Source: Cyanobacterium stanieri LEGE 03274
GTDB taxonomy: Bacteria; Cyanobacteriota; Cyanobacteriia; Cyanobacteriales; Cyanobacteriaceae
DNA: 64,000 bases
Direction of reading: 5' to 3'
Assembly (NCBI RefSeq): GCF_015207825.1
Contig: NZ_JADEWC010000018.1
Span: forward strand, 1 to 64,000
A program made the translations under genes and the position numbers. Position 1 is the stretch's first letter; each line of letters begins with the position of its first letter. This document shows positions 1 through 64,000 of this stretch, in pieces. The notes below the pieces were generated by a model. The model made no database searches. It was given only the letters and a program-made list of their open reading frames with translations, and was not told the origin of the DNA.

Positions 1-117
1 TACTAATATAACTAACTCTCCTCAAAATGGCAACTTTTTCTCGAAACTTTTTTTCAACTTCTGTCACAACTGTTACATATTAAGGCTTTTGACCTTTCAA
101 TCTTTTTTTCTTTTCGC

Positions 118-130
118 TGGGCATCGCCCA
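118..130. repeat. Small GGGC/GCCC hairpin after the permease gene
   Basis: The sequence TGGGCATCGCCCA folds into a 5-bp stem with a 3-nt loop, 16 bases past the stop of the minus-strand permease gene. No U-run follows it on the minus strand, so it is not a standard terminator. A similar GGTGGGC/GCCCACC palindrome lies after the SQR gene at 10072-10088, so this is probably a dispersed repeat. Confidence 0.4.
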
Positions 131-146
131 CTTTACGGGTTTAAAT

Positions 147-1004
147 TTATTCTTTGGTGATAAGAATTTGGATATAAACGAGGAGAAAGGCTATTAATAA
201 TAAGATGCTGGTGGCTGCTGCGGCATAACCGAAGTTAAATTGTCTAAATGCTTGTTGATATATATAGTAAGCGAGGATATTGGTGCTGTTGGCTGGGCCG
301 CCGTTAGTCATAACGTATATTTGTTCAAAAGAGCGGAAGGTAAAGATGGAGGTGGTGATGATACAAAAAATTAGGGTTGGTTTTAATCCTGGGATGGTTA
401 TATATAAAAATTTTCCCAATGAATCTGCACCGTCTAGTTCGGCGGCTTCGTATCGTGATTTGGGGATGGCTTGTAATCCTGCTAGGAATACGACGAGGTT
501 GAAGCCGATTTGTCGCCATGTACTGAATAAAATAATAATGGGCATTGCCCAGAGGGGACTATTGAGCCAAGAGATGGGGGTAATGTTTATTTGTTGAAGT
601 AGTTGGTTAACTGGACCGTTGTTTTGGAATAGCCAACGAAATCCTAAGCCCATGGCAACGAGGGAGGTTATGGAGGGAATAAAGTAGCTGGTACGAAAGA
701 AACTTCTAAGGATAATTTTTTGGTTGAGGAGAACGGCGAGAAGTAGGGGGATGATAATACTGGGGATGATGCTGGTGATGGAGAAGTAGATGGTATTGAT
801 GATAATTTGGGCGAAGTCGGAGTCAATGATTAGTCGTCGATAGTTATTGATTCCAATCCATTGGGTGGAGGTTAGGTTTCCATTGGTGAAGCTGAGATAG
901 ATTAGGTAGAGGATGGGGATAAAGAGAAAGATGGTGAGAAGAGTTAGGGCAGGGCTAAGGAATAACCATGGGGTGATTTTTGCTTTTAGTTTGTTAAGGC
1001 TCAT
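147..1004 (-). CDS. Sugar ABC transporter permease (MalF/UgpA type)
   Basis: This is an inner-membrane permease subunit of a binding-protein-dependent carbohydrate importer (285 aa, normal for the family). Six hydrophobic segments are visible, the first at about residues 12-38. The cytoplasmic EAA loop that docks with the ATPase is clear at residues 186-194 (EAAELDGAD). The N-terminal WLFLSPAL segment and the GPVNQLL stretch are typical of the MalF/UgpA/LacF branch. The second permease and the binding protein are not in the window; they may lie beyond its left edge, downstream on this strand. The substrate cannot be told from the sequence; a glucosylglycerol, trehalose or maltose-type sugar is possible. 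The start codon has only a weak purine-rich region upstream. Confidence 0.85.
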   Translation of the reverse strand: MSLNKLKAKITPWLFLSPALTLLTIFLFIPILYLIYLSFTNGNLTSTQWIGINNYRRLIIDSDFAQIIINTIYFSITSIIPSIIIPLLLAVLLNQKIILRSFFRTSYFIPSITSLVAMGLGFRWLFQNNGPVNQLLQQINITPISWLNSPLWAMPIIILFSTWRQIGFNLVVFLAGLQAIPKSRYEAAELDGADSLGKFLYITIPGLKPTLIFCIITTSIFTFRSFEQIYVMTNGGPANSTNILAYYIYQQAFRQFNFGYAAAATSILLLIAFLLVYIQILITKE

Positions 1005-1065
1005 GGTGTTGTTAAGGGTTACAATTCTCCCAAAATTTTGCGATTTGGGGGGCTTAATCGTTAGT

Positions 1066-1101
1066 AAATCCCCCCTAGCACCCCTTAATAAGGGGGGATT
1101 T
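1066..1101. repeat. Dispersed palindrome AAATCCCCCCT...AGGGGGGATTT
   Basis: An 11-bp perfect inverted repeat with a 14-nt loop lies between the divergently spaced ends of the permease and tldD genes. Palindromes of this kind (AAATCCCCCC with AGGGGGGATTT) are widespread in cyanobacterial intergenic DNA. It can form a very stable hairpin, but no U-run follows on either strand. Confidence 0.6.
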
Positions 1102-1157
1102 CCTATGGTAGTGATTTATCCGAAATTAATATAGGAGGATAAAAGTTTTTATATTAA

Positions 1158-1173
1158 AAGGGCTAAAGCCCTT
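1158..1173. repeat. Palindrome AAGGGCTAAAGCCCTT
   Basis: This 16-bp hairpin sequence is followed by ACTACGG, 24 bases past the tldD stop codon. The combination of a GGGCT/AGCCC hairpin with TACTACG is a recurrent intergenic repeat in cyanobacteria. On the minus strand the run ATATAAAAAC follows, which is not a good terminator tail. Confidence 0.5.
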
Positions 1174-1196
1174 ACTACGGAACTTATTATCAGTTT

Positions 1197-2666
1197 TTAT
1201 CTTCCGCCTACGGTGATGGAGTCAACTTTGATATGGGGTTGTCCTACGGTTACATAGACGCTACCGCTTACGGAACCACAGAATCCTGCTGCTAGTCCTA
1301 AGTCTTGGGATGACATGGAGATTTTTTTCATGATTTCTTTGGCTTCTCCGATGAGGGTTGCTCCTTTTAGGGGTTTAGTTATTTTGCCGTTTTCGACTAG
1401 GTAGGCTTCGTCAACTCCGAAGTTAAATTCTCCTGTGGGGCCGACGCTTCCTCCGCCCATTTTTTTGCAATAGATTCCTTTATCAATGGAGGAGAAAAGG
1501 TTATCTAGGGTATATTCTCCGGGGGCAATATAGGTGTTGCGCATACGGGAGGCGGCAGCATAACTATAGTTACTTCTTCTGCCGCTACCTGTGCGGGGAT
1601 GTCCTGTGCGTATGGATCCTGCTCTGTCGGCTATGAAGTTTTTGAGGATGCCGTTTTCGATGAGTAGGGTGCGCTGGGTGGGCATTCCTTCGTCGTCCAT
1701 GTCGATGGTACCAAAGGCTTTGTCGGATAGTCCTTCATCCCATGCGGTGAGGTTTTCATGGGCTATTTTTTCTCCTTTTTTATCGATGAATGGGGTACTT
1801 TTTCTCTCGATTTGGGTGGTTTCGAGGAGGTGTCCACAGGCTTCGTGGAAGATTACTCCGCCGAATTGGTTTGCCATGATAATGGGATATTGTCCTGATT
1901 CGACGTAGTCGGCGTAGAGCATTTTTCCTGCGGATTCGGCTACTTCTTCGGCTACGTTTTGATAGTTCCACTGGCGGAGAAAGTCGGGGTTACTGGTGTC
2001 TCCGTCTCTTTTGCCTATGGAGGAGCGATTTTGTCCATCGGCGCATAGCAGGTTATAGCCTACGGATTGGGTTAGTCTGATGTCTCGGGCGAAAGTTCCG
2101 TCGGTGGAGGCGACTAATATTTCTTGCCAGTCTCTGAAGTAGGCGGCACGGCGCGATCGCACTTTAGAGGCTTTTTTTTCGATAAATTGATTGGCACTTA
2201 ATAGGATGTCGCCCATTTCTTGCATATTACTGCATTGACTTAACCATGTGTCTTTATTTTTGAGGGTGGCGTAGTCTCTGAAGAGTTCGAGATTAATTTC
2301 GGGTATGAAGGCTGAACCTTGGGGAATGTTTAAACCAAGGATGGAGAGGGCTTTTTCTAGGGCTTGTTTTAATCCATTAAAGGTTAAATCGTTGGTACTA
2401 ACGTAACAGTCTGCTTTTCCTCTAAATACTCTTACCCCTGCCCCTGTGGCTAGTCTGGGAGTAATGCTGGTGATGGTGTCGTCTTCGGCTAAACAGTTAA
2501 TGTAGTTGGATTTTTCGAGGAAAAATTCTACAAAATCGGCTCCTGCGGCTCTACCCATGCCTAGTAGGGTGGAGAGGGGTTGTTGCCATGAGATGTCGAA
2601 GCGATCGCCCTTGGGCTGATATGATAGGTTAGGTATTTCTTTGGAAATCAATAGTGTTGGTGACAT
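1197..2666 (-). CDS. tldD: TldD-family zinc metalloprotease
   Basis: This protein is a TldD/PmbA-family peptidase (489 aa; E. coli TldD is about 480). In other bacteria TldD pairs with PmbA (TldE) as a heterodimeric protease that degrades unfolded peptides and matures small peptides. The zinc-binding HExxxH motif is visible at residues 274-279 (HEACGH), followed by the conserved glycine-rich C-terminal region ([18 protein letters not shown]-like, then [16 protein letters not shown]). It appears full length. PmbA is not adjacent. The gene is monocistronic here, with a repeat-rich 192-bp gap before the permease gene. Confidence 0.9.
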
Positions 2667-2802
2667 AGATTACGTTAACTGACTTTGTTAAATACCATTA
2701 TATAGTTAGGAGTTATGTAAACTGTGGAGTTATGGAAGCAGGGAACAGGGAATGGGGAACAGGGAATAGTTAAATTTATTACACTGTCCATTTTGAAAAT
2801 TT

Positions 2803-2837
2803 TAATTATCAATTGTCCATTGTTAATTGTCAATTAT
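2803..2837. repeat. CAATTGTCCATTG-type intergenic repeat
   Basis: The tract contains CAATTGTCCATTG and GTCAATTA units. Related tracts occur at 4952-4982, 36848-36879 and 38744-38769. The sequence just before it (2738-2770) is a run of GGGAACAGGGAATGGGGAA units, also repeated near 4918 and 36756. Both are low-complexity repeat families scattered between genes. Confidence 0.6.
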
Positions 2838-2846
2838 CCTCCCCCC

Positions 2847-2876
2847 TTGTCAAAAGAGTAAGGTATATAAGATAAT
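2847..2876 (+). promoter_or_regulatory. Likely sigma-70 promoter for rpmG-rpsR
   Basis: TTGTCA at 2847-2852 and GATAAT at 2871-2876 are separated by 18 bp and lie about 50 bases upstream of the rpmG start. A second TATAAA-like box follows at about 2888. No transcript data are available; this is a sequence match only. Confidence 0.45.
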
Positions 2877-2924
2877 AGTAGATTGTGTATAAAATTACTG
2901 TTATAGTAACTATAAGCTAAAACC

Positions 2925-3119
2925 ATGGCAAGTAAAAAAGGCGTTCGCATTATCATTACATTAGAGTGTACGGAATGTCGTACCAATCCTGACAAACGCT
3001 CTAAGGGTGTATCTCGTTACACCACTATGAAAAATAGACGTAATACCACTGGCAGAATGGAACTTAAAAAATTCTGTACTCACTGCAACAAGCACACTAT
3101 CCACAAGGAAATTAAATAG
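2925..3119 (+). CDS. rpmG: 50S ribosomal protein L33
   Basis: L33 is a small basic protein of the large ribosomal subunit (64 aa). The N-terminus [18 protein letters not shown], the [11 protein letters not shown] segment and a C-terminal CxxC pair (FCTHCNKH) are diagnostic. The four cysteines (two CxxC pairs) indicate the zinc-binding C+ form. rpsR follows 56 bp downstream on the same strand, the usual cyanobacterial and plastid rpl33-rps18 order, so the two genes are probably co-transcribed. Confidence 0.97.
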
Positions 3120-3175
3120 TTTAGTTTCCAGTTTTAATTTGAATAAATAAATAGTAAGTATTTAAAGATTAGATT

Positions 3176-3391
3176 ATGGCTTATTTTCGCAAAAGATTAT
3201 CTCCTATTCCTCCTAGTCAAGAGATTGATTACAAGGATTTAGAACTTTTACACAAGTTTGTAACTGAAAGAGGTAAAATGTTACCTCGTCGTATCACTGG
3301 ATTGACTGCCCACCAACAAAGAGAGTTAACTAGAGCGGTTAAAAAGGCTCGTTTGTTGGCTTTATTGCCTTTTATCAACGTGGAAGGTTAA
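3176..3391 (+). CDS. rpsR: 30S ribosomal protein S18
   Basis: S18 is a small-subunit ribosomal protein (71 aa) that pairs with S6 near the platform. The hallmark segments are visible: [27 protein letters not shown] followed by [21 protein letters not shown] in two blocks. It is full length. It is the second gene of an rpmG-rpsR operon and converges on rimI, with only 18 bp between the two stop codons. That short gap is filled by a TGGGTGTTGGGTGTTAGG repeat. Confidence 0.97.
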
Positions 3392-3409
3392 TCTTTTGGG
3401 TGTTGGGTG

Positions 3410-3874
3410 TTAGGTTAATTTTTTCCAAAAGATTAGGGCATCTGCCCCAGTGGCTTGATAGTATTTTTTTCTTCTTCCTGCTAGGGCAAAACCAAATTTT
3501 TCGTAAAGTGCGATCGCACTTTGATTATGTTCACTAACTTCGAGAGTTGCTCTTTCTAACCCTTTTTCTTTTGCTTGTTTTAGTAATTTTTCTAATAACA
3601 TTTTGCCTAATCCTTGTCTTTGAAAATCAGGATGAATGGCTAAAATGGTCACATGGGCTTCTTCTACAATTGCCCAAAAACAGCCTAAACCGATTATTTT
3701 TTCTTCATTTTTTATATCGGTAGTAATAATTAATAGGGTACTATTAGGGCTCTCTATTTCTCTTTTATAACCTTCTAAACTCCACAATCCACCGAAACAA
3801 ATTTGATCTAATTCGATAACTTCTGATAAGTGTTTTTCGGTTAAGGGTTGCAGTTTTATAGTTGTTAATGACAT
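3410..3874 (-). CDS. rimI: Ribosomal protein S18-alanine N-acetyltransferase (GNAT)
   Basis: This is a GNAT-fold acetyltransferase (154 aa). RimI proteins acetylate the N-terminal alanine of S18. Visible features are the N-terminal LTEKHLSEVIELDQICF segment, the acetyl-CoA loop QRQGLGKMLLEKLL and the C-terminal NQSAIALYEKFGFALAGRRKKYY, all typical of RimI. It sits next to rpsR, its expected substrate gene, on the opposite strand. The TAA stop codon falls at the edge of a TAACACC-type heptamer repeat, so the repeat may have set the exact C-terminus. Confidence 0.85.
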   Translation of the reverse strand: MSLTTIKLQPLTEKHLSEVIELDQICFGGLWSLEGYKREIESPNSTLLIITTDIKNEEKIIGLGCFWAIVEEAHVTILAIHPDFQRQGLGKMLLEKLLKQAKEKGLERATLEVSEHNQSAIALYEKFGFALAGRRKKYYQATGADALIFWKKLT

Positions 3875-3914
3875 AAATAACCTCGTTTAGGGATAATAAT
3901 TTCGATATGGTAGG

Positions 3915-3934
3915 GGACGTAGCATGCTACGTCC
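3915..3934. repeat. 20-bp perfect palindrome GGACGTAGCATGCTACGTCC
   Basis: A perfect palindrome of 20 bases lies upstream of rimI, between it and the ABC ATPase gene. A diverged relative (GGGACGTG, loop, CATGTCCC) lies at 57617-57638 after the fbp gene. GGACGTAGC-type palindromes are common cyanobacterial intergenic repeats. It has no U-run. Confidence 0.6.
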
Positions 3935-3971
3935 GTACAGGCTTATGGTTGCAGGTTTAATTTTTTTATCC

Positions 3972-4868
3972 CTATTCCACATTTTGAGTAACTTCAAGAT
4001 AAATATGATCAAGATTGACAGGTTGACGGGTAATAGAAGTTAAATTGATGTGATCAAAATACTTGATTAACTCCTCTAAGGGTAAAGTTTCAGGTAATAA
4101 AAAAGCTAAGTCTCCCCCATAGTAACGATGTTGAAAACCCTTTTCTTGAGCTTTGAGAATTGCCTTTTCCTCCTCATCAGTTTTAATGATAATAATTTCT
4201 TGGGCAGGAACTTTTTTCCTTAACTCTTCTAATGTCCCCTCCGCAATGATTTCACCGTTTTTGATAATCCCGATGCGATCGCACAGTTTTTGAGCTTCAT
4301 CCAATAGGTGAGTAGTTAAAAGAATAGTCATTCCCTCTTCTCTCAAACTGGTGATTAACTGCCAAATTTCATACCTCGCCTCAATATCTAATCCCGTGGT
4401 GGGTTCGTCTAAAATCAATAACTTAGGATTATGAATCAACGCCACCGCAATATTAACCCTCCGTTGCATACCACCACTAAGGGTATCCACCGCATTATCT
4501 TTGCGATCTAATAAATTAACCCCTTGCAAACAGTGATTAATAGCCGATTTTAACTTAGTCCTTTTTAAACCGTAAATCTTGCCAAAAAAAGATAAATTTT
4601 CCGCACAACTGAGGCTCGGGTATAACAAATTTTCTTGAGGAGCTACACCCAATGAATACTTACTTTTAGCCGACAAATTTTCCCCATTAATATTTACAAG
4701 ACCATCATCATAATTCAACAAACCGCAGATAATATTAATAGTAGTTGTTTTCCCCGCACCATTTGCCCCCAGTAAACCGTATATTTCCCCTTGTTTAATG
4801 TTGAGGTTTAAATCTTGTAAAACTGCTCGTTTTCCATAAAACTTAGTTAAATTTTTGATTTGCAACAT
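3972..4868 (-). CDS. ABC-2 type transporter ATP-binding protein
   Basis: This is the ATPase subunit of an ABC exporter (298 aa). Walker A is GANGAGKT at residues 34-41, the signature LSGGM at 130-134 and Walker B LILDE ending at residue 165, followed by the H-loop TTHLLDEA. After the nucleotide-binding domain comes a ~75-residue tail of the type found in CcmA/NatA-like ATPases. No permease gene is adjacent: rimI lies downstream and a 262-bp repeat-containing gap upstream. The partner must be encoded elsewhere and the substrate is unknown. The gene is complete with an ATG start. Confidence 0.85.
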   Translation of the reverse strand: MLQIKNLTKFYGKRAVLQDLNLNIKQGEIYGLLGANGAGKTTTINIICGLLNYDDGLVNINGENLSAKSKYSLGVAPQENLLYPSLSCAENLSFFGKIYGLKRTKLKSAINHCLQGVNLLDRKDNAVDTLSGGMQRRVNIAVALIHNPKLLILDEPTTGLDIEARYEIWQLITSLREEGMTILLTTHLLDEAQKLCDRIGIIKNGEIIAEGTLEELRKKVPAQEIIIIKTDEEEKAILKAQEKGFQHRYYGGDLAFLLPETLPLEELIKYFDHINLTSITRQPVNLDHIYLEVTQNVE

Positions 4869-4951
4869 TATCGATCCGAGAAAATAAACAATTCCATCAT
4901 AATATCAGTTATGGCTACAGGGAATGGGGAATAGGCAATGGGCAATAAAAT

Positions 4952-4982
4952 AATTGTCAATTGTCCATTGTCAATTGTTAAT
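4952..4982. repeat. CAATTGTCCATTG-type intergenic repeat
   Basis: The tract AATTGTCAATTGTCCATTG and continuation matches those at 2803, 36848 and 38744. It is preceded by GGGAATGGGGAATAGGCAATGG and followed by ATCCCGAATTGAGGTTA (about 4994-5012), which matches one end of the larger ~330-bp repeat module described around 48767. Confidence 0.55.
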
Positions 4983-5051
4983 TCTTCACACCCTTATCCC
5001 GAATTGAGGTTAATTTATAATTATAAACTGTTCCCCGTTCCCTATTCCCTC

Positions 5052-5089
5052 AAAAAAAAAGAGCTAGTGGATCAAAGTCCAACTAGCCC
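5052..5089 (-). terminator. Rho-independent terminator of the Ycf35 gene
   Basis: Read on the minus strand, GGGCTAGTTGG and CCACTAGCTC form a stem with an 8-nt loop, followed directly by nine T residues. It lies about 40 bases after the stop codon of the Ycf35 gene. Confidence 0.85.
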
Positions 5090-5130
5090 AAATGATTGAG
5101 AATACACTTTATTAGGTAAATGACTGGGGA

Positions 5131-5481
5131 TTACTGAAGAACCAACTTCACGTTAGCATTCTGTAAACCACGTTGTTTAACCTCTTCAAGGGTTTTATTA
5201 ACGGCATATTTTTGATTAATGGAGTTAATTAACTCAGTTTGGTTATGTTTCTTAGCAACGCCCCAAAGATCTGCAATTAAATCAAAACTACCATCAGCAT
5301 TACGAGACCAACCCAAATCGTACTCGCCTTCTAACACAGCGACGATGTCGGCACGAAGACGCTGACCATTGTAGCCACGTACATCTGCATCAGTTTTTAC
5401 GTTGATACCGAGATCCCGTAAAGAATTGGTGAGGATTTCCGCAGAAGAGATTTTGGTGCGTAGGGTGCTAAAATGAGACAT
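5131..5481 (-). CDS. ycf35: Ycf35 / DUF1257 family protein
   Basis: This is a conserved cyanobacterial and plastid protein (116 aa) of the DUF1257/Ycf35 family; its molecular function is not established. Visible features are the N-terminus MSHFSTLRTKI, a central RADIVAVLEGEYDLGW stretch and a C-terminal KQRGLQNANVKLVLQ. The gene follows ycf46 on the same strand, 146 bp apart, a neighbourhood that suggests a functional link with the AAA ATPase. The gap contains an 8-bp hairpin, and a strong terminator follows the gene. A GAGGAAAC ribosome-binding region precedes the start. Confidence 0.85.
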   Translation of the reverse strand: MSHFSTLRTKISSAEILTNSLRDLGINVKTDADVRGYNGQRLRADIVAVLEGEYDLGWSRNADGSFDLIADLWGVAKKHNQTELINSINQKYAVNKTLEEVKQRGLQNANVKLVLQ

Positions 5482-5561
5482 GGATGTTTCCTCCTAAGAG
5501 ATTAAAGACAACTGTTTAAAAATTTGATAAGATATGCACTTTGAGTGCTTTTGTTAAAACT

Positions 5562-5578
5562 GCTAGTGAATCACTAGC
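5562..5578. terminator. 8-bp hairpin between ycf46 and ycf35
   Basis: GCTAGTGA and TCACTAGC form a perfect 8-bp inverted repeat around one base, in the gap between the ycf46 stop and the ycf35 start. On the minus strand it is followed after two bases by TTTT, so it could act as a weak terminator or attenuator between the two genes, or as a processing site. A second G/C hairpin (GGGGG...CCCCC, 5594-5612) lies next to it. Confidence 0.45.
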
Positions 5579-5627
5579 CTTTCTCGGAAGTTCGGGGGAC
5601 TACTCCTCCCCCACCCGATGAAAGCCT

Positions 5628-7151
5628 TTAAAATTCCAGTCGCTGATATTCAGCAACGGAAGCTGAAGCAGGTCTGGCTCTTTTTCTAGCCCAGTCTCGT
5701 AGTGCTGTTACCTGTTCAGTCATGGTGCGAGATAGGGGCAAAGTACATTTCATGGCGGCGATAATGTCTAGTTGGGTAAACTCTCGCTCTTGGGCGAAAG
5801 CCTCATACATAGCGGCAATGATTGCTTGTTCTATCTCGGCTCCAGAAAAACCTTCTGATACATTTGCTAGTTGTGCGAGATCAAATCTTTCAATCTCATT
5901 TCTACGGTTGGTTAAATGTATCTTAAATATTGCTTCACGTTCTTGAGCATTGGGTAAGTCAACGAAAAAGATCTCATCAAATCTACCTTTACGCAAAAAC
6001 TCACTGGGTAATCTTTCGATACGGTTGGCGGTTGCCATTACAAAGACGGGGGAGTTTTTTTCTTGCATCCAAGTGAGGAATGAACCAAAGATACGGCTAG
6101 ATGTGCCACCATCGGAGTCGGCAGACCCACCACTACCGGCAAAGGCTTTATCTAGTTCGTCGATAAAGAGGATTGCAGGGGAAATGGATTCAGCGGTTTT
6201 AAGGGCATTACGAAGATTGGCTTCAGATTTGCCTACGGTGGAACCATCATAAACTCTGCCCATGTCCAACCTGAGTAGGGGTAAGCCCCACAATCTTGAG
6301 GTTGTTTTGGCGATTAAGGATTTACCGCAACCGGGTACACCTAATATAAGCATTCCTTTTGGTTGGGGAAGTCCATACTCTCTAGCTCTTTCGCTGAAGG
6401 CATCAGAACGCTGAGTTAACCAGTGTTTCAGCTCTTCTAGCCCTCCCACTGCGTCAATGGTTTTGTCTTCCTCTACATAGTCAAGGATACCGTTACGGCG
6501 AATTAGCTGTTTTTTCTCGGAGAGGACGATTTCGACTTCTTCCTCGGTGAGTTGTCCTGCTTTTACTTGGGCTTTTCGATAAACTTTTTGGGCTTCATCG
6601 ATGGTTAGTCCAAGGGCGGCACGAACTAATTTTTCTTTGACTTGGGGGAGAAGTTTCTTCTGGCGAGATTGCTGTAGAGCTTTATCTAATACGGTTTCTA
6701 GCTCGGAGGATTGGGGTAAGGGGAAATCCAACACCACAATGTCTTTTTCGAGTTCGATGGGTATTTTATGATAAGGCGACATCAAAATTATGGCTTTGTT
6801 TGTGCCTTTAAAGCTATAGATAGCATCTCTTAACCATCGGGTAACGGGGGGAGAGTCTAGGTAAGGGTGTAAATCTTTGAATATATAGATCCCGTCATCC
6901 TTTTGTCTGACTACCCATTCGATGGCCGCTTCTGGTGAAACTGTGTTATGTTGTACTCCCTGACGACCTTGGCTATTGTATTCTACAATGCCATGAGTTA
7001 CTGTCCACACGAATACTCGGCTTTTTTGCTCTTTCGTTTCTTGATCTCTGGCGATACGGGCGATCGCACTTTCGGCTCTTTCTTCTTCAGAAGTCACTAG
7101 ATAGATCAAAGGATATTGAGCTTTGATGAGAATATTTAACTCTTCTTTCAT
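5628..7151 (-). CDS. ycf46: AAA ATPase Ycf46
   Basis: This is the cyanobacterial and plastid AAA protein Ycf46 (507 aa). Residues 1-~230 are the family-specific N-terminal part, which starts LNILIKAQYPLIYLVTSEEE. The AAA module follows, with Walker A GVPGCGKS, Walker B LFIDELDK, sensor-1 ATANR and the arginine-finger region FLRKGRFDE. The Walker B motif has the catalytic acidic pair. Published work links Ycf46 to photosynthetic acclimation to inorganic carbon in cyanobacteria, but the mechanism is not settled. It is followed by ycf35 and preceded by a small RHH protein gene 41 bp upstream, so the three may form an operon. Confidence 0.9.
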   Translation of the reverse strand: MKEELNILIKAQYPLIYLVTSEEERAESAIARIARDQETKEQKSRVFVWTVTHGIVEYNSQGRQGVQHNTVSPEAAIEWVVRQKDDGIYIFKDLHPYLDSPPVTRWLRDAIYSFKGTNKAIILMSPYHKIPIELEKDIVVLDFPLPQSSELETVLDKALQQSRQKKLLPQVKEKLVRAALGLTIDEAQKVYRKAQVKAGQLTEEEVEIVLSEKKQLIRRNGILDYVEEDKTIDAVGGLEELKHWLTQRSDAFSERAREYGLPQPKGMLILGVPGCGKSLIAKTTSRLWGLPLLRLDMGRVYDGSTVGKSEANLRNALKTAESISPAILFIDELDKAFAGSGGSADSDGGTSSRIFGSFLTWMQEKNSPVFVMATANRIERLPSEFLRKGRFDEIFFVDLPNAQEREAIFKIHLTNRRNEIERFDLAQLANVSEGFSGAEIEQAIIAAMYEAFAQEREFTQLDIIAAMKCTLPLSRTMTEQVTALRDWARKRARPASASVAEYQRLEF

Positions 7152-7192
7152 TATGCCGACCTCGATTTAGTTTCTCAGTGTACTCAAATCTT

Positions 7193-7534
7193 CTAGCAGG
7201 GAATTAACTCTTCTTGGTCTGATGAATCTTCTAACTGAACACTATCACCGATTAAGGGAAATTCCTCATCCACAACAGTAGGTTGATTTTTCAAGGAGAC
7301 CATTTCACCATCACGCATCAACATGGGAGTGTCACATTCTGGACATACATGAATTTGGTGAGTCTTGCCATAACCTGCTTCAACTTCTTCCACGGTTTCC
7401 GGGTGTTTTAGATAAAAGTTAACGGCTTTTTCGACTAAGGCTGACATGGAGTCAGTGTCGATAGCTGCTTTTACTTTTAACTGTCGGTGCAGGTTTGGTG
7501 GTAAATATAGAGTAACTTTTTGCTTTTCTTGCAT
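7193..7534 (-). CDS. Small ribbon-helix-helix-like protein with a single CxxC
   Basis: This 113-aa protein starts with KVTLYLPPNLHRQLKVKAAI, the pattern of a ribbon-helix-helix DNA-binding or CopG-like fold: one strand followed by two helices, the second being SALVEKAVNFYLKHPE. The C-terminal half has one CxxC (VCPECDTPML), which could bind zinc only by dimerisation or another ligand, and an acidic tail. It lies 41 bp upstream of ycf46 on the same strand. It might be a transcriptional regulator of that operon or the cyanobacterial homologue of a plasmid-type antitoxin, but no toxin gene is adjacent. Function not recognised beyond the fold. Confidence 0.7.
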   Translation of the reverse strand: MQEKQKVTLYLPPNLHRQLKVKAAIDTDSMSALVEKAVNFYLKHPETVEEVEAGYGKTHQIHVCPECDTPMLMRDGEMVSLKNQPTVVDEEFPLIGDSVQLEDSSDQEELIPC

Positions 7535-7716
7535 ATTGGCTTATTTGATATGCCCAAGTGCTATGTGAACTACTTTAACTATTTTTTTTTATACTGTCAA
7601 GGCGTCATCCCATTTTGACAGCATAATTGTTACATTTCGTAACAATGTGAGGTAATTGGGGTAGAGTTGTTCTAAATTTTTGAACCTGATACCTAACACC
7701 TCAAACCAAGAACTAA

Positions 7717-8163
7717 TTATCTTTTTTGCGTAACATCAGTTATTATTTTTGCTTGTCTAGTATCATCATCATTAATACTTAGTTCTATTTGTAAATAATG
7801 GGAAGGTAAATGGGGTAATAATTCTGACCATTCGATGGCGGTGATGCCTGGTTCAACTTCTATGCCTTCCCAATAGGTTTGTAGGTGTAGTTGTTTAATT
7901 TCTTCTGGTTGAAGGCGATATAAATCGATGTGATAGAGGGGTAAACGTCCTTCTAAATATTCATTGATTAAAGTAAAAGTGGGAGAGGCGATCGCACCTT
8001 GGATGCCCAAACCAACCGCTAAGCCTTGAATAAAAGTAGTTTTACCAGCTCCCAAATTCCCTCGTAATAAGATAACCGTATTAGGACTTAAATCATCAGC
8101 TAGTGTTTGCCCTAACTTTCGGGTTTCTTGTTCATTTGCTAATAGAATTGTTTTTTCACCCAT
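7717..8163 (-). CDS. tsaE: tRNA t6A biosynthesis ATPase TsaE
   Basis: TsaE is the small P-loop ATPase (148 aa) that supports TsaB-TsaD in making N6-threonylcarbamoyladenosine on tRNAs decoding ANN codons. Walker A GNLGAGKTTF is near residues 35-44, the SPTFTLINEY switch and HIDLYRL follow, and ITAIEWSELLP contains the conserved glutamate. Length is normal. It lies between the CPA2 antiporter gene (46 bp upstream on the same strand) and the RHH gene. A YrdC-like (TsaC-type) gene occurs at 34132 but is divergent. Confidence 0.92.
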   Translation of the reverse strand: MGEKTILLANEQETRKLGQTLADDLSPNTVILLRGNLGAGKTTFIQGLAVGLGIQGAIASPTFTLINEYLEGRLPLYHIDLYRLQPEEIKQLHLQTYWEGIEVEPGITAIEWSELLPHLPSHYLQIELSINDDDTRQAKIITDVTQKR

Positions 8164-8209
8164 TTAGATTATCTAGAAATACTAAGATATTATTGTCAAA
8201 TTTTCTTAG

Positions 8210-9793
8210 TTAATTGTCAATAATCATCACAGGAATAAGACTATTTTCCAAAACATAACGAGAAATAGAACCAACGAATATATTATCAACATTCCTTTTA
8301 CCCATGACAATTTCTGATACTCCATAATCTTGGGCAATGGTTAAAATTTGTTGTGCGGTTGAACCTTCCCTAACTAAAAATTGATGGTCAATGTCAGCTA
8401 AAACTTTACGGGTGACTAACTTTAAGGCATTTACATCGGAAGATTTATCATCGGGGATGACGTGTAAAACAATGACCTGTGCATCACTTCTTCTCGCCAT
8501 GGCGGCGGTTTTAGTTAATACTGCCTGAGTTTGGGTAGAATCATCAATGGCACTTAAAATAGTGATATTACCCTCAATGATTACCTTGGTGGCATCAACT
8601 TCCCCCCTTTGTAACAAACGAGGAGCAAAAGTGGGAATAGCCCATGCTCCTAAAGGGGCGGTAACTAAAATAGATAAAGAGGCGATCGCCAATATTTCTT
8701 CCCCACCATCAATGCCCAAACTCAAAGGAATAGCCCCCACTGCCGCTTGTACCGTAGCTTTAGCGCTATTGGCAGGAAGTAAAAATAGTTTTTCTTTACC
8801 ACTCCAATTACTTCCCCATGTCGATAAATACCAGCCTAACATCCTTCCTACCAAAGTACCAACCAAAATTATTAGTAAGCCAATTCCTAGGGTATTTCCT
8901 AAGACATTTAATTGAATATTTGCGCCTAATAATACAAATAAAAAAATCTGAGCTACCCGCCAAAGAACATCAAAACCCTGTCTTAATCTTCTTGCCAAAG
9001 GAGAAGCAAATTCAATTAAGAAAAAACCGCAACTCATTACCGCTAAATAACCTGAAAAGAAAGGATATTCATGGGAAAACAGCACTAATAAAAGAGACAA
9101 ACTAGCAGTAATTAAAGTATCATAAACACCTCCTTGAGAAACCTTTTGTTTTACTAATATCCATATTAATATTTTAGCCAATAACCAGCCAAAAAATATT
9201 CCCACAATAATTTGTGATATTAATTGTAAAAATAACCATGGTAATGCTTCAAAATTTAAAGCATTTTCCCCTGATAAAAAAGTAATTAATAAACTAAAAA
9301 TTAACAATAATAATACATCAGATAATGCACTACCCGTCAAAATAGCATCAGGAATTCCTTTTTTAACCCCCCAGCCCAAACTTTTAAGACGTAACATCCC
9401 TGGAACAATAACCGCAGGAGATTCCGCCGCCAAAATACATCCTAAGAGTAACCCTGTTAATATATCAAAGTTCAATAAATATATGCTTAAAAAAGTGATA
9501 ATTACCATCTCACAAATAGCAGGTAAAAATCCTAATTTCAGAGCAACTTGACCCTGTTTTTGTAATTTTTGACGATCTAGCCCTAAACCTGCTTTCATTA
9601 AGATAATCATTACGGCAAGAGTTCTAAAATTATCCGCTGATTTTAAGGTAGATGGGCTTAATATATCCATCCCTTGAGAACCTAACATAATTCCGATTAA
9701 AATCATACCCACAAGGGCAGGAATTTTAAACTTATCAATAATTATTCCTCCAAAAAATCCACACACCAAAATTAAGACAAAATCTACAAGCAT
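8210..9793 (-). CDS. CPA2-family cation/proton antiporter with C-terminal UspA domain
   Basis: This is an inner-membrane monovalent cation:proton antiporter (527 aa). Residues 1-~390 hold about a dozen membrane segments of the CPA2/KefB-NhaS type, including GLGLDRQKL after TM3 and the ESPAVIVPG segment that carries ion-binding residues. Residues ~400-527 are a UspA-like domain starting IEGNITILSAIDDSTQTQA and ending with the G-rich nucleotide loop VMGKRNVDNIFVGSISRYVLENS. The C-terminal Usp domain replaces the TrkA-N domain of KefB types and suggests nucleotide-dependent gating; that is inference. The start codon directly precedes a hydrophobic helix. Confidence 0.85.
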   Translation of the reverse strand: MLVDFVLILVCGFFGGIIIDKFKIPALVGMILIGIMLGSQGMDILSPSTLKSADNFRTLAVMIILMKAGLGLDRQKLQKQGQVALKLGFLPAICEMVIITFLSIYLLNFDILTGLLLGCILAAESPAVIVPGMLRLKSLGWGVKKGIPDAILTGSALSDVLLLLIFSLLITFLSGENALNFEALPWLFLQLISQIIVGIFFGWLLAKILIWILVKQKVSQGGVYDTLITASLSLLLVLFSHEYPFFSGYLAVMSCGFFLIEFASPLARRLRQGFDVLWRVAQIFLFVLLGANIQLNVLGNTLGIGLLIILVGTLVGRMLGWYLSTWGSNWSGKEKLFLLPANSAKATVQAAVGAIPLSLGIDGGEEILAIASLSILVTAPLGAWAIPTFAPRLLQRGEVDATKVIIEGNITILSAIDDSTQTQAVLTKTAAMARRSDAQVIVLHVIPDDKSSDVNALKLVTRKVLADIDHQFLVREGSTAQQILTIAQDYGVSEIVMGKRNVDNIFVGSISRYVLENSLIPVMIIDN

Positions 9794-10099
9794 TTCTTTT
9801 TTTACTATATTATTCCCTTCAAATCTATTGAAGATTATCCCAATTCTGTATTTAAATTTAGGTTTTAATTATTTTTTTATCAATATTTTTTTGAGATAAA
9901 ATTCCATTATCATGTTAGGATATAAAAGAGGTTTTAAACCGATAGATAGAGGAAAAATAGGCAAAAGCAAAATTAGTTTTAAGTAAAAACTTCTGTGGTG
10001 TTTGACGCTACAACATATTGCTACTGATTAGGTGAAGAGAGAGTAAGATCAAGTTAATCTAAAAGGATTTTTGGTGGGCAATGCCCACCTTACAAACAA
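9794..10099. other. 306-bp AT-rich gap with a possible 24-codon ORF
   Basis: There is no long ORF. A 24-codon frame with ATG at 9912 and stop at 9984-9986 encodes a basic peptide (MLGYKRGFKPIDRGKIGKSK...). It matches no small protein I know, so I do not call it a gene. The right end holds a GGTGGGCAATGCCCACC palindrome at 10072-10088. The rest probably carries the antiporter promoter, reading leftwards. Confidence 0.5.
10072..10088. repeat. Palindrome GGTGGGCAATGCCCACC
   Basis: A 7-bp stem with a 3-nt loop lies 11 bases after the SQR stop codon. No U-run follows on the minus strand, so it is more likely a dispersed repeat or a transcript-end stabiliser than a full terminator. A related stem is used in the true terminator at 54686. 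Confidence 0.5.
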
Positions 10100-11320
10100 C
10101 TATTTTAAGAGAAAACGCCAACTATCAGCCTCAAAAGGTTCTCCTTTAAGCATTCTATTCCAATAAATCCATGGTAAGGCATATCTTTTTACTAGCCACA
10201 TACTAGCCCTTTCCTTCGTAGGATCAAGGGGAAAACTAGGGGTAGGCTCTTTGGTATAATCGAATTCTGCCATGATGGTTTTACCATAACCTGTGACGAG
10301 GGGGCAACAGGCATAACCTGCGTATTTATCGATGGGTTTTTGTTGTGCCATCAATGCCAGAATATTATTTACTACCACAGGGGCTTCTTTACGAATAGCG
10401 GCGGCGGTTTTGGAGGTAGGAATGGAGGAAGCGTCTCCGAGGGCAAATATGTTGGGGTATTGGTTATGTTGACAGGTGAATTTATCTACATCTACCCATC
10501 CTCCTTCATTGCCGATCGCACTGGAGCTAATAAAATCAGGAGCTTTCATGGCAGGAGATACGTGGATCATATCATATTTAATGGTGACATTTTCACCATC
10601 ATTAACCGCAAAAACGGCTTCTTGGGTGTCGGGTTTTAACTCAATTAAATTATGACCATATTTAACCTCAATACCTTTACGTTGAACGATTTCTTCTAGG
10701 GGTTTACAATAAGCTGGTACACCAAACATTTTTCCTGTGGCATTGGCATAAATAATTTTGGTTTTATCCCTAACGCCATTTTTGGCAAAGGTTTCCTCGG
10801 CCATATACATAATCTTTTGGGGTGCGCCAGGACATTTTATCGCCCCAGCGGGGAAAGTAAAAATAGCTGTACCCCCTTTGAAGTTATTAATGGTTTCCCA
10901 AGTATAGTCAACTACCTCTTTAACATAGTTTGAGGTAACATTATTTTTACCGACGGTATCTCGAAAACCAGTGATACTATCCCATTTTATTTGTACCCCT
11001 GGGCATACCACTAAATAATCATAGTTAATAATTTGACCTGTTTTTGTGGTAACTTGGTTTTGATTGGGGTCAACATTTTCAGCAAAATCTTTGATCCAGG
11101 TTACGCCACGGGGTATTAGTTTATCTTCATGTTTAACGGTATCTTCAAATTGATATACTCCACCACCTACTAATGTCCAAGCTGGTTGATAATAATGGTT
11201 TTCTGATGGTTCAAGGATAGCAATACGAAGGTTATTATTTTTTTTCATCAACTGAGAAGCGACGGTAACTCCTGCCGCACCTCCGCCGATGATTAATATT
11301 TGAAATGATTTATTACTCAT
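10100..11320 (-). CDS. sqr: Type II sulfide:quinone oxidoreductase
   Basis: This is an FAD-dependent flavoprotein (406 aa) that oxidises sulfide and passes electrons to quinone at the membrane. The Rossmann dinucleotide motif GGGAAG is at residues 12-17. C163 in IKCPGAPQKIMYMAEE and C339 in YACCPLVTGYGK match the two redox cysteines of the eukaryotic-type (type II) SQR branch; an extra cysteine, C338, sits beside C339. The GDASS segment near residue 295 is the second FAD-binding motif. The C-terminus lacks a classic membrane span but ends with an amphipathic segment (WLVKRYALPWIYWNRML). The gene stands alone and no ArsR-like regulator is next to it. A persulfide or glutathione-linked role is also possible. 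Confidence 0.85.
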   Translation of the reverse strand: MSNKSFQILIIGGGAAGVTVASQLMKKNNNLRIAILEPSENHYYQPAWTLVGGGVYQFEDTVKHEDKLIPRGVTWIKDFAENVDPNQNQVTTKTGQIINYDYLVVCPGVQIKWDSITGFRDTVGKNNVTSNYVKEVVDYTWETINNFKGGTAIFTFPAGAIKCPGAPQKIMYMAEETFAKNGVRDKTKIIYANATGKMFGVPAYCKPLEEIVQRKGIEVKYGHNLIELKPDTQEAVFAVNDGENVTIKYDMIHVSPAMKAPDFISSSAIGNEGGWVDVDKFTCQHNQYPNIFALGDASSIPTSKTAAAIRKEAPVVVNNILALMAQQKPIDKYAGYACCPLVTGYGKTIMAEFDYTKEPTPSFPLDPTKERASMWLVKRYALPWIYWNRMLKGEPFEADSWRFLLK

Positions 11321-11422
11321 AAAAAATAAAAAGGTTATTAGGGCAACTTTGCTAAGTCATATATAGTTTAAAAGGTTCTTTTGTGAAGATGTTTATTTCT
11401 TTATATTTCTTTGGGAATTTAA

Positions 11423-12073
11423 TTATTTTTTTCTTTCGTCTAGTTTTTTATATACTTCCCTGATGTCAACGTTATGATGGGCTAGGGCTACGAGGGTATG
11501 ATATAACAAGTCACTCACTTCCCCTGCGATTTCGGTGGGGTTGTCGTCTTTAAATGCCATAACGACTTCGGCGGTTTCTTCCCCGATTTTTTTGAGAATT
11601 TTATTATCTCCCCCTTGGAATAGGCTACAGGTGTATGATTTCTCGGTTGGATTATTTTTGCGATCGCAAATTACTTTATATAATTCCGTTAGGGTATCGG
11701 CAGGGGGAGCAGATTTGCTATGATCTATTTGGTGGAAACAACTTCTTTCCCCTGTATGACAGGCAATGTCCCCTATTTGTTCGATGGTGAGTAGTAAAGC
11801 GTCACTGTCACAATCATAACGAATGGCTTTTACTTTTTGAATATGTCCTGAGGTGGCCCCTTTGTGCCATAATTCTTGACGGGAGCGACTCCAATACCAT
11901 GCTTCTCCTGTATCGAGGGTTTTTTGGAGGGATTCTTTGTTCATCCATGCCATCATTAATACTGTACCATCTAAGTGATCCTGTGCGATCGCAGCTACTA
12001 ATCCTTTTTCGTTGTAGGCAATGTCATCAAGGGGGATTGATTGTTTTAAGGGCATAGATAGGTTTGTGGTCAT
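11423..12073 (-). CDS. hisIE: Bifunctional phosphoribosyl-AMP cyclohydrolase / phosphoribosyl-ATP pyrophosphatase
   Basis: This 216-aa fusion carries out steps 2 and 3 of histidine biosynthesis. The HisI part (about 1-120) shows [24 protein letters not shown], the metal-binding CDSDALLL region and HTGERSCF. The HisE part (about 125-216) shows the MazG-like helices [24 protein letters not shown] and [11 protein letters not shown]. It is complete. It is not in a his operon here, as usual for cyanobacteria, where his genes are scattered. Confidence 0.95.
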
Positions 12074-12193
12074 GGGATTTCAAATAATAGCAATTAATTT
12101 ATTATAACAGAAAATAGGCTCCTATTTTGTTTGACAAAAAACATTGAATTATTGTTCAGCTTTTACGAAAGAGAAAATATATTTTATGATTAA

Positions 12194-13675
12194 TTAATCT
12201 GAAGATTCTTTTTTCTTAATTAGAGAATTATAAGTTTTTATATCTACTAAATAAGGAATTTTTTGATTTTTTTGATTATTATACTCTGTGTATTCTCCTA
12301 AAAGTTTACCTTCATTTTCTCTAATAAAAAATAGAGCATCTCGATTATATTTTGCTTGAATAAAATTAGGATTCATACTTAATATTTTGTCGTAAAGGGC
12401 GATCGCCTTTTGTATATAACCTAAATCAGCCTGTAAAATAGCCAAATTAAAATAAGACTTTTCATAATCAGGTTTTAACCTTAAAGAATTTTTATAAGAA
12501 GCAATACATTCAGAATGATTACCTAACATTTGATGAATATAACCAAGATTATAATGAGCTTGATATAAATTAGGATTAAATTTTAAAGCCTCGACATAAT
12601 CATCCATCGCATCCTCATAATCCTTTAACTTAAGATAAACAAAAGCTCGATTATAATAAGCTAAAAAAAAGCTAGGATTAATAGTTATACAAATACGATA
12701 ATCATCTAATGCTCCCAAAAAATTACCTAATTTTGTTTTAATTAAAGCTCGTTTATAATAACCCAAAAAGCTAACAGGATTAATCCTAACTTCCTGCTCA
12801 TAATCTTCTAACGCCGACTCATACTCTTGAAAATAAGTGTAAGCAAATCCACGCCAATGATAAGCTAACAGATGGTTAGAATCAAGTTTTATCACCGCCG
12901 AAAAATCATCAATAGCCCGACGATAATGCCCTTGTTTCCAGAGTGCTACCCCCCGCAAAAAATATAAATGGGCATTAGCTTCTCCAATATTTAAAGCCTG
13001 ATTATAAGCATGAATAGCTAAATCGAATTCACCTTTTTTATCATGAAAAGTTCCTAAGCGAGTAAATTTATTAATTTGATGATTTCTAGCCCATCGTAAA
13101 TATCCTTTTAAACCACCACCATAGAATAAATCAGAGATGGTAATGTAATCTTTTGTGATATATTTTTTTATATATTCTTGAGGTAAAAAACCAGCTAAAA
13201 TAAGAGGGTAATCTTGTATATCATCTTGTAAACTATAAATAGAAATAAAAAAAATAATTAGTTCATATTTATCTATATCTTCTTGATTTAAAAACCAATA
13301 AATCTCATCAGATTTTAAAGTAGTCTGCACTAAAATATTAAAGTTATTATTTCCCTTGATGATAAAGTTATGATTAAGGTTTTGTAGATGATTCGTAGCT
13401 TTTTCTAAACTTACTAAGTCTTGATACCGTTGTTGTAAAAATTGTTCTCCTAGTCTATGGAGAAAATATTTAGATAATAACTGTTGATAATTCGGATTAT
13501 TTTTTTTATCCCTCAATAAAGGCTTTAAATGATTAATAATTGCCTGAACATGAGAACTTTTAATGGTATCTATTTCCGAATAACAATTTTCCGATTGACA
13601 AGAGCAAAGGGCATCTATTTTTAAGCGATGACAGAAATCTTTTTGTTGTTCTTGTAGAATAAAATTTTTATCCAT
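12194..13675 (-). CDS. TPR-repeat protein
   Basis: This 493-aa protein has a ~190-residue N-terminal region rich in Asn, Leu and Phe that I do not recognise, followed by about eight consecutive tetratricopeptide repeats (residues ~205-455, e.g. AYNQALNIGEANAHLYFLRG, AIDDFSAVIKLDSNHLLAY). The tail is lysine-rich. There is no signal peptide or membrane segment. TPR arrays mediate protein-protein contacts, and no partner is evident. Its start is separated by 241 bp from the divergently transcribed Ser/Thr kinase gene; a shared signalling role is possible but unproven. Confidence 0.8.
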   Translation of the reverse strand: MDKNFILQEQQKDFCHRLKIDALCSCQSENCYSEIDTIKSSHVQAIINHLKPLLRDKKNNPNYQQLLSKYFLHRLGEQFLQQRYQDLVSLEKATNHLQNLNHNFIIKGNNNFNILVQTTLKSDEIYWFLNQEDIDKYELIIFFISIYSLQDDIQDYPLILAGFLPQEYIKKYITKDYITISDLFYGGGLKGYLRWARNHQINKFTRLGTFHDKKGEFDLAIHAYNQALNIGEANAHLYFLRGVALWKQGHYRRAIDDFSAVIKLDSNHLLAYHWRGFAYTYFQEYESALEDYEQEVRINPVSFLGYYKRALIKTKLGNFLGALDDYRICITINPSFFLAYYNRAFVYLKLKDYEDAMDDYVEALKFNPNLYQAHYNLGYIHQMLGNHSECIASYKNSLRLKPDYEKSYFNLAILQADLGYIQKAIALYDKILSMNPNFIQAKYNRDALFFIRENEGKLLGEYTEYNNQKNQKIPYLVDIKTYNSLIKKKESSD

Positions 13676-13916
13676 TTTCTATCACCATAAATCCATTGAT
13701 TAAGTGTTAATGATTAGCCAATATTTTAAAAAATGATTATACATAATATGATAATTATCAAAATATAATCCTTAAAATTACAACCACAATTACCCAGACA
13801 AATATTATGTAACTACAGTTTAAAGATTGATGTCTTTTTTGTCCATGGATCATTACATTGCTAAAATCTAACTATAATAAAAAGTGGAATTACTCCTATA
13901 AAATCTATTTTATTCC

Positions 13917-15437
13917 ATGAATATCACCTGTACCCGCCCCTATTGTCAACATCCAATAAATAGTTTTAAAGAGTTAAAAGACACCTCCATACTAAAGACG
14001 GTACAACAAAAATACTGCATAAGTTGCGGTATGCCTTTAATTTTGGCAGGAAGATATTTACCGAAAAAACTATTGGGAAAAGGAGGATTTGGGGCGGCAT
14101 ATTTAGCGGTGGATAGATATAGCCCTACCATGAGAAAATGTGTGGTTAAGCAGTTTCAGCCCGAAGGAAATATGGGGGAAGCAGAATTGGCGGTGGCGTT
14201 GGAGTTGTTTGAGAGAGAAGCGTTAGTATTAGATGATTTAGGTAATCGTCATCCTCAAATTCCTGATTTATTTGCCTATTTTCCGTTACTGGTACCTGGC
14301 ACAATAAATGGTAGAAAGCAGGGGGAAGAGCAATATTTTTATTTGGTGCAAGAATATATTGACGGACAAGATTTAGAGCAGGAATTGTTACAAAAAGGGG
14401 CTTTTTCTGAACAAGAGGTAACGGATATTTTAAGGGAAGTTCTTAATATTTTAACTTTTGTCCATGAAAATGGTTCAATTCATCGGGATATAAAGCCTTC
14501 TAATATTATGCGTAATCGTGAGGGGGTGTTTTATTTGCTCGACTTTGGGGCGGTAAAAATGGCGACGAATCACACTCCTAATCCTCAGTTAAAGTCCACG
14601 GGTATTTATTCTATGGGTTTTGCACCTCCTGAGCAAATGGCGGGGGCGCAAGTTTTTCCTTCTACTGATTTATATGCCTTGGCTGTTACTTGTGTAAATC
14701 TTTTGACGGCTCAGCCGACTACGGATTTATATGATGCTTATAGTAATACATGGCAATGGCGCAAGTATGTTACAGTGGGCGATCGCCTCGGGTTAACCTT
14801 AGAAAAAATGTTGCAACATAATCCAGCGAAAAGGTTTCAGAGTGCTAGGGATGCTCTAAAAATTATTGACCCTCCCCAACTCAGGGGGGCAAATGCTCCT
14901 TCTGTTACCCCTCAACCTGCCATTAAAGCCCCTATATCCAGAAATACAACTCCCCCCCTGTCTGATCCTGAACCTATGAAAATCGAGCCGATAAACCCGA
15001 CACAGGAAGGAATTAAACCTGTGGAAAAACCATCAAAACCTGTAAAGGAGAAAAAAAATAGAGCCCCTTTACCTGTAGCCTCCATACTCACTGGAGTAAG
15101 TTTTTGGGCTTTTGAAGGGGTATTAGGGGCGATCGCCATTACTAGCGCCCTAAGCACTTTTTCCATGGGCATACAAATGGGAGTGTTAGGAGGAATCATG
15201 GGTTTACTAATTTTAATTCTTTGGAAAAAAGTAATAGAGAAATGGGATTTATTACTGGTTGGAGGTGCTACCATGGCCCTTGTTTATTTTCTTCCCCTAC
15301 TTCATAACTCTTTATTTACCATTTTCGATTTACCCTTATTAGCCGTCTTGATTGCCCCCCCTGTGGTGGCCTTAGTTACCTTATTTATCGCCAGTATTTT
15401 TCTACTAATATTATCTTTTTTAAGAAATCTTTTCTAA
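13917..15437 (+). CDS. Membrane-anchored Ser/Thr protein kinase with N-terminal zinc ribbon
   Basis: This is a Hanks-type kinase (506 aa). C5, C10, C34 and C37 form a short four-cysteine knuckle before the kinase domain, an arrangement found in many cyanobacterial kinases. The kinase core is intact: GKGGFGAAY glycine loop, K78 in CVVKQF, HRD aspartate D191 and DFG aspartate D209, then a GFAPPEQM activation-loop end. After a proline-rich linker (about 322-382) come four hydrophobic segments (about 385-506), so the kinase domain faces the cytoplasm and the tail is in the membrane. It converges with the AlkB-like gene, with 6 bp between stop codons. Confidence 0.9.
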   Translation: MNITCTRPYCQHPINSFKELKDTSILKTVQQKYCISCGMPLILAGRYLPKKLLGKGGFGAAYLAVDRYSPTMRKCVVKQFQPEGNMGEAELAVALELFEREALVLDDLGNRHPQIPDLFAYFPLLVPGTINGRKQGEEQYFYLVQEYIDGQDLEQELLQKGAFSEQEVTDILREVLNILTFVHENGSIHRDIKPSNIMRNREGVFYLLDFGAVKMATNHTPNPQLKSTGIYSMGFAPPEQMAGAQVFPSTDLYALAVTCVNLLTAQPTTDLYDAYSNTWQWRKYVTVGDRLGLTLEKMLQHNPAKRFQSARDALKIIDPPQLRGANAPSVTPQPAIKAPISRNTTPPLSDPEPMKIEPINPTQEGIKPVEKPSKPVKEKKNRAPLPVASILTGVSFWAFEGVLGAIAITSALSTFSMGIQMGVLGGIMGLLILILWKKVIEKWDLLLVGGATMALVYFLPLLHNSLFTIFDLPLLAVLIAPPVVALVTLFIASIFLLILSFLRNLF

Positions 15438-15443
15438 CCGAAA

Positions 15444-16040
15444 TTACCCATTAATTGATGATTTAATGAATCGGAAAGTAAGGTTAATTCGAGGCTCAAC
15501 AACTTTACTCGTCTTAGGAATTTGATGTAACCAATAATGTTGAGTTTCTCCCCCCATTACTAACAAACTACCATGGGAAAGGGAAATCTCTGACTTAAGA
15601 GAATTTTTCTTATCCCTAGCCTTCAACATAAAACGCCTTTGCCCTCCTAAACTCACTGAAGCAATGAGCGGGTTTTTCCCTAATTCTGGCTCATTATCGC
15701 TATGCCATCCCATGCTATCTTTACCGTGGCGATAATAGTTCAGTAAAACACTATTAAATTTAACTTGCACAAAAGATTCTACCTTATTTTTAATCTCCTC
15801 TAAACAATTAATCCAACCATGGGGATACATGGTGATATTAGAATAAGTGTAAGTTAAACCTTCATCCGCATACCAAGCCGTTAGGCGAGGCTGTAAATGG
15901 GTTTTGCCAAACAAAGTAATATAATCTTGTCTCCACTCAATTTCTCCATGCAACAGGATAAATAACTTATCACTGGTGACGGAATCAAAAAAATCTGGAT
16001 AGTAATATATCTGGCTGTGGGGTAGCTCTATTTTTCCCAT
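15444..16040 (-). CDS. AlkB-like 2-oxoglutarate/Fe(II) dioxygenase
   Basis: This is an AlkB-family oxygenase (198 aa) of the kind that demethylates alkylated DNA or RNA bases. The iron ligands H113 and D115 (GWHSDNEPEL) and H172 (LHQIP) are present, as are R184 and R190, which bind 2-oxoglutarate (RINLTFR). The NYYRHGKDSMGWHSD segment closely follows the ALKBH2/3-like branch found in many bacteria. Whether DNA, tRNA or a protein is the substrate is unknown. It lies 59 bp downstream of queF on the same strand. Confidence 0.88.
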   Translation of the reverse strand: MGKIELPHSQIYYYPDFFDSVTSDKLFILLHGEIEWRQDYITLFGKTHLQPRLTAWYADEGLTYTYSNITMYPHGWINCLEEIKNKVESFVQVKFNSVLLNYYRHGKDSMGWHSDNEPELGKNPLIASVSLGGQRRFMLKARDKKNSLKSEISLSHGSLLVMGGETQHYWLHQIPKTSKVVEPRINLTFRFIKSSING

Positions 16041-16099
16041 CCTATGTAATTAAGATTAAGATTTGACATAACACCTAACACCCAATACCTAAAACCTAA

Positions 16100-16495
16100 T
16101 TATTGCTCATTCTTGCGGTGTTCGACTTCAATAACCGTATGTACATTACCCCGAGGATAAAAATCACCCTTCACCGAAATATAAAGAGGATCACAGGCTT
16201 CCACAAAGTCATCTAAAATCTGATTAATAGATTCTTCATGGGATATGTAGCGATCGCGATAATTATTAATATAAAGTTTGATCGCTTTTAACTCTACTAC
16301 CTTTTGATCAGGAGAATAATTAATATAAATAGTCGCAAAATCAGGATAACCCGAAAAAGGACATTTGCAAGTAAACTCAGGTAACGTCACACTAACATTA
16401 TAAACCCTGCCAGGGCGAGGATTGGGGAAGGTGATTAAAGAACCCTCTGCGATCGCCCTTTCCCCGTACATCATTTCTTTCTTTTCTTCAGCCAT
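16100..16495 (-). CDS. queF: NADPH-dependent preQ0 reductase QueF
   Basis: QueF reduces 7-cyano-7-deazaguanine (preQ0) to preQ1 in queuosine tRNA modification. With the start at 16495 (MAEEKKEMMYGER) the protein is 131 aa, a typical single-domain type. A longer form starting at 16519 adds eight residues that do not fit the family. The nucleophilic cysteine C45 is in KCPFSGYPDF, and the NADPH and substrate region FVEACDPLYISVKGDF is present, along with the C-terminal RGNVHTVIEVEHR. No other queuosine gene is nearby. Confidence 0.92.
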   Translation of the reverse strand: MAEEKKEMMYGERAIAEGSLITFPNPRPGRVYNVSVTLPEFTCKCPFSGYPDFATIYINYSPDQKVVELKAIKLYINNYRDRYISHEESINQILDDFVEACDPLYISVKGDFYPRGNVHTVIEVEHRKNEQ

Positions 16496-16601
16496 AACCT
16501 TAACCCAATAAAACAACAATAATAATCATAATCAAAAAGATGCCCCTCCCCCTAAAATAAAAAGGGTTTGGGGTCAAAAAAAGAGTAACAGATTAAATAA
16601 A

Positions 16602-17981
16602 TTACTCTGCGGCTACCTCAGCAGTTTCCGCCTCAGCTTCTTCCTTCTCCTCAGTTTTCAAAGTACCCTCAGGCACTAATTCAACTTCATTTTTTTCCTG
16701 TAAGAAACTCAAAACCTTATCAGACAAAAGATCATTCTTAACAAACTTTTGTAACTTGTTTTGGTCAATCTCGCTAGAATTTAAATCCTTAGTTACCTCA
16801 GCGATTTTTTCATTAACTTCCTCATCCGTTAAAGTGATAGATTCTTGCTCAGCAATTTTTTCAACGATGAGATTAGTATGTAAATTTTTACTAGCTTCAG
16901 GACGGGCAGTTTCACGCATTCTACCCACCATTTCCCTAGTAAAGAATTGATTAAGATCAACCCCCATACGCTGAATTTCATTAGCAGTTTGCATTAAGAG
17001 GTTTTGAACTTCTTCTTCCATCATGGTTTCAGGTATTTCGATGGTAGTATGTTTTAAAAGCTCATCTACTAAAGCCTGTTGAATATTGACCTTAGTATCA
17101 TTTTCCGCCTTCTCCTGATACTGCTTTTCTAAGGATTCCCTTAACTCGGTAACGGTTTCAAACTCGCTAACCTCCTTCACAAACTCATCATCAACCTCCG
17201 GTAATTCCTTCTCTTTCAAATCCTTGAGGGTAATAGAGAAAATCACAGGTTGACTAGCCAAATCCTTCTGAGGATAATCTTCAGGGAAAGTTAAATCAAG
17301 GGTTTTACTCTCATCAATATTCATTCCCACAATACCTTCTACAAATCCGGGAATAAATTTACCTTCTGCTAATTCTACTTGAAATTCTTCAGCCTTAGTA
17401 CCCTCAATTAATTCTCCTTCTTCCCCTTCATTTTCAGCGGGTTTACGACCTTGAAAATCAACAATGGCAGTATCTCCCATTTGAGCCGTTCTACCTTCTA
17501 CAGGTACAAGGGTAGCTAAACGCTGTCTTTGTTCTTCAATAAGTTTATCTACCGCTTCAGGATCATATTTAATTTCTTCTGCCTGAACTTTTAAGCCTTG
17601 ATATTGCCCTAAAGTAACCTCGGGGGGAACATCAACCGCCGCCTTAAATACTACGGCATTACCTGGCTGATAGTCTTTGACTAAATCTTCAAACTCAGAG
17701 CGCAAGGAATAATTACCCAAAGAATTGATCGATTCTTGTTCGATAGCCAATTTTAGACTATCCTGAATTAACTCCTCCAATACCGCCGCTTTAATTCTGT
17801 CATGTCCTAAACGTTGTAATAAAATAGGACGGGGAACTTTACCTTGACGAAAACCGGGGATATTGGTGGTTCTGGCAATTTGTGTAATTACTTTTTCATA
17901 GGTTTTTTTAGAAGTTTCTGCTGGAATTTCGATTTCTAAACCGATTTGACTAGCAGGAAGTTTTTCCTGAGTAATTTTCAT
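16602..17981 (-). CDS. tig: Trigger factor
   Basis: This is a ribosome-associated peptidyl-prolyl isomerase and chaperone (459 aa). The N-terminal ribosome-binding domain carries the signature region GFRQGKVPRPIL (residues ~41-52). The FKBP-like PPIase domain (about 160-250) includes GDTAIVDFQG and FVEGIVGM. The C-terminal chaperone arms (about 250-440) are followed by a Glu/Ala-rich acidic tail common in cyanobacteria. clpP2 and clpX, often downstream of tig in cyanobacteria, are not here; queF lies downstream instead. Confidence 0.95.
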   Translation of the reverse strand: MKITQEKLPASQIGLEIEIPAETSKKTYEKVITQIARTTNIPGFRQGKVPRPILLQRLGHDRIKAAVLEELIQDSLKLAIEQESINSLGNYSLRSEFEDLVKDYQPGNAVVFKAAVDVPPEVTLGQYQGLKVQAEEIKYDPEAVDKLIEEQRQRLATLVPVEGRTAQMGDTAIVDFQGRKPAENEGEEGELIEGTKAEEFQVELAEGKFIPGFVEGIVGMNIDESKTLDLTFPEDYPQKDLASQPVIFSITLKDLKEKELPEVDDEFVKEVSEFETVTELRESLEKQYQEKAENDTKVNIQQALVDELLKHTTIEIPETMMEEEVQNLLMQTANEIQRMGVDLNQFFTREMVGRMRETARPEASKNLHTNLIVEKIAEQESITLTDEEVNEKIAEVTKDLNSSEIDQNKLQKFVKNDLLSDKVLSFLQEKNEVELVPEGTLKTEEKEEAEAETAEVAAE

Positions 17982-18244
17982 AAAAATTAATGTTGTTGTT
18001 CTTTATAGATTCGCTCTAACAATAATAAGTATATTCGGTTACTATGTGCAACTTGTACTCAACCTTACAACTCTATCACATTTAATTGATTTCTTTAGCT
18101 ATCAAAAAAGTAATAACAATTCTTGGGCGCAGGGATAAATCTCAGGTGTGAGCTATACTAGAAGTTGACATCTAAATTTTGCCTAAGGACAAATAATAGT
18201 TTTCTTATCCTGCAATCATTTAAGACTCATCTAGCTAGTAAAGT

Positions 18245-18814
18245 ATGACGAGAAATTCGCAACTAAGTCAACCCCTGCCCCCTGTAGTTCAAAAAGTATC
18301 CAGCAACCTCAAGAGATGGGGTTTTTGGGGTTTTTGGTCTCAGTTAGTATTGGGTATTATTTCTACGGTAACTCTTTTATTTGCTACCCCTGCACTTTTC
18401 GAGACTAATGAGAGATTACAGGGGGTACAATTTGGCATTTTTTGTGCTTTTGTGGGCATTATTCTATTAGTGGCGGCTTTGGTGATTGCCTATCGTTACG
18501 GCAAAATTGGTAGAAGGGTTGAAAATAGAGATCCTGCTATGCGTCCTAAAAAGTCGGATACTCTCAATTTAATTCGCATCGGCTTGGTGTTAAATTTGGT
18601 GGGGATGTTATTTGCTATTCTTGGGGCTGAGGCTTTGGTGGGGCTAACTTTAGCTAAGTTGTTAACCCTCTCTCCTCAGTTGATTGGACCAAATACGGAT
18701 CAATATGTTAATTCCCTTGATATGCTAATTATTCAGGCAAATACTAATACTATTGCGGCTCATTTTTCTGGTATTGCTACTTCTTTATTTTTGCTCAATC
18801 GCATCAGTAGTTAA
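18245..18814 (+). CDS. DUF3611 family membrane protein
   Basis: This 189-aa protein has four hydrophobic segments (about 28-50, 62-84, 108-135, 155-185) and the conserved cyanobacterial/plant DUF3611 pattern: WGFWSQLVLGIISTVTLLF near the N-terminus and RYGKIGRRVENRDPAMRPKK in the middle loop. The family occurs in cyanobacteria and plant chloroplasts and has no established function. It stands alone, with a 252-bp gap to the next gene that contains one dispersed repeat (18885-18990). Confidence 0.8.
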   Translation: MTRNSQLSQPLPPVVQKVSSNLKRWGFWGFWSQLVLGIISTVTLLFATPALFETNERLQGVQFGIFCAFVGIILLVAALVIAYRYGKIGRRVENRDPAMRPKKSDTLNLIRIGLVLNLVGMLFAILGAEALVGLTLAKLLTLSPQLIGPNTDQYVNSLDMLIIQANTNTIAAHFSGIATSLFLLNRISS

Positions 18815-18884
18815 GGCTTTGCTTATTTTAGGCATGATTGCTCATGGAGATGGACAATGGTAATAATATTTTGAATACTAAGTT

Positions 18885-18990
18885 ATGTCAAGTTTGAATA
18901 ATTCATAATCCATAGATTGTATTTTCGTATTCCCACCGTGTAATGAATTACACGGCTAACGGTAGTTCGTTGAATAAATTGAAGTAAGAT
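18885..18990 (-). repeat. Fragment of the long-form MITE-like repeat (family A)
   Basis: The segment holds TGTCAAGTTTGAATAATTC at its left, the palindrome CCGTGTAATGAATTACACGG at 18935-18954 and TTGAATAAATTGAA near the right. These match the interior of the long repeat at 48847-49014, in the same orientation on the plus strand. Both terminal inverted repeats are missing or decayed. Confidence 0.65.
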
Positions 18991-19066
18991 ATTGATATTA
19001 CTAATTTATAAACTATCAAGGGGACTTGATATTATTTAAATAATTCAATTATATTTCATCCCGCAA

Positions 19067-19957
19067 TTAGCTTTGTGACAAAAATTCTAAAATATGCTGG
19101 GCAGTAATGTCGGCTTTTTCTAGGTGAGGAACGTGACCACAATTTTCTATCCAGATTAGTTTACTTTGGGGTATCATTTTCTCAAATTGGTGAGCTGGTT
19201 TTATGCCCAAAATTTTGTCGTTTTTCCCCCAAATTATAAGGGTTTTGGCTTTTATATCGGCAAGATTAGAGGCAAATGAGCCATAGCCGCCGCTTTTGGT
19301 GAATGATATTAAGGCTTTGTTCCAGTTTTCACATTCTAGGTGCAAGGCAGCACATCTGAGGGCATCTTCATGGGCGTAGGTGCGATCGCAATAAGCTGTT
19401 TCACTGATACTCTGTCTTACTTTCAAGTTACGCAAAAATTCCGTGGCTAAAAAATCCAGAGGAGGAAACAAAAACCTACTCATGATGGGTTTTTTCGTTA
19501 ATCCACCACTATCAAGAAGTATTAATTTATCCACTGCATCGGGATAAGTTAAAGCAAAATCAATGGCCGTTGCCCCTCCCATGGATGCACCCACTAACAC
19601 CATGGGCTTAGCAATCATTTTTGACCAGAAATTATATAAATGTGTTTTAATACCCTCAGGGGAAAAGGATAAAAATTCTTTACGTTCAGTAAAACCAAAG
19701 CCCAATAAGTCTAACGCCCATACCTGATGTTTTTCGGTTAAAAGAGGAAATAAACGACGATATTCAAGTAAAGAACTATCAAAACCATGGAGTAATACCA
19801 TGGGAGTATCACTTTCTCCCTCTACGGCATAACTACTCATAATTTCTTGTTTGGATGTGTCACAGGGCAAATGGGTAAATTGAATTTTATTAAAAAGCTC
19901 GATGGATGATGATTCTGTCAATTTTTTTGCAGATTCAGTAATGGCGTTAGGAAACAT
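19067..19957 (-). CDS. Alpha/beta hydrolase
   Basis: This 296-aa protein has the alpha/beta-hydrolase fold. The oxyanion HGFDSS segment, the nucleophile elbow GASMGG (VLVGASMGGATAIDF), the acid region (LIIWGKNDKIL) and the catalytic histidine in GHVPHLEK are all visible. This branch is common in cyanobacteria and plants. The substrate is unknown; esterase, lipase or chlorophyll-pathway-related hydrolase activity is possible. It is monocistronic and complete. Confidence 0.85.
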   Translation of the reverse strand: MFPNAITESAKKLTESSSIELFNKIQFTHLPCDTSKQEIMSSYAVEGESDTPMVLLHGFDSSLLEYRRLFPLLTEKHQVWALDLLGFGFTERKEFLSFSPEGIKTHLYNFWSKMIAKPMVLVGASMGGATAIDFALTYPDAVDKLILLDSGGLTKKPIMSRFLFPPLDFLATEFLRNLKVRQSISETAYCDRTYAHEDALRCAALHLECENWNKALISFTKSGGYGSFASNLADIKAKTLIIWGKNDKILGIKPAHQFEKMIPQSKLIWIENCGHVPHLEKADITAQHILEFLSQS

Positions 19958-20109
19958 TTATGTTTTAATTCTTCAGGAAATATAATTTATTTTACATTTC
20001 TATTTTAATTTTAAAAGGTACAATATATCATTATATTTTAGCTAAATTGAGTTATTTTTATTTTTCATATTCATAACAAATTGTAGATATTTTTATCAAG
20101 TAAAAATCA

Positions 20110-20126
20110 TTTACAATGATTGTAAA
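20110..20126. promoter_or_regulatory. Palindrome TTTACAATGATTGTAAA upstream of the M41-like gene
   Basis: TTTACAAT and ATTGTAAA form a perfect 8-bp inverted repeat around one G, about 118 bases upstream of the M41-like gene and in the gap shared with the divergent hydrolase gene. The shape and AT content suit a repressor operator of the Fur/PerR/Zur size class, but no consensus is matched exactly. Confidence 0.4.
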
Positions 20127-20243
20127 ATTGAACAAAAATAATTGTTATCCGAACATGGAAAAACTAAATAAAGAAGAAAAATAATACAACATTTTAAAAT
20201 ATAATTGTTAAACTAAGAATAAATATAGAAACCAATCTTAAAT

Positions 20244-20924
20244 ATGCAACAAACAGGACTAAATATATTAGCAATAACTATTTTTACTGTCACATTATCA
20301 GTATTATTAGGCCCTCTTTTAAATATATCTCCTTACATTCCCGCAGGAGGAACATTTATAATTTTAAGTCTCATCACTGTAGATACTTTAAGTTGGGAAA
20401 ATAAAGGAGTTAATCTATTAATTAATATTTTTGCTTCTGCTGAACAAAAAGAAAGGATAATTTACCATGAAGCAGGACATTTTCTAACTGCTCATTTATT
20501 TAATATTCCTATTAAAGATTATACTTTAACAGCATGGGAAACATTAAAAAAAAGAAATGGAGGAACGGGAGGAGTAATTTTCGATATAGACTTTTTAGAA
20601 AAAAAAGGTCAAGATATGAGAGAATTTAATTTACTTATAGAGCGTTTCGGGGTAGTTTTAATGGGAGGAATTGCCGCTGAAAAACTTCAATATCACAACA
20701 GTGAGGGAGGGCAAGAAGATTTATTAAAATTTGCGGAAATTTATGCCCCTATTACCCTTACTAATTCTAATTTAGAAATGCGTAAAAGATTGGCTCTTTT
20801 ACAGGCTACAACAATGATTGAAACTCATAATGAGGCTTATTTAAAGTTAATTGAATTTATGCGTCAACGTAAGTCTGTGGAAGAATGTCAAGGGTTATTA
20901 AATGAGAGTATATCTTTATCTTAA
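20244..20924 (+). CDS. Stand-alone M41 (FtsH-type) metallopeptidase-like membrane protein
   Basis: This 226-aa protein has two N-terminal hydrophobic segments (about 7-27 and 33-48), then a zinc site HEAGH at residues 75-79 and a candidate third ligand D159 (GGQEDLLKF). The arrangement and the GGIAAEKL segment match the peptidase domain of FtsH (family M41). The whole AAA ATPase module is absent, so it cannot unfold substrates by itself. Similar AAA-less M41-like proteins occur in cyanobacteria and chloroplasts (FtsHi-like or short proteases), with poorly known roles. It may be a site-specific membrane protease or act with a separate ATPase. Confidence 0.75.
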   Translation: MQQTGLNILAITIFTVTLSVLLGPLLNISPYIPAGGTFIILSLITVDTLSWENKGVNLLINIFASAEQKERIIYHEAGHFLTAHLFNIPIKDYTLTAWETLKKRNGGTGGVIFDIDFLEKKGQDMREFNLLIERFGVVLMGGIAAEKLQYHNSEGGQEDLLKFAEIYAPITLTNSNLEMRKRLALLQATTMIETHNEAYLKLIEFMRQRKSVEECQGLLNESISLS

Positions 20925-20936
20925 TTAGGGTGCGAT

Positions 20937-20950
20937 TAAGGTGCGCTGGT
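20937..20950. repeat. TAAGGTGCGCTGG motif
   Basis: The 13-14 bp motif lies just after the M41-like stop codon. It recurs (either strand) at 27712-27723, 50451-50463 and, shortened, at 53478-53487 and 53832-53842, each time within about 45 bases of a gene end or start. See the finding on gene-end motifs. Confidence 0.5.
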
Positions 20951-20960
20951 ATTAAATTGA

Positions 20961-21045
20961 TAATTACAGTAAATGTATAGTATCAAAACTCTTATTACTA
21001 TTGCCCATTCCCTATTGCCAAACTAAACTAAAAATCATACCTTAC
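20961..21045 (+). repeat. Repeat family C, partial copy
   Basis: The segment ATTACAGTAAATGTATAGTAT...CCATTCCCTATTGCC...AAAATCATACC matches the inner and right part of the copies at 22956-23088 and 27552-27691. The left end (CATTG...GAAACATTATTG) is missing. Confidence 0.7.
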
Positions 21046-21071
21046 TTCTCCCATAACTTTTTTATAAAAGT

Positions 21072-22103
21072 CTATTTAATAATCAAATTTTGATGTAAGC
21101 TGGATAAATCTTTACTTCCCGTACAAAAAAGAGTAGTTTTTATCTCCACATTCAATAGATTTACCAAAAAATCAAGGGCTTGGGTGGATTCCATAGCGGC
21201 TTTGAGAAAGGGATAAGCCAAACCCACCAAGTCTGCCCCAAGGGCAATTAATTTAGCAACTTCTAAGCCATTACGAATACCCCCTGAAGCGATAAGGGGA
21301 ATGTCAGGATATTTACTGCTAATATCAGCTACACAGTCGGCGGTAGGAATACCCCAATTAGCGAAGGTTTTGCCCAATTCTCTTTGTAGAGGGTTATTTG
21401 CCCTTTCACTTTCTACCATAGCCCAAGATGTGCCTCCTGCCCCTGCTACATCGATGGATTTTACACCTACATTAATAAGTTTTTCTGCCATATCAGCGGA
21501 AATACCGTTACCGACTTCTTTGGCAATGACTGGCACTGGTAAATTCTCGCATAATTGGGCAATTTTGGTTAGTAAGTCTTTAAAGTTTGTATCTCCTTGG
21601 GGTTGGATACATTCTTGGAGGGGGTTAAGGTGCAAGATGAGGGCATCGGCTTCAAGGATTTTAACTAATTCGAGGCATTCTTTATAACCATAGCCGTAGT
21701 TGAGTTGTACTGCACCAATATTAGCGAATAGGAGTACATCGGGAGCGTACGATCGCACTTTAAATGTAGAGGCTACTTCAGGTTTTTCAATGATAACACG
21801 ACCGGAACCAATACCCATGGCAAGATGATATTTTTGAGCGATTTTAGCTAATCTTTGATTAATTAATTGAGCATTGGTTGTGCCTCCTGTCATGGAAGAA
21901 ATCAGTAGGGGTGAATCAATTTTTTTACCTAAGAATTGACTGCTAATATTAATCTTTTCATAATCTAATTCTGGTAAGCAAACATGATTAAAATGATATT
22001 TTTCTAAGCCATTGGATATGTTACCACATTGTACTTTTTCATCTAAACAAATCCGAATATGATCATCTTTTCTGGTTTGAGTTGCGGTTTGATTTTCTCC
22101 CAT
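21072..22103 (-). CDS. fni: Type 2 isopentenyl-diphosphate delta-isomerase
   Basis: This FMN-dependent enzyme (343 aa) interconverts IPP and DMAPP, supplying carotenoids, chlorophyll phytyl chains and quinones. Diagnostic segments are [16 protein letters not shown] at the N-terminus, [20 protein letters not shown], the [17 protein letters not shown] substrate loop, [10 protein letters not shown] and the phosphate-binding [21 protein letters not shown]. It is complete. surE starts 18 bp upstream on the same strand, so the two may be co-transcribed. Confidence 0.95.
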
Positions 22104-22121
22104 TTTAAATTATTATTTCAC

Positions 22122-22799
22122 CTATATTTTTACTAAACTAACAGCGATGTTATCTGAAAAACAAACATCTATATCACTATCTTTTGCCTTTTGTCTTTGG
22201 CTATAATTTCCTTGATAAAAATAAAGATTATCTTTAATTTTAAAAGTCAAAGGTAAAGGATCTTTACTAGGGGTACAAAACACTATTTTAGCATCAGTTT
22301 GATAGGGTTGTAAATGGGGAAGATTTACATTCCAAAAATGTCCCTTAGGCAGTTCTTTTGTTAATAATAAGTTTAATACTTTTTTTGTTAATTTACTAGC
22401 TAAAATCCAATCAATTTTCTGAGGATTTTTGATATAATGGGAAAGTGCGATCGCCTTTACACCAGAAATTGCCGCTTCTCGCACTGCCGCCACCGTGCCA
22501 GATAAATACATATCAACCCCTAAATTTCCTCCAGCATTAATACCCGACAATAACCAATCGACATCAGGGGCAAGGGCTTGAATAGCCAAACGAGAACAAT
22601 CGGCAGGAGTACCATCCACACTATAGCAATTATCGCCGAGATTTTCTACCCCTATACCCCGACGGGTAGTAATTTGATGACCACATCCAGAATACTCCTG
22701 ATTGGGTGCAATAACCCATTTATCTCCTTCCACAAGATTACTAAGAGTTTGGATACCCTCAGCTTTAATCCCATCATCGTTAGTTATAACAAATTTCAT
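22122..22799 (-). CDS. surE: 5'/3'-nucleotidase SurE
   Basis: SurE is a metal-dependent nucleoside monophosphate phosphatase (225 aa, slightly short for the family). The catalytic N-terminus ITNDDGIKAEGI with the DD pair, the NQEYSGCGHQIT segment (usually N-x-S-G), SVDGTPADCSRLA and SGINAGGNLGVDMYLSGTVAAVREA are present. The C-terminus IDVCFSDNIAVSLVKI is the usual ending. It lies directly upstream of fni with an 18-bp gap. Confidence 0.92.
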   Translation of the reverse strand: MKFVITNDDGIKAEGIQTLSNLVEGDKWVIAPNQEYSGCGHQITTRRGIGVENLGDNCYSVDGTPADCSRLAIQALAPDVDWLLSGINAGGNLGVDMYLSGTVAAVREAAISGVKAIALSHYIKNPQKIDWILASKLTKKVLNLLLTKELPKGHFWNVNLPHLQPYQTDAKIVFCTPSKDPLPLTFKIKDNLYFYQGNYSQRQKAKDSDIDVCFSDNIAVSLVKI

Positions 22800-22955
22800 T
22801 CAAACTACTACAACATAAACTGGTTAATTATATCAACTTCAGAGGATAAACCCAAACAGTAAGAAAAAACCAATTAAATATAAAATAATGGGTGTTGCTT
22901 AATTATGGTACAAAAAATAGTTTAATGAAGGTAATAAATAATTAATTAAATATTT

Positions 22956-23088
22956 GGCATTGCCTATTTTGAGTAGGAAACATTATTGAATTACAGTAAA
23001 TGTATAGTATTAAAACCATACTATTATTACTATTGCCCATTCCCTGTTGCCAAACTAAACTAAAAATCATATCTTAATTCACCAATGC
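22956..23088 (+). mobile_element. Repeat family C, complete copy (MITE-like, 133 bp)
   Basis: This copy begins GGCATTG and ends CAATGC, an inverted-repeat pair. It includes GAAACATTATTGAATTACAG, AAATGTATAGTATT, CTATTGCCCATTCCCT and AAAATCATATCTTAATTC. A near-identical 140-bp copy lies at 27552-27691 and partial copies at 20961 and 34072. There is no coding capacity. It accounts for most of the 314-bp gap between surE and ictB. Confidence 0.75.
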
Positions 23089-23113
23089 TAAAACTTTCAC
23101 TACCCGTATAAAA

Positions 23114-24460
23114 ATGAATACTAGCGTATCAAATCCCCTTAGCCAATGGCGAAAAACAAGCCTGATTGGTAAAAGTGTCGGCTTACTCAGTAACTGGTAT
23201 CACACCAGTTATTTATTACAATACTCAGATGCGATCGCCTCTATTCTTATATGTATATTAATAATATTAGCTCCCTTTTCCAGCACCACCTTAATAGGGA
23301 TAATTCTAGTAGCCATAGGAGGCTTTTGGCTTCTTCTCACCCTTGCCGAAACGAATCCTAACCAAATCACCGCCATCCACCTGTGGATATTTTTTTACTG
23401 GTTAGCCTCCATCATTTCCACCGCCTTTTCCCCCCTCAAAAGTGCCTCCCTATCAGGATTAATCAAATTTACCCTTTATCTCTTATTTTTTGCCTTATGT
23501 GCGAGGGTATTCCAAAAGAAAAAATTTTTAGAATTAATTACCACCACCTATCTTCTCATCTCCCTTATCGTCAGTGGTTACGGTATTAGACAAAAATTTA
23601 TCGGTGTAACACCCCTTGCCACATGGACAGATACATCACTACAAACAGCCGACTTAACAAGGGTTTATAGTTATTTAGGAAATCCTAACCTTTTAGGTGG
23701 CTATTTACTCCCTGCCGTTGCCTTTGGTTTAGGAGGATTAATTTTATGGAAAACCTTACCTCAAAAAGCCCTCGCCATAGTAATAGTAGTCACCAATAGC
23801 ACTTGTATTTATTTTACGGGCAGTAGAGGAGCATGGTTAGCTTTAGTCGCCTTATTATTCACCTTCCTTTTAGGATTAAACTATTGGTGGGCAGAATATC
23901 TTTCCCCTTTCTGGCGTAAATGGTTAGTGCCAATAATTGTTGGTATATTCTCCCTGTTTATTATTACTGCAATTATTTTAGTTGAACCCTTAAGATTAAG
24001 AATTTTAAGCATATTTTCATGGCGGGGAGATAGTAGCAATAATTTCCGCATCAATGTTTGGTATGCCGTATTTCAGATGATGCGCGACTATCCCATAACA
24101 GGTATTGGTTTAGGAAATCAAGTTTTTAACCAGATTTACCCTCTCTACATGAAAACTAATTTTACCGCCCTAAGTTCCTATTCCATCTTTTTAGAAATTC
24201 CCATCGAAACAGGTATTATCGGTATTAGTTTATTTATGGGAATTCTCGTTTCTACCTTCAAAAAAGCCATAACCAAAATTCAAATCTTTAAAACAGAAAA
24301 TCAAGCCATGGGTATCTGGATAATTGCCAGTCTTGCCGCCTTGGTGGGTTTGGCTACCCAAGGGGTATTTGATACCGTTTGGTTTCGCCCACAAATTAAT
24401 ACTTTATGGTGGTTATTAATTGGAGTAATTGCCAGTAACGTCAGGGTAATGGATAATTGA
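23114..24460 (+). CDS. ictB: IctB family membrane protein
   Basis: This polytopic membrane protein (448 aa) belongs to the O-antigen ligase/Wzy-like superfamily. It corresponds to cyanobacterial IctB, first linked to inorganic-carbon accumulation, though its direct transport activity is disputed. About ten to eleven membrane segments are visible. The LGNPNLLGGYLLPAVAFG, FTGSRGAWLAL and GIGLGNQVFNQIYPLYM segments are typical of the family. The gene is followed by a phytol-kinase-type gene (10-bp gap) and an aldose epimerase gene, all in one direction. Confidence 0.9.
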   Translation: MNTSVSNPLSQWRKTSLIGKSVGLLSNWYHTSYLLQYSDAIASILICILIILAPFSSTTLIGIILVAIGGFWLLLTLAETNPNQITAIHLWIFFYWLASIISTAFSPLKSASLSGLIKFTLYLLFFALCARVFQKKKFLELITTTYLLISLIVSGYGIRQKFIGVTPLATWTDTSLQTADLTRVYSYLGNPNLLGGYLLPAVAFGLGGLILWKTLPQKALAIVIVVTNSTCIYFTGSRGAWLALVALLFTFLLGLNYWWAEYLSPFWRKWLVPIIVGIFSLFIITAIILVEPLRLRILSIFSWRGDSSNNFRINVWYAVFQMMRDYPITGIGLGNQVFNQIYPLYMKTNFTALSSYSIFLEIPIETGIIGISLFMGILVSTFKKAITKIQIFKTENQAMGIWIIASLAALVGLATQGVFDTVWFRPQINTLWWLLIGVIASNVRVMDN

Positions 24461-24470
24461 GAATGGATGG

Positions 24471-25220
24471 TTGATAATTAAACTAATTTTTAGTTTGTTT
24501 ATCTTTTGTGCTGTCTTATCACTTCATCACCCCATTTTCATGACTTTAGTTTTTCAGCAAATTCTACCTATTTCATTGGTTGGTTTTTATTTAGGGATTC
24601 TAATTCTCATTTCTGAAATTCTACGGCGTTATTATCGGGCAAATTCAGAAATTACTAGAAAAATTGTTCATATCGGTGCCGGTCAAGTTATCCTGTTAGC
24701 ATGGTGGTTAAATATCCCTAGCTATCTAATTTTATTAGCATCTCTTGGGGCAAGTATGGTAGCAATTATTTCTTACTTTTTACCAATTTTACCTAGCGTC
24801 AATGGCGTGGGTAGAAAAAGTTTAGGCACTTTATTTTATGCTTTAAGTATTGGTATTTTAACTGTTTTATTTTGGGATAAATCTTTACCACAGTTTACCG
24901 CAATCGGTATTTTAGTTATGACTTGGGGAGATGCTTCGGCGGCGTTGATAGGGCAAAAATGGGGAAAGCATAAATATCAATTTTTGGGTAGTAAAAAAAG
25001 CTGGGAAGGCTCATTAACTATGATGCTAGTAAGTGCGATCGTTATTTTATCTATCCTATGTTTTGTTTATCCTTGGCATAATTATTTTATTCTTATCACC
25101 CTATCAACAGCAATTTTAGCCACTTTTTTAGAGACTTTTTCGATTATAGGTATTGATAATTTAACAGTGCCAGTTTTTAGTGCGCTTTTCTGTTATTACC
25201 TATTGCAATTATTCAGTTAA
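24471..25220 (+). CDS. Phytol/dolichol kinase family membrane protein
   Basis: This is a CTP-dependent lipid-alcohol kinase type membrane protein (VTE5/SEC59/DGK family). Seven hydrophobic segments are visible. The signature RKIVHIGAGQ, the segment VMTWGDASAALIG and LGSKKSWEGSLTMM match the cyanobacterial phytol kinase group, which phosphorylates phytol from chlorophyll breakdown for tocopherol or chlorophyll re-synthesis. The call here uses a TTG start 10 bases after ictB; an ATG at 24540 gives a shorter 226-aa form that may be the real start. Substrate specificity is inferred. Confidence 0.82.
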   Translation: MIIKLIFSLFIFCAVLSLHHPIFMTLVFQQILPISLVGFYLGILILISEILRRYYRANSEITRKIVHIGAGQVILLAWWLNIPSYLILLASLGASMVAIISYFLPILPSVNGVGRKSLGTLFYALSIGILTVLFWDKSLPQFTAIGILVMTWGDASAALIGQKWGKHKYQFLGSKKSWEGSLTMMLVSAIVILSILCFVYPWHNYFILITLSTAILATFLETFSIIGIDNLTVPVFSALFCYYLLQLFS

Positions 25221-25236
25221 AAAGAGGATTAATTTT

Positions 25237-26106
25237 ATGTTTCATATATCTATTAAACAAGATGATTATTTAAATTACATCTTGGAAGATAGGGAAAATA
25301 ACTCCCGTATGGAAGTTGTACCAGAAAAAGGAGGTATTATCACGGCATGGAAATTAAATGGGCAAGATATATTTTATTTAGATAAAGAAAGATTTAAAAA
25401 TCCTCAATTAAGCGTCAGGGGGGGTAATCCTATTTTATTTCCCATTTGTGGTAATTTACCCGATAATCTTTTTCTCTACGAAGGGAAAGAATATCAACTA
25501 AAACAACATGGTTTTGCCCGGGATTTACCTTGGGAGGTTATTTCCCAATCTACAGATGAGGCGGCACAAATTGTTTTAAGATTAAGTAGTAATGAAGAAA
25601 CTTTATTGATATATCCTTTTGAGTTTGAATTGACTTTTACTTATCAATTAGTGGCTAACCGATTGATAATTACACAGGAGTATTACAATAAGTCTAATCA
25701 AATAATGCCTTTTTCTGTGGGTTTTCATCCCTATTTTTGGTGTCAGGATAAAAGTAGTTTGAGTTTAGATATTCCAGCTTCTGAATATAGCAACAAGACA
25801 GGAGAGAAAACTTTTCCTTTTGCGGGAAATCTGGATTATGATCAAGATGAAATCGATATTGCTTTTAGAACCATTACTAAAGATACTGCTTCTTTCGTGA
25901 ACTATAAAAGAAATATGAAGGTATCATTAAAGTATTCTAATCTTTTTTCTACCTTAGTTTTTTGGACTCTTAAGGGCAAGGATTACATTTGTCTTGAACC
26001 TTGGAGCGCCCCCAGGAATGCTTTAAATACGGGTGAGAAAACAACTTATCTCAAACCTAGTCAGGGATGTAGGGGGTATTTTGAGATTATTGTTAGTAAC
26101 ACTTAG
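25237..26106 (+). CDS. Aldose 1-epimerase family protein
   Basis: This is a galactose-mutarotase-like beta-sandwich enzyme (289 aa from the ATG at 25237). This start is chosen because AAAGAGGATT precedes it at a good distance and a longer frame would overlap the upstream gene. GGNPILFPICGNL, QHGFARDLPWEV and SVGFHPYFW carry the active-site histidine and arginine pattern of the family; LEPWSAPRNALNTGE is the usual C-terminal segment with the glutamate. The exact sugar is unknown; many relatives act on glucose-6-phosphate or galactose. It is the last gene of the ictB run. Confidence 0.85.
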   Translation: MFHISIKQDDYLNYILEDRENNSRMEVVPEKGGIITAWKLNGQDIFYLDKERFKNPQLSVRGGNPILFPICGNLPDNLFLYEGKEYQLKQHGFARDLPWEVISQSTDEAAQIVLRLSSNEETLLIYPFEFELTFTYQLVANRLIITQEYYNKSNQIMPFSVGFHPYFWCQDKSSLSLDIPASEYSNKTGEKTFPFAGNLDYDQDEIDIAFRTITKDTASFVNYKRNMKVSLKYSNLFSTLVFWTLKGKDYICLEPWSAPRNALNTGEKTTYLKPSQGCRGYFEIIVSNT

Positions 26107-26126
26107 ATTATTTGTTCCCTTATTTA

Positions 26127-26198
26127 TGGGTCGCCTGAGATTCGAACTCAGGACCAATCGGTTAAAAGCCGAGTGCTCTACCGCTGAGCTAGCGACCC
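26127..26198 (-). tRNA. trnK-UUU: tRNA-Lys (anticodon UUU)
   Basis: Read on the minus strand, a 72-nt cloverleaf is complete. It has a 7-bp acceptor stem GGGTCGC/GCGACCC, D arm GCTC...GAGC, anticodon loop CTTTTAA with anticodon TTT, and T arm CTGAG-TTCGAAT-CTCAG, with discriminator A. The 3' CCA is not encoded. The outermost anticodon-stem pair (C-U) is mismatched. It lies head-to-tail after the aldose epimerase gene on the opposite strand. Confidence 0.95.
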
Positions 26199-26400
26199 TC
26201 ATCGCTTCAACTTAATTTAGCGACATTAACTATACTAACGAACTTTTTTTCAGGATGCAAGTTTTTTAGGTATTTTTTTTTAGACTATAGAAGGCATGGA
26301 GTTGGTAAGGAAAATAATGCCTATCCATGGCAGGGCAAAAGCGCCTTAATTAGTTCTTGATAAGATAAAATACTGCGAAAATCTAGTTCAATAAATCATA

Positions 26401-27528
26401 GTGGAAAACAAAAAACCTGATCATCTATTTATTTTTTTAGAAGTTTTTGCCCAAGAAGGGGGTATCCAATCCTATGTTAAGGATATGTTGAGGGCATACA
26501 AAAAGTTAAATTATCAAGGGCAAGTATTTGTCTTGCGTGATAAATACCCTGTGGATGATAATTTAGTGGGCGGTAATTTGAATTTTAAGGGTTTTGCCCA
26601 TGCTTCAACGATGATAGGCAGAATTAGGTTTATGGTTAGTTTTTTAACATTTTTGATCATAAATCGTCCTCAATGGGTTTTTTGTGGACATATTAAGTTA
26701 GGGGTAATTACTCGCTTATTTTGTGGTTTATTGAATATTCCCTATACAGTTTTAACCTATGGTAAAGAGGTATGGGATACTCTACCCCCTAAGCAAAGAC
26801 AAGTTTTAGTGGATGCTAACCAAATTTTAACCATTAGTCGTTATAGTTGCGATCGCATTTACCAATCCCATAAAATTGATCAAAATAAAATAGACATTCT
26901 CCCCTGCGTAGTCGATGCCGATAAATTTACCATTGCCCCGAAACCCATAGACTTGATCAAAAAATATAACCTAGAAAATAGTAAAGTATTATTAACCGTA
27001 GCCAGATTATGGTCAGGAGACATTTATAAAGGAGTAGATGTCACCATTAGGGCATTACCAACCATCTTAAAAACCCATCCTAATGTAAAATACTTAGTGG
27101 TAGGTAGAGGAGATGATCAACCCAGACTGAAAAAATTAACCCAACAATTGGGTATTGAAGATAAAGTCATCTTTGCTGGATTTATACCAACTCCCGAATT
27201 AGTAAACCATTACCAAGTCTGTGACGCTTATATTATGCCTTCCCAAGAAGGTTTTGGCATAGTTTACCTTGAGGGGATGAGTTGCGGGAAACCCGTATTA
27301 AGTGGCGATAGTGACGGTTCAGCAGATCCCTTACAGGATGGGCTTTTGGGGTGGTGCGTACCCCATCGAGATGTGGATGCGGTAGCCAGTGCCTGTATAG
27401 AGATTTTACAAGGAAATGACCACCGTTGTAATGGAGAATGGTTACGGGAAGAAACAGTTAAAAAATTTAGTTTACAAGTGTTAGATAACAGATTAAAAGA
27501 ATTAATAATTGACAAGGAATTATCATAA
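26401..27528 (+). CDS. Glycosyltransferase family 4 (GT-B)
   Basis: This is a retaining GT-B glycosyltransferase (375 aa, GTG start). The N-terminal acceptor domain includes EVFAQEGGIQSYVKDML. The C-terminal donor domain shows VARLWSGDIYKGVDVTIRALP, GFIPTPELVNHYQVCDAYIMPSQEGFGIVYLEGMSCGKPVL with the EGFGIVYLE E-x7-E motif, and GDSDGSADPLQDG. The substrate is not known; a sugar-nucleotide-dependent lipopolysaccharide or exopolysaccharide role is likely. It stands alone and is complete. Confidence 0.88.
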   Translation: MENKKPDHLFIFLEVFAQEGGIQSYVKDMLRAYKKLNYQGQVFVLRDKYPVDDNLVGGNLNFKGFAHASTMIGRIRFMVSFLTFLIINRPQWVFCGHIKLGVITRLFCGLLNIPYTVLTYGKEVWDTLPPKQRQVLVDANQILTISRYSCDRIYQSHKIDQNKIDILPCVVDADKFTIAPKPIDLIKKYNLENSKVLLTVARLWSGDIYKGVDVTIRALPTILKTHPNVKYLVVGRGDDQPRLKKLTQQLGIEDKVIFAGFIPTPELVNHYQVCDAYIMPSQEGFGIVYLEGMSCGKPVLSGDSDGSADPLQDGLLGWCVPHRDVDAVASACIEILQGNDHRCNGEWLREETVKKFSLQVLDNRLKELIIDKELS

Positions 27529-27551
27529 CCTCACTCTAATTTATTTATAAG

Positions 27552-27691
27552 GACATTGCTGATTTTGAGTATGAAACATTATTGAATTACAGTAAATGTA
27601 TAGTATTAAAACTATACTATTATTACTATTGCCCATTGCCCATTCCCTATTGCCAAACTCAACTAAAAATCATACCTTAATTCACCAACGC
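27552..27691 (+). mobile_element. Repeat family C, complete copy (140 bp)
   Basis: This copy begins GACATTGCTGATTTTGAG and ends CACCAACGCC. It is close to the copy at 22956-23088; the main difference is a duplicated TTGCCCA unit. It has no coding capacity and fills most of the gap between the glycosyltransferase and GH57 genes. A TCCAGCGCACCTTA motif follows it at the GH57 gene end. Confidence 0.75.
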
Positions 27692-27711
27692 CAAACAATA
27701 AATCAAAGAAT

Positions 27712-27723
27712 CCAGCGCACCTT
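27712..27723. repeat. CCAGCGCACCTT motif overlapping the GH57 stop codon
   Basis: This is the inverse of the TAAGGTGCGCTGG motif at 20937. Its last bases form part of the GH57 stop codon region (27722). Confidence 0.5.
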
Positions 27724-29188
27724 ATTGGATAATTTCTACTCCCCGTTGATATAACTGCTGAGCGTAATCCGTCCATGTGCCTTGCCCCCAATAACGAAAA
27801 CAGCTAGTTTGCAAGAGTAAATTATATAAAAGGGCTTCTTGATAATCTTGTCTTTTGGTAATGTCAGGATTTTCTTTTACCAAGCCATCATATTTTTGAT
27901 GAAATAAAGCACTTAATTGATTCATGGGTTGTAATACATTTTCATAACCCTTTACCCAGCTTAAATCATTAGTCCATGATGCACCCTCGGTATGGAATTG
28001 ATGATCATTTTTAGTTAAAAGTGCGATCGCACCTTCAACCCTTTCAGGAGTAACATTATCTTCCACCTCTTGCCATATCTTATGTTGCCCCACTGCCTGA
28101 CACACAGGAAAATCATCCTCAGACACCCCAGAAGCCTCCAACAACTCCAGATATTCAGTGCCATTTACCCCCACCACATCAGCATTTTTTATACCATACC
28201 AAAGGGGCGGAAAATCCCGAGGAAACTCATTCATCATTACCCCCCCATTTTCCCCATCCGCAATCTGCGTCACACAGGGAGGAATCATCATCCCATTAAC
28301 AGACACCTTGTCTTTCGTCCTCGCCTCATGGTAAGGTTGCATCTGCGCCACCAACTTAGTATCCGAACCCTGAGTTTTAATTAACGCCGTAATACTGATA
28401 ACCTCCCCCCGAGAATTTTTCGCCACCAAACGATTAGGGATATACTTATCATCATGGTGTAACCCTTGTCCGTCAATTCTTTCCACCGAGTCTTCTTGCA
28501 CCAACAACCAACGATAACCACATTCCTTAAGCGCCCTTACATACTCATATAAAGTATCAGGATGATTAGGTAAGTGCATCTCAGGAGGGGAAAAGCCTTT
28601 CACCCGTTTTAAAGCATCCGCCCCAAAAATAGCCATAAAATGATGTTGCCATGCCTGAATATGTAACTTAATATCAGGGATAGGAGTAGAAGGAATTACT
28701 CCATGGGACCACATTGTACCCAACCATTCTACATAGGGCTGATAATTGGAATCTACAGTAATTTTACGCAAATTATCTAAAACATCCTCCCGCCCCATCT
28801 GTTGCAACCCCCACAACAAATTGCCAGAATAATCCAACATAATACGTGGGCTACAACCATTGGACACCAATTCAGGAATAAAATCCCCCATGCGACTATA
28901 ACACCAAGCAAACACCGAGGCGTTATGATTATCTCCTTCCCCCTGATGCTCAAACATATATTGTAAATTACAAATTAACTCCCCATGAAGCCCTGCGGGA
29001 ATAGTAGGTTGGTGCATATGTAATGCACAGGCAAACAAGGCTTTTTTTTCGTCTAAATTAATATCGGTTTTGTCCAAAAAAACTGTATCTTGATGATTAA
29101 CTATTTTTTCTACTTCTACTTCTTTGCCCGACAGTGGGGGAATATCAATGGTAAGTTGTCTAAACTGTTGTGGGTTTGTAGCGGTCAT
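27722..29188 (-). CDS. GH57-family glycoside hydrolase-like protein
   Basis: This 488-aa cytoplasmic protein has the N-terminal ALHMHQPTIP pattern of GH57/GH38-type enzymes and further conserved blocks MGDFIPELVSNG, LDYSGNLLWGL, WLGTMWSHGVIPSTPI and GFSPPEMHLP, the latter carrying a candidate catalytic acid. It probably acts on alpha-glucans or a related polysaccharide, but the substrate is unknown and the family contains amylopullulanases, branching enzymes and uncharacterised proteins. It is complete. Whether it belongs with the glycogen genes near 59 kb cannot be told. Confidence 0.7.
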   Translation of the reverse strand: MTATNPQQFRQLTIDIPPLSGKEVEVEKIVNHQDTVFLDKTDINLDEKKALFACALHMHQPTIPAGLHGELICNLQYMFEHQGEGDNHNASVFAWCYSRMGDFIPELVSNGCSPRIMLDYSGNLLWGLQQMGREDVLDNLRKITVDSNYQPYVEWLGTMWSHGVIPSTPIPDIKLHIQAWQHHFMAIFGADALKRVKGFSPPEMHLPNHPDTLYEYVRALKECGYRWLLVQEDSVERIDGQGLHHDDKYIPNRLVAKNSRGEVISITALIKTQGSDTKLVAQMQPYHEARTKDKVSVNGMMIPPCVTQIADGENGGVMMNEFPRDFPPLWYGIKNADVVGVNGTEYLELLEASGVSEDDFPVCQAVGQHKIWQEVEDNVTPERVEGAIALLTKNDHQFHTEGASWTNDLSWVKGYENVLQPMNQLSALFHQKYDGLVKENPDITKRQDYQEALLYNLLLQTSCFRYWGQGTWTDYAQQLYQRGVEIIQ

Positions 29189-29392
29189 AATAATAGGAAT
29201 GGTTCTCCATGTGAACTATAGCCATCCTATCTTTTATTATCTACATCCTTTCCTTTTCCATGGAAATCTTAATTAAATTTTTATTTTACCCCCAAAAACT
29301 TTTCCTTAATTTATTATCTTAATGATGACAAAAATAAAATAATATGAGGAACAATAACACATAAAACAACAATTATTTTTAAACTAATATCC

Positions 29393-29938
29393 ATGGCCAA
29401 AATTATTTTAGTAACAGGGGGGGCTAGTAGTGGAAAAAGTGAATGGGCAGAATCCCTAGCTAAAAATCAAGATCAAAAAGTTATTTATATTGCCACTGCT
29501 CAACAAATACCATCGGATCAAGAATGGACACAAAAAATTAAAATTCATCAACAAAGAAGACCAAAATCATGGCAATGTTTAGAAGTTCCTTTTCAGTTGT
29601 CTAATGCTATTGATAAATGTGACAATCATAACTTAATATTAATTGACTCTTTGGGAACGTGGGTAGCTAATTTTATTGAAAAAGATGAGACTTTCTGGCA
29701 ACAACAAGTAGAACAATTACTAGATATTTTAGCTAATAGTAATAACCAAATTATTTTTGTGGCAGAAGAAACAGGATGGGGCATAATTCCCGCCTATGAA
29801 TTAGGGCGCTTATTTCGTAATCGTCTGGGTAGCCTAACCCGTGAAATAGGGCAACTTGCTGATGAGGTATTTTTGGTAATAGGAGGTTATGCGGTGGATA
29901 TTAGTAAAATTGGAGTAAGTCTTGATAGTAAACCCTAA
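29393..29938 (+). CDS. cobU: Adenosylcobinamide kinase / guanylyltransferase
   Basis: CobU (CobP) phosphorylates adenosylcobinamide and transfers GMP to it in the nucleotide-loop assembly of cobalamin (181 aa). Visible features are the P-loop VTGGASSGKSEWAE near residues 6-19, the VIYIATA strand, the H-x-x-R-P region around HQQRRPKSW and LIDSLGTWV. No other cobalamin gene and no cobalamin riboswitch is visible nearby. It is complete. Confidence 0.9.
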   Translation: MAKIILVTGGASSGKSEWAESLAKNQDQKVIYIATAQQIPSDQEWTQKIKIHQQRRPKSWQCLEVPFQLSNAIDKCDNHNLILIDSLGTWVANFIEKDETFWQQQVEQLLDILANSNNQIIFVAEETGWGIIPAYELGRLFRNRLGSLTREIGQLADEVFLVIGGYAVDISKIGVSLDSKP

Positions 29939-30310
29939 AAGTTGAGACTTCAAAGTATTATTACCATTGCCCATCTCAAATGAGAAATAATATTTCAAAT
30001 CACCAGCCTCAGATATTGTTGCGTCGAAATGAAGTGAGGTTGAGATTCTGAGAATAATTGATTATCATGGTAAATGAATTAGCTATCGTGTTGGTGACTG
30101 CTTATCAAGTTTTTTGATCTATAACTTGAAAAATTTGGATACTGATTGAGTTCTAGTTGCAGTAAACCGAGCATGTACTCGGAAACGAATACAGAAACAT
30201 TGGTTTCCCCCTGGTAATCCAGGTCATAAACTGAAGTAAAACGGCACGATGGTTAATTTTTTTTAACTATACTGTACTTAAATATATTTACGTACGGAGA
30301 AAAGGGAGTA
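29939..30310. other. 372-bp gap with hairpin-rich segment
   Basis: There is no ORF of note. A more GC-balanced stretch at 30165-30225 can fold as CCGAG-loop-CTCGG (30167-30182), GGAAAC...GTTTCC (30181-30208) and CCTGG-TAAT-CCAGG (30210-30223). The GG at 30181-30182 is shared by the first two stems, so those two cannot form in full together. An AT-rich promoter-like segment (TTTTTTAACTATACT) follows about 40 bases before the oxoprolinase start. This could be a small RNA or 5' leader; nothing matches a riboswitch I know. The left edge (29960-30010) resembles a decayed family C repeat. Confidence 0.4.
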
Positions 30311-33300
30311 GTGAAAAATAATCAGTGGCAATTTTGGATTGATAGAGGTGGTACTTTTACTGATGTAGTTGCTTTAAATCCAGAAAAAAAGCTCATCACC
30401 CATAAGTTATTGTCAGAAAATCCTAGTCAATATACTGATGCTGCCGTGGAAGGTATCAGAGTTTTGATGAATATTCCCCAAGGGCAACCCATACCCCTCG
30501 AAGATATAGAGGTAGTAAAAATGGGGACAACGGTAGCCACTAATGCCCTATTGGAAAGAAAAGGGGAAAGAGTGGTTTTGGTTACTAATGAGGGTTTTCG
30601 AGATGCTTTGCGCATTGGTTATCAACATCGTCCTAATATTTTCGCGCGTGAAATTGTTTTGCCTTCCATGGTATATGAGCAGATAATCGAAGTTTCTGCC
30701 CGTTATAGCGCCCATGGTGAGGAGTTAAGCCCCATTGATGAGAAAAAAGTTATTCAAGATCTACAACGGGTATATGACTTAGGAATCAAGTGTTGTGCCG
30801 TTGTTTTGCTCCATGGTTATCGCTATACAGACCATGAAAAAAGCCTGGGGGCGATCGCCCATAACCTAGGATTTACACAGATTTCCCTTTCCCATGAAGT
30901 TAGCCCCCTGATGAAATTAGTTAGTAGAGGGGATACTACCGTCGTCGATGCCTACTTATCCCCCATCTTACGCCGTTACGTAGAGCAAGTACAACAGGAG
31001 ATGGTAACCCGAGGACAAAAAGACACCTTACCCAAACTGATGTTCATGCAGTCCAATGGGGGGTTAGTCACCGCATCCCAATTTCAAGGCAAAGATAGCA
31101 TCTTATCCGGCCCTGCGGGGGGCATTGTGGGCGCAGTGAAAACCTGTCAACAAGCAGGAATTAACAAAATTGTCACCTTCGACATGGGAGGTACTTCCAC
31201 CGATGTAGCCCACTTTAACGGCGAATACGAGCGCACCTTAAACACCGAAATTGCAGGGATAAGGCTACGCACTCCCATGATGTCCATCGACACTGTCGCC
31301 GCAGGGGGAGGCTCTATTTGCACCTTTGACGGTTTAAATTATCGAGTCGGGCCAGAATCGGCGGGAGCAAATCCAGGGCCTGCTTGTTATGGCAAGGGAG
31401 GAGATTTAACTATAACCGATTGTAATTTATTTTTAGGTAAAATACAAGCCCAATTTTTTCCACAAATTTTTGGCAATGATGGTAAATCCCCCTTAGATAT
31501 AGAAGTAGTTAAACAAAAGTTTATTGACCTTCAAAATCAATTAGATAATCCTATTCCCTCCGAAGAAATTGCCTCGGGATTCCTACAAATAGCAGTAGAA
31601 AAAATGGCGATCGCCCTTAAGAAAGTTTCCTTACAAAAAGGTTACAATATCAGCGAATATACCCTCTGTTGTTTTGGTGGTGCAGGAGGACAACACGCTT
31701 GTTTAATCGCCGAATCATTAGGTATCAAAACCATTATTATTCATCCCCTCGCTGGAGTCTTATCCGCCTATGGTATTGGCTTAGCAGATATTCGCATCAT
31801 CAAAGAAAAAAGCCAAGAAAAAATCTTCACCCCCACCCTCATCACAACATTAAACCAAGACTTTGAGCAACTAAAACAAGAAACCCTCGTCGAATTATCC
31901 CAGCAAGTAAACAAAATTGAACAAAAAAAAATTACCTATAAACAAAAAATATATCTCAAATATCAAGGCACAGATTCACCCCTCGAAATAGATTATAAAA
32001 ACTACTCAGAAATCATCCAACAATTTAACCAAGCCCACAAAAAACTTTATGGCTTTATTCTCGAAAATAAACCCCTTATTGTCGAACAAATTTCCCTCGA
32101 ATTAATAAACCCTACCTATGAAGATACATTCCCCGAAATAGAACAAAAAACAGTAAAACAATTAACCCCCATTACCCATGTACAACTTTATAGCAAAAAT
32201 CAATGGCATAATACCCCCGTTTTCCAACGGCAAGAAATACCCAAAAATCAACCCATAACAGGCCCAGCATTAATCATCGAATCCACAGGCACAAACGTTA
32301 TCGAATTAGGTTGGCAAGGGGAAATTAGCACCGATAATAATTTAATGATTACAGCCGTTGATAACCAATTAGAAAATTATGACATACCTTCCCAGAAAAA
32401 AATAGTTGAAAAAGACTTAATATTACTAGAAATTTTTAACAATCTATTTCGTTTTATTGCCGAAGAAATGGGCATTACCTTACAAAAAACTAGCTATTCT
32501 GTTAACATCAAAGAAAGGCTCGATTTTTCCTGTGCAATTTTTGACCAAAAAGGGCAATTAGTAGCCAACGCTCCCCATATTCCCGTGCATCTTGGCTCTA
32601 TGGGAGAAACAGTAAAAGCCTTGATTAATAGTAAAGGAAATCAACTAAGAAAAGGCGATGTTTATATTACTAATAATCCCTATAATGGAGGAACTCATTT
32701 ACCCGATATTACCGCCATCACTCCCATATTTATTAACTCAGAAAAACCGGACTTTTTTGTAGCTTCTAGGGGACACCATAGCGACATCGGGGGAATAACT
32801 CCAGGTTCCATGCCTCCCATGAGTAAAACCATCGAAGAAGAAGGCATTTTAATCGATAATTTCTGTTTAGTAGAAGCAGGAAAATTAAGAGAAAAAGAAC
32901 TACGGGAATTACTAACAAACCATCCCTATCCTGTACGTAATTATCAGCAAAATGTAGCCGATTTACAAGCACAAATTGCCGCCAATGAAAAGGGCTTACA
33001 AGAGTTAACAAAACTAGCTGACTATTACGGCTTAGAAACCGTCAAACAATATATGGACTTTGCCCAAGAGAATGCCGAGGAATGCGTGAAAGATGCCATT
33101 AAATTACTAAAAGATGGTCGATTTACCAGCCACTTGGATAATGGTGCTAAAATTAGCGTGACAGTAACCATTAATGACAAAAAAGATCAGGCTACTATCG
33201 ATTTTACAGGCACATCAGCGCCCCAGGACAACAATTTTAACGCTCCCATGTCTGTATGCAAGGCAGTAGTTTTATACGTATTTCGTACCCTCGTAGATAA

Positions 33301-33949
33301 AGATATTCCCCTCAATGCAGGATGTCTCAAACCCCTCGAAATTATTATTCCCCCCGACTGCTTCCTAAACCCTCAATATCCTTGCGCCGTGGTAGCAGGA
33401 AACGTGGAAACCTCCCAACAAATAACCAATTGTCTGTACGCTGCTTTGGGTATCATGGCAAACTCCCAAGGTACGATGAATAATTTTACTTTTGGTAATG
33501 AAAAATATCAATACTATGAAACCATCTGCGGAGGTTCGGGGGCGGGGTATAATTACCATGGTACAGATGCTATTCAAACCCACATGACTAACTCCAGATT
33601 AACAGATCCCGAGGTGTTAGAGTGGCGTTTTCCCGTGCGCCTAGATTCCTTTTCCATTCGCAAGGGTAGCGGTGGTAAAGGAGACTTTCGAGGAGGTGAT
33701 GGGGTAATCCGTCAAATTCGCTTCTTAGAATCTATGACGGCGGGTATTTTATCGAGCCATCGTTTAATACCTCCATCGGGTTTAAATGGCGGTGGTAAGG
33801 GTATGGTGGGTAAAAATTATCTCATCAGGGAAAGTGGTAAAGTTGAAACCCTAGGTGCAACAGCAGAAGTGCAAATGAATGTTAATGATATATTTGTCAT
33901 TGAAACGCCAGGAGGGGGAGGAATCAATAAGTTACATACCACCTCATAA
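30311..33949 (+). CDS. 5-Oxoprolinase (hydantoinase A/B fusion)
   Basis: This is a single-chain ATP-dependent 5-oxoprolinase (1212 aa, GTG start) that opens pyroglutamate to glutamate. The HyuA half (about 1-690) starts [13 protein letters not shown] and includes [16 protein letters not shown] and [11 protein letters not shown], the actin-like ATP fold. The HyuB half (about 695-1212) starts [39 protein letters not shown] and includes [13 protein letters not shown]-like and [10 protein letters not shown] blocks. The ends match full-length eukaryote-like OplAH. It stands alone, with a possible regulatory leader upstream. Confidence 0.93.
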
Positions 33950-33974
33950 TGAATTTCAAATTATACTCAGTTGC

Positions 33975-34030
33975 CCCACCGTGTAATACATTACACGGCC
34001 AACGGTAGTTCGTTCAATAAATTGAACTTA
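33975..34030 (-). repeat. Fragment of family A repeat
   Basis: CCACCGTGTAATACATTACACGG is followed by CCAACGGTAGTTCGTTCAATAAATTGAAC, matching the interior of the long repeat at 48847-49014. The terminal inverted repeats are absent. It lies just downstream of the oxoprolinase gene. Confidence 0.65.
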
Positions 34031-34071
34031 TTGTACCTTTACTGCCTATCCCCCTTACTCCTTATCTCCAA

Positions 34072-34132
34072 GCCATTGCCCATTCCCTATTGCCAAACTA
34101 AACTAAAAATCATATCTTAATTCACCAACGCC
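34072..34132 (+). repeat. Repeat family C, partial copy at a gene end
   Basis: GCCATTGCCCATTCCCTATTGCC...AATCATATCTTAATTCACCAACGCC matches the right half of the family C copies. Its right end abuts the stop codon of the minus-strand YrdC-like gene (34132). Confidence 0.65.
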
Positions 34133-34767
34133 TATTTGCGTAAATGGGATGGCAACTCAATATGGGGCAGAATTAGGCGTAATTCATCATAAGCAATCAA
34201 GCCAAAATTCATGATGGTGGGCAGAGGTAAATGACAATCAATTAAAGTAGTTCGGATGCGCTCCTTTGAGTCACCGCCATCAATAATTAATGATACATCA
34301 TCACCAAATAACTGTTGAGCAACTTTCGCATTATTTGCCCTAAAGTCTTCCCCAAAACTAGCTGTACCTGCAACCACGGGAAAAGAGCATTTTTCCACTA
34401 ACTGATAAATGAAATCATCGGGGCAAGACACAAAAATAGTATTATGCCCTGCGGTAACAATATCAGAAAGATTATTGCGATGGGGAACAATAATACTAAT
34501 GGGATAAGGAAATTGATTTACTAAAACTTGAGCATCTTTTTCCAATGAAGCATATTCAGGTAATTTCTGCTGATTAGATAGTAATGTCAGGGGTTTACGG
34601 GGATTCCATCTTTTCAGCTCATGAATTTTGTTACAGGCATCGGAGTTTAAACCGTTAGCTAGAAGCAGATACACCATGTCAGTGTGTAAGGCTACTATTT
34701 TTCCCCTGTCGAGGTAGTCAATAATTTTGGGAATAATATTGATCGATTTTGGCTGAATTTGACTCAT
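34132..34767 (-). CDS. Divergent YrdC/TsaC-domain protein
   Basis: This 211-aa protein (start at 34767, MSQIQPKSI; a start at 34821 adds 18 poorly conserved residues) has the YrdC fold seen in L-threonylcarbamoyladenylate synthases. Matching elements are IIDYLDRGKIVALHTDMVYLLLANG, KRWNPRKPLTLL and FPYPISIIVP. The motifs are altered: the usual P-T-D-T-x-Y-G is H-T-D-M-x-Y-L, and the S-A-N-x-S-G segment is TASFGED. It is therefore probably a paralog with a changed or lost activity, and a canonical tsaC should exist elsewhere. Confidence 0.7.
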   Translation of the reverse strand: MSQIQPKSINIIPKIIDYLDRGKIVALHTDMVYLLLANGLNSDACNKIHELKRWNPRKPLTLLSNQQKLPEYASLEKDAQVLVNQFPYPISIIVPHRNNLSDIVTAGHNTIFVSCPDDFIYQLVEKCSFPVVAGTASFGEDFRANNAKVAQQLFGDDVSLIIDGGDSKERIRTTLIDCHLPLPTIMNFGLIAYDELRLILPHIELPSHLRK

Positions 34768-34860
34768 ATTATAAATGCAAGATATTTCTGTTACATATTT
34801 TACATTATGTATATTTTGCATTATGTGATTTATGCATCAAGGAGATTTTTTAATTGCATC

Positions 34861-35535
34861 CTAGAATAACAAGAATGCTGGAGGAGGTGTCCAAAGGGCG
34901 ATTTCAAATAAATCTCTTGCCCCTGTCATTCCTTGCCCAATGAATAAGAGTAGGGCAATACAGTTAACGATGATGTGAATATTACGCCATCGGTTGGTTT
35001 TATCTCGATAAATATCATTGATAATGGCGACGGAGAAAATCATTAAAAGGGCAACGGTGATTCCGTAATAATAATGGGAAATATACCATTCATTTGTCCT
35101 GCGAAAAATGCCTTCTTGGCAACCTAAAATAACTATTGCCATACCGCTAAGGGTGGCGAAAATACCCCGCCATAGTTTTGTTTGGGCAAAGTAGAGGAGG
35201 ATATAAGTGGCGATCGCCCCTAGAAACATCAATAAAATAAAAATAAACTGAAAAGTATCCGTTTCCCAAAGACGATTTTCGATAATATTTTTCGCCATCA
35301 AAGGACGAAACAAACCCACAAGGGTAACCACCACCACGGCAGTAGCTAAGATTTTACCTATCTGCACATGGTTTTTACCCACAGAGGGAGAAATGGCACT
35401 TTTATTCCCTGATTTGACTGCCAATCTTCTTTGACGGGTTTCCCATGCAAAATAAGATACAATACCGATGAGAGGAAACACCCCAAGCACCGCCAAAATT
35501 GGATGTATGATGATCAAGAATTGCTCAGTATTCAT
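34861..35535 (-). CDS. DUF4079 family membrane protein
   Basis: This is a cyanobacterial membrane protein of the DUF4079 family (224 aa from the ATG at 35535; a longer 242-aa form starting at 35589 adds an unconserved stretch). Six hydrophobic segments are visible; the first (IIIHPILAVLGVFPLIGIVSY) and a His in HYYYGIT are typical. The family resembles cytochrome b561/ferric reductase-like four-helix proteins, but no haem ligand pattern is certain. Function unknown. It is divergent from dus. Confidence 0.75.
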   Translation of the reverse strand: MNTEQFLIIIHPILAVLGVFPLIGIVSYFAWETRQRRLAVKSGNKSAISPSVGKNHVQIGKILATAVVVVTLVGLFRPLMAKNIIENRLWETDTFQFIFILLMFLGAIATYILLYFAQTKLWRGIFATLSGMAIVILGCQEGIFRRTNEWYISHYYYGITVALLMIFSVAIINDIYRDKTNRWRNIHIIVNCIALLLFIGQGMTGARDLFEIALWTPPPAFLLF

Positions 35536-35710
35536 AGTAAAAATTAATAATAGAACAAAAAACCTATTGGGAAGAATATTGCTAGGCACTAAATAAAATG
35601 CTCCTCACAAAAAATTGTGGACATCCATACAAAGCCATGATAACCCATACTACTTTAGTCGCCCTTAATTGCTCATTCGTTCAAATTTACCCCATGCACC
35701 CTTGCCAGAT

Positions 35711-36721
35711 ATGATAATTCCTTCCACCCTTGCCCAAAAATTAGCAACCCCCCTAAAAATTGCCTCTGTCACCATTAATAGCCGTGTTTTACAGTCTCCC
35801 TTGTCGGGAGTGACAGATTTGGTATTTCGCCGTTTAGTCAGGCGTTATGCCCCCGAATCCATGACCTATACAGAAATGGTTAACGCCACGGAATTAAGTC
35901 AGATGAAAAAATTACCTCGTTTGATGGATATTGCCCCCGATGAGCAACCGATTAGTATTCAATTATTCGATTGTCGTCCCGATTTTATGGCTCAGGCTGC
36001 CATTAAGGCAGTGAAGGAAGGCGCGCAAACGGTGGATATAAATATGGGTTGCCCTGTAAATAAAATTACCAAACGGGGGGGAGGTTCTAAATTATTAAGA
36101 GAACCTGAAGTGGCGATCGCCCTTGTGCAAGAAGTAAAAAGGGCGGTGGATGTACCTGTAACGGTTAAAACCCGCTTAGGCTGGAATGATCAGGAAATCA
36201 ATATTATCGAATTTGCCCAACGAATGGAGGAAGCAGGGGCAGATATGATTACCATTCACGGACGCACCCGAGAGCAAGGTTACACGGGTAAGGCGCGCTG
36301 GGAATTTATTGCGGAGGTGAAAAAACGGTTAACCATTCCCGTCATTGCCAATGGAGATATATTTTCCCTCGAAGATGCCTTGCGTTGTTTGCAAGTCACC
36401 CAAGCCGATGGGGTGATGTGTTCCCGTGGTACTTTAGGTTATCCTTTTTTGGTGGGAGAAATTGATTATTTTTTGAAAACAGGAGAAATGCCCACCTATC
36501 CCACTATCAATCAACGCCTAGAATGTGCCAAGGAGCATTTACAGGGGTTATGGGAATATAAAGGTTATCGGGGTATTTTGCAATCCCGTAAACATCTAGC
36601 TTGGTATTGTAAGGGTTTTGAAGGGGCATCGGAATTGAGGGATAAATGTTCCCGCATTGAATCTGTGGAGGAGGGTTTTGATTTGTTAGATAGTGCGAAA
36701 CAATTGACAATTGATAATTAA
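35711..36721 (+). CDS. dus: tRNA-dihydrouridine synthase
   Basis: This is an FMN-dependent Dus (336 aa from the ATG at 35711, MIIPSTLAQK; a TTG at 35669 gives 14 more residues). It reduces uridines in tRNA D-loops. SPLSGVTDLVFRRL, the catalytic-cysteine segment INMGCPVNKI, VKTRLGWND, TIHGRTREQGYTGKA and IANGDIFSLEDA are all present. It is complete. The last codons overlap a CAATTG-type repeat, and TAACCTGAGTTCGGG begins at the stop codon, which is the end of the larger repeat module. Confidence 0.92.
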   Translation: MIIPSTLAQKLATPLKIASVTINSRVLQSPLSGVTDLVFRRLVRRYAPESMTYTEMVNATELSQMKKLPRLMDIAPDEQPISIQLFDCRPDFMAQAAIKAVKEGAQTVDINMGCPVNKITKRGGGSKLLREPEVAIALVQEVKRAVDVPVTVKTRLGWNDQEINIIEFAQRMEEAGADMITIHGRTREQGYTGKARWEFIAEVKKRLTIPVIANGDIFSLEDALRCLQVTQADGVMCSRGTLGYPFLVGEIDYFLKTGEMPTYPTINQRLECAKEHLQGLWEYKGYRGILQSRKHLAWYCKGFEGASELRDKCSRIESVEEGFDLLDSAKQLTIDN

Positions 36722-36755
36722 CCTGAGTTCGGGATAACATTTTCTAGTTAAGGCA
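36719..36755. repeat. End of the ~330-bp repeat module, next to dus
   Basis: TAACCTGAGTTCGGGATAAC matches the outer terminus seen at 48767 and 56186-56206. The rest of the gap holds GGGAATAGGCAATGG and CAATTGTCCATTG repeats (36756-36783, 36848-36879), but no clear second end. Confidence 0.5.
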
Positions 36756-36847
36756 GGCAATAGGGAATAGGCAATGGGCAATAGTGAAGTAAATATTTTT
36801 CACTATTTCTAGGTATTATTTAGCAAACTGAGATAGTAAAACCTTGT

Positions 36848-36879
36848 AATTGTCAATTGTCCATTGTCAATTGTCCATT
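36848..36879. repeat. CAATTGTCCATTG-type intergenic repeat
   Basis: The tract holds TGTCAATTGTCCATTG and a second copy of the unit. It belongs to the same family as 2803, 4952 and 38744. Confidence 0.6.
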
Positions 36880-36934
36880 TAACCTCATAACCCCACTTTT
36901 TCATCAGCCCCTAATTAATTATTTTGCCCATTAC

Positions 36935-37279
36935 CTAATATCTTGCCAAAGTATCGTCCACATACACCGCATAGGCATCGATACCTCCCGATACATTTTT
37001 TACATTTTCAAAACCTTGATGGTGAAGCCACTGGCACATTTGAGCGGATCTGATACCATGGTGACACATGACAATGGTTTCCTTTTGGGGATCTAATTCT
37101 GTCATGATTTTCGGTGACCATTGCTCATATTCGCTCAACGGTAAAATGATAAAATGGGGCAAAGAGGCGATCGCAACTTCCCCCAACTCCCGCACATCCA
37201 ACAACTGCACCGAACTAGGATCATCAGCTAAAATTAAAGCTAAATCCTGCACCGTTAAACTCGATAAAATTTTTTCCAT
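36935..37279 (-). CDS. Rhodanese-like protein
   Basis: This is a single-domain rhodanese (114 aa) that can carry persulfide sulfur. LLDVRELGEVAIASLPHFIILPL and the active-site loop VMCHHGIRSAQ with C72 are visible. Small rhodaneses of this kind occur in many cyanobacteria and may serve sulfur transfer or arsenate/phosphate reduction; the function is not defined. A minus-strand terminator of the upstream thrC separates the genes. Confidence 0.85.
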   Translation of the reverse strand: MEKILSSLTVQDLALILADDPSSVQLLDVRELGEVAIASLPHFIILPLSEYEQWSPKIMTELDPQKETIVMCHHGIRSAQMCQWLHHQGFENVKNVSGGIDAYAVYVDDTLARY

Positions 37280-37294
37280 AATTTAAAGATCTCC

Positions 37295-37322
37295 AAAAAA
37301 ACAAAAACCCCCAAAATGGGGG
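37295..37322 (-). terminator. Rho-independent terminator of thrC
   Basis: On the minus strand CCCCC-ATTTT-GGGGG is followed by TTTTTGTTTTTTT. It lies about 30 bases after the thrC stop codon and upstream of the rhodanese gene. Confidence 0.8.
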
Positions 37323-37352
37323 ATATAGGGAGTAAAATAAATTAAAAATCAA

Positions 37353-38462
37353 CTAAGGTTCAAAACCCATCACCCTAGCCACTTCCTGTAAATCAGCCTT
37401 GATACCACCTTTAATACCACCCTCACTATTACTCATGGCATTATCAGGATCTTTTAAACCATTACCAGTCAAGACACATACCACCGTACCATTATCAGGG
37501 ACTTGATCCTTTAACTTCAATACCCCTGCCACAGAAGCAGCGCTTGCAGGTTCACAGAAAATACCTTCTTCCCTGCCCAAAATCTTGTATGCTTCCAAAA
37601 TTTCCGCATCAGTCACCGCATTAAACTCCCCATTAGAAGCCTCCCGCACCGATAAAGCCTTATCCCAATTAGCAGGATTACCAATACGAATAGCAGTGGC
37701 TACGGTATCAGGTTTCATAATTCTATGACCATAAATCAAAGGTGCTGAACCCGAAGCCTGAAAACCCATCATACGAGGAAGACTATCACATCTCCCCTCC
37801 CCTTGATATTGACAAAAACCCATCCAATAGGCGGTAATATTTCCCGCATTACCCACGGGAATACAGACCCAATCAGGGGCATAGCCAAGGGTGTCCACCA
37901 CTTCAAAAGCAGCGGTTTTTTGCCCTTCTAAACGGTAAGGATTAAGGGAGTTAACCAAAGTAACAGGATAATTTTCTGCAATTTCCCTAACGATGGTTAA
38001 AGCATCATCAAAATTACCATCAATGGCAAGAACTTCTGCACCATAGATTAACGCCTGAGCTAATTTACCAAGGGCCACATAACCATCAGGTACAATAACA
38101 AAAGCCCTTAAACCAGCCCTCGTGGCGTAGGCAGCGGCAGCCGCCGAGGTGTTTCCCGTACTGGCACAGATAACAGCTTTTGCCCCTGCTTCTTTGGCTT
38201 TGGTAATAGCCATGGTCATTCCCCTGTCTTTAAATGATCCTGTGGGGTTTAAACCATCATATTTGACAAATACTTTAACGTTGCGTCCAATGAGATTGGA
38301 AATGTAGGGAACAGGAATTAAAGGGGTGTTTCCTTCTCTCAGGGTGACAACTGGGGTGGTTTCTGTGACGGGCAGATAGGCTCGATATTCTTCAATTAAG
38401 CCTCTCCATCCGCTTCTAGGAATATTGTTAAGTGTGTTTGGGGGAATTTTCGTCGCTACCAC
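37353..38462 (-). CDS. thrC: Threonine synthase
   Basis: This is a PLP-dependent enzyme (369 aa) that converts O-phosphohomoserine to threonine. The N-terminus [15 protein letters not shown], the PLP lysine K78 in SFKDRGM, the glycine-rich phosphate loop [11 protein letters not shown] and the C-terminal TGNGLKDP match bacterial ThrC of the short cyanobacterial type. Upstream, 347 bp of repeat-rich gap separates it from the efflux-pump genes. Confidence 0.95.
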
Positions 38463-38603
38463 AGGTGTTAATTTTGAATAGATGACTGTCGTGATTATAA
38501 CATATACTGTTACTCACTGCATAGTGAGGTTTCAGGTTACGGGTTGCAGGTATTAAGGTGATGGGGAGCATGGGAGATGAGGAGTAAGGGGGATAATAGC
38601 TTA

Positions 38604-38717
38604 TACTAAATCCGTCAACCAAAATATACTTTAGTTCAATTTATTGAACGATAAGTTGTTAGCCTTGTAATTCATTGCAAGACGAGGGATGAGATATTTT
38701 CTAACTCGGATTTGGTA
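38604..38717 (+). mobile_element. Family A MITE-like repeat, short form (114 bp)
   Basis: The termini are TACTAAATCCG and CGGATTTGGTA, matching in inverted orientation at 10 of 11 bases. Inside are TTCAATTTATTGAAC and TTGTAATTCATTGCAA, both near-palindromes. Both ends are TA, as expected for elements moved by IS630/Tc1-mariner transposases (TA target duplication); that is an inference. Confidence 0.75.
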
Positions 38718-38743
38718 TTAGGTGCTAGGTCATAATTTATTAA

Positions 38744-38769
38744 CTGTCAATTGTCCATTGTCAATTGTT
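38744..38769. repeat. CAATTGTCCATTG-type intergenic repeat
   Basis: The tract CTGTCAATTGTCCATTG and the following TCAATTG match the tracts at 2803, 4952 and 36848. Confidence 0.6.
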
Positions 38770-38809
38770 TACAAGACCATAAATTTTATCCCGAACTCAG
38801 GTTAGATAA

Positions 38810-41800
38810 CTATTCGGTGATCAATTTATTTTGTCTTCTGGGCAAGACTTTTTCGACGGCCATTTTGATGACGATGTACAGAATGGGGACGACAAATAAA
38901 CTCAAGAAAGTGGCTACTAACATTCCTCCAAATACTGCCGTACCTAAGGATTGACGACTTCCCGCCCCTGCTCCTGTGGCAATGACGAGGGGAAAAATCC
39001 CTGTGAGGGTAGAAATGGCAGTCATGAGAATGGGACGTAATCTTTGTTTAGAGGCTTCGATGGCTGCTTTAACCGTGGACATTCCCTCATCTCGTAGTTG
39101 ATTAGCAAATTCCACAATCAAAATGGAGTTTTTACTAGCTAAACCGATCAACATCACTAAACCAATTTGACAATAAATATCATTACTAAAACCCCGCAAA
39201 CTTTGAGCTAGTAAAGCGCCTAGAATAGCTAAAGGCACGGCCAAAATGATGATTAAAGGATCGATATAGTTTTCATACTGAGCAGATAAAACGAGGAAGA
39301 CAAAGAGAATACCTAAGCCAAAAATAATAACCGCCACATTTCCAGCACTAATTTCCTCCAAAGAAATTCCCGTCCATTCATAGCCAAAACCTGCAGGTAA
39401 TACTTGAGAGGCGATCGCCTCTACGGCTTCAATGGCATTCCCTGAACTATATCCAGGAGCAGGAGAACCATTGATTTCAATGGAGCGGAATAAATTATAG
39501 TGGTTAATGGTTTGCGCCCCCACCGTTGGGGTGATGGTAACAAGGTTAGATAAGGGAATCATCTCCCCTGCCCCAGAGCGGACAAAAAAGTTATCCATGC
39601 TCTCAGGGTTTGCCCTAAATTCCTTATCCCCTTGCACATAGACTCGATAAGACCTTTGTTGCATGGTAAAATCATTGACATAAGAACCACCCATCATGGT
39701 TGACATAGTGCTAAAAACGTCGTCTAAATCCACATCTAGCACCTTCGCCCTTTCCCGATTCACCTCCACAATCAATTGAGGACTATTGGCCGCAAACTGA
39801 GTAAACACCGCCGTCAATGCTTCATCCTGATTGGCTGCCCCCAAAAACTGCCCCATCACCTGCACCATGGATTGTAAATCGGGGTTAATGCGTCGATCCT
39901 GTAAATTGAAGGTGAAACCACCAAACGCCCCTAAACCTTGAATGGCAGGGGGGTTAATGGGAATAATCCTCGCCTCAGGAATCATGGCAAACTTAGGAAA
40001 TAATTGACCGATAATCGCTTGGACAGATTGATTGGGGTTAGGGCGATCGCCCCAGGATTCTAAGGGAGTAAAAATAATGCCCTGATTAGGAGTATTACCC
40101 CCAAAAGAAAAACCCCCAATGGCGAAAGTTCCCACCACATCAGGAAGTTCCAAAATAATATCTTCCACCTGAGCCATCACATCGCTAGTATATTGCAAAG
40201 AAACCCCCTCAGGTGCTTGAACAATGGTAATAAAATAGCCCTGATCCTCATCAGGCACAAAAGCCGTCGGCACAGACGTATATAACCATCCCGTCACCGC
40301 AATCAATACCGCAAAAATTCCCACCACAAAAAATTTAAACCTAGCCAAAAATTTTAACGTCCCCTCATACCTCAAAGTTAACCAATCGAGAATAGAATTA
40401 AATCCATTAAAAAAAGGCTCAATCCAAGCGGGGGGATGTTGTCCTTTCTTCAATAACAAAGCACACAGAGAAGGAGTGAGAGTCAGAGCCAAAAAAGTAG
40501 AAATAACAATAGAAAAAGCAATGGTTAAAGCAAACTCCCGATATAAAGCCCCCGTTGTACCGGGGAAAAACGTCACAGGAATAAACACCGCCATCAACAC
40601 CAAAGAAGTCGCAATAACAGCTCCCGTCAACTGCTTCATTGAGTCACTAGCCGCCTGATGGGATTCCATATCTCGATCTTGAATATAACGATAAATTTGT
40701 TCTACTACCACGATCGCATCGTCCACCACTAACCCCGTTGCCAGAGTTAAACCAAACAAAGTTAAAGTATTGATGGAAAAATCAAAAGCCCTCACAAAAG
40801 CAAAAGTTCCCACCAAAGACAAAGGAATAGTCAAAGAAGGAATCAAAGTGGTGCGCCAATCTTGTAAAAAGACCAAAATGATCAAAATTACTAACCCCAC
40901 CGACATCAATAGGGTAATAATCACCTCATCCAAAGACTCCTGAATAAAACCCGTAGTATCAAAAGCCAACTGAATATTAATACCATCGGGAAACTGCTCG
41001 GCTAACTCCGCCATTCTCATTTTCACATTATCCGCCACCTCAAGGGCATTAGAACCAGGTAACTGATATACCCCAATGCCTACCGCTTCCACCCCTCGGA
41101 AACGCACAAAAGAGCCATAATTCTGGGCCCCTAACTCAACCCTACCCACGTCCTTAAAACGAATTAAAGATCCCGTTTCCTCATCGGTACTTAAAATAAT
41201 ATCTTCAAACTCCTCCGGCTCAGTTAACTGACTTACCGCCCGTAAAGAAATTTGAAATTCTTGCCCTTCCACCGCAGGTTCAGCACCCACAGCACCAACC
41301 CCCACCTGAACATTTTGTTCCCGTAAGGCATTTTCCACATCTATGGTGGTCAAACCACGACTACTGAGACGATTAGGATCAACCCATAAACGCATGGCAT
41401 ATCGTCTTTCTCCAAATACCGTCACATCGGCTACCCCCTCAATCCGTTTGAGGGCATCCACTAAAAACCTTTCGGCATAATTACTTAAAAAATCATTATC
41501 ATATTGTCCATTGTCACTAAACATCCCAAAACCCATCAAAATATTGTTAGATTGTTGGCTTACCGTAACCCCTGTTCTTTGAACCACATCGGGTAACTGG
41601 GATTCGACCACAGAAATTTGATTTTGAATATCCACGGCCGCTAAATCTTTATTCCGAGAAGAATCGAAGGTGGCAGTAATACTACTTGTACCTGAATTGG
41701 TACTACTTGAGGAAATATATCTTAACCCCTCCACTCCGTTAATTTGTCTTTCGAGAATATTGGTAACGGTGTTTTCCACTACCTCCGCATCTGCCCCTGT

Positions 41801-41950
41801 GTAGTTGGCGGTAACCTGAATTTGGGTGGGGGCAATGTCAGGAAAACGGGCAATGGGCAAAGTGACAATACTGATAGTACCTACTAACAAAATTATCAGG
41901 GCGCAAACGGTGGAAAATACTGGTCTTCTGATAAAAAAATCAACGAACAT
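38810..41950 (-). CDS. RND efflux pump inner-membrane transporter (AcrB/HAE1 type)
   Basis: This is a proton-driven multidrug exporter subunit (1046 aa, full length). It has twelve membrane segments in two halves with large periplasmic loops: FVDFFIRRPVFSTVCALIILLVG at the start, the TM4 region LATGLVVDDAIVVVEQI with its paired aspartates for proton transfer, and AGSRQSLGTAVFGGM in TM11-12. It follows the adaptor gene (113-bp gap) on the same strand. A TolC-like outer-membrane factor is not in the window. Substrates unknown. Confidence 0.93.
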   Translation of the reverse strand: MFVDFFIRRPVFSTVCALIILLVGTISIVTLPIARFPDIAPTQIQVTANYTGADAEVVENTVTNILERQINGVEGLRYISSSSTNSGTSSITATFDSSRNKDLAAVDIQNQISVVESQLPDVVQRTGVTVSQQSNNILMGFGMFSDNGQYDNDFLSNYAERFLVDALKRIEGVADVTVFGERRYAMRLWVDPNRLSSRGLTTIDVENALREQNVQVGVGAVGAEPAVEGQEFQISLRAVSQLTEPEEFEDIILSTDEETGSLIRFKDVGRVELGAQNYGSFVRFRGVEAVGIGVYQLPGSNALEVADNVKMRMAELAEQFPDGINIQLAFDTTGFIQESLDEVIITLLMSVGLVILIILVFLQDWRTTLIPSLTIPLSLVGTFAFVRAFDFSINTLTLFGLTLATGLVVDDAIVVVEQIYRYIQDRDMESHQAASDSMKQLTGAVIATSLVLMAVFIPVTFFPGTTGALYREFALTIAFSIVISTFLALTLTPSLCALLLKKGQHPPAWIEPFFNGFNSILDWLTLRYEGTLKFLARFKFFVVGIFAVLIAVTGWLYTSVPTAFVPDEDQGYFITIVQAPEGVSLQYTSDVMAQVEDIILELPDVVGTFAIGGFSFGGNTPNQGIIFTPLESWGDRPNPNQSVQAIIGQLFPKFAMIPEARIIPINPPAIQGLGAFGGFTFNLQDRRINPDLQSMVQVMGQFLGAANQDEALTAVFTQFAANSPQLIVEVNRERAKVLDVDLDDVFSTMSTMMGGSYVNDFTMQQRSYRVYVQGDKEFRANPESMDNFFVRSGAGEMIPLSNLVTITPTVGAQTINHYNLFRSIEINGSPAPGYSSGNAIEAVEAIASQVLPAGFGYEWTGISLEEISAGNVAVIIFGLGILFVFLVLSAQYENYIDPLIIILAVPLAILGALLAQSLRGFSNDIYCQIGLVMLIGLASKNSILIVEFANQLRDEGMSTVKAAIEASKQRLRPILMTAISTLTGIFPLVIATGAGAGSRQSLGTAVFGGMLVATFLSLFVVPILYIVIKMAVEKVLPRRQNKLITE

Positions 41951-42063
41951 TGGTTATTAATAGATAGTGGATAATTGATAATAAATAATTTGAGTTCCAG
42001 ATAACATGGGGTAATGGACAATAATTATGCTCCCTTGCCTTTTGCTTACCTACAACCATTGGG

Positions 42064-43623
42064 TTATTGGGGCATCTCTCCATTTTGTTCAGGAGGCAGG
42101 GGCATGATGGGAGAGCCATCTTGAAGGTTTAAAATTCCTGCACTAACAATTTGTTCCCCTTCTTCTAATCCTTCTATTACTTCATAGTTATTCCCTTGTA
42201 AATCGCCTAATTGCACGGGGCGCTGTTGGGCAATCAATGATGGTTCTTCCCCTTGAGGGTTTTCGGCACTTTCTGCCACAAAAACAAAGTTATTACCACC
42301 CATCCTAGAAACGGCAGCGGAGGGAACAACTATACCAAGGCTTTCTTGCCAGATAATTCTTGCTCTGATGGAGGTTTGGTTAAACAGATTATTTTGAGAT
42401 GGGTTTAAGGTTGCTTTGGTTAACACTAATTGACTATTGGTATTGACTTGGGGAGCAATAAAACTTATTTCCCCTGTGGTGAGAATTTCTCCTTGGTTGT
42501 TGATAATTTCCACAGGTAGCCCTAGTTGTAATCGATTTGCTTCTTCTAGGGGAATGGATAAGTTTGCTTCTAGTAAGTCGTTTTCGGTGATGGTGGTTAA
42601 TGAATCTCCTGCGGTGACGAAATCTCCTACTTTGACGGGAATATCGCCGACGATGCCTGTGAAGGGGGCTATTATTTGAGCTTTTTCGATCTGTACTTCT
42701 ACGGTGTTTACCCTGGCACTGGCTTGGGAAACTTCGGCTTCTGCTTGTGCGATTTCTTCTTGTCTTGTGCCGTTTCTGAGCAGTTGTAGGTTTTGTCTAG
42801 CTTGTTCTACATCTGCTTGTAGGGCGTTTAGGTCGGAGTCTCTGCCTTTGCGTTGAGCATCTAATCTTCTCTGGGCTTGGTTTACGGATGCTTGGGCTTG
42901 ACGTTCTTCTGTGACAAATTCATCGAATTCGTCTTGGGATATGGCCCCTTCTTCAAATAAAACCCTATATCTTCTGGTTCTTTCTTGGGCTAGTTCTAAC
43001 TCGGCCCGGGCGGAGTCTAGTTGGGCTTGAATTTCGGCGATTTCCTCTGGCCTTGCCCCCTGTCTGGCGTTGTTTAACCGTGCGATCGCCCCGTTCAACT
43101 GGGCTTGGGCTTGGGCTATTTCTTCGGGACGATTTCCCGCTCTAAGGAGGGCTAAACGGGAACGGACGCTTTCTAGTTGGGCTTGGGCTTGATTTAATTC
43201 GGCTTCTAGTTGATCACTTTCTACCCTGGCAATTATCTCCCCCGCACTCACCCTTTCTCCTTCGGCCACCAAGATACTCCTAATTCTGCCGTTAATTTCT
43301 GATCTGACGGTTACGGCCCTAGGGGCATCTAATCTACCCACAATGGTGCTGCTATCTTGCACTATTTCTGGTTCTAGGGTTTGCAACTTCACTGGGGAGG
43401 CTTGGGGTTGCCCTGCCATGGCCCCTGTGCGATCGCCCCCGTTTTCATTACCGTTGAATAGGAGAGTACCACCACCCCCCAATATGGCTAAAAAGGCTAA
43501 TGCACCCACTACCCACCAAGGGGAAAATGATTTTTTCTTGGCTTCAGATTCAGGGTTTATAGTACCTTCTTCTTTTTCTTCAACATTTGACACTTCACTA
43601 GGGGCAGAATTAGGATTCGTCAT
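42064..43623 (-). CDS. RND efflux periplasmic adaptor (membrane fusion protein)
   Basis: This is a membrane-anchored adaptor (519 aa) linking the RND pump to an outer-membrane factor. An N-terminal anchor (FSPWWVVGALAFLAILGGGGTLLF, 33-56) is followed by VEGRLDAPRAVTVRSEINGRI-like lipoyl half-motif, a long glutamine/alanine-rich coiled-coil hairpin (about 115-300, with repeated GNRPEEIAQAQAQL units) and AQIIAPFTGIVGDIPVKVGDFV. The hairpin is longer than in AcrA. It is regulated, probably, by the divergent PadR gene, whose start is 101 bp away. Confidence 0.9.
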   Translation of the reverse strand: MTNPNSAPSEVSNVEEKEEGTINPESEAKKKSFSPWWVVGALAFLAILGGGGTLLFNGNENGGDRTGAMAGQPQASPVKLQTLEPEIVQDSSTIVGRLDAPRAVTVRSEINGRIRSILVAEGERVSAGEIIARVESDQLEAELNQAQAQLESVRSRLALLRAGNRPEEIAQAQAQLNGAIARLNNARQGARPEEIAEIQAQLDSARAELELAQERTRRYRVLFEEGAISQDEFDEFVTEERQAQASVNQAQRRLDAQRKGRDSDLNALQADVEQARQNLQLLRNGTRQEEIAQAEAEVSQASARVNTVEVQIEKAQIIAPFTGIVGDIPVKVGDFVTAGDSLTTITENDLLEANLSIPLEEANRLQLGLPVEIINNQGEILTTGEISFIAPQVNTNSQLVLTKATLNPSQNNLFNQTSIRARIIWQESLGIVVPSAAVSRMGGNNFVFVAESAENPQGEEPSLIAQQRPVQLGDLQGNNYEVIEGLEEGEQIVSAGILNLQDGSPIMPLPPEQNGEMPQ

Positions 43624-43673
43624 ATCAGATCTTGGTTTACTAATGTTGATGGTAAATTTTTATTAAGTTTAAT

Positions 43674-43703
43674 TATATCAACAAAATATATCAATCTGAT
43701 ATA
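43674..43703. promoter_or_regulatory. Putative PadR operator between adaptor and padR
   Basis: TATATCA-ATC-TGATATA at 43687-43703 is a perfect 7-bp inverted repeat with a 3-base spacer, and a third TATATCA half-site lies at 43674-43680. They sit between the two divergent start codons, close to the padR start (43725), where a regulator could control both directions. Confidence 0.55.
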
Positions 43704-43724
43704 AAAAAATAGAATCAAAAAAAT

Positions 43725-44228
43725 ATGTTAGAGTTAGCAACCTTAGGTTTGTTACAAAAAGAGCCACTACATGGCTATTTATTAAAGAAACAGATGGAAT
43801 TGTTTATGAGCGGGTGTATTAGTGTTAATTATGGAGCAATTTACCCGTTACTGAGACGTTTATTAGAAAAAGAATTAATTGTTGAGCAAGAAGATGGAAA
43901 TAATAATCGCAAAATTTATAGTATTACCCCCGCAGGAAAGACAAAATGGCTAGAAAAAATGTTAGAACATCCCCACGAGAGTTGGGTTAATGCTCGTTCT
44001 CGGTTTATGATTAAGTTTTTCTTTTTTAGTTACCTTGAACCCCATGATCGTTTACATTTATTGGAGCATCGCTTAAAGGTATGTCAACTAAAGTTAGATG
44101 ATCAAGATTTACAGATAGTTTATGATGATTGTTTTCAAGCGATAGCCCTGGAGCGCTATAAATCCGATATTAGTCGAGAAATCGACTGGTTAATGGAGCA
44201 ATTAGCCATGGTGAATGACAAATTATAA
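43725..44228 (+). CDS. PadR-family transcriptional regulator
   Basis: This 167-aa protein starts MLELATLGLLQKEPLHGYLLKKQME, the typical PadR winged-helix start, followed by VNYGAIYPLLRRLLEKELI as the recognition helix region and ITPAGKTKWLEKML in the wing. The C-terminal Vir-like helical part mediates dimerisation. It is divergent from the RND adaptor and probably represses it; ligand unknown. Confidence 0.9.
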   Translation: MLELATLGLLQKEPLHGYLLKKQMELFMSGCISVNYGAIYPLLRRLLEKELIVEQEDGNNNRKIYSITPAGKTKWLEKMLEHPHESWVNARSRFMIKFFFFSYLEPHDRLHLLEHRLKVCQLKLDDQDLQIVYDDCFQAIALERYKSDISREIDWLMEQLAMVNDKL

Positions 44229-44329
44229 GAATTTAAGAAAACCATTTTTCTCCTCCATGGAAAATCATATCCCAAATGAGCAACCTAAAATTTTGATTTG
44301 CCAATTTTGAAAAGGTGCAGATAACCGTA

Positions 44330-44356
44330 TTAGCACTCACGCTCTAAGAGTGCTAA
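44330..44356. promoter_or_regulatory. CIRCE element (HrcA operator)
   Basis: TTAGCACTC and GAGTGCTAA, separated by nine bases, match the CIRCE consensus exactly. It lies 45 bases upstream of the groEL start. HrcA repression of groEL2 by CIRCE is established in cyanobacteria. Confidence 0.95.
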
Positions 44357-44389
44357 ATTTATTTATGGAGAAAAAATATATCCTCATGA

Positions 44390-46066
<1,677 letters not shown>

Positions 46067-46123
46067 TTTTGGGTGTTGGGTATTAGGTGTTAGGTATTAG
46101 GAGTAAGGGAGTATAGTAGTTTA

Positions 46124-46238
46124 TACTAAATCCGTAAACCAAAATATATCTTAGTTCAATTTATTGAACTATAAATTGTTAGCCTTGTAATTCATTGCAA
46201 GGCGAGGGATTATATATTTTCTGGCATTGGATTTGGTA
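46124..46238 (+). mobile_element. Family A MITE-like repeat, short form (115 bp)
   Basis: The termini TACTAAATCCG and TGGATTTGGTA match in inverted orientation at 9 of 11 positions. Inside are TTCAATTTATTGAAC and CCTTGTAATTCATTGCAAGG. It is close to the copy at 38604-38717. Just before it is TAAGGGAGTATAGTAG. It lies between groEL2 and the recombinase gene and, with the fragment at 46279-46341, explains much of the 343-bp gap. Confidence 0.75.
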
Positions 46239-46278
46239 TTAGGTGACAGGTCATAGTTTATTAATTGTCTCCATTATT

Positions 46279-46341
46279 TACACGGTGAGGCAACGATGAA
46301 GATACAATTTATTTATAACTAATTTTCTGAACTTGATATAG
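46279..46341 (+). repeat. Family A long-form interior fragment
   Basis: TACACGGTGAGGCAACGATGAAGATACAATTTATT and, after a few bases, TGAACTTGATATA match the part of the long repeat that the short form lacks. It lies 41 bases beyond the short copy at 46124. Confidence 0.6.
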
Positions 46342-46409
46342 TTAGTTGTGGTTTGAAATAATTAAATCACTTGATAATTTTTATGTCAGCTATGAGCAAT
46401 AAGTTATTA

Positions 46410-47735
46410 TTAAGTAAAAATGAAATCTAATTCAAGCTGATATTGTTTAGAGTATTGGAGATTAGGAATAATATAAATTTTTTTAATAAATTCTCTCAAA
46501 TAAAATCTTTTTTCTTGTTCTGAAAGATCGTACCAAAATTGTTGTAAGGATAAGTTTTCAATCATATCTGTTAAGTTATTGGGTGGTAAACTATTTAGTT
46601 TATTGTTTAACTGAGAAATCTCATTTTCTATTTTTATTGTTCTAATTTGTGCTGTTTCTTTATCTAAAATATTGTTTAAGACAAGAGATTTTAAATTATT
46701 TTTTATCTGTTTTTTTTCTTTTATTAGCTGTGCTATCTGCTGATTAATAATATTTACATCAGGACTATTAATATGATTAACAATTATTGGTAAATCTTGG
46801 CATATTATATTAATGGTTTCCACTAATATTTTTTGATAATTCCAAGAAGAACAGGATTTTTCTTGTGGGCAATTAATAGGGGTAATATATACATATTTTA
46901 TTTGTTTTCTTCTTTGGGTAACCGTAGTAATTTTCGTAGGAGAATTACATATTTTACACCTGACTAAACCCGAAAGACAATGGGGAGAACTGGCACTACG
47001 AGAGGGAATACGACGATGACTTTTTAATAAACGATCAATTTGTGAGGCTTCTTCTCGGGAAATAATGGGGGTGTGAGTATTAGAAATAATACAGTTATTT
47101 TTATAGGCTAAATCTCCTCGGTAAACGGGATTTTTTAACCATTGTAGGGCAGTGGAATGGGAAATTTTTTTATTATATTTTTCTTTTAAATATCTAACAC
47201 TATCTCGCAGGGAAGCGTATTTTAAGTAATACTCAAAGAAGTCTTTGATGATGGGGGCGGTACTACGATTAATTATATATCCTTCTTTTCCTTTTTGATA
47301 ACCATAAGGGCTTCGACCCGGTGGAGGAAGATTTTTTAAGCGATTTTTTCCATGTCCTTTTTGTAGTTTTCTTTGATAAATTATTTTTTCTATTTCTTGC
47401 CAAATGTTATGTAATTTATCTGCTTGGTTAGGATTACTAATTTTTTTAAATTGACTAGAGTTATAAGGTTGGTCTATGGCAATTATTTCTATATTTAATG
47501 ATTCGATAAAGGCGATCGCCCTAAGAATATCAGCAAAACTATCACCTAATTCATGTAAACTACGAATTAAAAGATAATTAGGAGAATTATTAAGACAATC
47601 AGAAAATAATTGATTCAGAGCATCTCTACTGTCAATATCTTGATAATTTTTATCTACTTCTAAACCCCAAAAAAAAGATTCCACAAGATGATCTATAATA
47701 GAGTTAGTGTAAGTATAGGTAATAATAAAAGCCAT
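46410..47735 (-). CDS. Divergent serine recombinase (XisF-like)
   Basis: This 441-aa protein (start at 47735, MAFIITYTYT) has a resolvase-like N-terminal domain, a recombinase domain (PPPGRSPYGYQKGKEGYIINRSTAPIIKDFFEYYL, then ALQWLKNPVYRGDLAY), a zinc ribbon with cysteines in LVRCKICNSP and CPQEKSC, and a coiled coil near the C-terminus. It resembles the large serine recombinase family that includes the fdxN-element excisionase XisF. The resolvase core is divergent: S11, in YTNSI, is the candidate nucleophile, but the canonical D-R-L-x-R-S helix reads SLHELGDS. Activity is therefore uncertain. No attachment sites are evident. Confidence 0.75.
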   Translation of the reverse strand: MAFIITYTYTNSIIDHLVESFFWGLEVDKNYQDIDSRDALNQLFSDCLNNSPNYLLIRSLHELGDSFADILRAIAFIESLNIEIIAIDQPYNSSQFKKISNPNQADKLHNIWQEIEKIIYQRKLQKGHGKNRLKNLPPPGRSPYGYQKGKEGYIINRSTAPIIKDFFEYYLKYASLRDSVRYLKEKYNKKISHSTALQWLKNPVYRGDLAYKNNCIISNTHTPIISREEASQIDRLLKSHRRIPSRSASSPHCLSGLVRCKICNSPTKITTVTQRRKQIKYVYITPINCPQEKSCSSWNYQKILVETINIICQDLPIIVNHINSPDVNIINQQIAQLIKEKKQIKNNLKSLVLNNILDKETAQIRTIKIENEISQLNNKLNSLPPNNLTDMIENLSLQQFWYDLSEQEKRFYLREFIKKIYIIPNLQYSKQYQLELDFIFT

Positions 47736-47921
47736 AAGACAATCAATAATATACAACTAAAATATAACAAAAAATATATAAAATTTTACCTATTAAAAAT
47801 CAATAATATTTAGTATTTATTTCCTTATTTAAAAAAGATAATGATACAAAACTTGTCTTACTCAAGGTTAAAATGAAAAATAGGAGAATATCAAAAATAT
47901 TCACAACATAGAATAAAAAAT

Positions 47922-48623
47922 ATGCAGTTAGGCAACTCAAATATAACCGAAAAAACTACTTACCAAGATAATTTGATTGATCGTTTATTCATCGCTTTAT
48001 TTTGTCGCAAAATGGCAAAAGCAGTAGGAGAAAAAACTACCCTCAAAGGTTATGATGGCTTTGTGGAGTTATCCCAAAAAATCATGAAAGGGCGTAATCC
48101 TCAACAACAACAAGAATTAGTAGCCATAGTCTTAAAATCCCTTGTGCCTTCTCCCGTATTATATTTTACTCGCACCTTTATTCCTGCTAACAAATGGGTA
48201 TGTGAGGCAAATGCGTGGTTTGCTAAAGTCTTATTTCAGTGGTTAGTGGGTGTTTGTGAATTAAGGGAAGTGGAAATTGAAGACAAAAATCATCAAAAAA
48301 TTATACAAAATAGCGGGGTACACATCAAAAAGTGTCGTTATTTAGAAAATAGTGGTTGCGTTGCCATGTGTATTAATATGTGCAAGTTACCGACTCAAAA
48401 GTTTTTTACTGATTCTTTTGGTATTCCCGTTACCCTTACTCCTAATTTTGAAGATTTTAGCTGTGAGATGGTATTTGGGCAGAATCCTCCCCCTCTCCAT
48501 GAGGAAGATGCTTCCCGTCAACCTTGTTTAAAAGAAGTGTGCGATAGTAGCAAAACTTCATCATTCAATAATTCTTCTCCTTGCCCGAAGATTGCACAAC
48601 AAATTTCTATTACCAAGGAATAA
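47922..48623 (+). CDS. D27-like (DUF4033) protein
   Basis: This 233-aa protein matches the DUF4033 domain found in the plant beta-carotene isomerase D27 of strigolactone biosynthesis. The segments YDGFVELSQKIMKGRNPQQQQELVAIVLKSLVPSPVLYFTR and CRYLENSGCVAMCINMCKLPTQKFFTDSFGIPVTLTPNFEDFSCEMVFGQNPP carry the conserved cysteines, thought to bind iron. In cyanobacteria the function is not established; a carotenoid isomerase role is inferred. No carotenoid cleavage gene is adjacent. It is bracketed by repeat elements. Confidence 0.85.
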   Translation: MQLGNSNITEKTTYQDNLIDRLFIALFCRKMAKAVGEKTTLKGYDGFVELSQKIMKGRNPQQQQELVAIVLKSLVPSPVLYFTRTFIPANKWVCEANAWFAKVLFQWLVGVCELREVEIEDKNHQKIIQNSGVHIKKCRYLENSGCVAMCINMCKLPTQKFFTDSFGIPVTLTPNFEDFSCEMVFGQNPPPLHEEDASRQPCLKEVCDSSKTSSFNNSSPCPKIAQQISITKE

Positions 48624-48670
48624 TTGGGGGGTTATGCTAACTTTTCCATAATTTATTATTAAAATAATTT

Positions 48671-48768
48671 TAGTTCGGATAATTCTTTACAAATAGATTG
48701 TATCTTCACCCACCGTATAATGAATTACACGGCTAATATTAGTTTGTTCAATAAATTGAACTAAGATA
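48671..48768 (-). repeat. Family A long-form interior copy
   Basis: TAGTTCGGATAATTCTTTAC, CACCGTATAATGAATTACACGG and TTCAATAAATTGAACTAAG follow one another. This matches the inner part of 48847-49014. It directly abuts the larger module that begins at 48767. Confidence 0.65.
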
Positions 48769-49091
48769 ACCTAAGTTCGGAATAAAATTTCTAGTCTTGT
48801 AAACAATGGAAAATTGACAATTAATAAATTATGACCTAGCATCTAATGCCAAATCCGATTTAGAAAATATATCATCCCTCGCTTTGCAATGAATTATATC
48901 AAGTTCGGATAATTCGTTGTAAATAGATTTTACCTTCGCAGCATCACCGTGTAATGAATTACACGGCTAATGGTAGTTCGTTCAATAAATTGAACTTGGT
49001 TTACGGATTTAGTATAAACTATCATCTCCCATACTCCCCATCACCTGTAATCTGCAACCCAACCATACTGACAAATCCCGAAATGAGGTTA
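48767..49091. mobile_element. 325-bp repeat module with outer inverted termini
   Basis: The left end is TAACCTAAGTTCGGAAT and the right end, inverted, TAACCTCATTTCGGGAT. They match at 13 of 17 positions. Inside, from left to right, are TTCTAGTCTTGTAAACAATGG, AATTATGACCTAGC, a family A long copy (48847-49014), CATCACCTGTAATCTGCAACC and AACCATACTGACAAAT. The 340-bp copy at 55867-56206 and the partial at 38538-38804 share this plan. With 48671-48768 it fills most of the 668-bp gap; the remaining 200 bp before the glycosyltransferase gene is AT-rich and shows nothing clear. Confidence 0.65.
48847..49014 (-). mobile_element. Family A MITE-like repeat, long form (168 bp)
   Basis: On the minus strand it begins TACTAAATCCGT and ends CGGATTTGGCA. 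It has TTCAATTTATTGAAC, the palindrome CCGTGTAATTCATTACACGG, TCCGAACTTGATATAATTC and TGATATATTTTCTAAATCGG. Relative to the short form it contains an extra ~54 bp between two TAATTCATT repeats. It is the most complete long copy here. Confidence 0.75.
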
Positions 49092-49291
49092 AGATACACT
49101 ATTTTCCTAATTATGCCATAGTATTTACAATTTTCTATGTTCTAACTTTTGTCGTAAACTATTGGTTAAAATTATGGTTTTATGGGCTACTTTTTTTCAA
49201 GAATGAAGAATTACTGTCTTAATTTGACCAATACGAGGGATAATTGTTAGTTAACGTTTATAAAGTATAGTAAAAGTTAGTATTTAATTGA

Positions 49292-50410
49292 ATGCACATT
49301 GCTTGGCTAGGAAAAAAAACACCTTTTTGTGGAAACGTGACATACAGCAGAGAGATTACCAATGCTTTGATGTCTCGAGGCTACAAAGTTAGTTTTCTCC
49401 ATTTTAGTCAGGAAAATGAGGATGCAATGGTAGATCCTTATAATGCGGAGGTTAATTTACCATTTATTTATAAATCTCAAATATATACTATTCCTACACC
49501 TAAATCTAGTCAGATTTTACTACGATCGCTCCAGGAATTGCAACCAGATTTAGTCCATGCGTCTTTAACTCTTTCTCCCTTAGATTTTAAGTTACCAGAA
49601 ATTTGTCAACAACTTAATATCCCTTTGGTTTCTACGTTTCATCCTCCTTTTGATAGTCATTGGCGTAATCTTAAATCTAGCACCCAATATCTAACATATC
49701 AATTATATGCCCCTAGTTTAGCTCGTTATGATCAAACCATTGTTTTTTCTCAATTACAGCGAGATTTATTAATCAAGTTAGGGGTTGCCCCCCATAAGTT
49801 AGCTATTATTCCCAATGGGGTAGATACCGATAAATATAAACCGGGTAATTCTTATTTTAAACAACAGTTTCCCCACCATCATCTTTTTGTTTATCAGGGT
49901 AGGGTAGCGGTGGAAAAAAATATAGAATCCTTACTTAAGGCTTGGAAATTTTCTTCATTGAAAAATGACAGTCGTCTATTAATTCTGGGTGATGGACACC
50001 TTACCCCCAATCTTAAACCTAATTATAACGAAGATGATGGCATTATTTGGTTAGGGGCGATCGCCGATGAAACCAAACGAATCGATATACTAAGAGGCTC
50101 AGATGTATTCATTTTACCATCCCTAGTGGAAGGATTATCCCTTTCTTTACTAGAAGCCATGGCCTGTGGTTTAGCCTGTGTTGCCACCGACGCAGGGGCA
50201 GATGGAGAGGTGTTAGCCAATGCGGGAATCATCCTTAGCACCCAAGGAGTAACCACCCAATTAAAAACCATATTACCAATGTTTTCTCACCATCCTGAAT
50301 TGTCATCTCTCTTAGGTATAAAAGCAAGGGAAAAAATTCTACAAAAATACACACTCCATGATAATGTCACCAAACTAGAAAAGTTATATGGCAATATACA
50401 CAAAAAATAA
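49292..50410 (+). CDS. Glycosyltransferase family 4 (GT-B)
   Basis: This is a GT-B glycosyltransferase (372 aa). N-terminal MHIAWLGKKTPFCGNVTYSREITNALMSRGYKVSFLHF is the acceptor domain. The donor domain has VFSQLQRDLLIKLGVAPHKLAIIPNGVDTDKY, GRVAVEKNIESLLKAW and DVFILPSLVEGLSLSLLEAMACGLACVATDAGADGEVL with the E-x7-E motif. It is similar to the sulfolipid (SqdX) and mannosyltransferase-like groups; SqdX cannot be excluded, but lengths and neighbours (no sqdB) do not support it. Complete. Confidence 0.85.
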   Translation: MHIAWLGKKTPFCGNVTYSREITNALMSRGYKVSFLHFSQENEDAMVDPYNAEVNLPFIYKSQIYTIPTPKSSQILLRSLQELQPDLVHASLTLSPLDFKLPEICQQLNIPLVSTFHPPFDSHWRNLKSSTQYLTYQLYAPSLARYDQTIVFSQLQRDLLIKLGVAPHKLAIIPNGVDTDKYKPGNSYFKQQFPHHHLFVYQGRVAVEKNIESLLKAWKFSSLKNDSRLLILGDGHLTPNLKPNYNEDDGIIWLGAIADETKRIDILRGSDVFILPSLVEGLSLSLLEAMACGLACVATDAGADGEVLANAGIILSTQGVTTQLKTILPMFSHHPELSSLLGIKAREKILQKYTLHDNVTKLEKLYGNIHKK

Positions 50411-50450
50411 TATCAACTAGATAAACTTAAAAGAATCAGAGTTAGTTTTT

Positions 50451-50463
50451 CCAGCGCACCTTA
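50451..50463. repeat. CCAGCGCACCTTA motif
   Basis: This motif lies between the convergent stop codons of the glycosyltransferase (50410) and the MshEN-type gene (50482). It is the same as the motif at 20937 (inverse) and 27712. Confidence 0.5.
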
Positions 50464-50481
50464 TCAAAAATAATATAGTTA

Positions 50482-51165
50482 TTATTCATCAATAGAAATA
50501 GGACTATAGGCAATATCTCCATAATAGAAACATTTCGCCTCATCAGTAGAAATAAGAATTATCTCTTGGGGAGTAATAATCATATCTTCTTCTGGAAGTT
50601 GTGCTATCTGAGTTTCGGCGGAGTAAAAATCCTCAGGCAGACTTTCATTATGAGTTATTCTGGTTATTTTTACACTTCTACCATCTATAATTTCTTCGGT
50701 TTGAGATAACACAATGGTGTTATCTTCTTCATCCACACCACCATGGTTATCTTGTAATAAAAAGTCTAAGAAAAATTCGGCAGTTTCTTCCTTAAGATAC
50801 CCTTTGAGGATAGCAGTTTCACAAAACTTGATACCTAGTTGTTTTTGTTCCTGTAAGATATTCTCAATTTGTTGAGTAGATAATAATCCAGCTTTTTTTA
50901 AATAATATCCGATGGGATATTCTTTTTTATAAATTTTAGCGGCTTTCTTGTTTTCGATTTCTACTAAAAAATCAGCAGTTTGAGATTTTAACCAACCCCT
51001 CAGGGCCAGTATTTCTCCTATTTTGAGCTTAAAAAACTGCTGTTGGTCTTCTAATGCTACATCCAATTGTGATTTAGTAATTAACCCCGCTTCTAATAAC
51101 ATTTGTCCGATTAATCGTTTATTAGAAATCTTAATACCTTCTTTTGTTGCTATATCTCCGTTCAT
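50482..51165 (-). CDS. Tandem MshEN/GspE-N-like protein
   Basis: This 227-aa protein (start at 51165, MNGDIATKEG, preceded by a GTGGGG stretch on the minus strand) has two copies of a ~55-residue helical unit: IGQMLLEAGLITKSQLDVAL near residue 20 and IGYYLKKAGLLSTQQIENIL near residue 78. Such units resemble the N-terminal domain of type II secretion/type IV pilus ATPases (MshEN, c-di-GMP binding in some). No ATPase follows. The C-terminal 85 residues are acidic and unrecognised. Function unknown; a c-di-GMP-related role is speculative. Confidence 0.6.
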   Translation of the reverse strand: MNGDIATKEGIKISNKRLIGQMLLEAGLITKSQLDVALEDQQQFFKLKIGEILALRGWLKSQTADFLVEIENKKAAKIYKKEYPIGYYLKKAGLLSTQQIENILQEQKQLGIKFCETAILKGYLKEETAEFFLDFLLQDNHGGVDEEDNTIVLSQTEEIIDGRSVKITRITHNESLPEDFYSAETQIAQLPEEDMIITPQEIILISTDEAKCFYYGDIAYSPISIDE

Positions 51166-51177
51166 TATTTGCCCCAC

Positions 51178-51493
51178 TTTAATAATGAATTTATTTAAGG
51201 ATTACATTTGGGCAATCAATTGATTAAATTGTGAAGTAAATATTAAAAAAACAGTTTCACTAAATCTAGTTTAAGATAGATTTTCTTTATATTTTGTGAT
51301 ACTTTTGTTTTCTCTAAAATAGCAAATTGCCCAGATCACCTTAGACGTTTATTATAGCTTAGAAATTACAAATATAAATAAAAAATAAAAGTAATAGCTT
51401 AAAACACTTTGCTTAGGATAATCAAATAAATTTAGGTGACAAAAAAAGGGGCTAATGCCCCTTTTAATAGCTTAAGTAAAGATAATATTCTGA
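51178..51493. other. 316-bp gap downstream of petA
   Basis: The gap is AT-rich with no ORF. It holds the petA terminator (51441-51464) at its right end and the promoter region of the MshEN-type gene at its left. Nothing else is seen. Confidence 0.5.
51441..51464 (-). terminator. Rho-independent terminator of petCA
   Basis: On the minus strand GGGGC-ATTA-GCCCC is followed by seven T residues. It lies about 30 bases after the petA stop codon. Confidence 0.9.
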
Positions 51494-52474
51494 TTAGAAA
51501 TACATCCCTGCTTCTTGTACTTTTTCGATTTGTTTTTTCTTCAATACAAGTAGAATTTGAGCTAACATAATTCCTGCAATGAATACTAATAACCAAATAA
51601 TACGAGCGGGGCTTTGTAAAACTACTTCGGTATCTTTTTGACCAAAACCACCCACGTTAGGATCGTTGGTTAATAATTCACCGTTAGCGACTTCTTGCCC
51701 GTTGCTGACGATTAATTCAGGTCCTGCGGGAATATCAACGGTGTTGGTGTTACCTTCAGCGGTGGTGATGGTGACTAAATATCCGCCACCTTCTTCTTGG
51801 GTAATGTCGCTAATGACTCCGGCAACGGGTGCTTTGAAAGCGTTGTTATTGCTTTGTTGACCGGTAGGATATAATTGTCCTCTGCCTCGGTTAGCTCCTA
51901 GGTGAACGGAATATTTACCATAGTGAATGTTAGGATTGGTGGCAGGATCGGGGGATAATACAGGGAAGACAATTTCTTCGTATTGATCGCCAGGCATAGG
52001 CCCTACTAATACCCAGTTATCTTTTCCTTCACGGTAGGATTGATAGTAAACACCGCCGATTTTTTCCTTCATTTCTTCGGGAATACGGTCTTCGGGGGCA
52101 ATTTGGAAGCCATCGGGTAACATTAAAACTGCACCGACGTTTAAACCACCTTTAGAGCCGTCTCCTAATACTTGTTGTTGGGAGTGGTCGTAGGGAATTT
52201 TAACTACGGCTTCAAATACGGTGTCGGGTAATACTGCTTGAGGGATTTCTACTTCTGCAGGTTTGGAGGCGAGGTGACAGTTAGCACAAACGATGCGTCC
52301 TGTGGCTTCTCGGGGGGTCATGGGAGCGGTTTCTTGCGCCCAGAAGGGGTAAGCGTTAGCTGCTTGGGGTAGAAGGAGGTCGTTAGCGAGAAAGAAACAG
52401 GTAGAGGAGATCGCCACTAACAACAATCTACTGATATTTTTGACTATATTGTCTAAAGGAAAATGATTTCTCAT
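51494..52474 (-). CDS. petA: Cytochrome f
   Basis: Apocytochrome f of the b6f complex (326 aa) passes electrons from the Rieske protein to plastocyanin or cytochrome c6. An N-terminal signal region is followed by the mature start [31 protein letters not shown], with the covalent haem motif CANCH. The C-terminal membrane anchor ([26 protein letters not shown]) is present. It is the second gene of petC-petA; the gap is 68 bp. Confidence 0.97.
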
Positions 52475-52542
52475 CGATATTTTACAACTACTTAATTTTG
52501 TTAAATTGTTTACCGTTAAAGGTTGACAGGAGGATTAATTCA

Positions 52543-53082
52543 TTAAGCCCACCAAGGATTTGAGCCATCACGGAAGTCGGTTTCTTCCCAATCACTTAAA
52601 ATAACTTTATCGTCATTTACGTCGGCATGAACTAGGGCAAGGGAAAGGGGAGCAGGTCCACGAACCATTTTTCCTTCGTTATTGTACTGAGAGCCATGGC
52701 AAGGACAGATAAATTTATTTTCTGAAGCATTCCAAGGCACTACACATCCTAAGTGAGTACAAACGGCGTTTAATCCGTAGGATGCGATTTGCTTATCTTC
52801 ATCAATGATAATATAAGTAGGATCTCCTTTTAATCCTTGGGCTAAGCTGCGATCGCCCGGTTGACGATTGGCGGTAAATTCACTGGCAGATATATCGCTA
52901 CCTAGTTTATCCTTAGCAGTAATACCACCACCAGCACCACCAGCGGATTTAGGAATAAAATAGCTCACAACGGGATATAAAGCTCCCGCTGCAATACCAG
53001 TAATAGTTCCAAAGGTCAGTAAATTCATGAACTGACGGCGCCCCATATCGGGTACATCAGAGTTAACAGGAATCTGTGTCAT
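52543..53082 (-). CDS. petC: Rieske iron-sulfur protein of cytochrome b6f
   Basis: PetC (179 aa) carries the 2Fe-2S cluster that oxidises plastoquinol. An N-terminal anchor is at about 18-40 ([25 protein letters not shown]), preceded by the twin-arginine-like GRRQF. The cluster boxes CTHLGC (112-117 region) and CPCHGS are intact. It is the first gene of the petC-petA operon, as in other cyanobacteria. Confidence 0.97.
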
Positions 53083-53520
53083 ATCAAAATTTCTCTAAAT
53101 TATTATGTTTAACTTTGGTTTGACCAATAATAATGCAAATAGGCTTTTTTTGGGAGGTAAATCCAAGTTATTATTTAATTATTACAAAAAATGAACCTTT
53201 TTGAGTATTGTTATTCCTTGTTTTTAAAGGAATATTGTTCGTTTACCCCCCTTCGATCAAACCAATATATTAAATATTATAAACTATCTATCATTTTTAG
53301 TTATTTATGGTATAAGAAAAACCAATCTGTTGTAGGGTAATAGGTCGGGGGGAAAGGAATTACATTTTAGGTTAAAATGCTTGTATCCTAAAGGTTTGAT
53401 CATCTACTATCGGTGTCCAATCATGTACCATTAATAGTATTCCTGAAGGCTTGATATGAACAAAAAATAGACCTTCTAGCGCACCCTAATCAAAAAACTT
53501 GAGAAAAAATATTTGTAACC
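53083..53520. other. 438-bp gap between petC and the DUF3067 gene
   Basis: This gap holds the petC promoter region (reading left) and the start of the DUF3067 gene (reading right). A short AGCGCACCCTAATC motif at 53478-53491 resembles the gene-end motif. I see no ORF, tRNA or strong hairpin. Confidence 0.5.
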
Positions 53521-53829
53521 ATGACAGGAAAAGAATTACAGGCACTAATTTTTAATAAGTGGGGTTGCTCCTATGATGTACAAATTTTACGGATCAAAGA
53601 TCGTATTTATTTTCAAGTAATGTGGAAATATTTAGAGCAAAGTTCTTTCCCCCTATCGAGGGAGGAATATGATGCCCATTTAGAGCAAATAGCCTCTTAT
53701 ATCACCGGCTGGGGTGTTATTAATCAAATACAGGTGGGTATCTTAGAAGCGAAAAATAGACCCCGTTTAGGTAAGGCAGTCAGTATTTTCTTGGATTTGG
53801 GCGATCGCACTTCGGAATGGATTTTATAG
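53521..53829 (+). CDS. DUF3067 family protein
   Basis: This 102-aa protein belongs to a small cyanobacterial/plant family (DUF3067). MTGKELQALIFNKWGCSYDVQILRIKDRIYFQVMWKYLEQ and YITGWGVINQIQVGILEAKNRPRLGKAVSIFLDLG are the conserved blocks. Its position next to petC is the only functional hint. No function is established. Confidence 0.82.
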   Translation: MTGKELQALIFNKWGCSYDVQILRIKDRIYFQVMWKYLEQSSFPLSREEYDAHLEQIASYITGWGVINQIQVGILEAKNRPRLGKAVSIFLDLGDRTSEWIL

Positions 53830-54015
53830 CTAAGGTGCGCTGTATCACCGATAACGGCAAGATTGAAGATTAACTTAAATTCTTCATGGTTAATTGTTAA
53901 TTTTTCGTTATTTAAAATGAAAGTATTAAGACTATAATAAAAGATAATTAAAATAAAAAATATAACAAAAACCCCATTAATAACACATATATTAGGTTAG
54001 GAGGACAAACCGAAA

Positions 54016-54648
54016 ATGAGTGATTTGAGTCCCTATGAAACCCTTGGAGTAGAAAAGTCAGCATCTTTTGAACAAATCCAGAGGGCAAAAGAAACTTTAT
54101 TGAAAGAAAATGAGGGTAATTCTCAAATCAAAGAAAATATCGAAATAGCCTATGATGCCATCATAATGGATCGGCTCAAACTAAGACAAGAAGGAAAAAT
54201 CAAAGTACCCGAACAAATTCGATTTCCTGAAAAGGTAGTCGAGACCAAAAAATCGCCCATTTCTTTTAATTATTCTAACAATAAAAATCAATCTCCTAAC
54301 TGGTTAACCGACTTTATAGATCAACCCTCCATACAAGAGTTAAGTATTAGTGGTTTAATTTTTTTAGGCCTAATTTTATTGAGCGTATTTAGTCAAGACT
54401 CTCAAATATTACCTCTACTATTAACCTTTGGATTAGGTACAAGTTTCTTTTTTGTATTCCGAAAAACAAAGTCTTTTTGGCGCTCGGTGGGAGTTAGTTT
54501 TTTTGGTTTTGTAATTGGTATTTCTGTTAGTAGCTTATTGGCCACGGTTATTGCCAACTCTGGTTTAAGTCTTGGTTTCTCCGATGAGCAGTTTGTTAGT
54601 TTACTAACTTTTTCTTTCCTCTGGTTATCGGCTAATTTTACCCGTTAA
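54016..54648 (+). CDS. CPP1-like J-like membrane protein
   Basis: This 210-aa protein starts with a J-like domain that lacks the HPD motif (SPYETLGVEKSASFEQIQRAKETLLKENEGN) and has three to four membrane segments in the C-terminal half. It matches the CPP1/CDF1 family. Plant CPP1 is a chaperone-like protein that stabilises light-dependent protochlorophyllide oxidoreductase; cyanobacterial function is less clear. A GGAGGA ribosome-binding site precedes the start. Confidence 0.82.
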   Translation: MSDLSPYETLGVEKSASFEQIQRAKETLLKENEGNSQIKENIEIAYDAIIMDRLKLRQEGKIKVPEQIRFPEKVVETKKSPISFNYSNNKNQSPNWLTDFIDQPSIQELSISGLIFLGLILLSVFSQDSQILPLLLTFGLGTSFFFVFRKTKSFWRSVGVSFFGFVIGISVSSLLATVIANSGLSLGFSDEQFVSLLTFSFLWLSANFTR

Positions 54649-54685
54649 TGATTGCTTAAAAACCATTTCAATTGTATTGAATTTC

Positions 54686-54712
54686 AAAAAAAAAGGTGGG
54701 TTTTGCCCACCC
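54686..54712 (-). terminator. Rho-independent terminator of frp
   Basis: On the minus strand GGTGGGC-AAAA-CCCACC is followed by nine T residues. It lies about 10 bases after the frp stop codon. In the other direction there is no T-run. Confidence 0.85.
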
Positions 54713-54721
54713 AAATAAAAC

Positions 54722-55051
54722 CTACATTCTAGCCAAAGAAGATATTTGTGCTAGTTTAGCTTTATCTATTCCTGTTAATTCTTCGATGTTGATCCAACCT
54801 TCCTTTAATAGTTGGGCAAAGGTGAAAACCAACATAGGTTCTCTATTATCGTACTTTCCATCGAGATCATAACGCTTTGAGCTAAGAAGATCATGGATTT
54901 CCCACAATTGTGCCACATCTTCTAAATTATCAACCTGCTCTTGTACTTGTTTGACTAGAGTTTTAGTTTCTCGCTCGTAGGCTTTTTTTAAAACTTTTTC
55001 ACTGATTTCTATTTCTGCCGTTGTCCATCCTGTAGTAATAGTGGTTGACAT
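54722..55051 (-). CDS. frp: Fluorescence recovery protein
   Basis: FRP (109 aa) releases the orange carotenoid protein from the phycobilisome and speeds its return to the inactive form. The conserved patch LWEIHDLLSSKRYDLDGKYDNR contains W50, H53, D54 and R60, the same positions known to contact OCP in the Synechocystis protein. TTAEIEISEKVLKKAYERE starts the helical part. OCP itself is not in the window. The gene is monocistronic, with its own terminator. Confidence 0.9.
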   Translation of the reverse strand: MSTTITTGWTTAEIEISEKVLKKAYERETKTLVKQVQEQVDNLEDVAQLWEIHDLLSSKRYDLDGKYDNREPMLVFTFAQLLKEGWINIEELTGIDKAKLAQISSLARM

Positions 55052-55349
55052 GAGTATTTATAACTAGAATATATAATGTTGATTAAATCTTGTAATATCA
55101 TACCAATATCTTGTGGGGAATGGGTAATTAAGGCAGAGAAAGGGGGATAGTTTTCTTATCCTAATTAATGGGTGTAGTATATGTAATTTTGTGCTTTTTT
55201 TGGAAAACAGCATAATTTTTTGGGGATAGCTGTAATAGCTTCAAAACCTTGTCGATGAGTGCTTATGACTTATTCAGATTACCTTAATTGGAAAATGGGT
55301 TTAATACTGGTAAGATCAAAAATTGTAGATAATAAAAATATTAGATTAA

Positions 55350-55757
55350 TTGATGATAAAATCTTATTTTTCAAAGCTATTGGCTTTAGTCCTCGTGGTA
55401 GTTGTTGGTTTGGTGGGTTGTGGTAGTACCACTGGTTTAACTGGTAATTATACCCAAGATACTATGACTGTACTAGAAAAAGTGCAAGGGGCGATCGCCC
55501 TTCCCGCTGAAATAAGCATTGAAGAAAAAAAAGAAATCCAAGACGAAACCAGAAAACAAATTAACGATTACATTTCCCGTTATCGTAAAAACAGTAACTA
55601 CGGTGGCTTAAAATCTTTTACCACCATGCAAACAGCCCTCAACTCCTTAGCAGGTTATTACACCTCCTACGGAAATCGCCCTATTCCTGAAAAACTCAAA
55701 AAACGTTTAAATCAAGAATTTAAGCAAGTTGAATTTGCCTTAAACAAAGGATACTAG
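55350..55757 (+). CDS. psb27: Photosystem II assembly lipoprotein Psb27
   Basis: Psb27 (135 aa) binds CP43 on the lumen side during photosystem II repair and assembly. The lipobox LVGC places the lipidated Cys at residue 24. The four-helix part YTQDTMTVLEKVQGAIALP, IQDETRKQINDYISRYRKN, SFTTMQTALNSLAGYYTSYGNRPIPEKLKKRL is typical. It is monocistronic with a strong terminator. Confidence 0.95.
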   Translation: MMIKSYFSKLLALVLVVVVGLVGCGSTTGLTGNYTQDTMTVLEKVQGAIALPAEISIEEKKEIQDETRKQINDYISRYRKNSNYGGLKSFTTMQTALNSLAGYYTSYGNRPIPEKLKKRLNQEFKQVEFALNKGY

Positions 55758-55812
55758 AGTAATTAATTAATAAATAACTAATTTTTTTACCAAGCATTTG
55801 GGATTTAGAGTT

Positions 55813-55838
55813 TCGCCCTTCTGGGGCGACTTTTTTTT
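55813..55838 (+). terminator. Rho-independent terminator of psb27
   Basis: TCGCCC-TTCTG-GGGCGA is followed within one base by eight T residues. It lies about 55 bases after the psb27 stop codon. Confidence 0.9.
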
Positions 55839-55866
55839 ATTTCACAAAAATAAAGTGTCTCATACT

Positions 55867-56206
55867 TAACTAGAGTTTGGGATAAAATTTATAGTCTTAT
55901 CCAAAGTGTCAGGTATTGGGGTTCAGGTGTTGAGTTAAAGAATTTATAGAAACTGTATTTATATTGACTTAGTAAATCAAAATATACTTTAGTTCAATTT
56001 ATTGAACGATAAACTGTTAGCCTTGTAATTCATTGCAAGGCGAGGAATAATGTATTTTGTAAATTGTATTTGGTATTAATTATTTTTTGGTATGTAGTTA
56101 TTTGATAAACTAACAAAGGCTAGTTATATTTTAAAGTTGCAACCTGCAACCTGTCACGAGCAAACTTAACCATACTGACAAAAATATAGATTCCGAACTA
56201 AGGTTA
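55867..56206. mobile_element. 340-bp repeat module (family A inside)
   Basis: The left end TAACTAGAGTTTGGGATAAAA and the right end, inverted, TAACCTTAGTTCGGAAT resemble those at 48767-49091. Inside lie TTTATAGTCTTATCC, a family A copy (55965-56075) and GTTGCAACCTGCAACC plus ACCATACTGACAAA. Here the inner family A copy is in the opposite orientation relative to the module ends compared with 48767-49091. With the copy at 56208 it accounts for most of the 796-bp gap before fbp. Confidence 0.6.
55965..56075 (+). mobile_element. Family A MITE-like repeat, short form
   Basis: TTCAATTTATTGAACGATAA and CCTTGTAATTCATTGCAAGG are intact, and the right end GTATTTGGTA is recognisable; the left end (GACTTAGTAAATC) is decayed. 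Coordinates of the left end are approximate. Confidence 0.65.
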
Positions 56207-56207
56207 A

Positions 56208-56366
56208 TACTAAGTCAAAATATACTTTAGTTCAATTGATTGAACGATAAACCATTAGCCTTGTAGTGAATTACACGGTGGAGCTACGAAGATACAATCT
56301 ATTTATAACGAATCATCCGAACTTGACATAATTTATTGCAGGGCGAGGGATGATATATTTTCTAAA
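56208..56366 (+). mobile_element. Family A repeat, long form, right end truncated
   Basis: TACTAAGTCAAAATATAC, TTCAATTGATTGAAC, TTGTAGTGAATTACACGG, GAAGATACAATCTATTTATAA and TCCGAACTTGACATAATTTATTG follow in order, then GCGAGGGATGATATATTTTC. It keeps the ~54-bp interior that the short form lacks and loses the right inverted terminus. It lies directly after the larger module. Confidence 0.65.
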
Positions 56367-56553
56367 GCACAAAGGAGGGCATCTCCACTTTTCTCGATAA
56401 CTATGGGCAATAATGATAATATTTTGGTGTCTCAATTTTAGGAAATATCGGCAGTAATTTCGAGCTTTTCGACTTAAACCCTTAGGGATATTTTACCAAC
56501 AGCACCAGAATAAGAAGTTAAGATGAAATCGTAATCCCAACACAAAATAGATT

Positions 56554-57594
56554 ATGACCTTTACACAACCCAAAATAAGCATACCCGAACATAGCCTAGA
56601 TCGAGATTGTACCACCCTATCTCGCCATGTACTACAACAACTACAAAGTTTTTCCGCCGATGCCCAAGACTTAAGCTCTATAATGAATCGCATCGCCTTA
56701 GCAGGAAAATTAGTTGCCCGTCGTCTGAGCCGAGCAGGATTAGTAACAGGGGCATTGGGCTTAACTGGAGATACGAATGTACAAGGTGAATCCGTTAAAA
56801 AAATGGACATCTACGCCAATGAAGTATTTATCTCCGTATTTAAACAAAGTGGTTTAGTGTGTCGTCTAGCCTCCGAAGAAATGGATAAACCATACTACAT
56901 TCCTGAAAACTGCCCCGTAGGTCGTTATACTCTTTTATACGATCCCATTGATGGTTCTTCCAATGTTGATATAAATCTTAATGTAGGATCTATTTTTGCC
57001 ATCCGTCAACAAGAAGGGGAAGACTTGGACGGAGAAGCCAAAGACTTGCTTACCGACGGTTCAAAACAAATTGCCGCAGGTTATATTCTCTATGGGCCTG
57101 CCACTGTTTTAGTATATACCATGGGAAAAGGAGTTCATTCCTTCTTTCTCGATCCTAGCTTGGGGGAATTTATTCTTGCCCAAGAAAATATCCAAATGCC
57201 CGATCATGGTTCAGTATATAGCGCCAATGAAGGTAATTTTTGGCAGTGGGAGGAGCAAATTAGGGACTATATCCGCTATGTCCATCGCCATGAAGGTTAT
57301 ACAGGCCGCTACAGTGGTGCTTTAGTGGGGGATATTCATCGCATTTTGATGCAGGGGGGCGTTTTTCTTTATCCCGGCAGTGTGGATAATCCCGAAGGTA
57401 AACTAAGATTATTATATGAAACAGCGCCCTTAGCCATGATCATGGAACAAGCAGGGGGTAAAGCATCCACTGGAAAAAAAAGAATTATGGATTATATTCC
57501 CTCTAAATTACACCAGCGCACCCCAGCCATTTTAGGTAGTAAAAAAGATGTGGAATTAGTTTTATCTTTCATCAATGATAAGGATAAACAATAA
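56554..57594 (+). CDS. fbp: Class I fructose-1,6-bisphosphatase
   Basis: This class I FBPase (346 aa) removes the C1 phosphate of fructose-1,6-bisphosphate in gluconeogenesis and the sugar-phosphate cycle; many cyanobacteria also hold a dual FBP/SBPase of class II. D130-P-I-D133-G ([11 protein letters not shown]) is the metal site, and [15 protein letters not shown] and [33 protein letters not shown] carry the substrate-binding residues. It is complete. The methylglyoxal synthase/lipid kinase fusion follows 124 bp downstream, in the same direction. Confidence 0.95.
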
Positions 57595-57616
57595 TTAATT
57601 GTCATATATTCCATGG

Positions 57617-57638
57617 GGGACGTGCCATATCATGTCCC
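57617..57638. repeat. GGGACGTG...CATGTCCC hairpin
   Basis: GGGACGTG and CATGTCCC form an 8-bp stem with one G-U pair and a 6-nt loop, after fbp. It resembles the palindrome at 3915-3934. TAAACAAAAATTTT follows, which is not a clean U-run. Confidence 0.5.
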
Positions 57639-57718
57639 TAAACAAAAATTTTAAAAACAAAAAATCGAGATTAAAATATATGAATAAAAAATATATTTAA
57701 TCAAAAACCCATTGCACG

Positions 57719-59008
57719 ATGTCCAACAATATCGCTCTTATAGCCCATGACAACAAAAAAAATGACCTAGTTAGTTTTGTGAAACAACATCGAGAATTTT
57801 TTTCCCGTTATCACCTCATTGCCACAGGCACAACAGGGCAAAGAATTGAACAAGACACTAAACTAGAAGTTGAAAAAATGGCATCGGGCGCCCTTGGGGG
57901 AGATGTGCAAATATCTGCAAAAATAGTTGAATCGGATATTGCGGCGGTTATCTTTTTAATAGATCCCCTCTACGCTCAACCCCACGAACCTGATATAAAA
58001 GCACTTTTAAGGATTTGTGAAGTTTATAACGTTCCCTTAGCCACCAATTTATCTACCGCCAAAGCCATTGTTAAATCCCTTAGTCAAAGTAGAGTTGGTC
58101 ATTTGATTTTTAATCCTGTTGCGGGGCAAGGTAATCCAGAACAAGAATTAGATCGTATCAAAAAAATACTTAGTAAAGAAATATACCTAAAAATTACTTT
58201 CACTCGTCCCGATGTAAGCGTTACTCAACAAACCAAAGAAATCATCGAAAAAATTCAACAGGAAAAAGAAATGGACGATCATTTTGTCATTGCTTCTGGG
58301 GGAGATGGCACCGTGTCGGAAGTAGCCGCCGCCCTTATTAATACGGGGATTCCCCTCGGTATTATACCTCGAGGTACTGCCAATGCGTTTTGTGGTGCGA
58401 TCGGTATTCCTTCAGATATTCAAGGGGCTTGTCATACTATTTGTCAAGGGGTTACTCGCATTGTGGACACCGCAATATGTAACGATATTCCCATGCTTTT
58501 ATTAGCAGGGGTTGGTTTTGAGGCAGAAACTGTAGCAAAAGCAGATCGAGATATGAAAAATAGATTAGGAGTAATGGCTTATATTTTTGCAGGTATTCAA
58601 CAAGCAAAAGAACAAAAATTATTTAATGCAGAGATAGAAATTAATTCTGAGGTTAACACCATCGAAGCCAGTGCCATCACCATTGCCAATGCGGCTCCAC
58701 CCACTTCAGTATTAGCCCAGGGGGCAGGAGAGGTTGACTATAATGATGGTTTATTAGATATTACCATCGCCAGTAGTCAAAGCACTTTACAAGGTATTGG
58801 GGTGATTACCAGTTTATTTACTTCTGGATTGGTGAAAAACCCTAGTAACCATGATCATGTTGCCCATTTTCAGGCAGAAAGTATTAAGGTAAAGACGGAA
58901 CCTGAACAAAGGGTTGTGGTTGATGGAGAGATTATTGGTAATACCCCCATTGAAGTTAGGTGTATTCCTAATAGTTTAAGTTTATTTGTACCCATTGAAA
59001 ATCAGTAG
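57719..59008 (+). CDS. Methylglyoxal synthase fused to a lipid kinase (DAGK-like) domain
   Basis: This 429-aa protein has two parts. Residues 1-~120 match methylglyoxal synthase, which converts dihydroxyacetone phosphate to methylglyoxal and phosphate; H10, D62 (GGDVQ), H89 and D92 (QPHEPD) correspond to the catalytic and phosphate-binding residues of E. coli MgsA (H19, D71, H98, D101). Residues ~125-429 match a YegS/BmrU-type diacylglycerol kinase domain, with GGDGT at 194-198 and GTANAF at 219-224 (the usual N-D is N-A). The fusion is intact with no internal stop. Its physiological role is not known to me. Confidence 0.9.
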   Translation: MSNNIALIAHDNKKNDLVSFVKQHREFFSRYHLIATGTTGQRIEQDTKLEVEKMASGALGGDVQISAKIVESDIAAVIFLIDPLYAQPHEPDIKALLRICEVYNVPLATNLSTAKAIVKSLSQSRVGHLIFNPVAGQGNPEQELDRIKKILSKEIYLKITFTRPDVSVTQQTKEIIEKIQQEKEMDDHFVIASGGDGTVSEVAAALINTGIPLGIIPRGTANAFCGAIGIPSDIQGACHTICQGVTRIVDTAICNDIPMLLLAGVGFEAETVAKADRDMKNRLGVMAYIFAGIQQAKEQKLFNAEIEINSEVNTIEASAITIANAAPPTSVLAQGAGEVDYNDGLLDITIASSQSTLQGIGVITSLFTSGLVKNPSNHDHVAHFQAESIKVKTEPEQRVVVDGEIIGNTPIEVRCIPNSLSLFVPIENQ

Positions 59009-59129
59009 CTAAGGTTTGATTAGTCAATAATAGAGTTGTTGCGAAATAGGTTTTTGCCAAATTTCGTCCTTATTTGATAAGGGTTTCAGATACGCAGATA
59101 TTTAATTGACAACAAGTCTAATTAAGATA

Positions 59130-59156
59130 AAAAATATCGGGTAGGTTTTCCTACCC
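59130..59156 (-). terminator. Rho-independent terminator of glgB
   Basis: On the minus strand GGGTAGG-AAAA-CCTACCC is followed by GATATTTTTT. It lies about 10 bases after the glgB stop codon. Confidence 0.8.
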
Positions 59157-59165
59157 ATAAAATTA

Positions 59166-61445
59166 CTAATCCGCAGACTTATCACGATCCAACTTAAGCA
59201 TTAAAACACCGAGGGGAGGTAAACATAAATCAAGGGAGTAAGGATAATCATGGAAAAACCATTCATCAGTCCATTTGCCACCCAAGTTACCCATATTACT
59301 TCCACCATAATCTTTAGAATCACTGTTAAAGATTTCGCTATAAAACCCAGCTTCTGGCACACCAACACGATAATGGCTATGGGGTTGAGGAGTAAAGTTA
59401 CAGACAACTACAATAAAATCATCTGCATTTTTAGCACGACGAATAAAGGAAACCACACTATGGCGACTATCACTACAGTCTATCCATTGAAAACCTTCTT
59501 CCTCAAAATCCCTTTCATAGAGTGCGGGTTCAGATTTATAAATATCGTTGAGGTTGGCGAAAAATCCTTTTAGTTGACGGTGGGATTGATAGTTAAGTAG
59601 ATGCCATTCTAAGTCTTTCCAGACATTCCATTCTGTCCATTGCCCAAATTCCATGCTCATAAACATGGTCTTTTTACCTGGATGGGCAAACATATAACTA
59701 AATAAACTACGAAGGTTGGCAAATTTTTGCCATTCATCCCCTGGCACTTTACCAATCATGTTGCTTTTGCCATGGACTATTTCATCGTGGGAAAGGGCTA
59801 ACATATAGTTTTCGCTGTGGTGATACCACATACTAAAGGTAACGCTATTTTGGTGAAATTGACGAAACCAAGGATCCATGGCGAAATAGTCTAGCATATC
59901 GTGCATCCAACCCATGTTCCATTTCATGTTGAATCCTAAACCACCCATGTAGGGGGGGCGTGATACCATGGCCCAGGAGGTGGATTCTTCGGCGATGGAA
60001 AGGATACCGGGGAAGTAGTTAAAGATTGTGCCGTTTACTTGTCTTAAAAATTCTACGGCTTCAATGTTTTCTCTACCGCCGTAGTCGTTGGCTACCCATT
60101 GCCCATCTTCTCTATCGTAGTCGAGGTATAACATGGAGGCGACGGCATCTACTCGGATTCCGTCAATGTGATATTTATCGAACCAGAATAGGGCATTGGC
60201 GACGAGGAAGTTACGGACTTCGTTACGACCATAGTTAAATACTAATGTACCCCAGCCTTTATGTTCTCCTTTGCGGGGATCTCCATGTTCAAATAGGTGA
60301 GTTCCATCGAAGAAGGCTAGTCCGTGTCCGTCTTTGGGGAAGTGACCGGGGACCCAATCAACTATTACGCCGATGCCGTGGAGGTGACATTGATCGATGA
60401 AGTACATGAGGTCTTCGGGAGAGCCATAGCGGGAGGTGGGGGCGTAGTAGCCTGTCACTTGGTAACCCCATGAGCCATCGAAGGGATGTTCGGCGATGGG
60501 TAGTAGTTCGATGTGGGTGTATCCTAGTTCTTTGACGTAGGGGATAAGGCTTTCGGCTAGTTCGTAGTAGGTTAGGAAACGGGCATCGGGTTTGGCGTCG
60601 GAGGCGGTGACGATTTCGGTTTGTTGCCCGTAGTTTTTGGGGGGTTGTTCTTTGGAGGTGTGTAGCCATGAACCGATGTGGAGTTCATAGACGGAGATGG
60701 GTTGGTTGAGGGGATCGGTGTTACGGCGTTTTTCGAGCCATTGTTGATCGTGCCATTGGTAGGTGTCTAAGTCGGCAACGATGGAGGCGGTTTTTGGTCT
60801 AACTTCTTGGGAGAAGCCGAAGGGGTCTGATTTTTCGTAGATGTGACCTTCCCAGTTTTTGATTTCGTATTTATAGTGAGTGCCGATGTCTAGTTCGGGG
60901 ATGAATAATTCCCAGACGATGTTATTTATTTTACGCATTTGATGTTCTCTACCGTCCCAGCTGTTGAAGTCTCCGAGAATGGATACGTTACGGGCGTTGG
61001 GGGCCCATACGGCGAAATAAACTCCTTTGACTCCGTTTTGCTCGATGACGTGGGCGCCTAGTTTTTCGTAAATGCGGTGATGGTTTCCTTCTTGGAATAG
61101 GTATAAGTCATAGTCGGTGATGGTACTGGATTTGAATTGGTAGGGGTCATAAATTACTTTTTCTTGATCTCCTTGTTTGATTTTTAGTTGATAGTTGTTT
61201 AGTTCTTCTGTTTTAATTTCACATTCAAAGAAGTTGGGGTGATGGTGCGATCGCATCTTATATTCTTCTCGAAGTTCTGGGGCAATAACATAGGCTTCGG
61301 AGGCTTTGGGTAAATAAGCTCTAATCACATAGGTTTTCTCGCCTTCTTCTTGGCTAAGAAGATGAATCCCCAATATTTCAAAGGGATCATGGTGTAGATT
61401 ATTTACAATTTGTTCTACTTGTTGACTGGTAATATTGCTAGGCAT
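59166..61445 (-). CDS. glgB: 1,4-alpha-glucan branching enzyme
   Basis: This GH13 glycogen branching enzyme (759 aa) forms the alpha-1,6 branch points. N-terminal carbohydrate-binding modules (about 15-230, with FAVWAPNARNVSILGDFN) precede the TIM barrel: HIELLPIAEHPFDGSWGYQ, GVIVDWVPGHFPKDGHGLAFFDG, the nucleophile in GIRVDAVASMLYLDY, the acid in AEESTSW and LSHDEIVHGK. The C-terminal LPPLGVLMLKL ends the domain. It is the usual cyanobacterial glgB. It is the third sugar-phosphate or glycogen-related gene in this stretch. Confidence 0.97.
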   Translation of the reverse strand: MPSNITSQQVEQIVNNLHHDPFEILGIHLLSQEEGEKTYVIRAYLPKASEAYVIAPELREEYKMRSHHHPNFFECEIKTEELNNYQLKIKQGDQEKVIYDPYQFKSSTITDYDLYLFQEGNHHRIYEKLGAHVIEQNGVKGVYFAVWAPNARNVSILGDFNSWDGREHQMRKINNIVWELFIPELDIGTHYKYEIKNWEGHIYEKSDPFGFSQEVRPKTASIVADLDTYQWHDQQWLEKRRNTDPLNQPISVYELHIGSWLHTSKEQPPKNYGQQTEIVTASDAKPDARFLTYYELAESLIPYVKELGYTHIELLPIAEHPFDGSWGYQVTGYYAPTSRYGSPEDLMYFIDQCHLHGIGVIVDWVPGHFPKDGHGLAFFDGTHLFEHGDPRKGEHKGWGTLVFNYGRNEVRNFLVANALFWFDKYHIDGIRVDAVASMLYLDYDREDGQWVANDYGGRENIEAVEFLRQVNGTIFNYFPGILSIAEESTSWAMVSRPPYMGGLGFNMKWNMGWMHDMLDYFAMDPWFRQFHQNSVTFSMWYHHSENYMLALSHDEIVHGKSNMIGKVPGDEWQKFANLRSLFSYMFAHPGKKTMFMSMEFGQWTEWNVWKDLEWHLLNYQSHRQLKGFFANLNDIYKSEPALYERDFEEEGFQWIDCSDSRHSVVSFIRRAKNADDFIVVVCNFTPQPHSHYRVGVPEAGFYSEIFNSDSKDYGGSNMGNLGGKWTDEWFFHDYPYSLDLCLPPLGVLMLKLDRDKSAD

Positions 61446-61494
61446 TTAATCTTATTCAGTTAAAATGTTTTTTTATATGTTGTCATCATGATAC

Positions 61495-63969
61495 CTAGTT
61501 TTTCTGGATTGATTCGATTAAATGGGGAAAATCATCAAGGGTTTGTTCTAATAAATCAAGGTCAAAGGAATTAATTTGCTCTTGTAAATGGTGACTATAT
61601 TCCCATAGAGGCTGATAATCATACTTTTTGGCTTCTTGGGTCAAATTTTGGGCTAATTCCCTAATATAAGCGGTTATTTTGGTTTTATGGGCTTTTTCCC
61701 ATAGGGGTAGGTATTTATCTTGGAGGATATTAATCATTTCTTTCCTTTGAGGGGGGGGCAAGGGATGATTTTTTTCTTGTGAGGGGGGCAAAAAATAAGC
61801 AGTTTTTAGGGATGTATTTTGAGCAAATAATTTTTTGAGAATGGTGACGATGTCGCTACGGCGCACTGGTTTGGGCAATAGTTCAAATATTAGGGGTTTT
61901 ATTGCTTCTATATTTTCGGCTTGGGGGGATGCGGTGACAATGACAATGGGAATATCTTTGGTACTAGAATTATGTTTTAAAAATTTCACTACCTCTTTAC
62001 CATCTAAAACAGGCATTTTTAAATCTAGTAAAATTAATTGGGGTTTATATCTTAGGGTATTGGCGATCGCCTCTTGACCATCTTCAGCAAAAACAAGATG
62101 ATGGAGAGTACCATGGAAAAAACCCTTCATTAACTGTAAATTAGAAGGAACATCATCAGCCACCAAAATCGTCAAAGGCTCAAATTGTTCCAAATTATCA
62201 TCCAATAAAGATGCCATGGGAGAAGGAAAAACCAAAGCACAACCCACCAAGGGAAAAGTAACCGTAAACACACTGCCCACCCCCACCGCACTTGAAACCT
62301 CAATGGTGCCATCAAGCATATTCACCAACTTTTTAGTAATCGTTAACCCCAAGCCCGTGCCACCATATTTACGATTATTTTGTCCATTTTGCTGAGTAAA
62401 AGATTCAAAAACCCTCTCCATATCCTCCTCAGGAATACCTATACCGCTATCCTCAATGGCAATAAAAAACCCACAATTTTTAATACCTACCTCGAAGCCT
62501 TCCCCGTTATAACAACCAGCCTTAACCCTTACAAAACCATGTTCAGTAAACTTAATGGCATTACCAATCAAATTAAACAAAATTTGTCTTAAGCGAATCG
62601 GCTCAAATATCACCCCCACAGGAAAATCTTCCCGAATATCCAAAATTAAATCAATACCCTTTTTTTGCGACTGATACTGAAAAATAGTAATAATTTCTTG
62701 CAATAAATCTCTAACATTTAAAGCCTCATAATCTACCCTCATTTTTCCCGCTTCAATTTTAGATAAATCCAAAATATCATTAATCAAAGCTAATAAAGTA
62801 TGACCACTACTCGAAATAGAATCAAGATAACTCCTAGCCAAATTATCAGGTATAAAATCTTTTAATAAATCAGAAAACCCTAGTATAGCATTCATAGGAG
62901 TTCTAATTTCATGACTAATATTGGCTAAAAATTCACTTTTTGTAAGATTAGCAATTTCGGCTTCTTCCTTAGCTACTTTTAATTGTGCCGATTTTTTTTG
63001 CACCTCCAAAAAAAGTTCAGCTTGTTCGATAGCAATACCCAATTGTACAGCAATTTGCTTGAGTAAATTAACCTGTCTTGATACCCAAAAAAAAGATTGA
63101 CAATGATAAGCCCCCAATAAACCCCATAATTTATCACGGGTAAAAATAGGCACAATACACATGGCTTGGGCATCAAATTCCTGATACAACCGACGATGAC
63201 AATGGGAAAAATTTGCCTGAGAAATATCATTAATGGTTGTTACTTCTCCCTGACGGTAACGCCCCCCATGGTTTTCCTGTAAGTAACTATCATCCCATCT
63301 ACGGAGATTATTTTGTTCTACCAAGGAGATTAAACCAACTTTTTTACTTTCGGCAATAAATTCTCCCCCCCAATCTTCTTGAAAACCATAGACAGAAACT
63401 CGATCGCACTTTAAAATATTTCTAACTTCATCACAGGTAGTATTACAAATCACCTCAAAATCGAGACTATCCCGCATTTTCTTCATAATGGAGTTAACTG
63501 CCTTTTGAAATAAGGCATTCTCCCTCAGGGCAATTTCCCTTTGTTTATCAATGGTAATGTCAGAAATTACCCCATTCCATACCACACAATCATCAATGGT
63601 AGAGGGGATACAATGAATTTTCAAATATTTTTGTTTACCTTTAGGAGTAACAATGGAAAAACTATAGTTTAAGTCTCTTAAATATTGGCGGGATAAATAA
63701 ATAATTTGCCATAAATCATTCCGTTGCCCTTTCTCAATTAAATTAAATAATTTTTGTCCATCATCGGTAATTTCTTCGGGGCTTAATCCCAATATGTGTT
63801 GACTGGCATCACTGACAAAGGAAAAATAATAATTATCTTTTTTATCCATAAAAAATTGAAAAATTACATCGGGAGTTAGGGCTGTAATTTCTCTTAAAAC
63901 TTGATTATTTATAATTTTATTAAATGATGTTTTTTTTAGATTTTCAATAGTTTTTTTCTCTTTATTCAT
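61495..63969 (-). CDS. Hybrid histidine kinase with PAS and cyanobacteriochrome-like GAF
   Basis: This sensor kinase (824 aa) is soluble. Residues ~30-145 are a PAS domain, ~150-325 a GAF domain, ~345-575 a histidine kinase core, and ~598-720 a receiver domain. H353 in SHEIRTP is the phospho-acceptor and D649 in LLDLKMP the receiver aspartate. N-box NLIGNAIKF and G-box YGGTGLGL are intact. The GAF holds [31 protein letters not shown] and C257-H258 (SHCHRRL), the position where phytochrome-superfamily GAFs attach a bilin. The C-terminal ~80 residues are helical and might be HPt-like, but lack a clear His motif. No cognate regulator is adjacent. Confidence 0.9.
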
Positions 63970-64000
63970 TTTTATTTTATCTCTATATCATCTCGATTTT

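Follow-up and report, generated by a model that had tools for sequence, protein, structure and literature searches.

The window, namely the whole stretch of 64,000 nucleotides analysed herein from Cyanobacterium stanieri LEGE 03274, carries near its right end a gene for a hybrid histidine kinase, which is followed on the same strand by glgB (Table 1). The open frame of the kinase is intact, with an ATG start, 824 codons and no internal stops. HisKA, HATPase_c and receiver domains were all found above the Pfam cut-offs, together with the phosphoacceptor H353, the ATP-binding boxes and the receiver residue D649, which is the make-up of a hybrid histidine kinase; in this respect the earlier note, which had read such a kinase at 61495-63969 from the letters alone, is borne out. 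Moreover its numbering of the pair C257-H258 in the GAF domain proved right when checked by script, as did the position of W225, and all of the motif strings that it quoted occur in the translation. It had also proposed a layout of PAS, GAF, kinase core and receiver, of which the last three parts are above cut-off while the PAS part stays below it, since the PAS_9 match at residues 40-139 scores 19.6 bits versus a cut-off of 27 in Pfam. In fact when five orthologs were scanned for PAS domains, the G008 protein (L023) gave a PAS_3 match above cut-off, whose best stretch (369-454) aligns with about residues 50-135 of this kinase; the G020 protein gave several matches, those of G007 and G002 were below cut-off, and none is listed for G003. 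A PAS domain in this kinase is thus likely, albeit weakly supported.

Table 1. Features of the kinase locus, with positions in the window and the basis of each assignment
Feature	Position	Strand	Basis or remark
Hybrid histidine kinase gene	61495..63969	(-)	824 aa; PAS-like - XRG-type GAF - HisKA - HATPase - receiver - C-terminal tail
PAS-like domain, residues 40-139	63553..63852	(-)	Pfam PAS_9 below cut-off here; above cut-off (PAS_3) in the G008 ortholog
GAF domain, residues 170-314, XRG cyanobacteriochrome type	63028..63462	(-)	Pfam E 5.5e-20, structure-chain matches, trees
WXDXXL motif, W225 D D227 S Y L230 (defines XRG)	63280..63297	(-)	Alignment; definition from an excerpt of PMC11284453
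C257-H258, predicted bilin-attachment Cys and adjoining His	63196..63201	(-)	Equivalent to C321/H322 of AnPixJg2
C271, extra Cys directly before VPI, lineage-conserved	63157..63159	(-)	Ortholog alignment
HisKA dimerisation/phosphoacceptor domain, residues 344-408, H353 in SHEIRTP	62746..62940	(-)	Pfam above cut-off and motif
HATPase_c catalytic domain, residues 457-574, ATP-binding boxes intact	62248..62601	(-)	Pfam above cut-off and motifs
Receiver (Response_reg), residues 601-711: D605-D606, D649 (LLDLKMP), K700	61837..62169	(-)	Pfam above cut-off and residues
glgB, 1,4-alpha-glucan branching enzyme	59166..61445	(-)	Begins 49 bp past the kinase stop; possible co-transcription

As the part that may sense light, the GAF domain merits a closer comparison with the known cyanobacteriochromes, by which the earlier note had proposed to class it. 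Among the solved structures its top matches are 5zoh (E = 2.5e-44), 6bhn (3.7e-44), 3w2z (3.2e-42) and 5dfx (1.2e-40), and further down stand 6oap (1.6e-31) and the DXCF chain 3vv4 (1.3e-14); in this list we take 6bhn to be NpR6012g4 and 5dfx to be Slr1393g3. The chains 3W2Z and 5ZOH are structures of AnPixJg2 according to an excerpt of PMC8156171, and an excerpt of PMC11284453 takes the WXDXXL motif as the defining mark of the extended red/green (XRG) domains, states that they arose through loss of the second Cys of the DXCF domains, and describes them as diverse, with photoconversion lost in some. The GAF domain here has the WXDXXL motif as well as the canonical Cys (C257) and is without the second Cys of DXCF domains, at whose position there is a Tyr (Y229); moreover the string DXCF is absent from the whole open frame of the kinase. 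In AnPixJg2, the residues W289, D291, R301, H322 and Y352 are named as crucial for the cofactor in the excerpt of PMC8156171, and their equivalents in our alignment are W225, D227, R237, H258 and Y288, with no insertion relative to AnPixJg2 found in the GAF alignment. The comparison thus gives the XRG class with predicted red/green switching.

The likeness to the three solved red/green domains (AnPixJg2, NpR6012g4 and Slr1393g3) comprises the WXDXXL motif, the canonical Cys-His, the Arg-Tyr at 237-238, the pocket Tyr288, and Phe at 196 and 265, whereas C271 and C290 here stand against Ile/Val/Leu and Asn there, and before W295 this GAF is one residue shorter; besides, the annotation is chemotaxis protein for two of those three and histidine kinase for the other. 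Compared with AnPixJg2 in particular, there is S228 in place of Thr, and positions 229, 244, 254 and 286 differ too, so that the colours could shift. With the DXCF cyanobacteriochromes, namely PixJ (3vv4) and the GAFs of L032, L033, L035 and L036 in the same genome, the GAF family and the canonical Cys are held in common, but residue 229 is Tyr in this GAF and Cys in the DXCF domains, and the DXCF class is ruled out by this missing Cys. Phytochrome is likewise ruled out, as no match to a PHY domain was found anywhere in the kinase protein (Pfam, E 0.01), and so is the group of 6oap and 6mgh, which has Val at the position where W225 is present here. As for HrmK, its model (NCBIfam NF038297) matches residues 173-680, covering GAF, kinase and receiver, at 260.6 bits, yet this is far under the cut-off of 725 and the kinase is not a member. 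A structure predicted for the GAF alone had a pLDDT of 37.5 and was set aside.

The placement was also followed in two trees, the first of 49 sequences, for which support values were not printed, and the second of 112 sequences with FastTree support. The earlier note had pointed to the non-chromophore GAF groups as the placement at odds with a bilin reading; in both trees the GAF falls instead with AnPixJg2, NpR6012g4 and Slr1393g3. Support for the XRG clade of 102 tips is 0.81 in the second tree, and 1.0 for the clade of 104 tips that adds 6oap and 6mgh; within XRG, 12 of the 13 orthologs form one clade with support 1.0, sister to the 90 other XRG sequences. The remaining one, from G020, moves among these 90 sequences, and judged by its GAF may thus not be a strict ortholog. 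In the first tree the 13 orthologs stand beside four other XRG GAFs, so the position of the orthologs within XRG differs between the trees. The first tree also places four GAFs that lack the canonical Cys outside the XRG clade, and three of these are its nearest neighbours, with long branches. Both the moderate support of the XRG clade (0.81) and the differing position within it count against the red/green reading. Pfam by itself says just GAF, and one might thus suppose that this is an ordinary GAF that binds no bilin and has its Cys-His by chance; given the E-values to the solved red/green cyanobacteriochromes, the WXDXXL motif, the pocket residues and the trees, this is very unlikely, to the point of being negligible. 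In fact a match reaching 2.5e-44, together with C257 in every one of the 13 orthologs, is not a matter of chance.

Outside the orthologs, the nearest GAFs in other genomes are 37-47% identical to this one, and the best of four GAF matches in plasmid records is 42% identical and lies on a plasmid of Synechococcus sp. PCC 7502. A scan of viral contigs gave no relatives of the kinase, and a scan of genome contigs gave four loci, which match chiefly the kinase part, one of them starting at residue 262. No published description of this kinase was recognised in the literature searched.

To collect the orthologs themselves, the whole protein was searched against 60 relatives, among them the own genome, at E <= 1e-150. 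Counting this kinase there are 13; of the 15 genomes in its family 12 have one, and the last is from G020 of the order; the family genomes without an ortholog are G004, which has a broken copy, G005, which is 67% complete, and G013. Ten of the 13 (L021-L030; 938 to 1362 aa) have a longer N-terminus with roughly 100 to 500 extra residues, an extension that is absent in this kinase and in those of G003 and G001 (824 to 832 aa). As for the pocket, C257, D227 and Y288 are conserved in 13 of 13 orthologs, W225 and H258 in 12 and R237 in 11; in the G020 relative Phe replaces W225 and Tyr replaces H258. Among 86 other XRG-like GAFs, C257 is present in all and W225 in 73; since the members of this set were chosen for their similarity to the query and do not sample XRG domains at random, such counts describe the relatives rather than GAFs at large. 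The set was drawn from 60 of the 116 matches listed, taken by position, plus matches already among our loci, with nine second hits per locus of the order set, L083 (which is the G020 sequence) and the exact duplicates L088, L092 and L116 left out of the counts.

The broken copy in the congener G004 (L050/L065 and L070) is of a different kind. Its N-terminal part (residues about 11-251) is separated by about 1 Mb from its C-terminal part (479-824), and a stretch of about 1.1 kb with DDE-transposase-like fragments interrupts the GAF part, while transposase-like frames stand at both outer breaks; moreover the remnant contains stops and has Tyr at the canonical Cys, and its 3' part adjoins an intact glgB. 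The kinase is hence dispensable in at least one relative, which counts against the red/green reading as well. The broken copy with its Tyr, along with the Phe and Tyr replacing W225 and H258 in the distant G020, would also fit a degenerate GAF, which keeps the cyanobacteriochrome motif after bilin and light sensing were lost and leaves the kinase to answer some other signal through the PAS-like domain or the GAF. Considering that the gene here is intact, and that C257, D227 and Y288 are kept in all of the intact orthologs, we regard such a degeneration as quite improbable for this kinase.

Another departure from the typical red/green domain is C271, which is Cys in 11 of the 13 orthologs and Ser in the other two, versus Cys in only 5 of the 86 other XRG-like GAFs, a set of the query's own relatives. 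This distribution speaks for a reading in which the XRG-type GAF binds a bilin but its photochemistry is shifted or atypical, as in a biliverdin far-red/orange sensor or a dual-Cys photocycle via C271. In the alignment C271 corresponds to I335 of AnPixJg2, and the adjoining I336 is a position altered in the biliverdin-binding AnPixJg2 variant (3w2z vs 5zoh); because it is this neighbour that is altered, the side chain of C271 would by strand alternation probably point away from the bilin, which argues against the dual-Cys form. As for biliverdin, two of the four positions altered in the biliverdin-accepting AnPixJg2 already hold the altered residue here (Y229 and T244), the changes in that variant including H293Y and F308T according to the excerpt of PMC8156171. 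However, the remaining two do not match (F254 and I272), the Tyr at the first of these positions is found in Slr1393g3 as well, and the genome encodes a phycocyanobilin reductase. Taking these points together, a shifted or atypical photochemistry of either form appears unlikely.

In the own genome there is one match to heme oxygenase and one to a bilin reductase, and the latter scores 358.6 bits with the NCBIfam model of phycocyanobilin:ferredoxin oxidoreductase, whose cut-off is 206; with both genes at hand phycocyanobilin should be available, and it is the expected chromophore. The bilin-type reading of the GAF in the earlier note is thus supported at the sequence level by the signature residues, the placement within XRG and the bilin synthesis genes. 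More specifically, it is highly probable that the product of the gene is a hybrid histidine kinase with a cyanobacteriochrome GAF of the red/green (XRG) type, which attaches phycocyanobilin via C257, with predicted red/green switching, and for the photochemistry of the GAF this amounts to a strong prediction. In the mechanism that we infer, which takes in the colours, the bilin adduct, the direction of kinase control and the target, the GAF would attach phycocyanobilin through C257, with W225, D227, R237, H258 and Y288 holding the bilin; red light would isomerise the C15=C16 bond to give a green-absorbing photoproduct, and green light would reverse it. The signal would then travel along the helix joining GAF to HisKA and alter autophosphorylation at H353, from which the phosphate would pass to the protein's own receiver, at D649, and then to a further partner. 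As far as its sequence tells, the kinase is a sound but ordinary addition to a well-known family of photoreceptors, and ordinary for a cyanobacterium.

The neighbourhood of the gene offers glgB as a conceivable partner. No terminator-like site was found between the kinase and glgB, and the count of promoter-like sites, 21 versus 15.0 (sd 3.7) in shuffled sequence, is of little weight. The adjacency was looked at in 14 genomes, namely the 13 with an intact kinase gene plus the G004 remnant. In this genome (G000) and in G003 glgB comes next after the kinase, and in G004 it lies beside the 3' kinase remnant, which makes 3 of 14, with contig ends limiting the view on one side in L020, L021 and L022. 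The other 11 genomes have a different gene downstream, except G002, where the contig ends after about 1.1 kb in which nothing matches glgB. As the adjacency is seen in just these three genomes, glgB makes a weak case as a conserved functional partner, and among the matches listed in our literature search there was no paper that links cyanobacteriochromes and light quality with glgB and glycogen. A more far-reaching reading would have the kinase family as a sublineage that branched off early within XRG and has a photocycle of its own, C271 serving as a second thiol, and with glgB co-transcribed in the genus, whereby the colour of the light would govern how glycogen is branched; we hold this combination to be highly improbable. 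What is gained is a classed candidate photoreceptor, for which the lineage-specific Cys and the glgB adjacency are small testable leads. On the other side of the kinase, past the right end of the window, an OmpR-type response regulator gene (L018 8624-9412) lies upstream on the same strand; in G003 no gene of this type is seen immediately ahead of the kinase.

Besides this kinase, the genome has ten further GAF matches (11 in all), and the WXDXXL motif at its proper place occurs only in the kinase. Five of the other GAFs have both the DXCF motif and the canonical Cys, namely those of L032, L033 (twice), L035 and L036; among solved structures an L033 GAF matches best the DXCF chain 3vv4 (1.5e-47), and the L032 GAF matches best 6oap (1.5e-42). 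If the kinase is active as a red/green switch, it would be the probable cyanobacteriochrome for red light in this organism; the single PHY-domain (phytochrome-type) protein of the genome, encoded on another contig, may also sense red light. Two other frames have features of their own: the GAF-bearing open frame L037 (G000:C7:46743-47288) has a D-D-C-F string without the Cys-His pattern searched for, and the GAF of L038 (G000:C26:40980-41438) keeps the Asp-Xaa-Cys of DXCF and has Glu at the canonical Cys.
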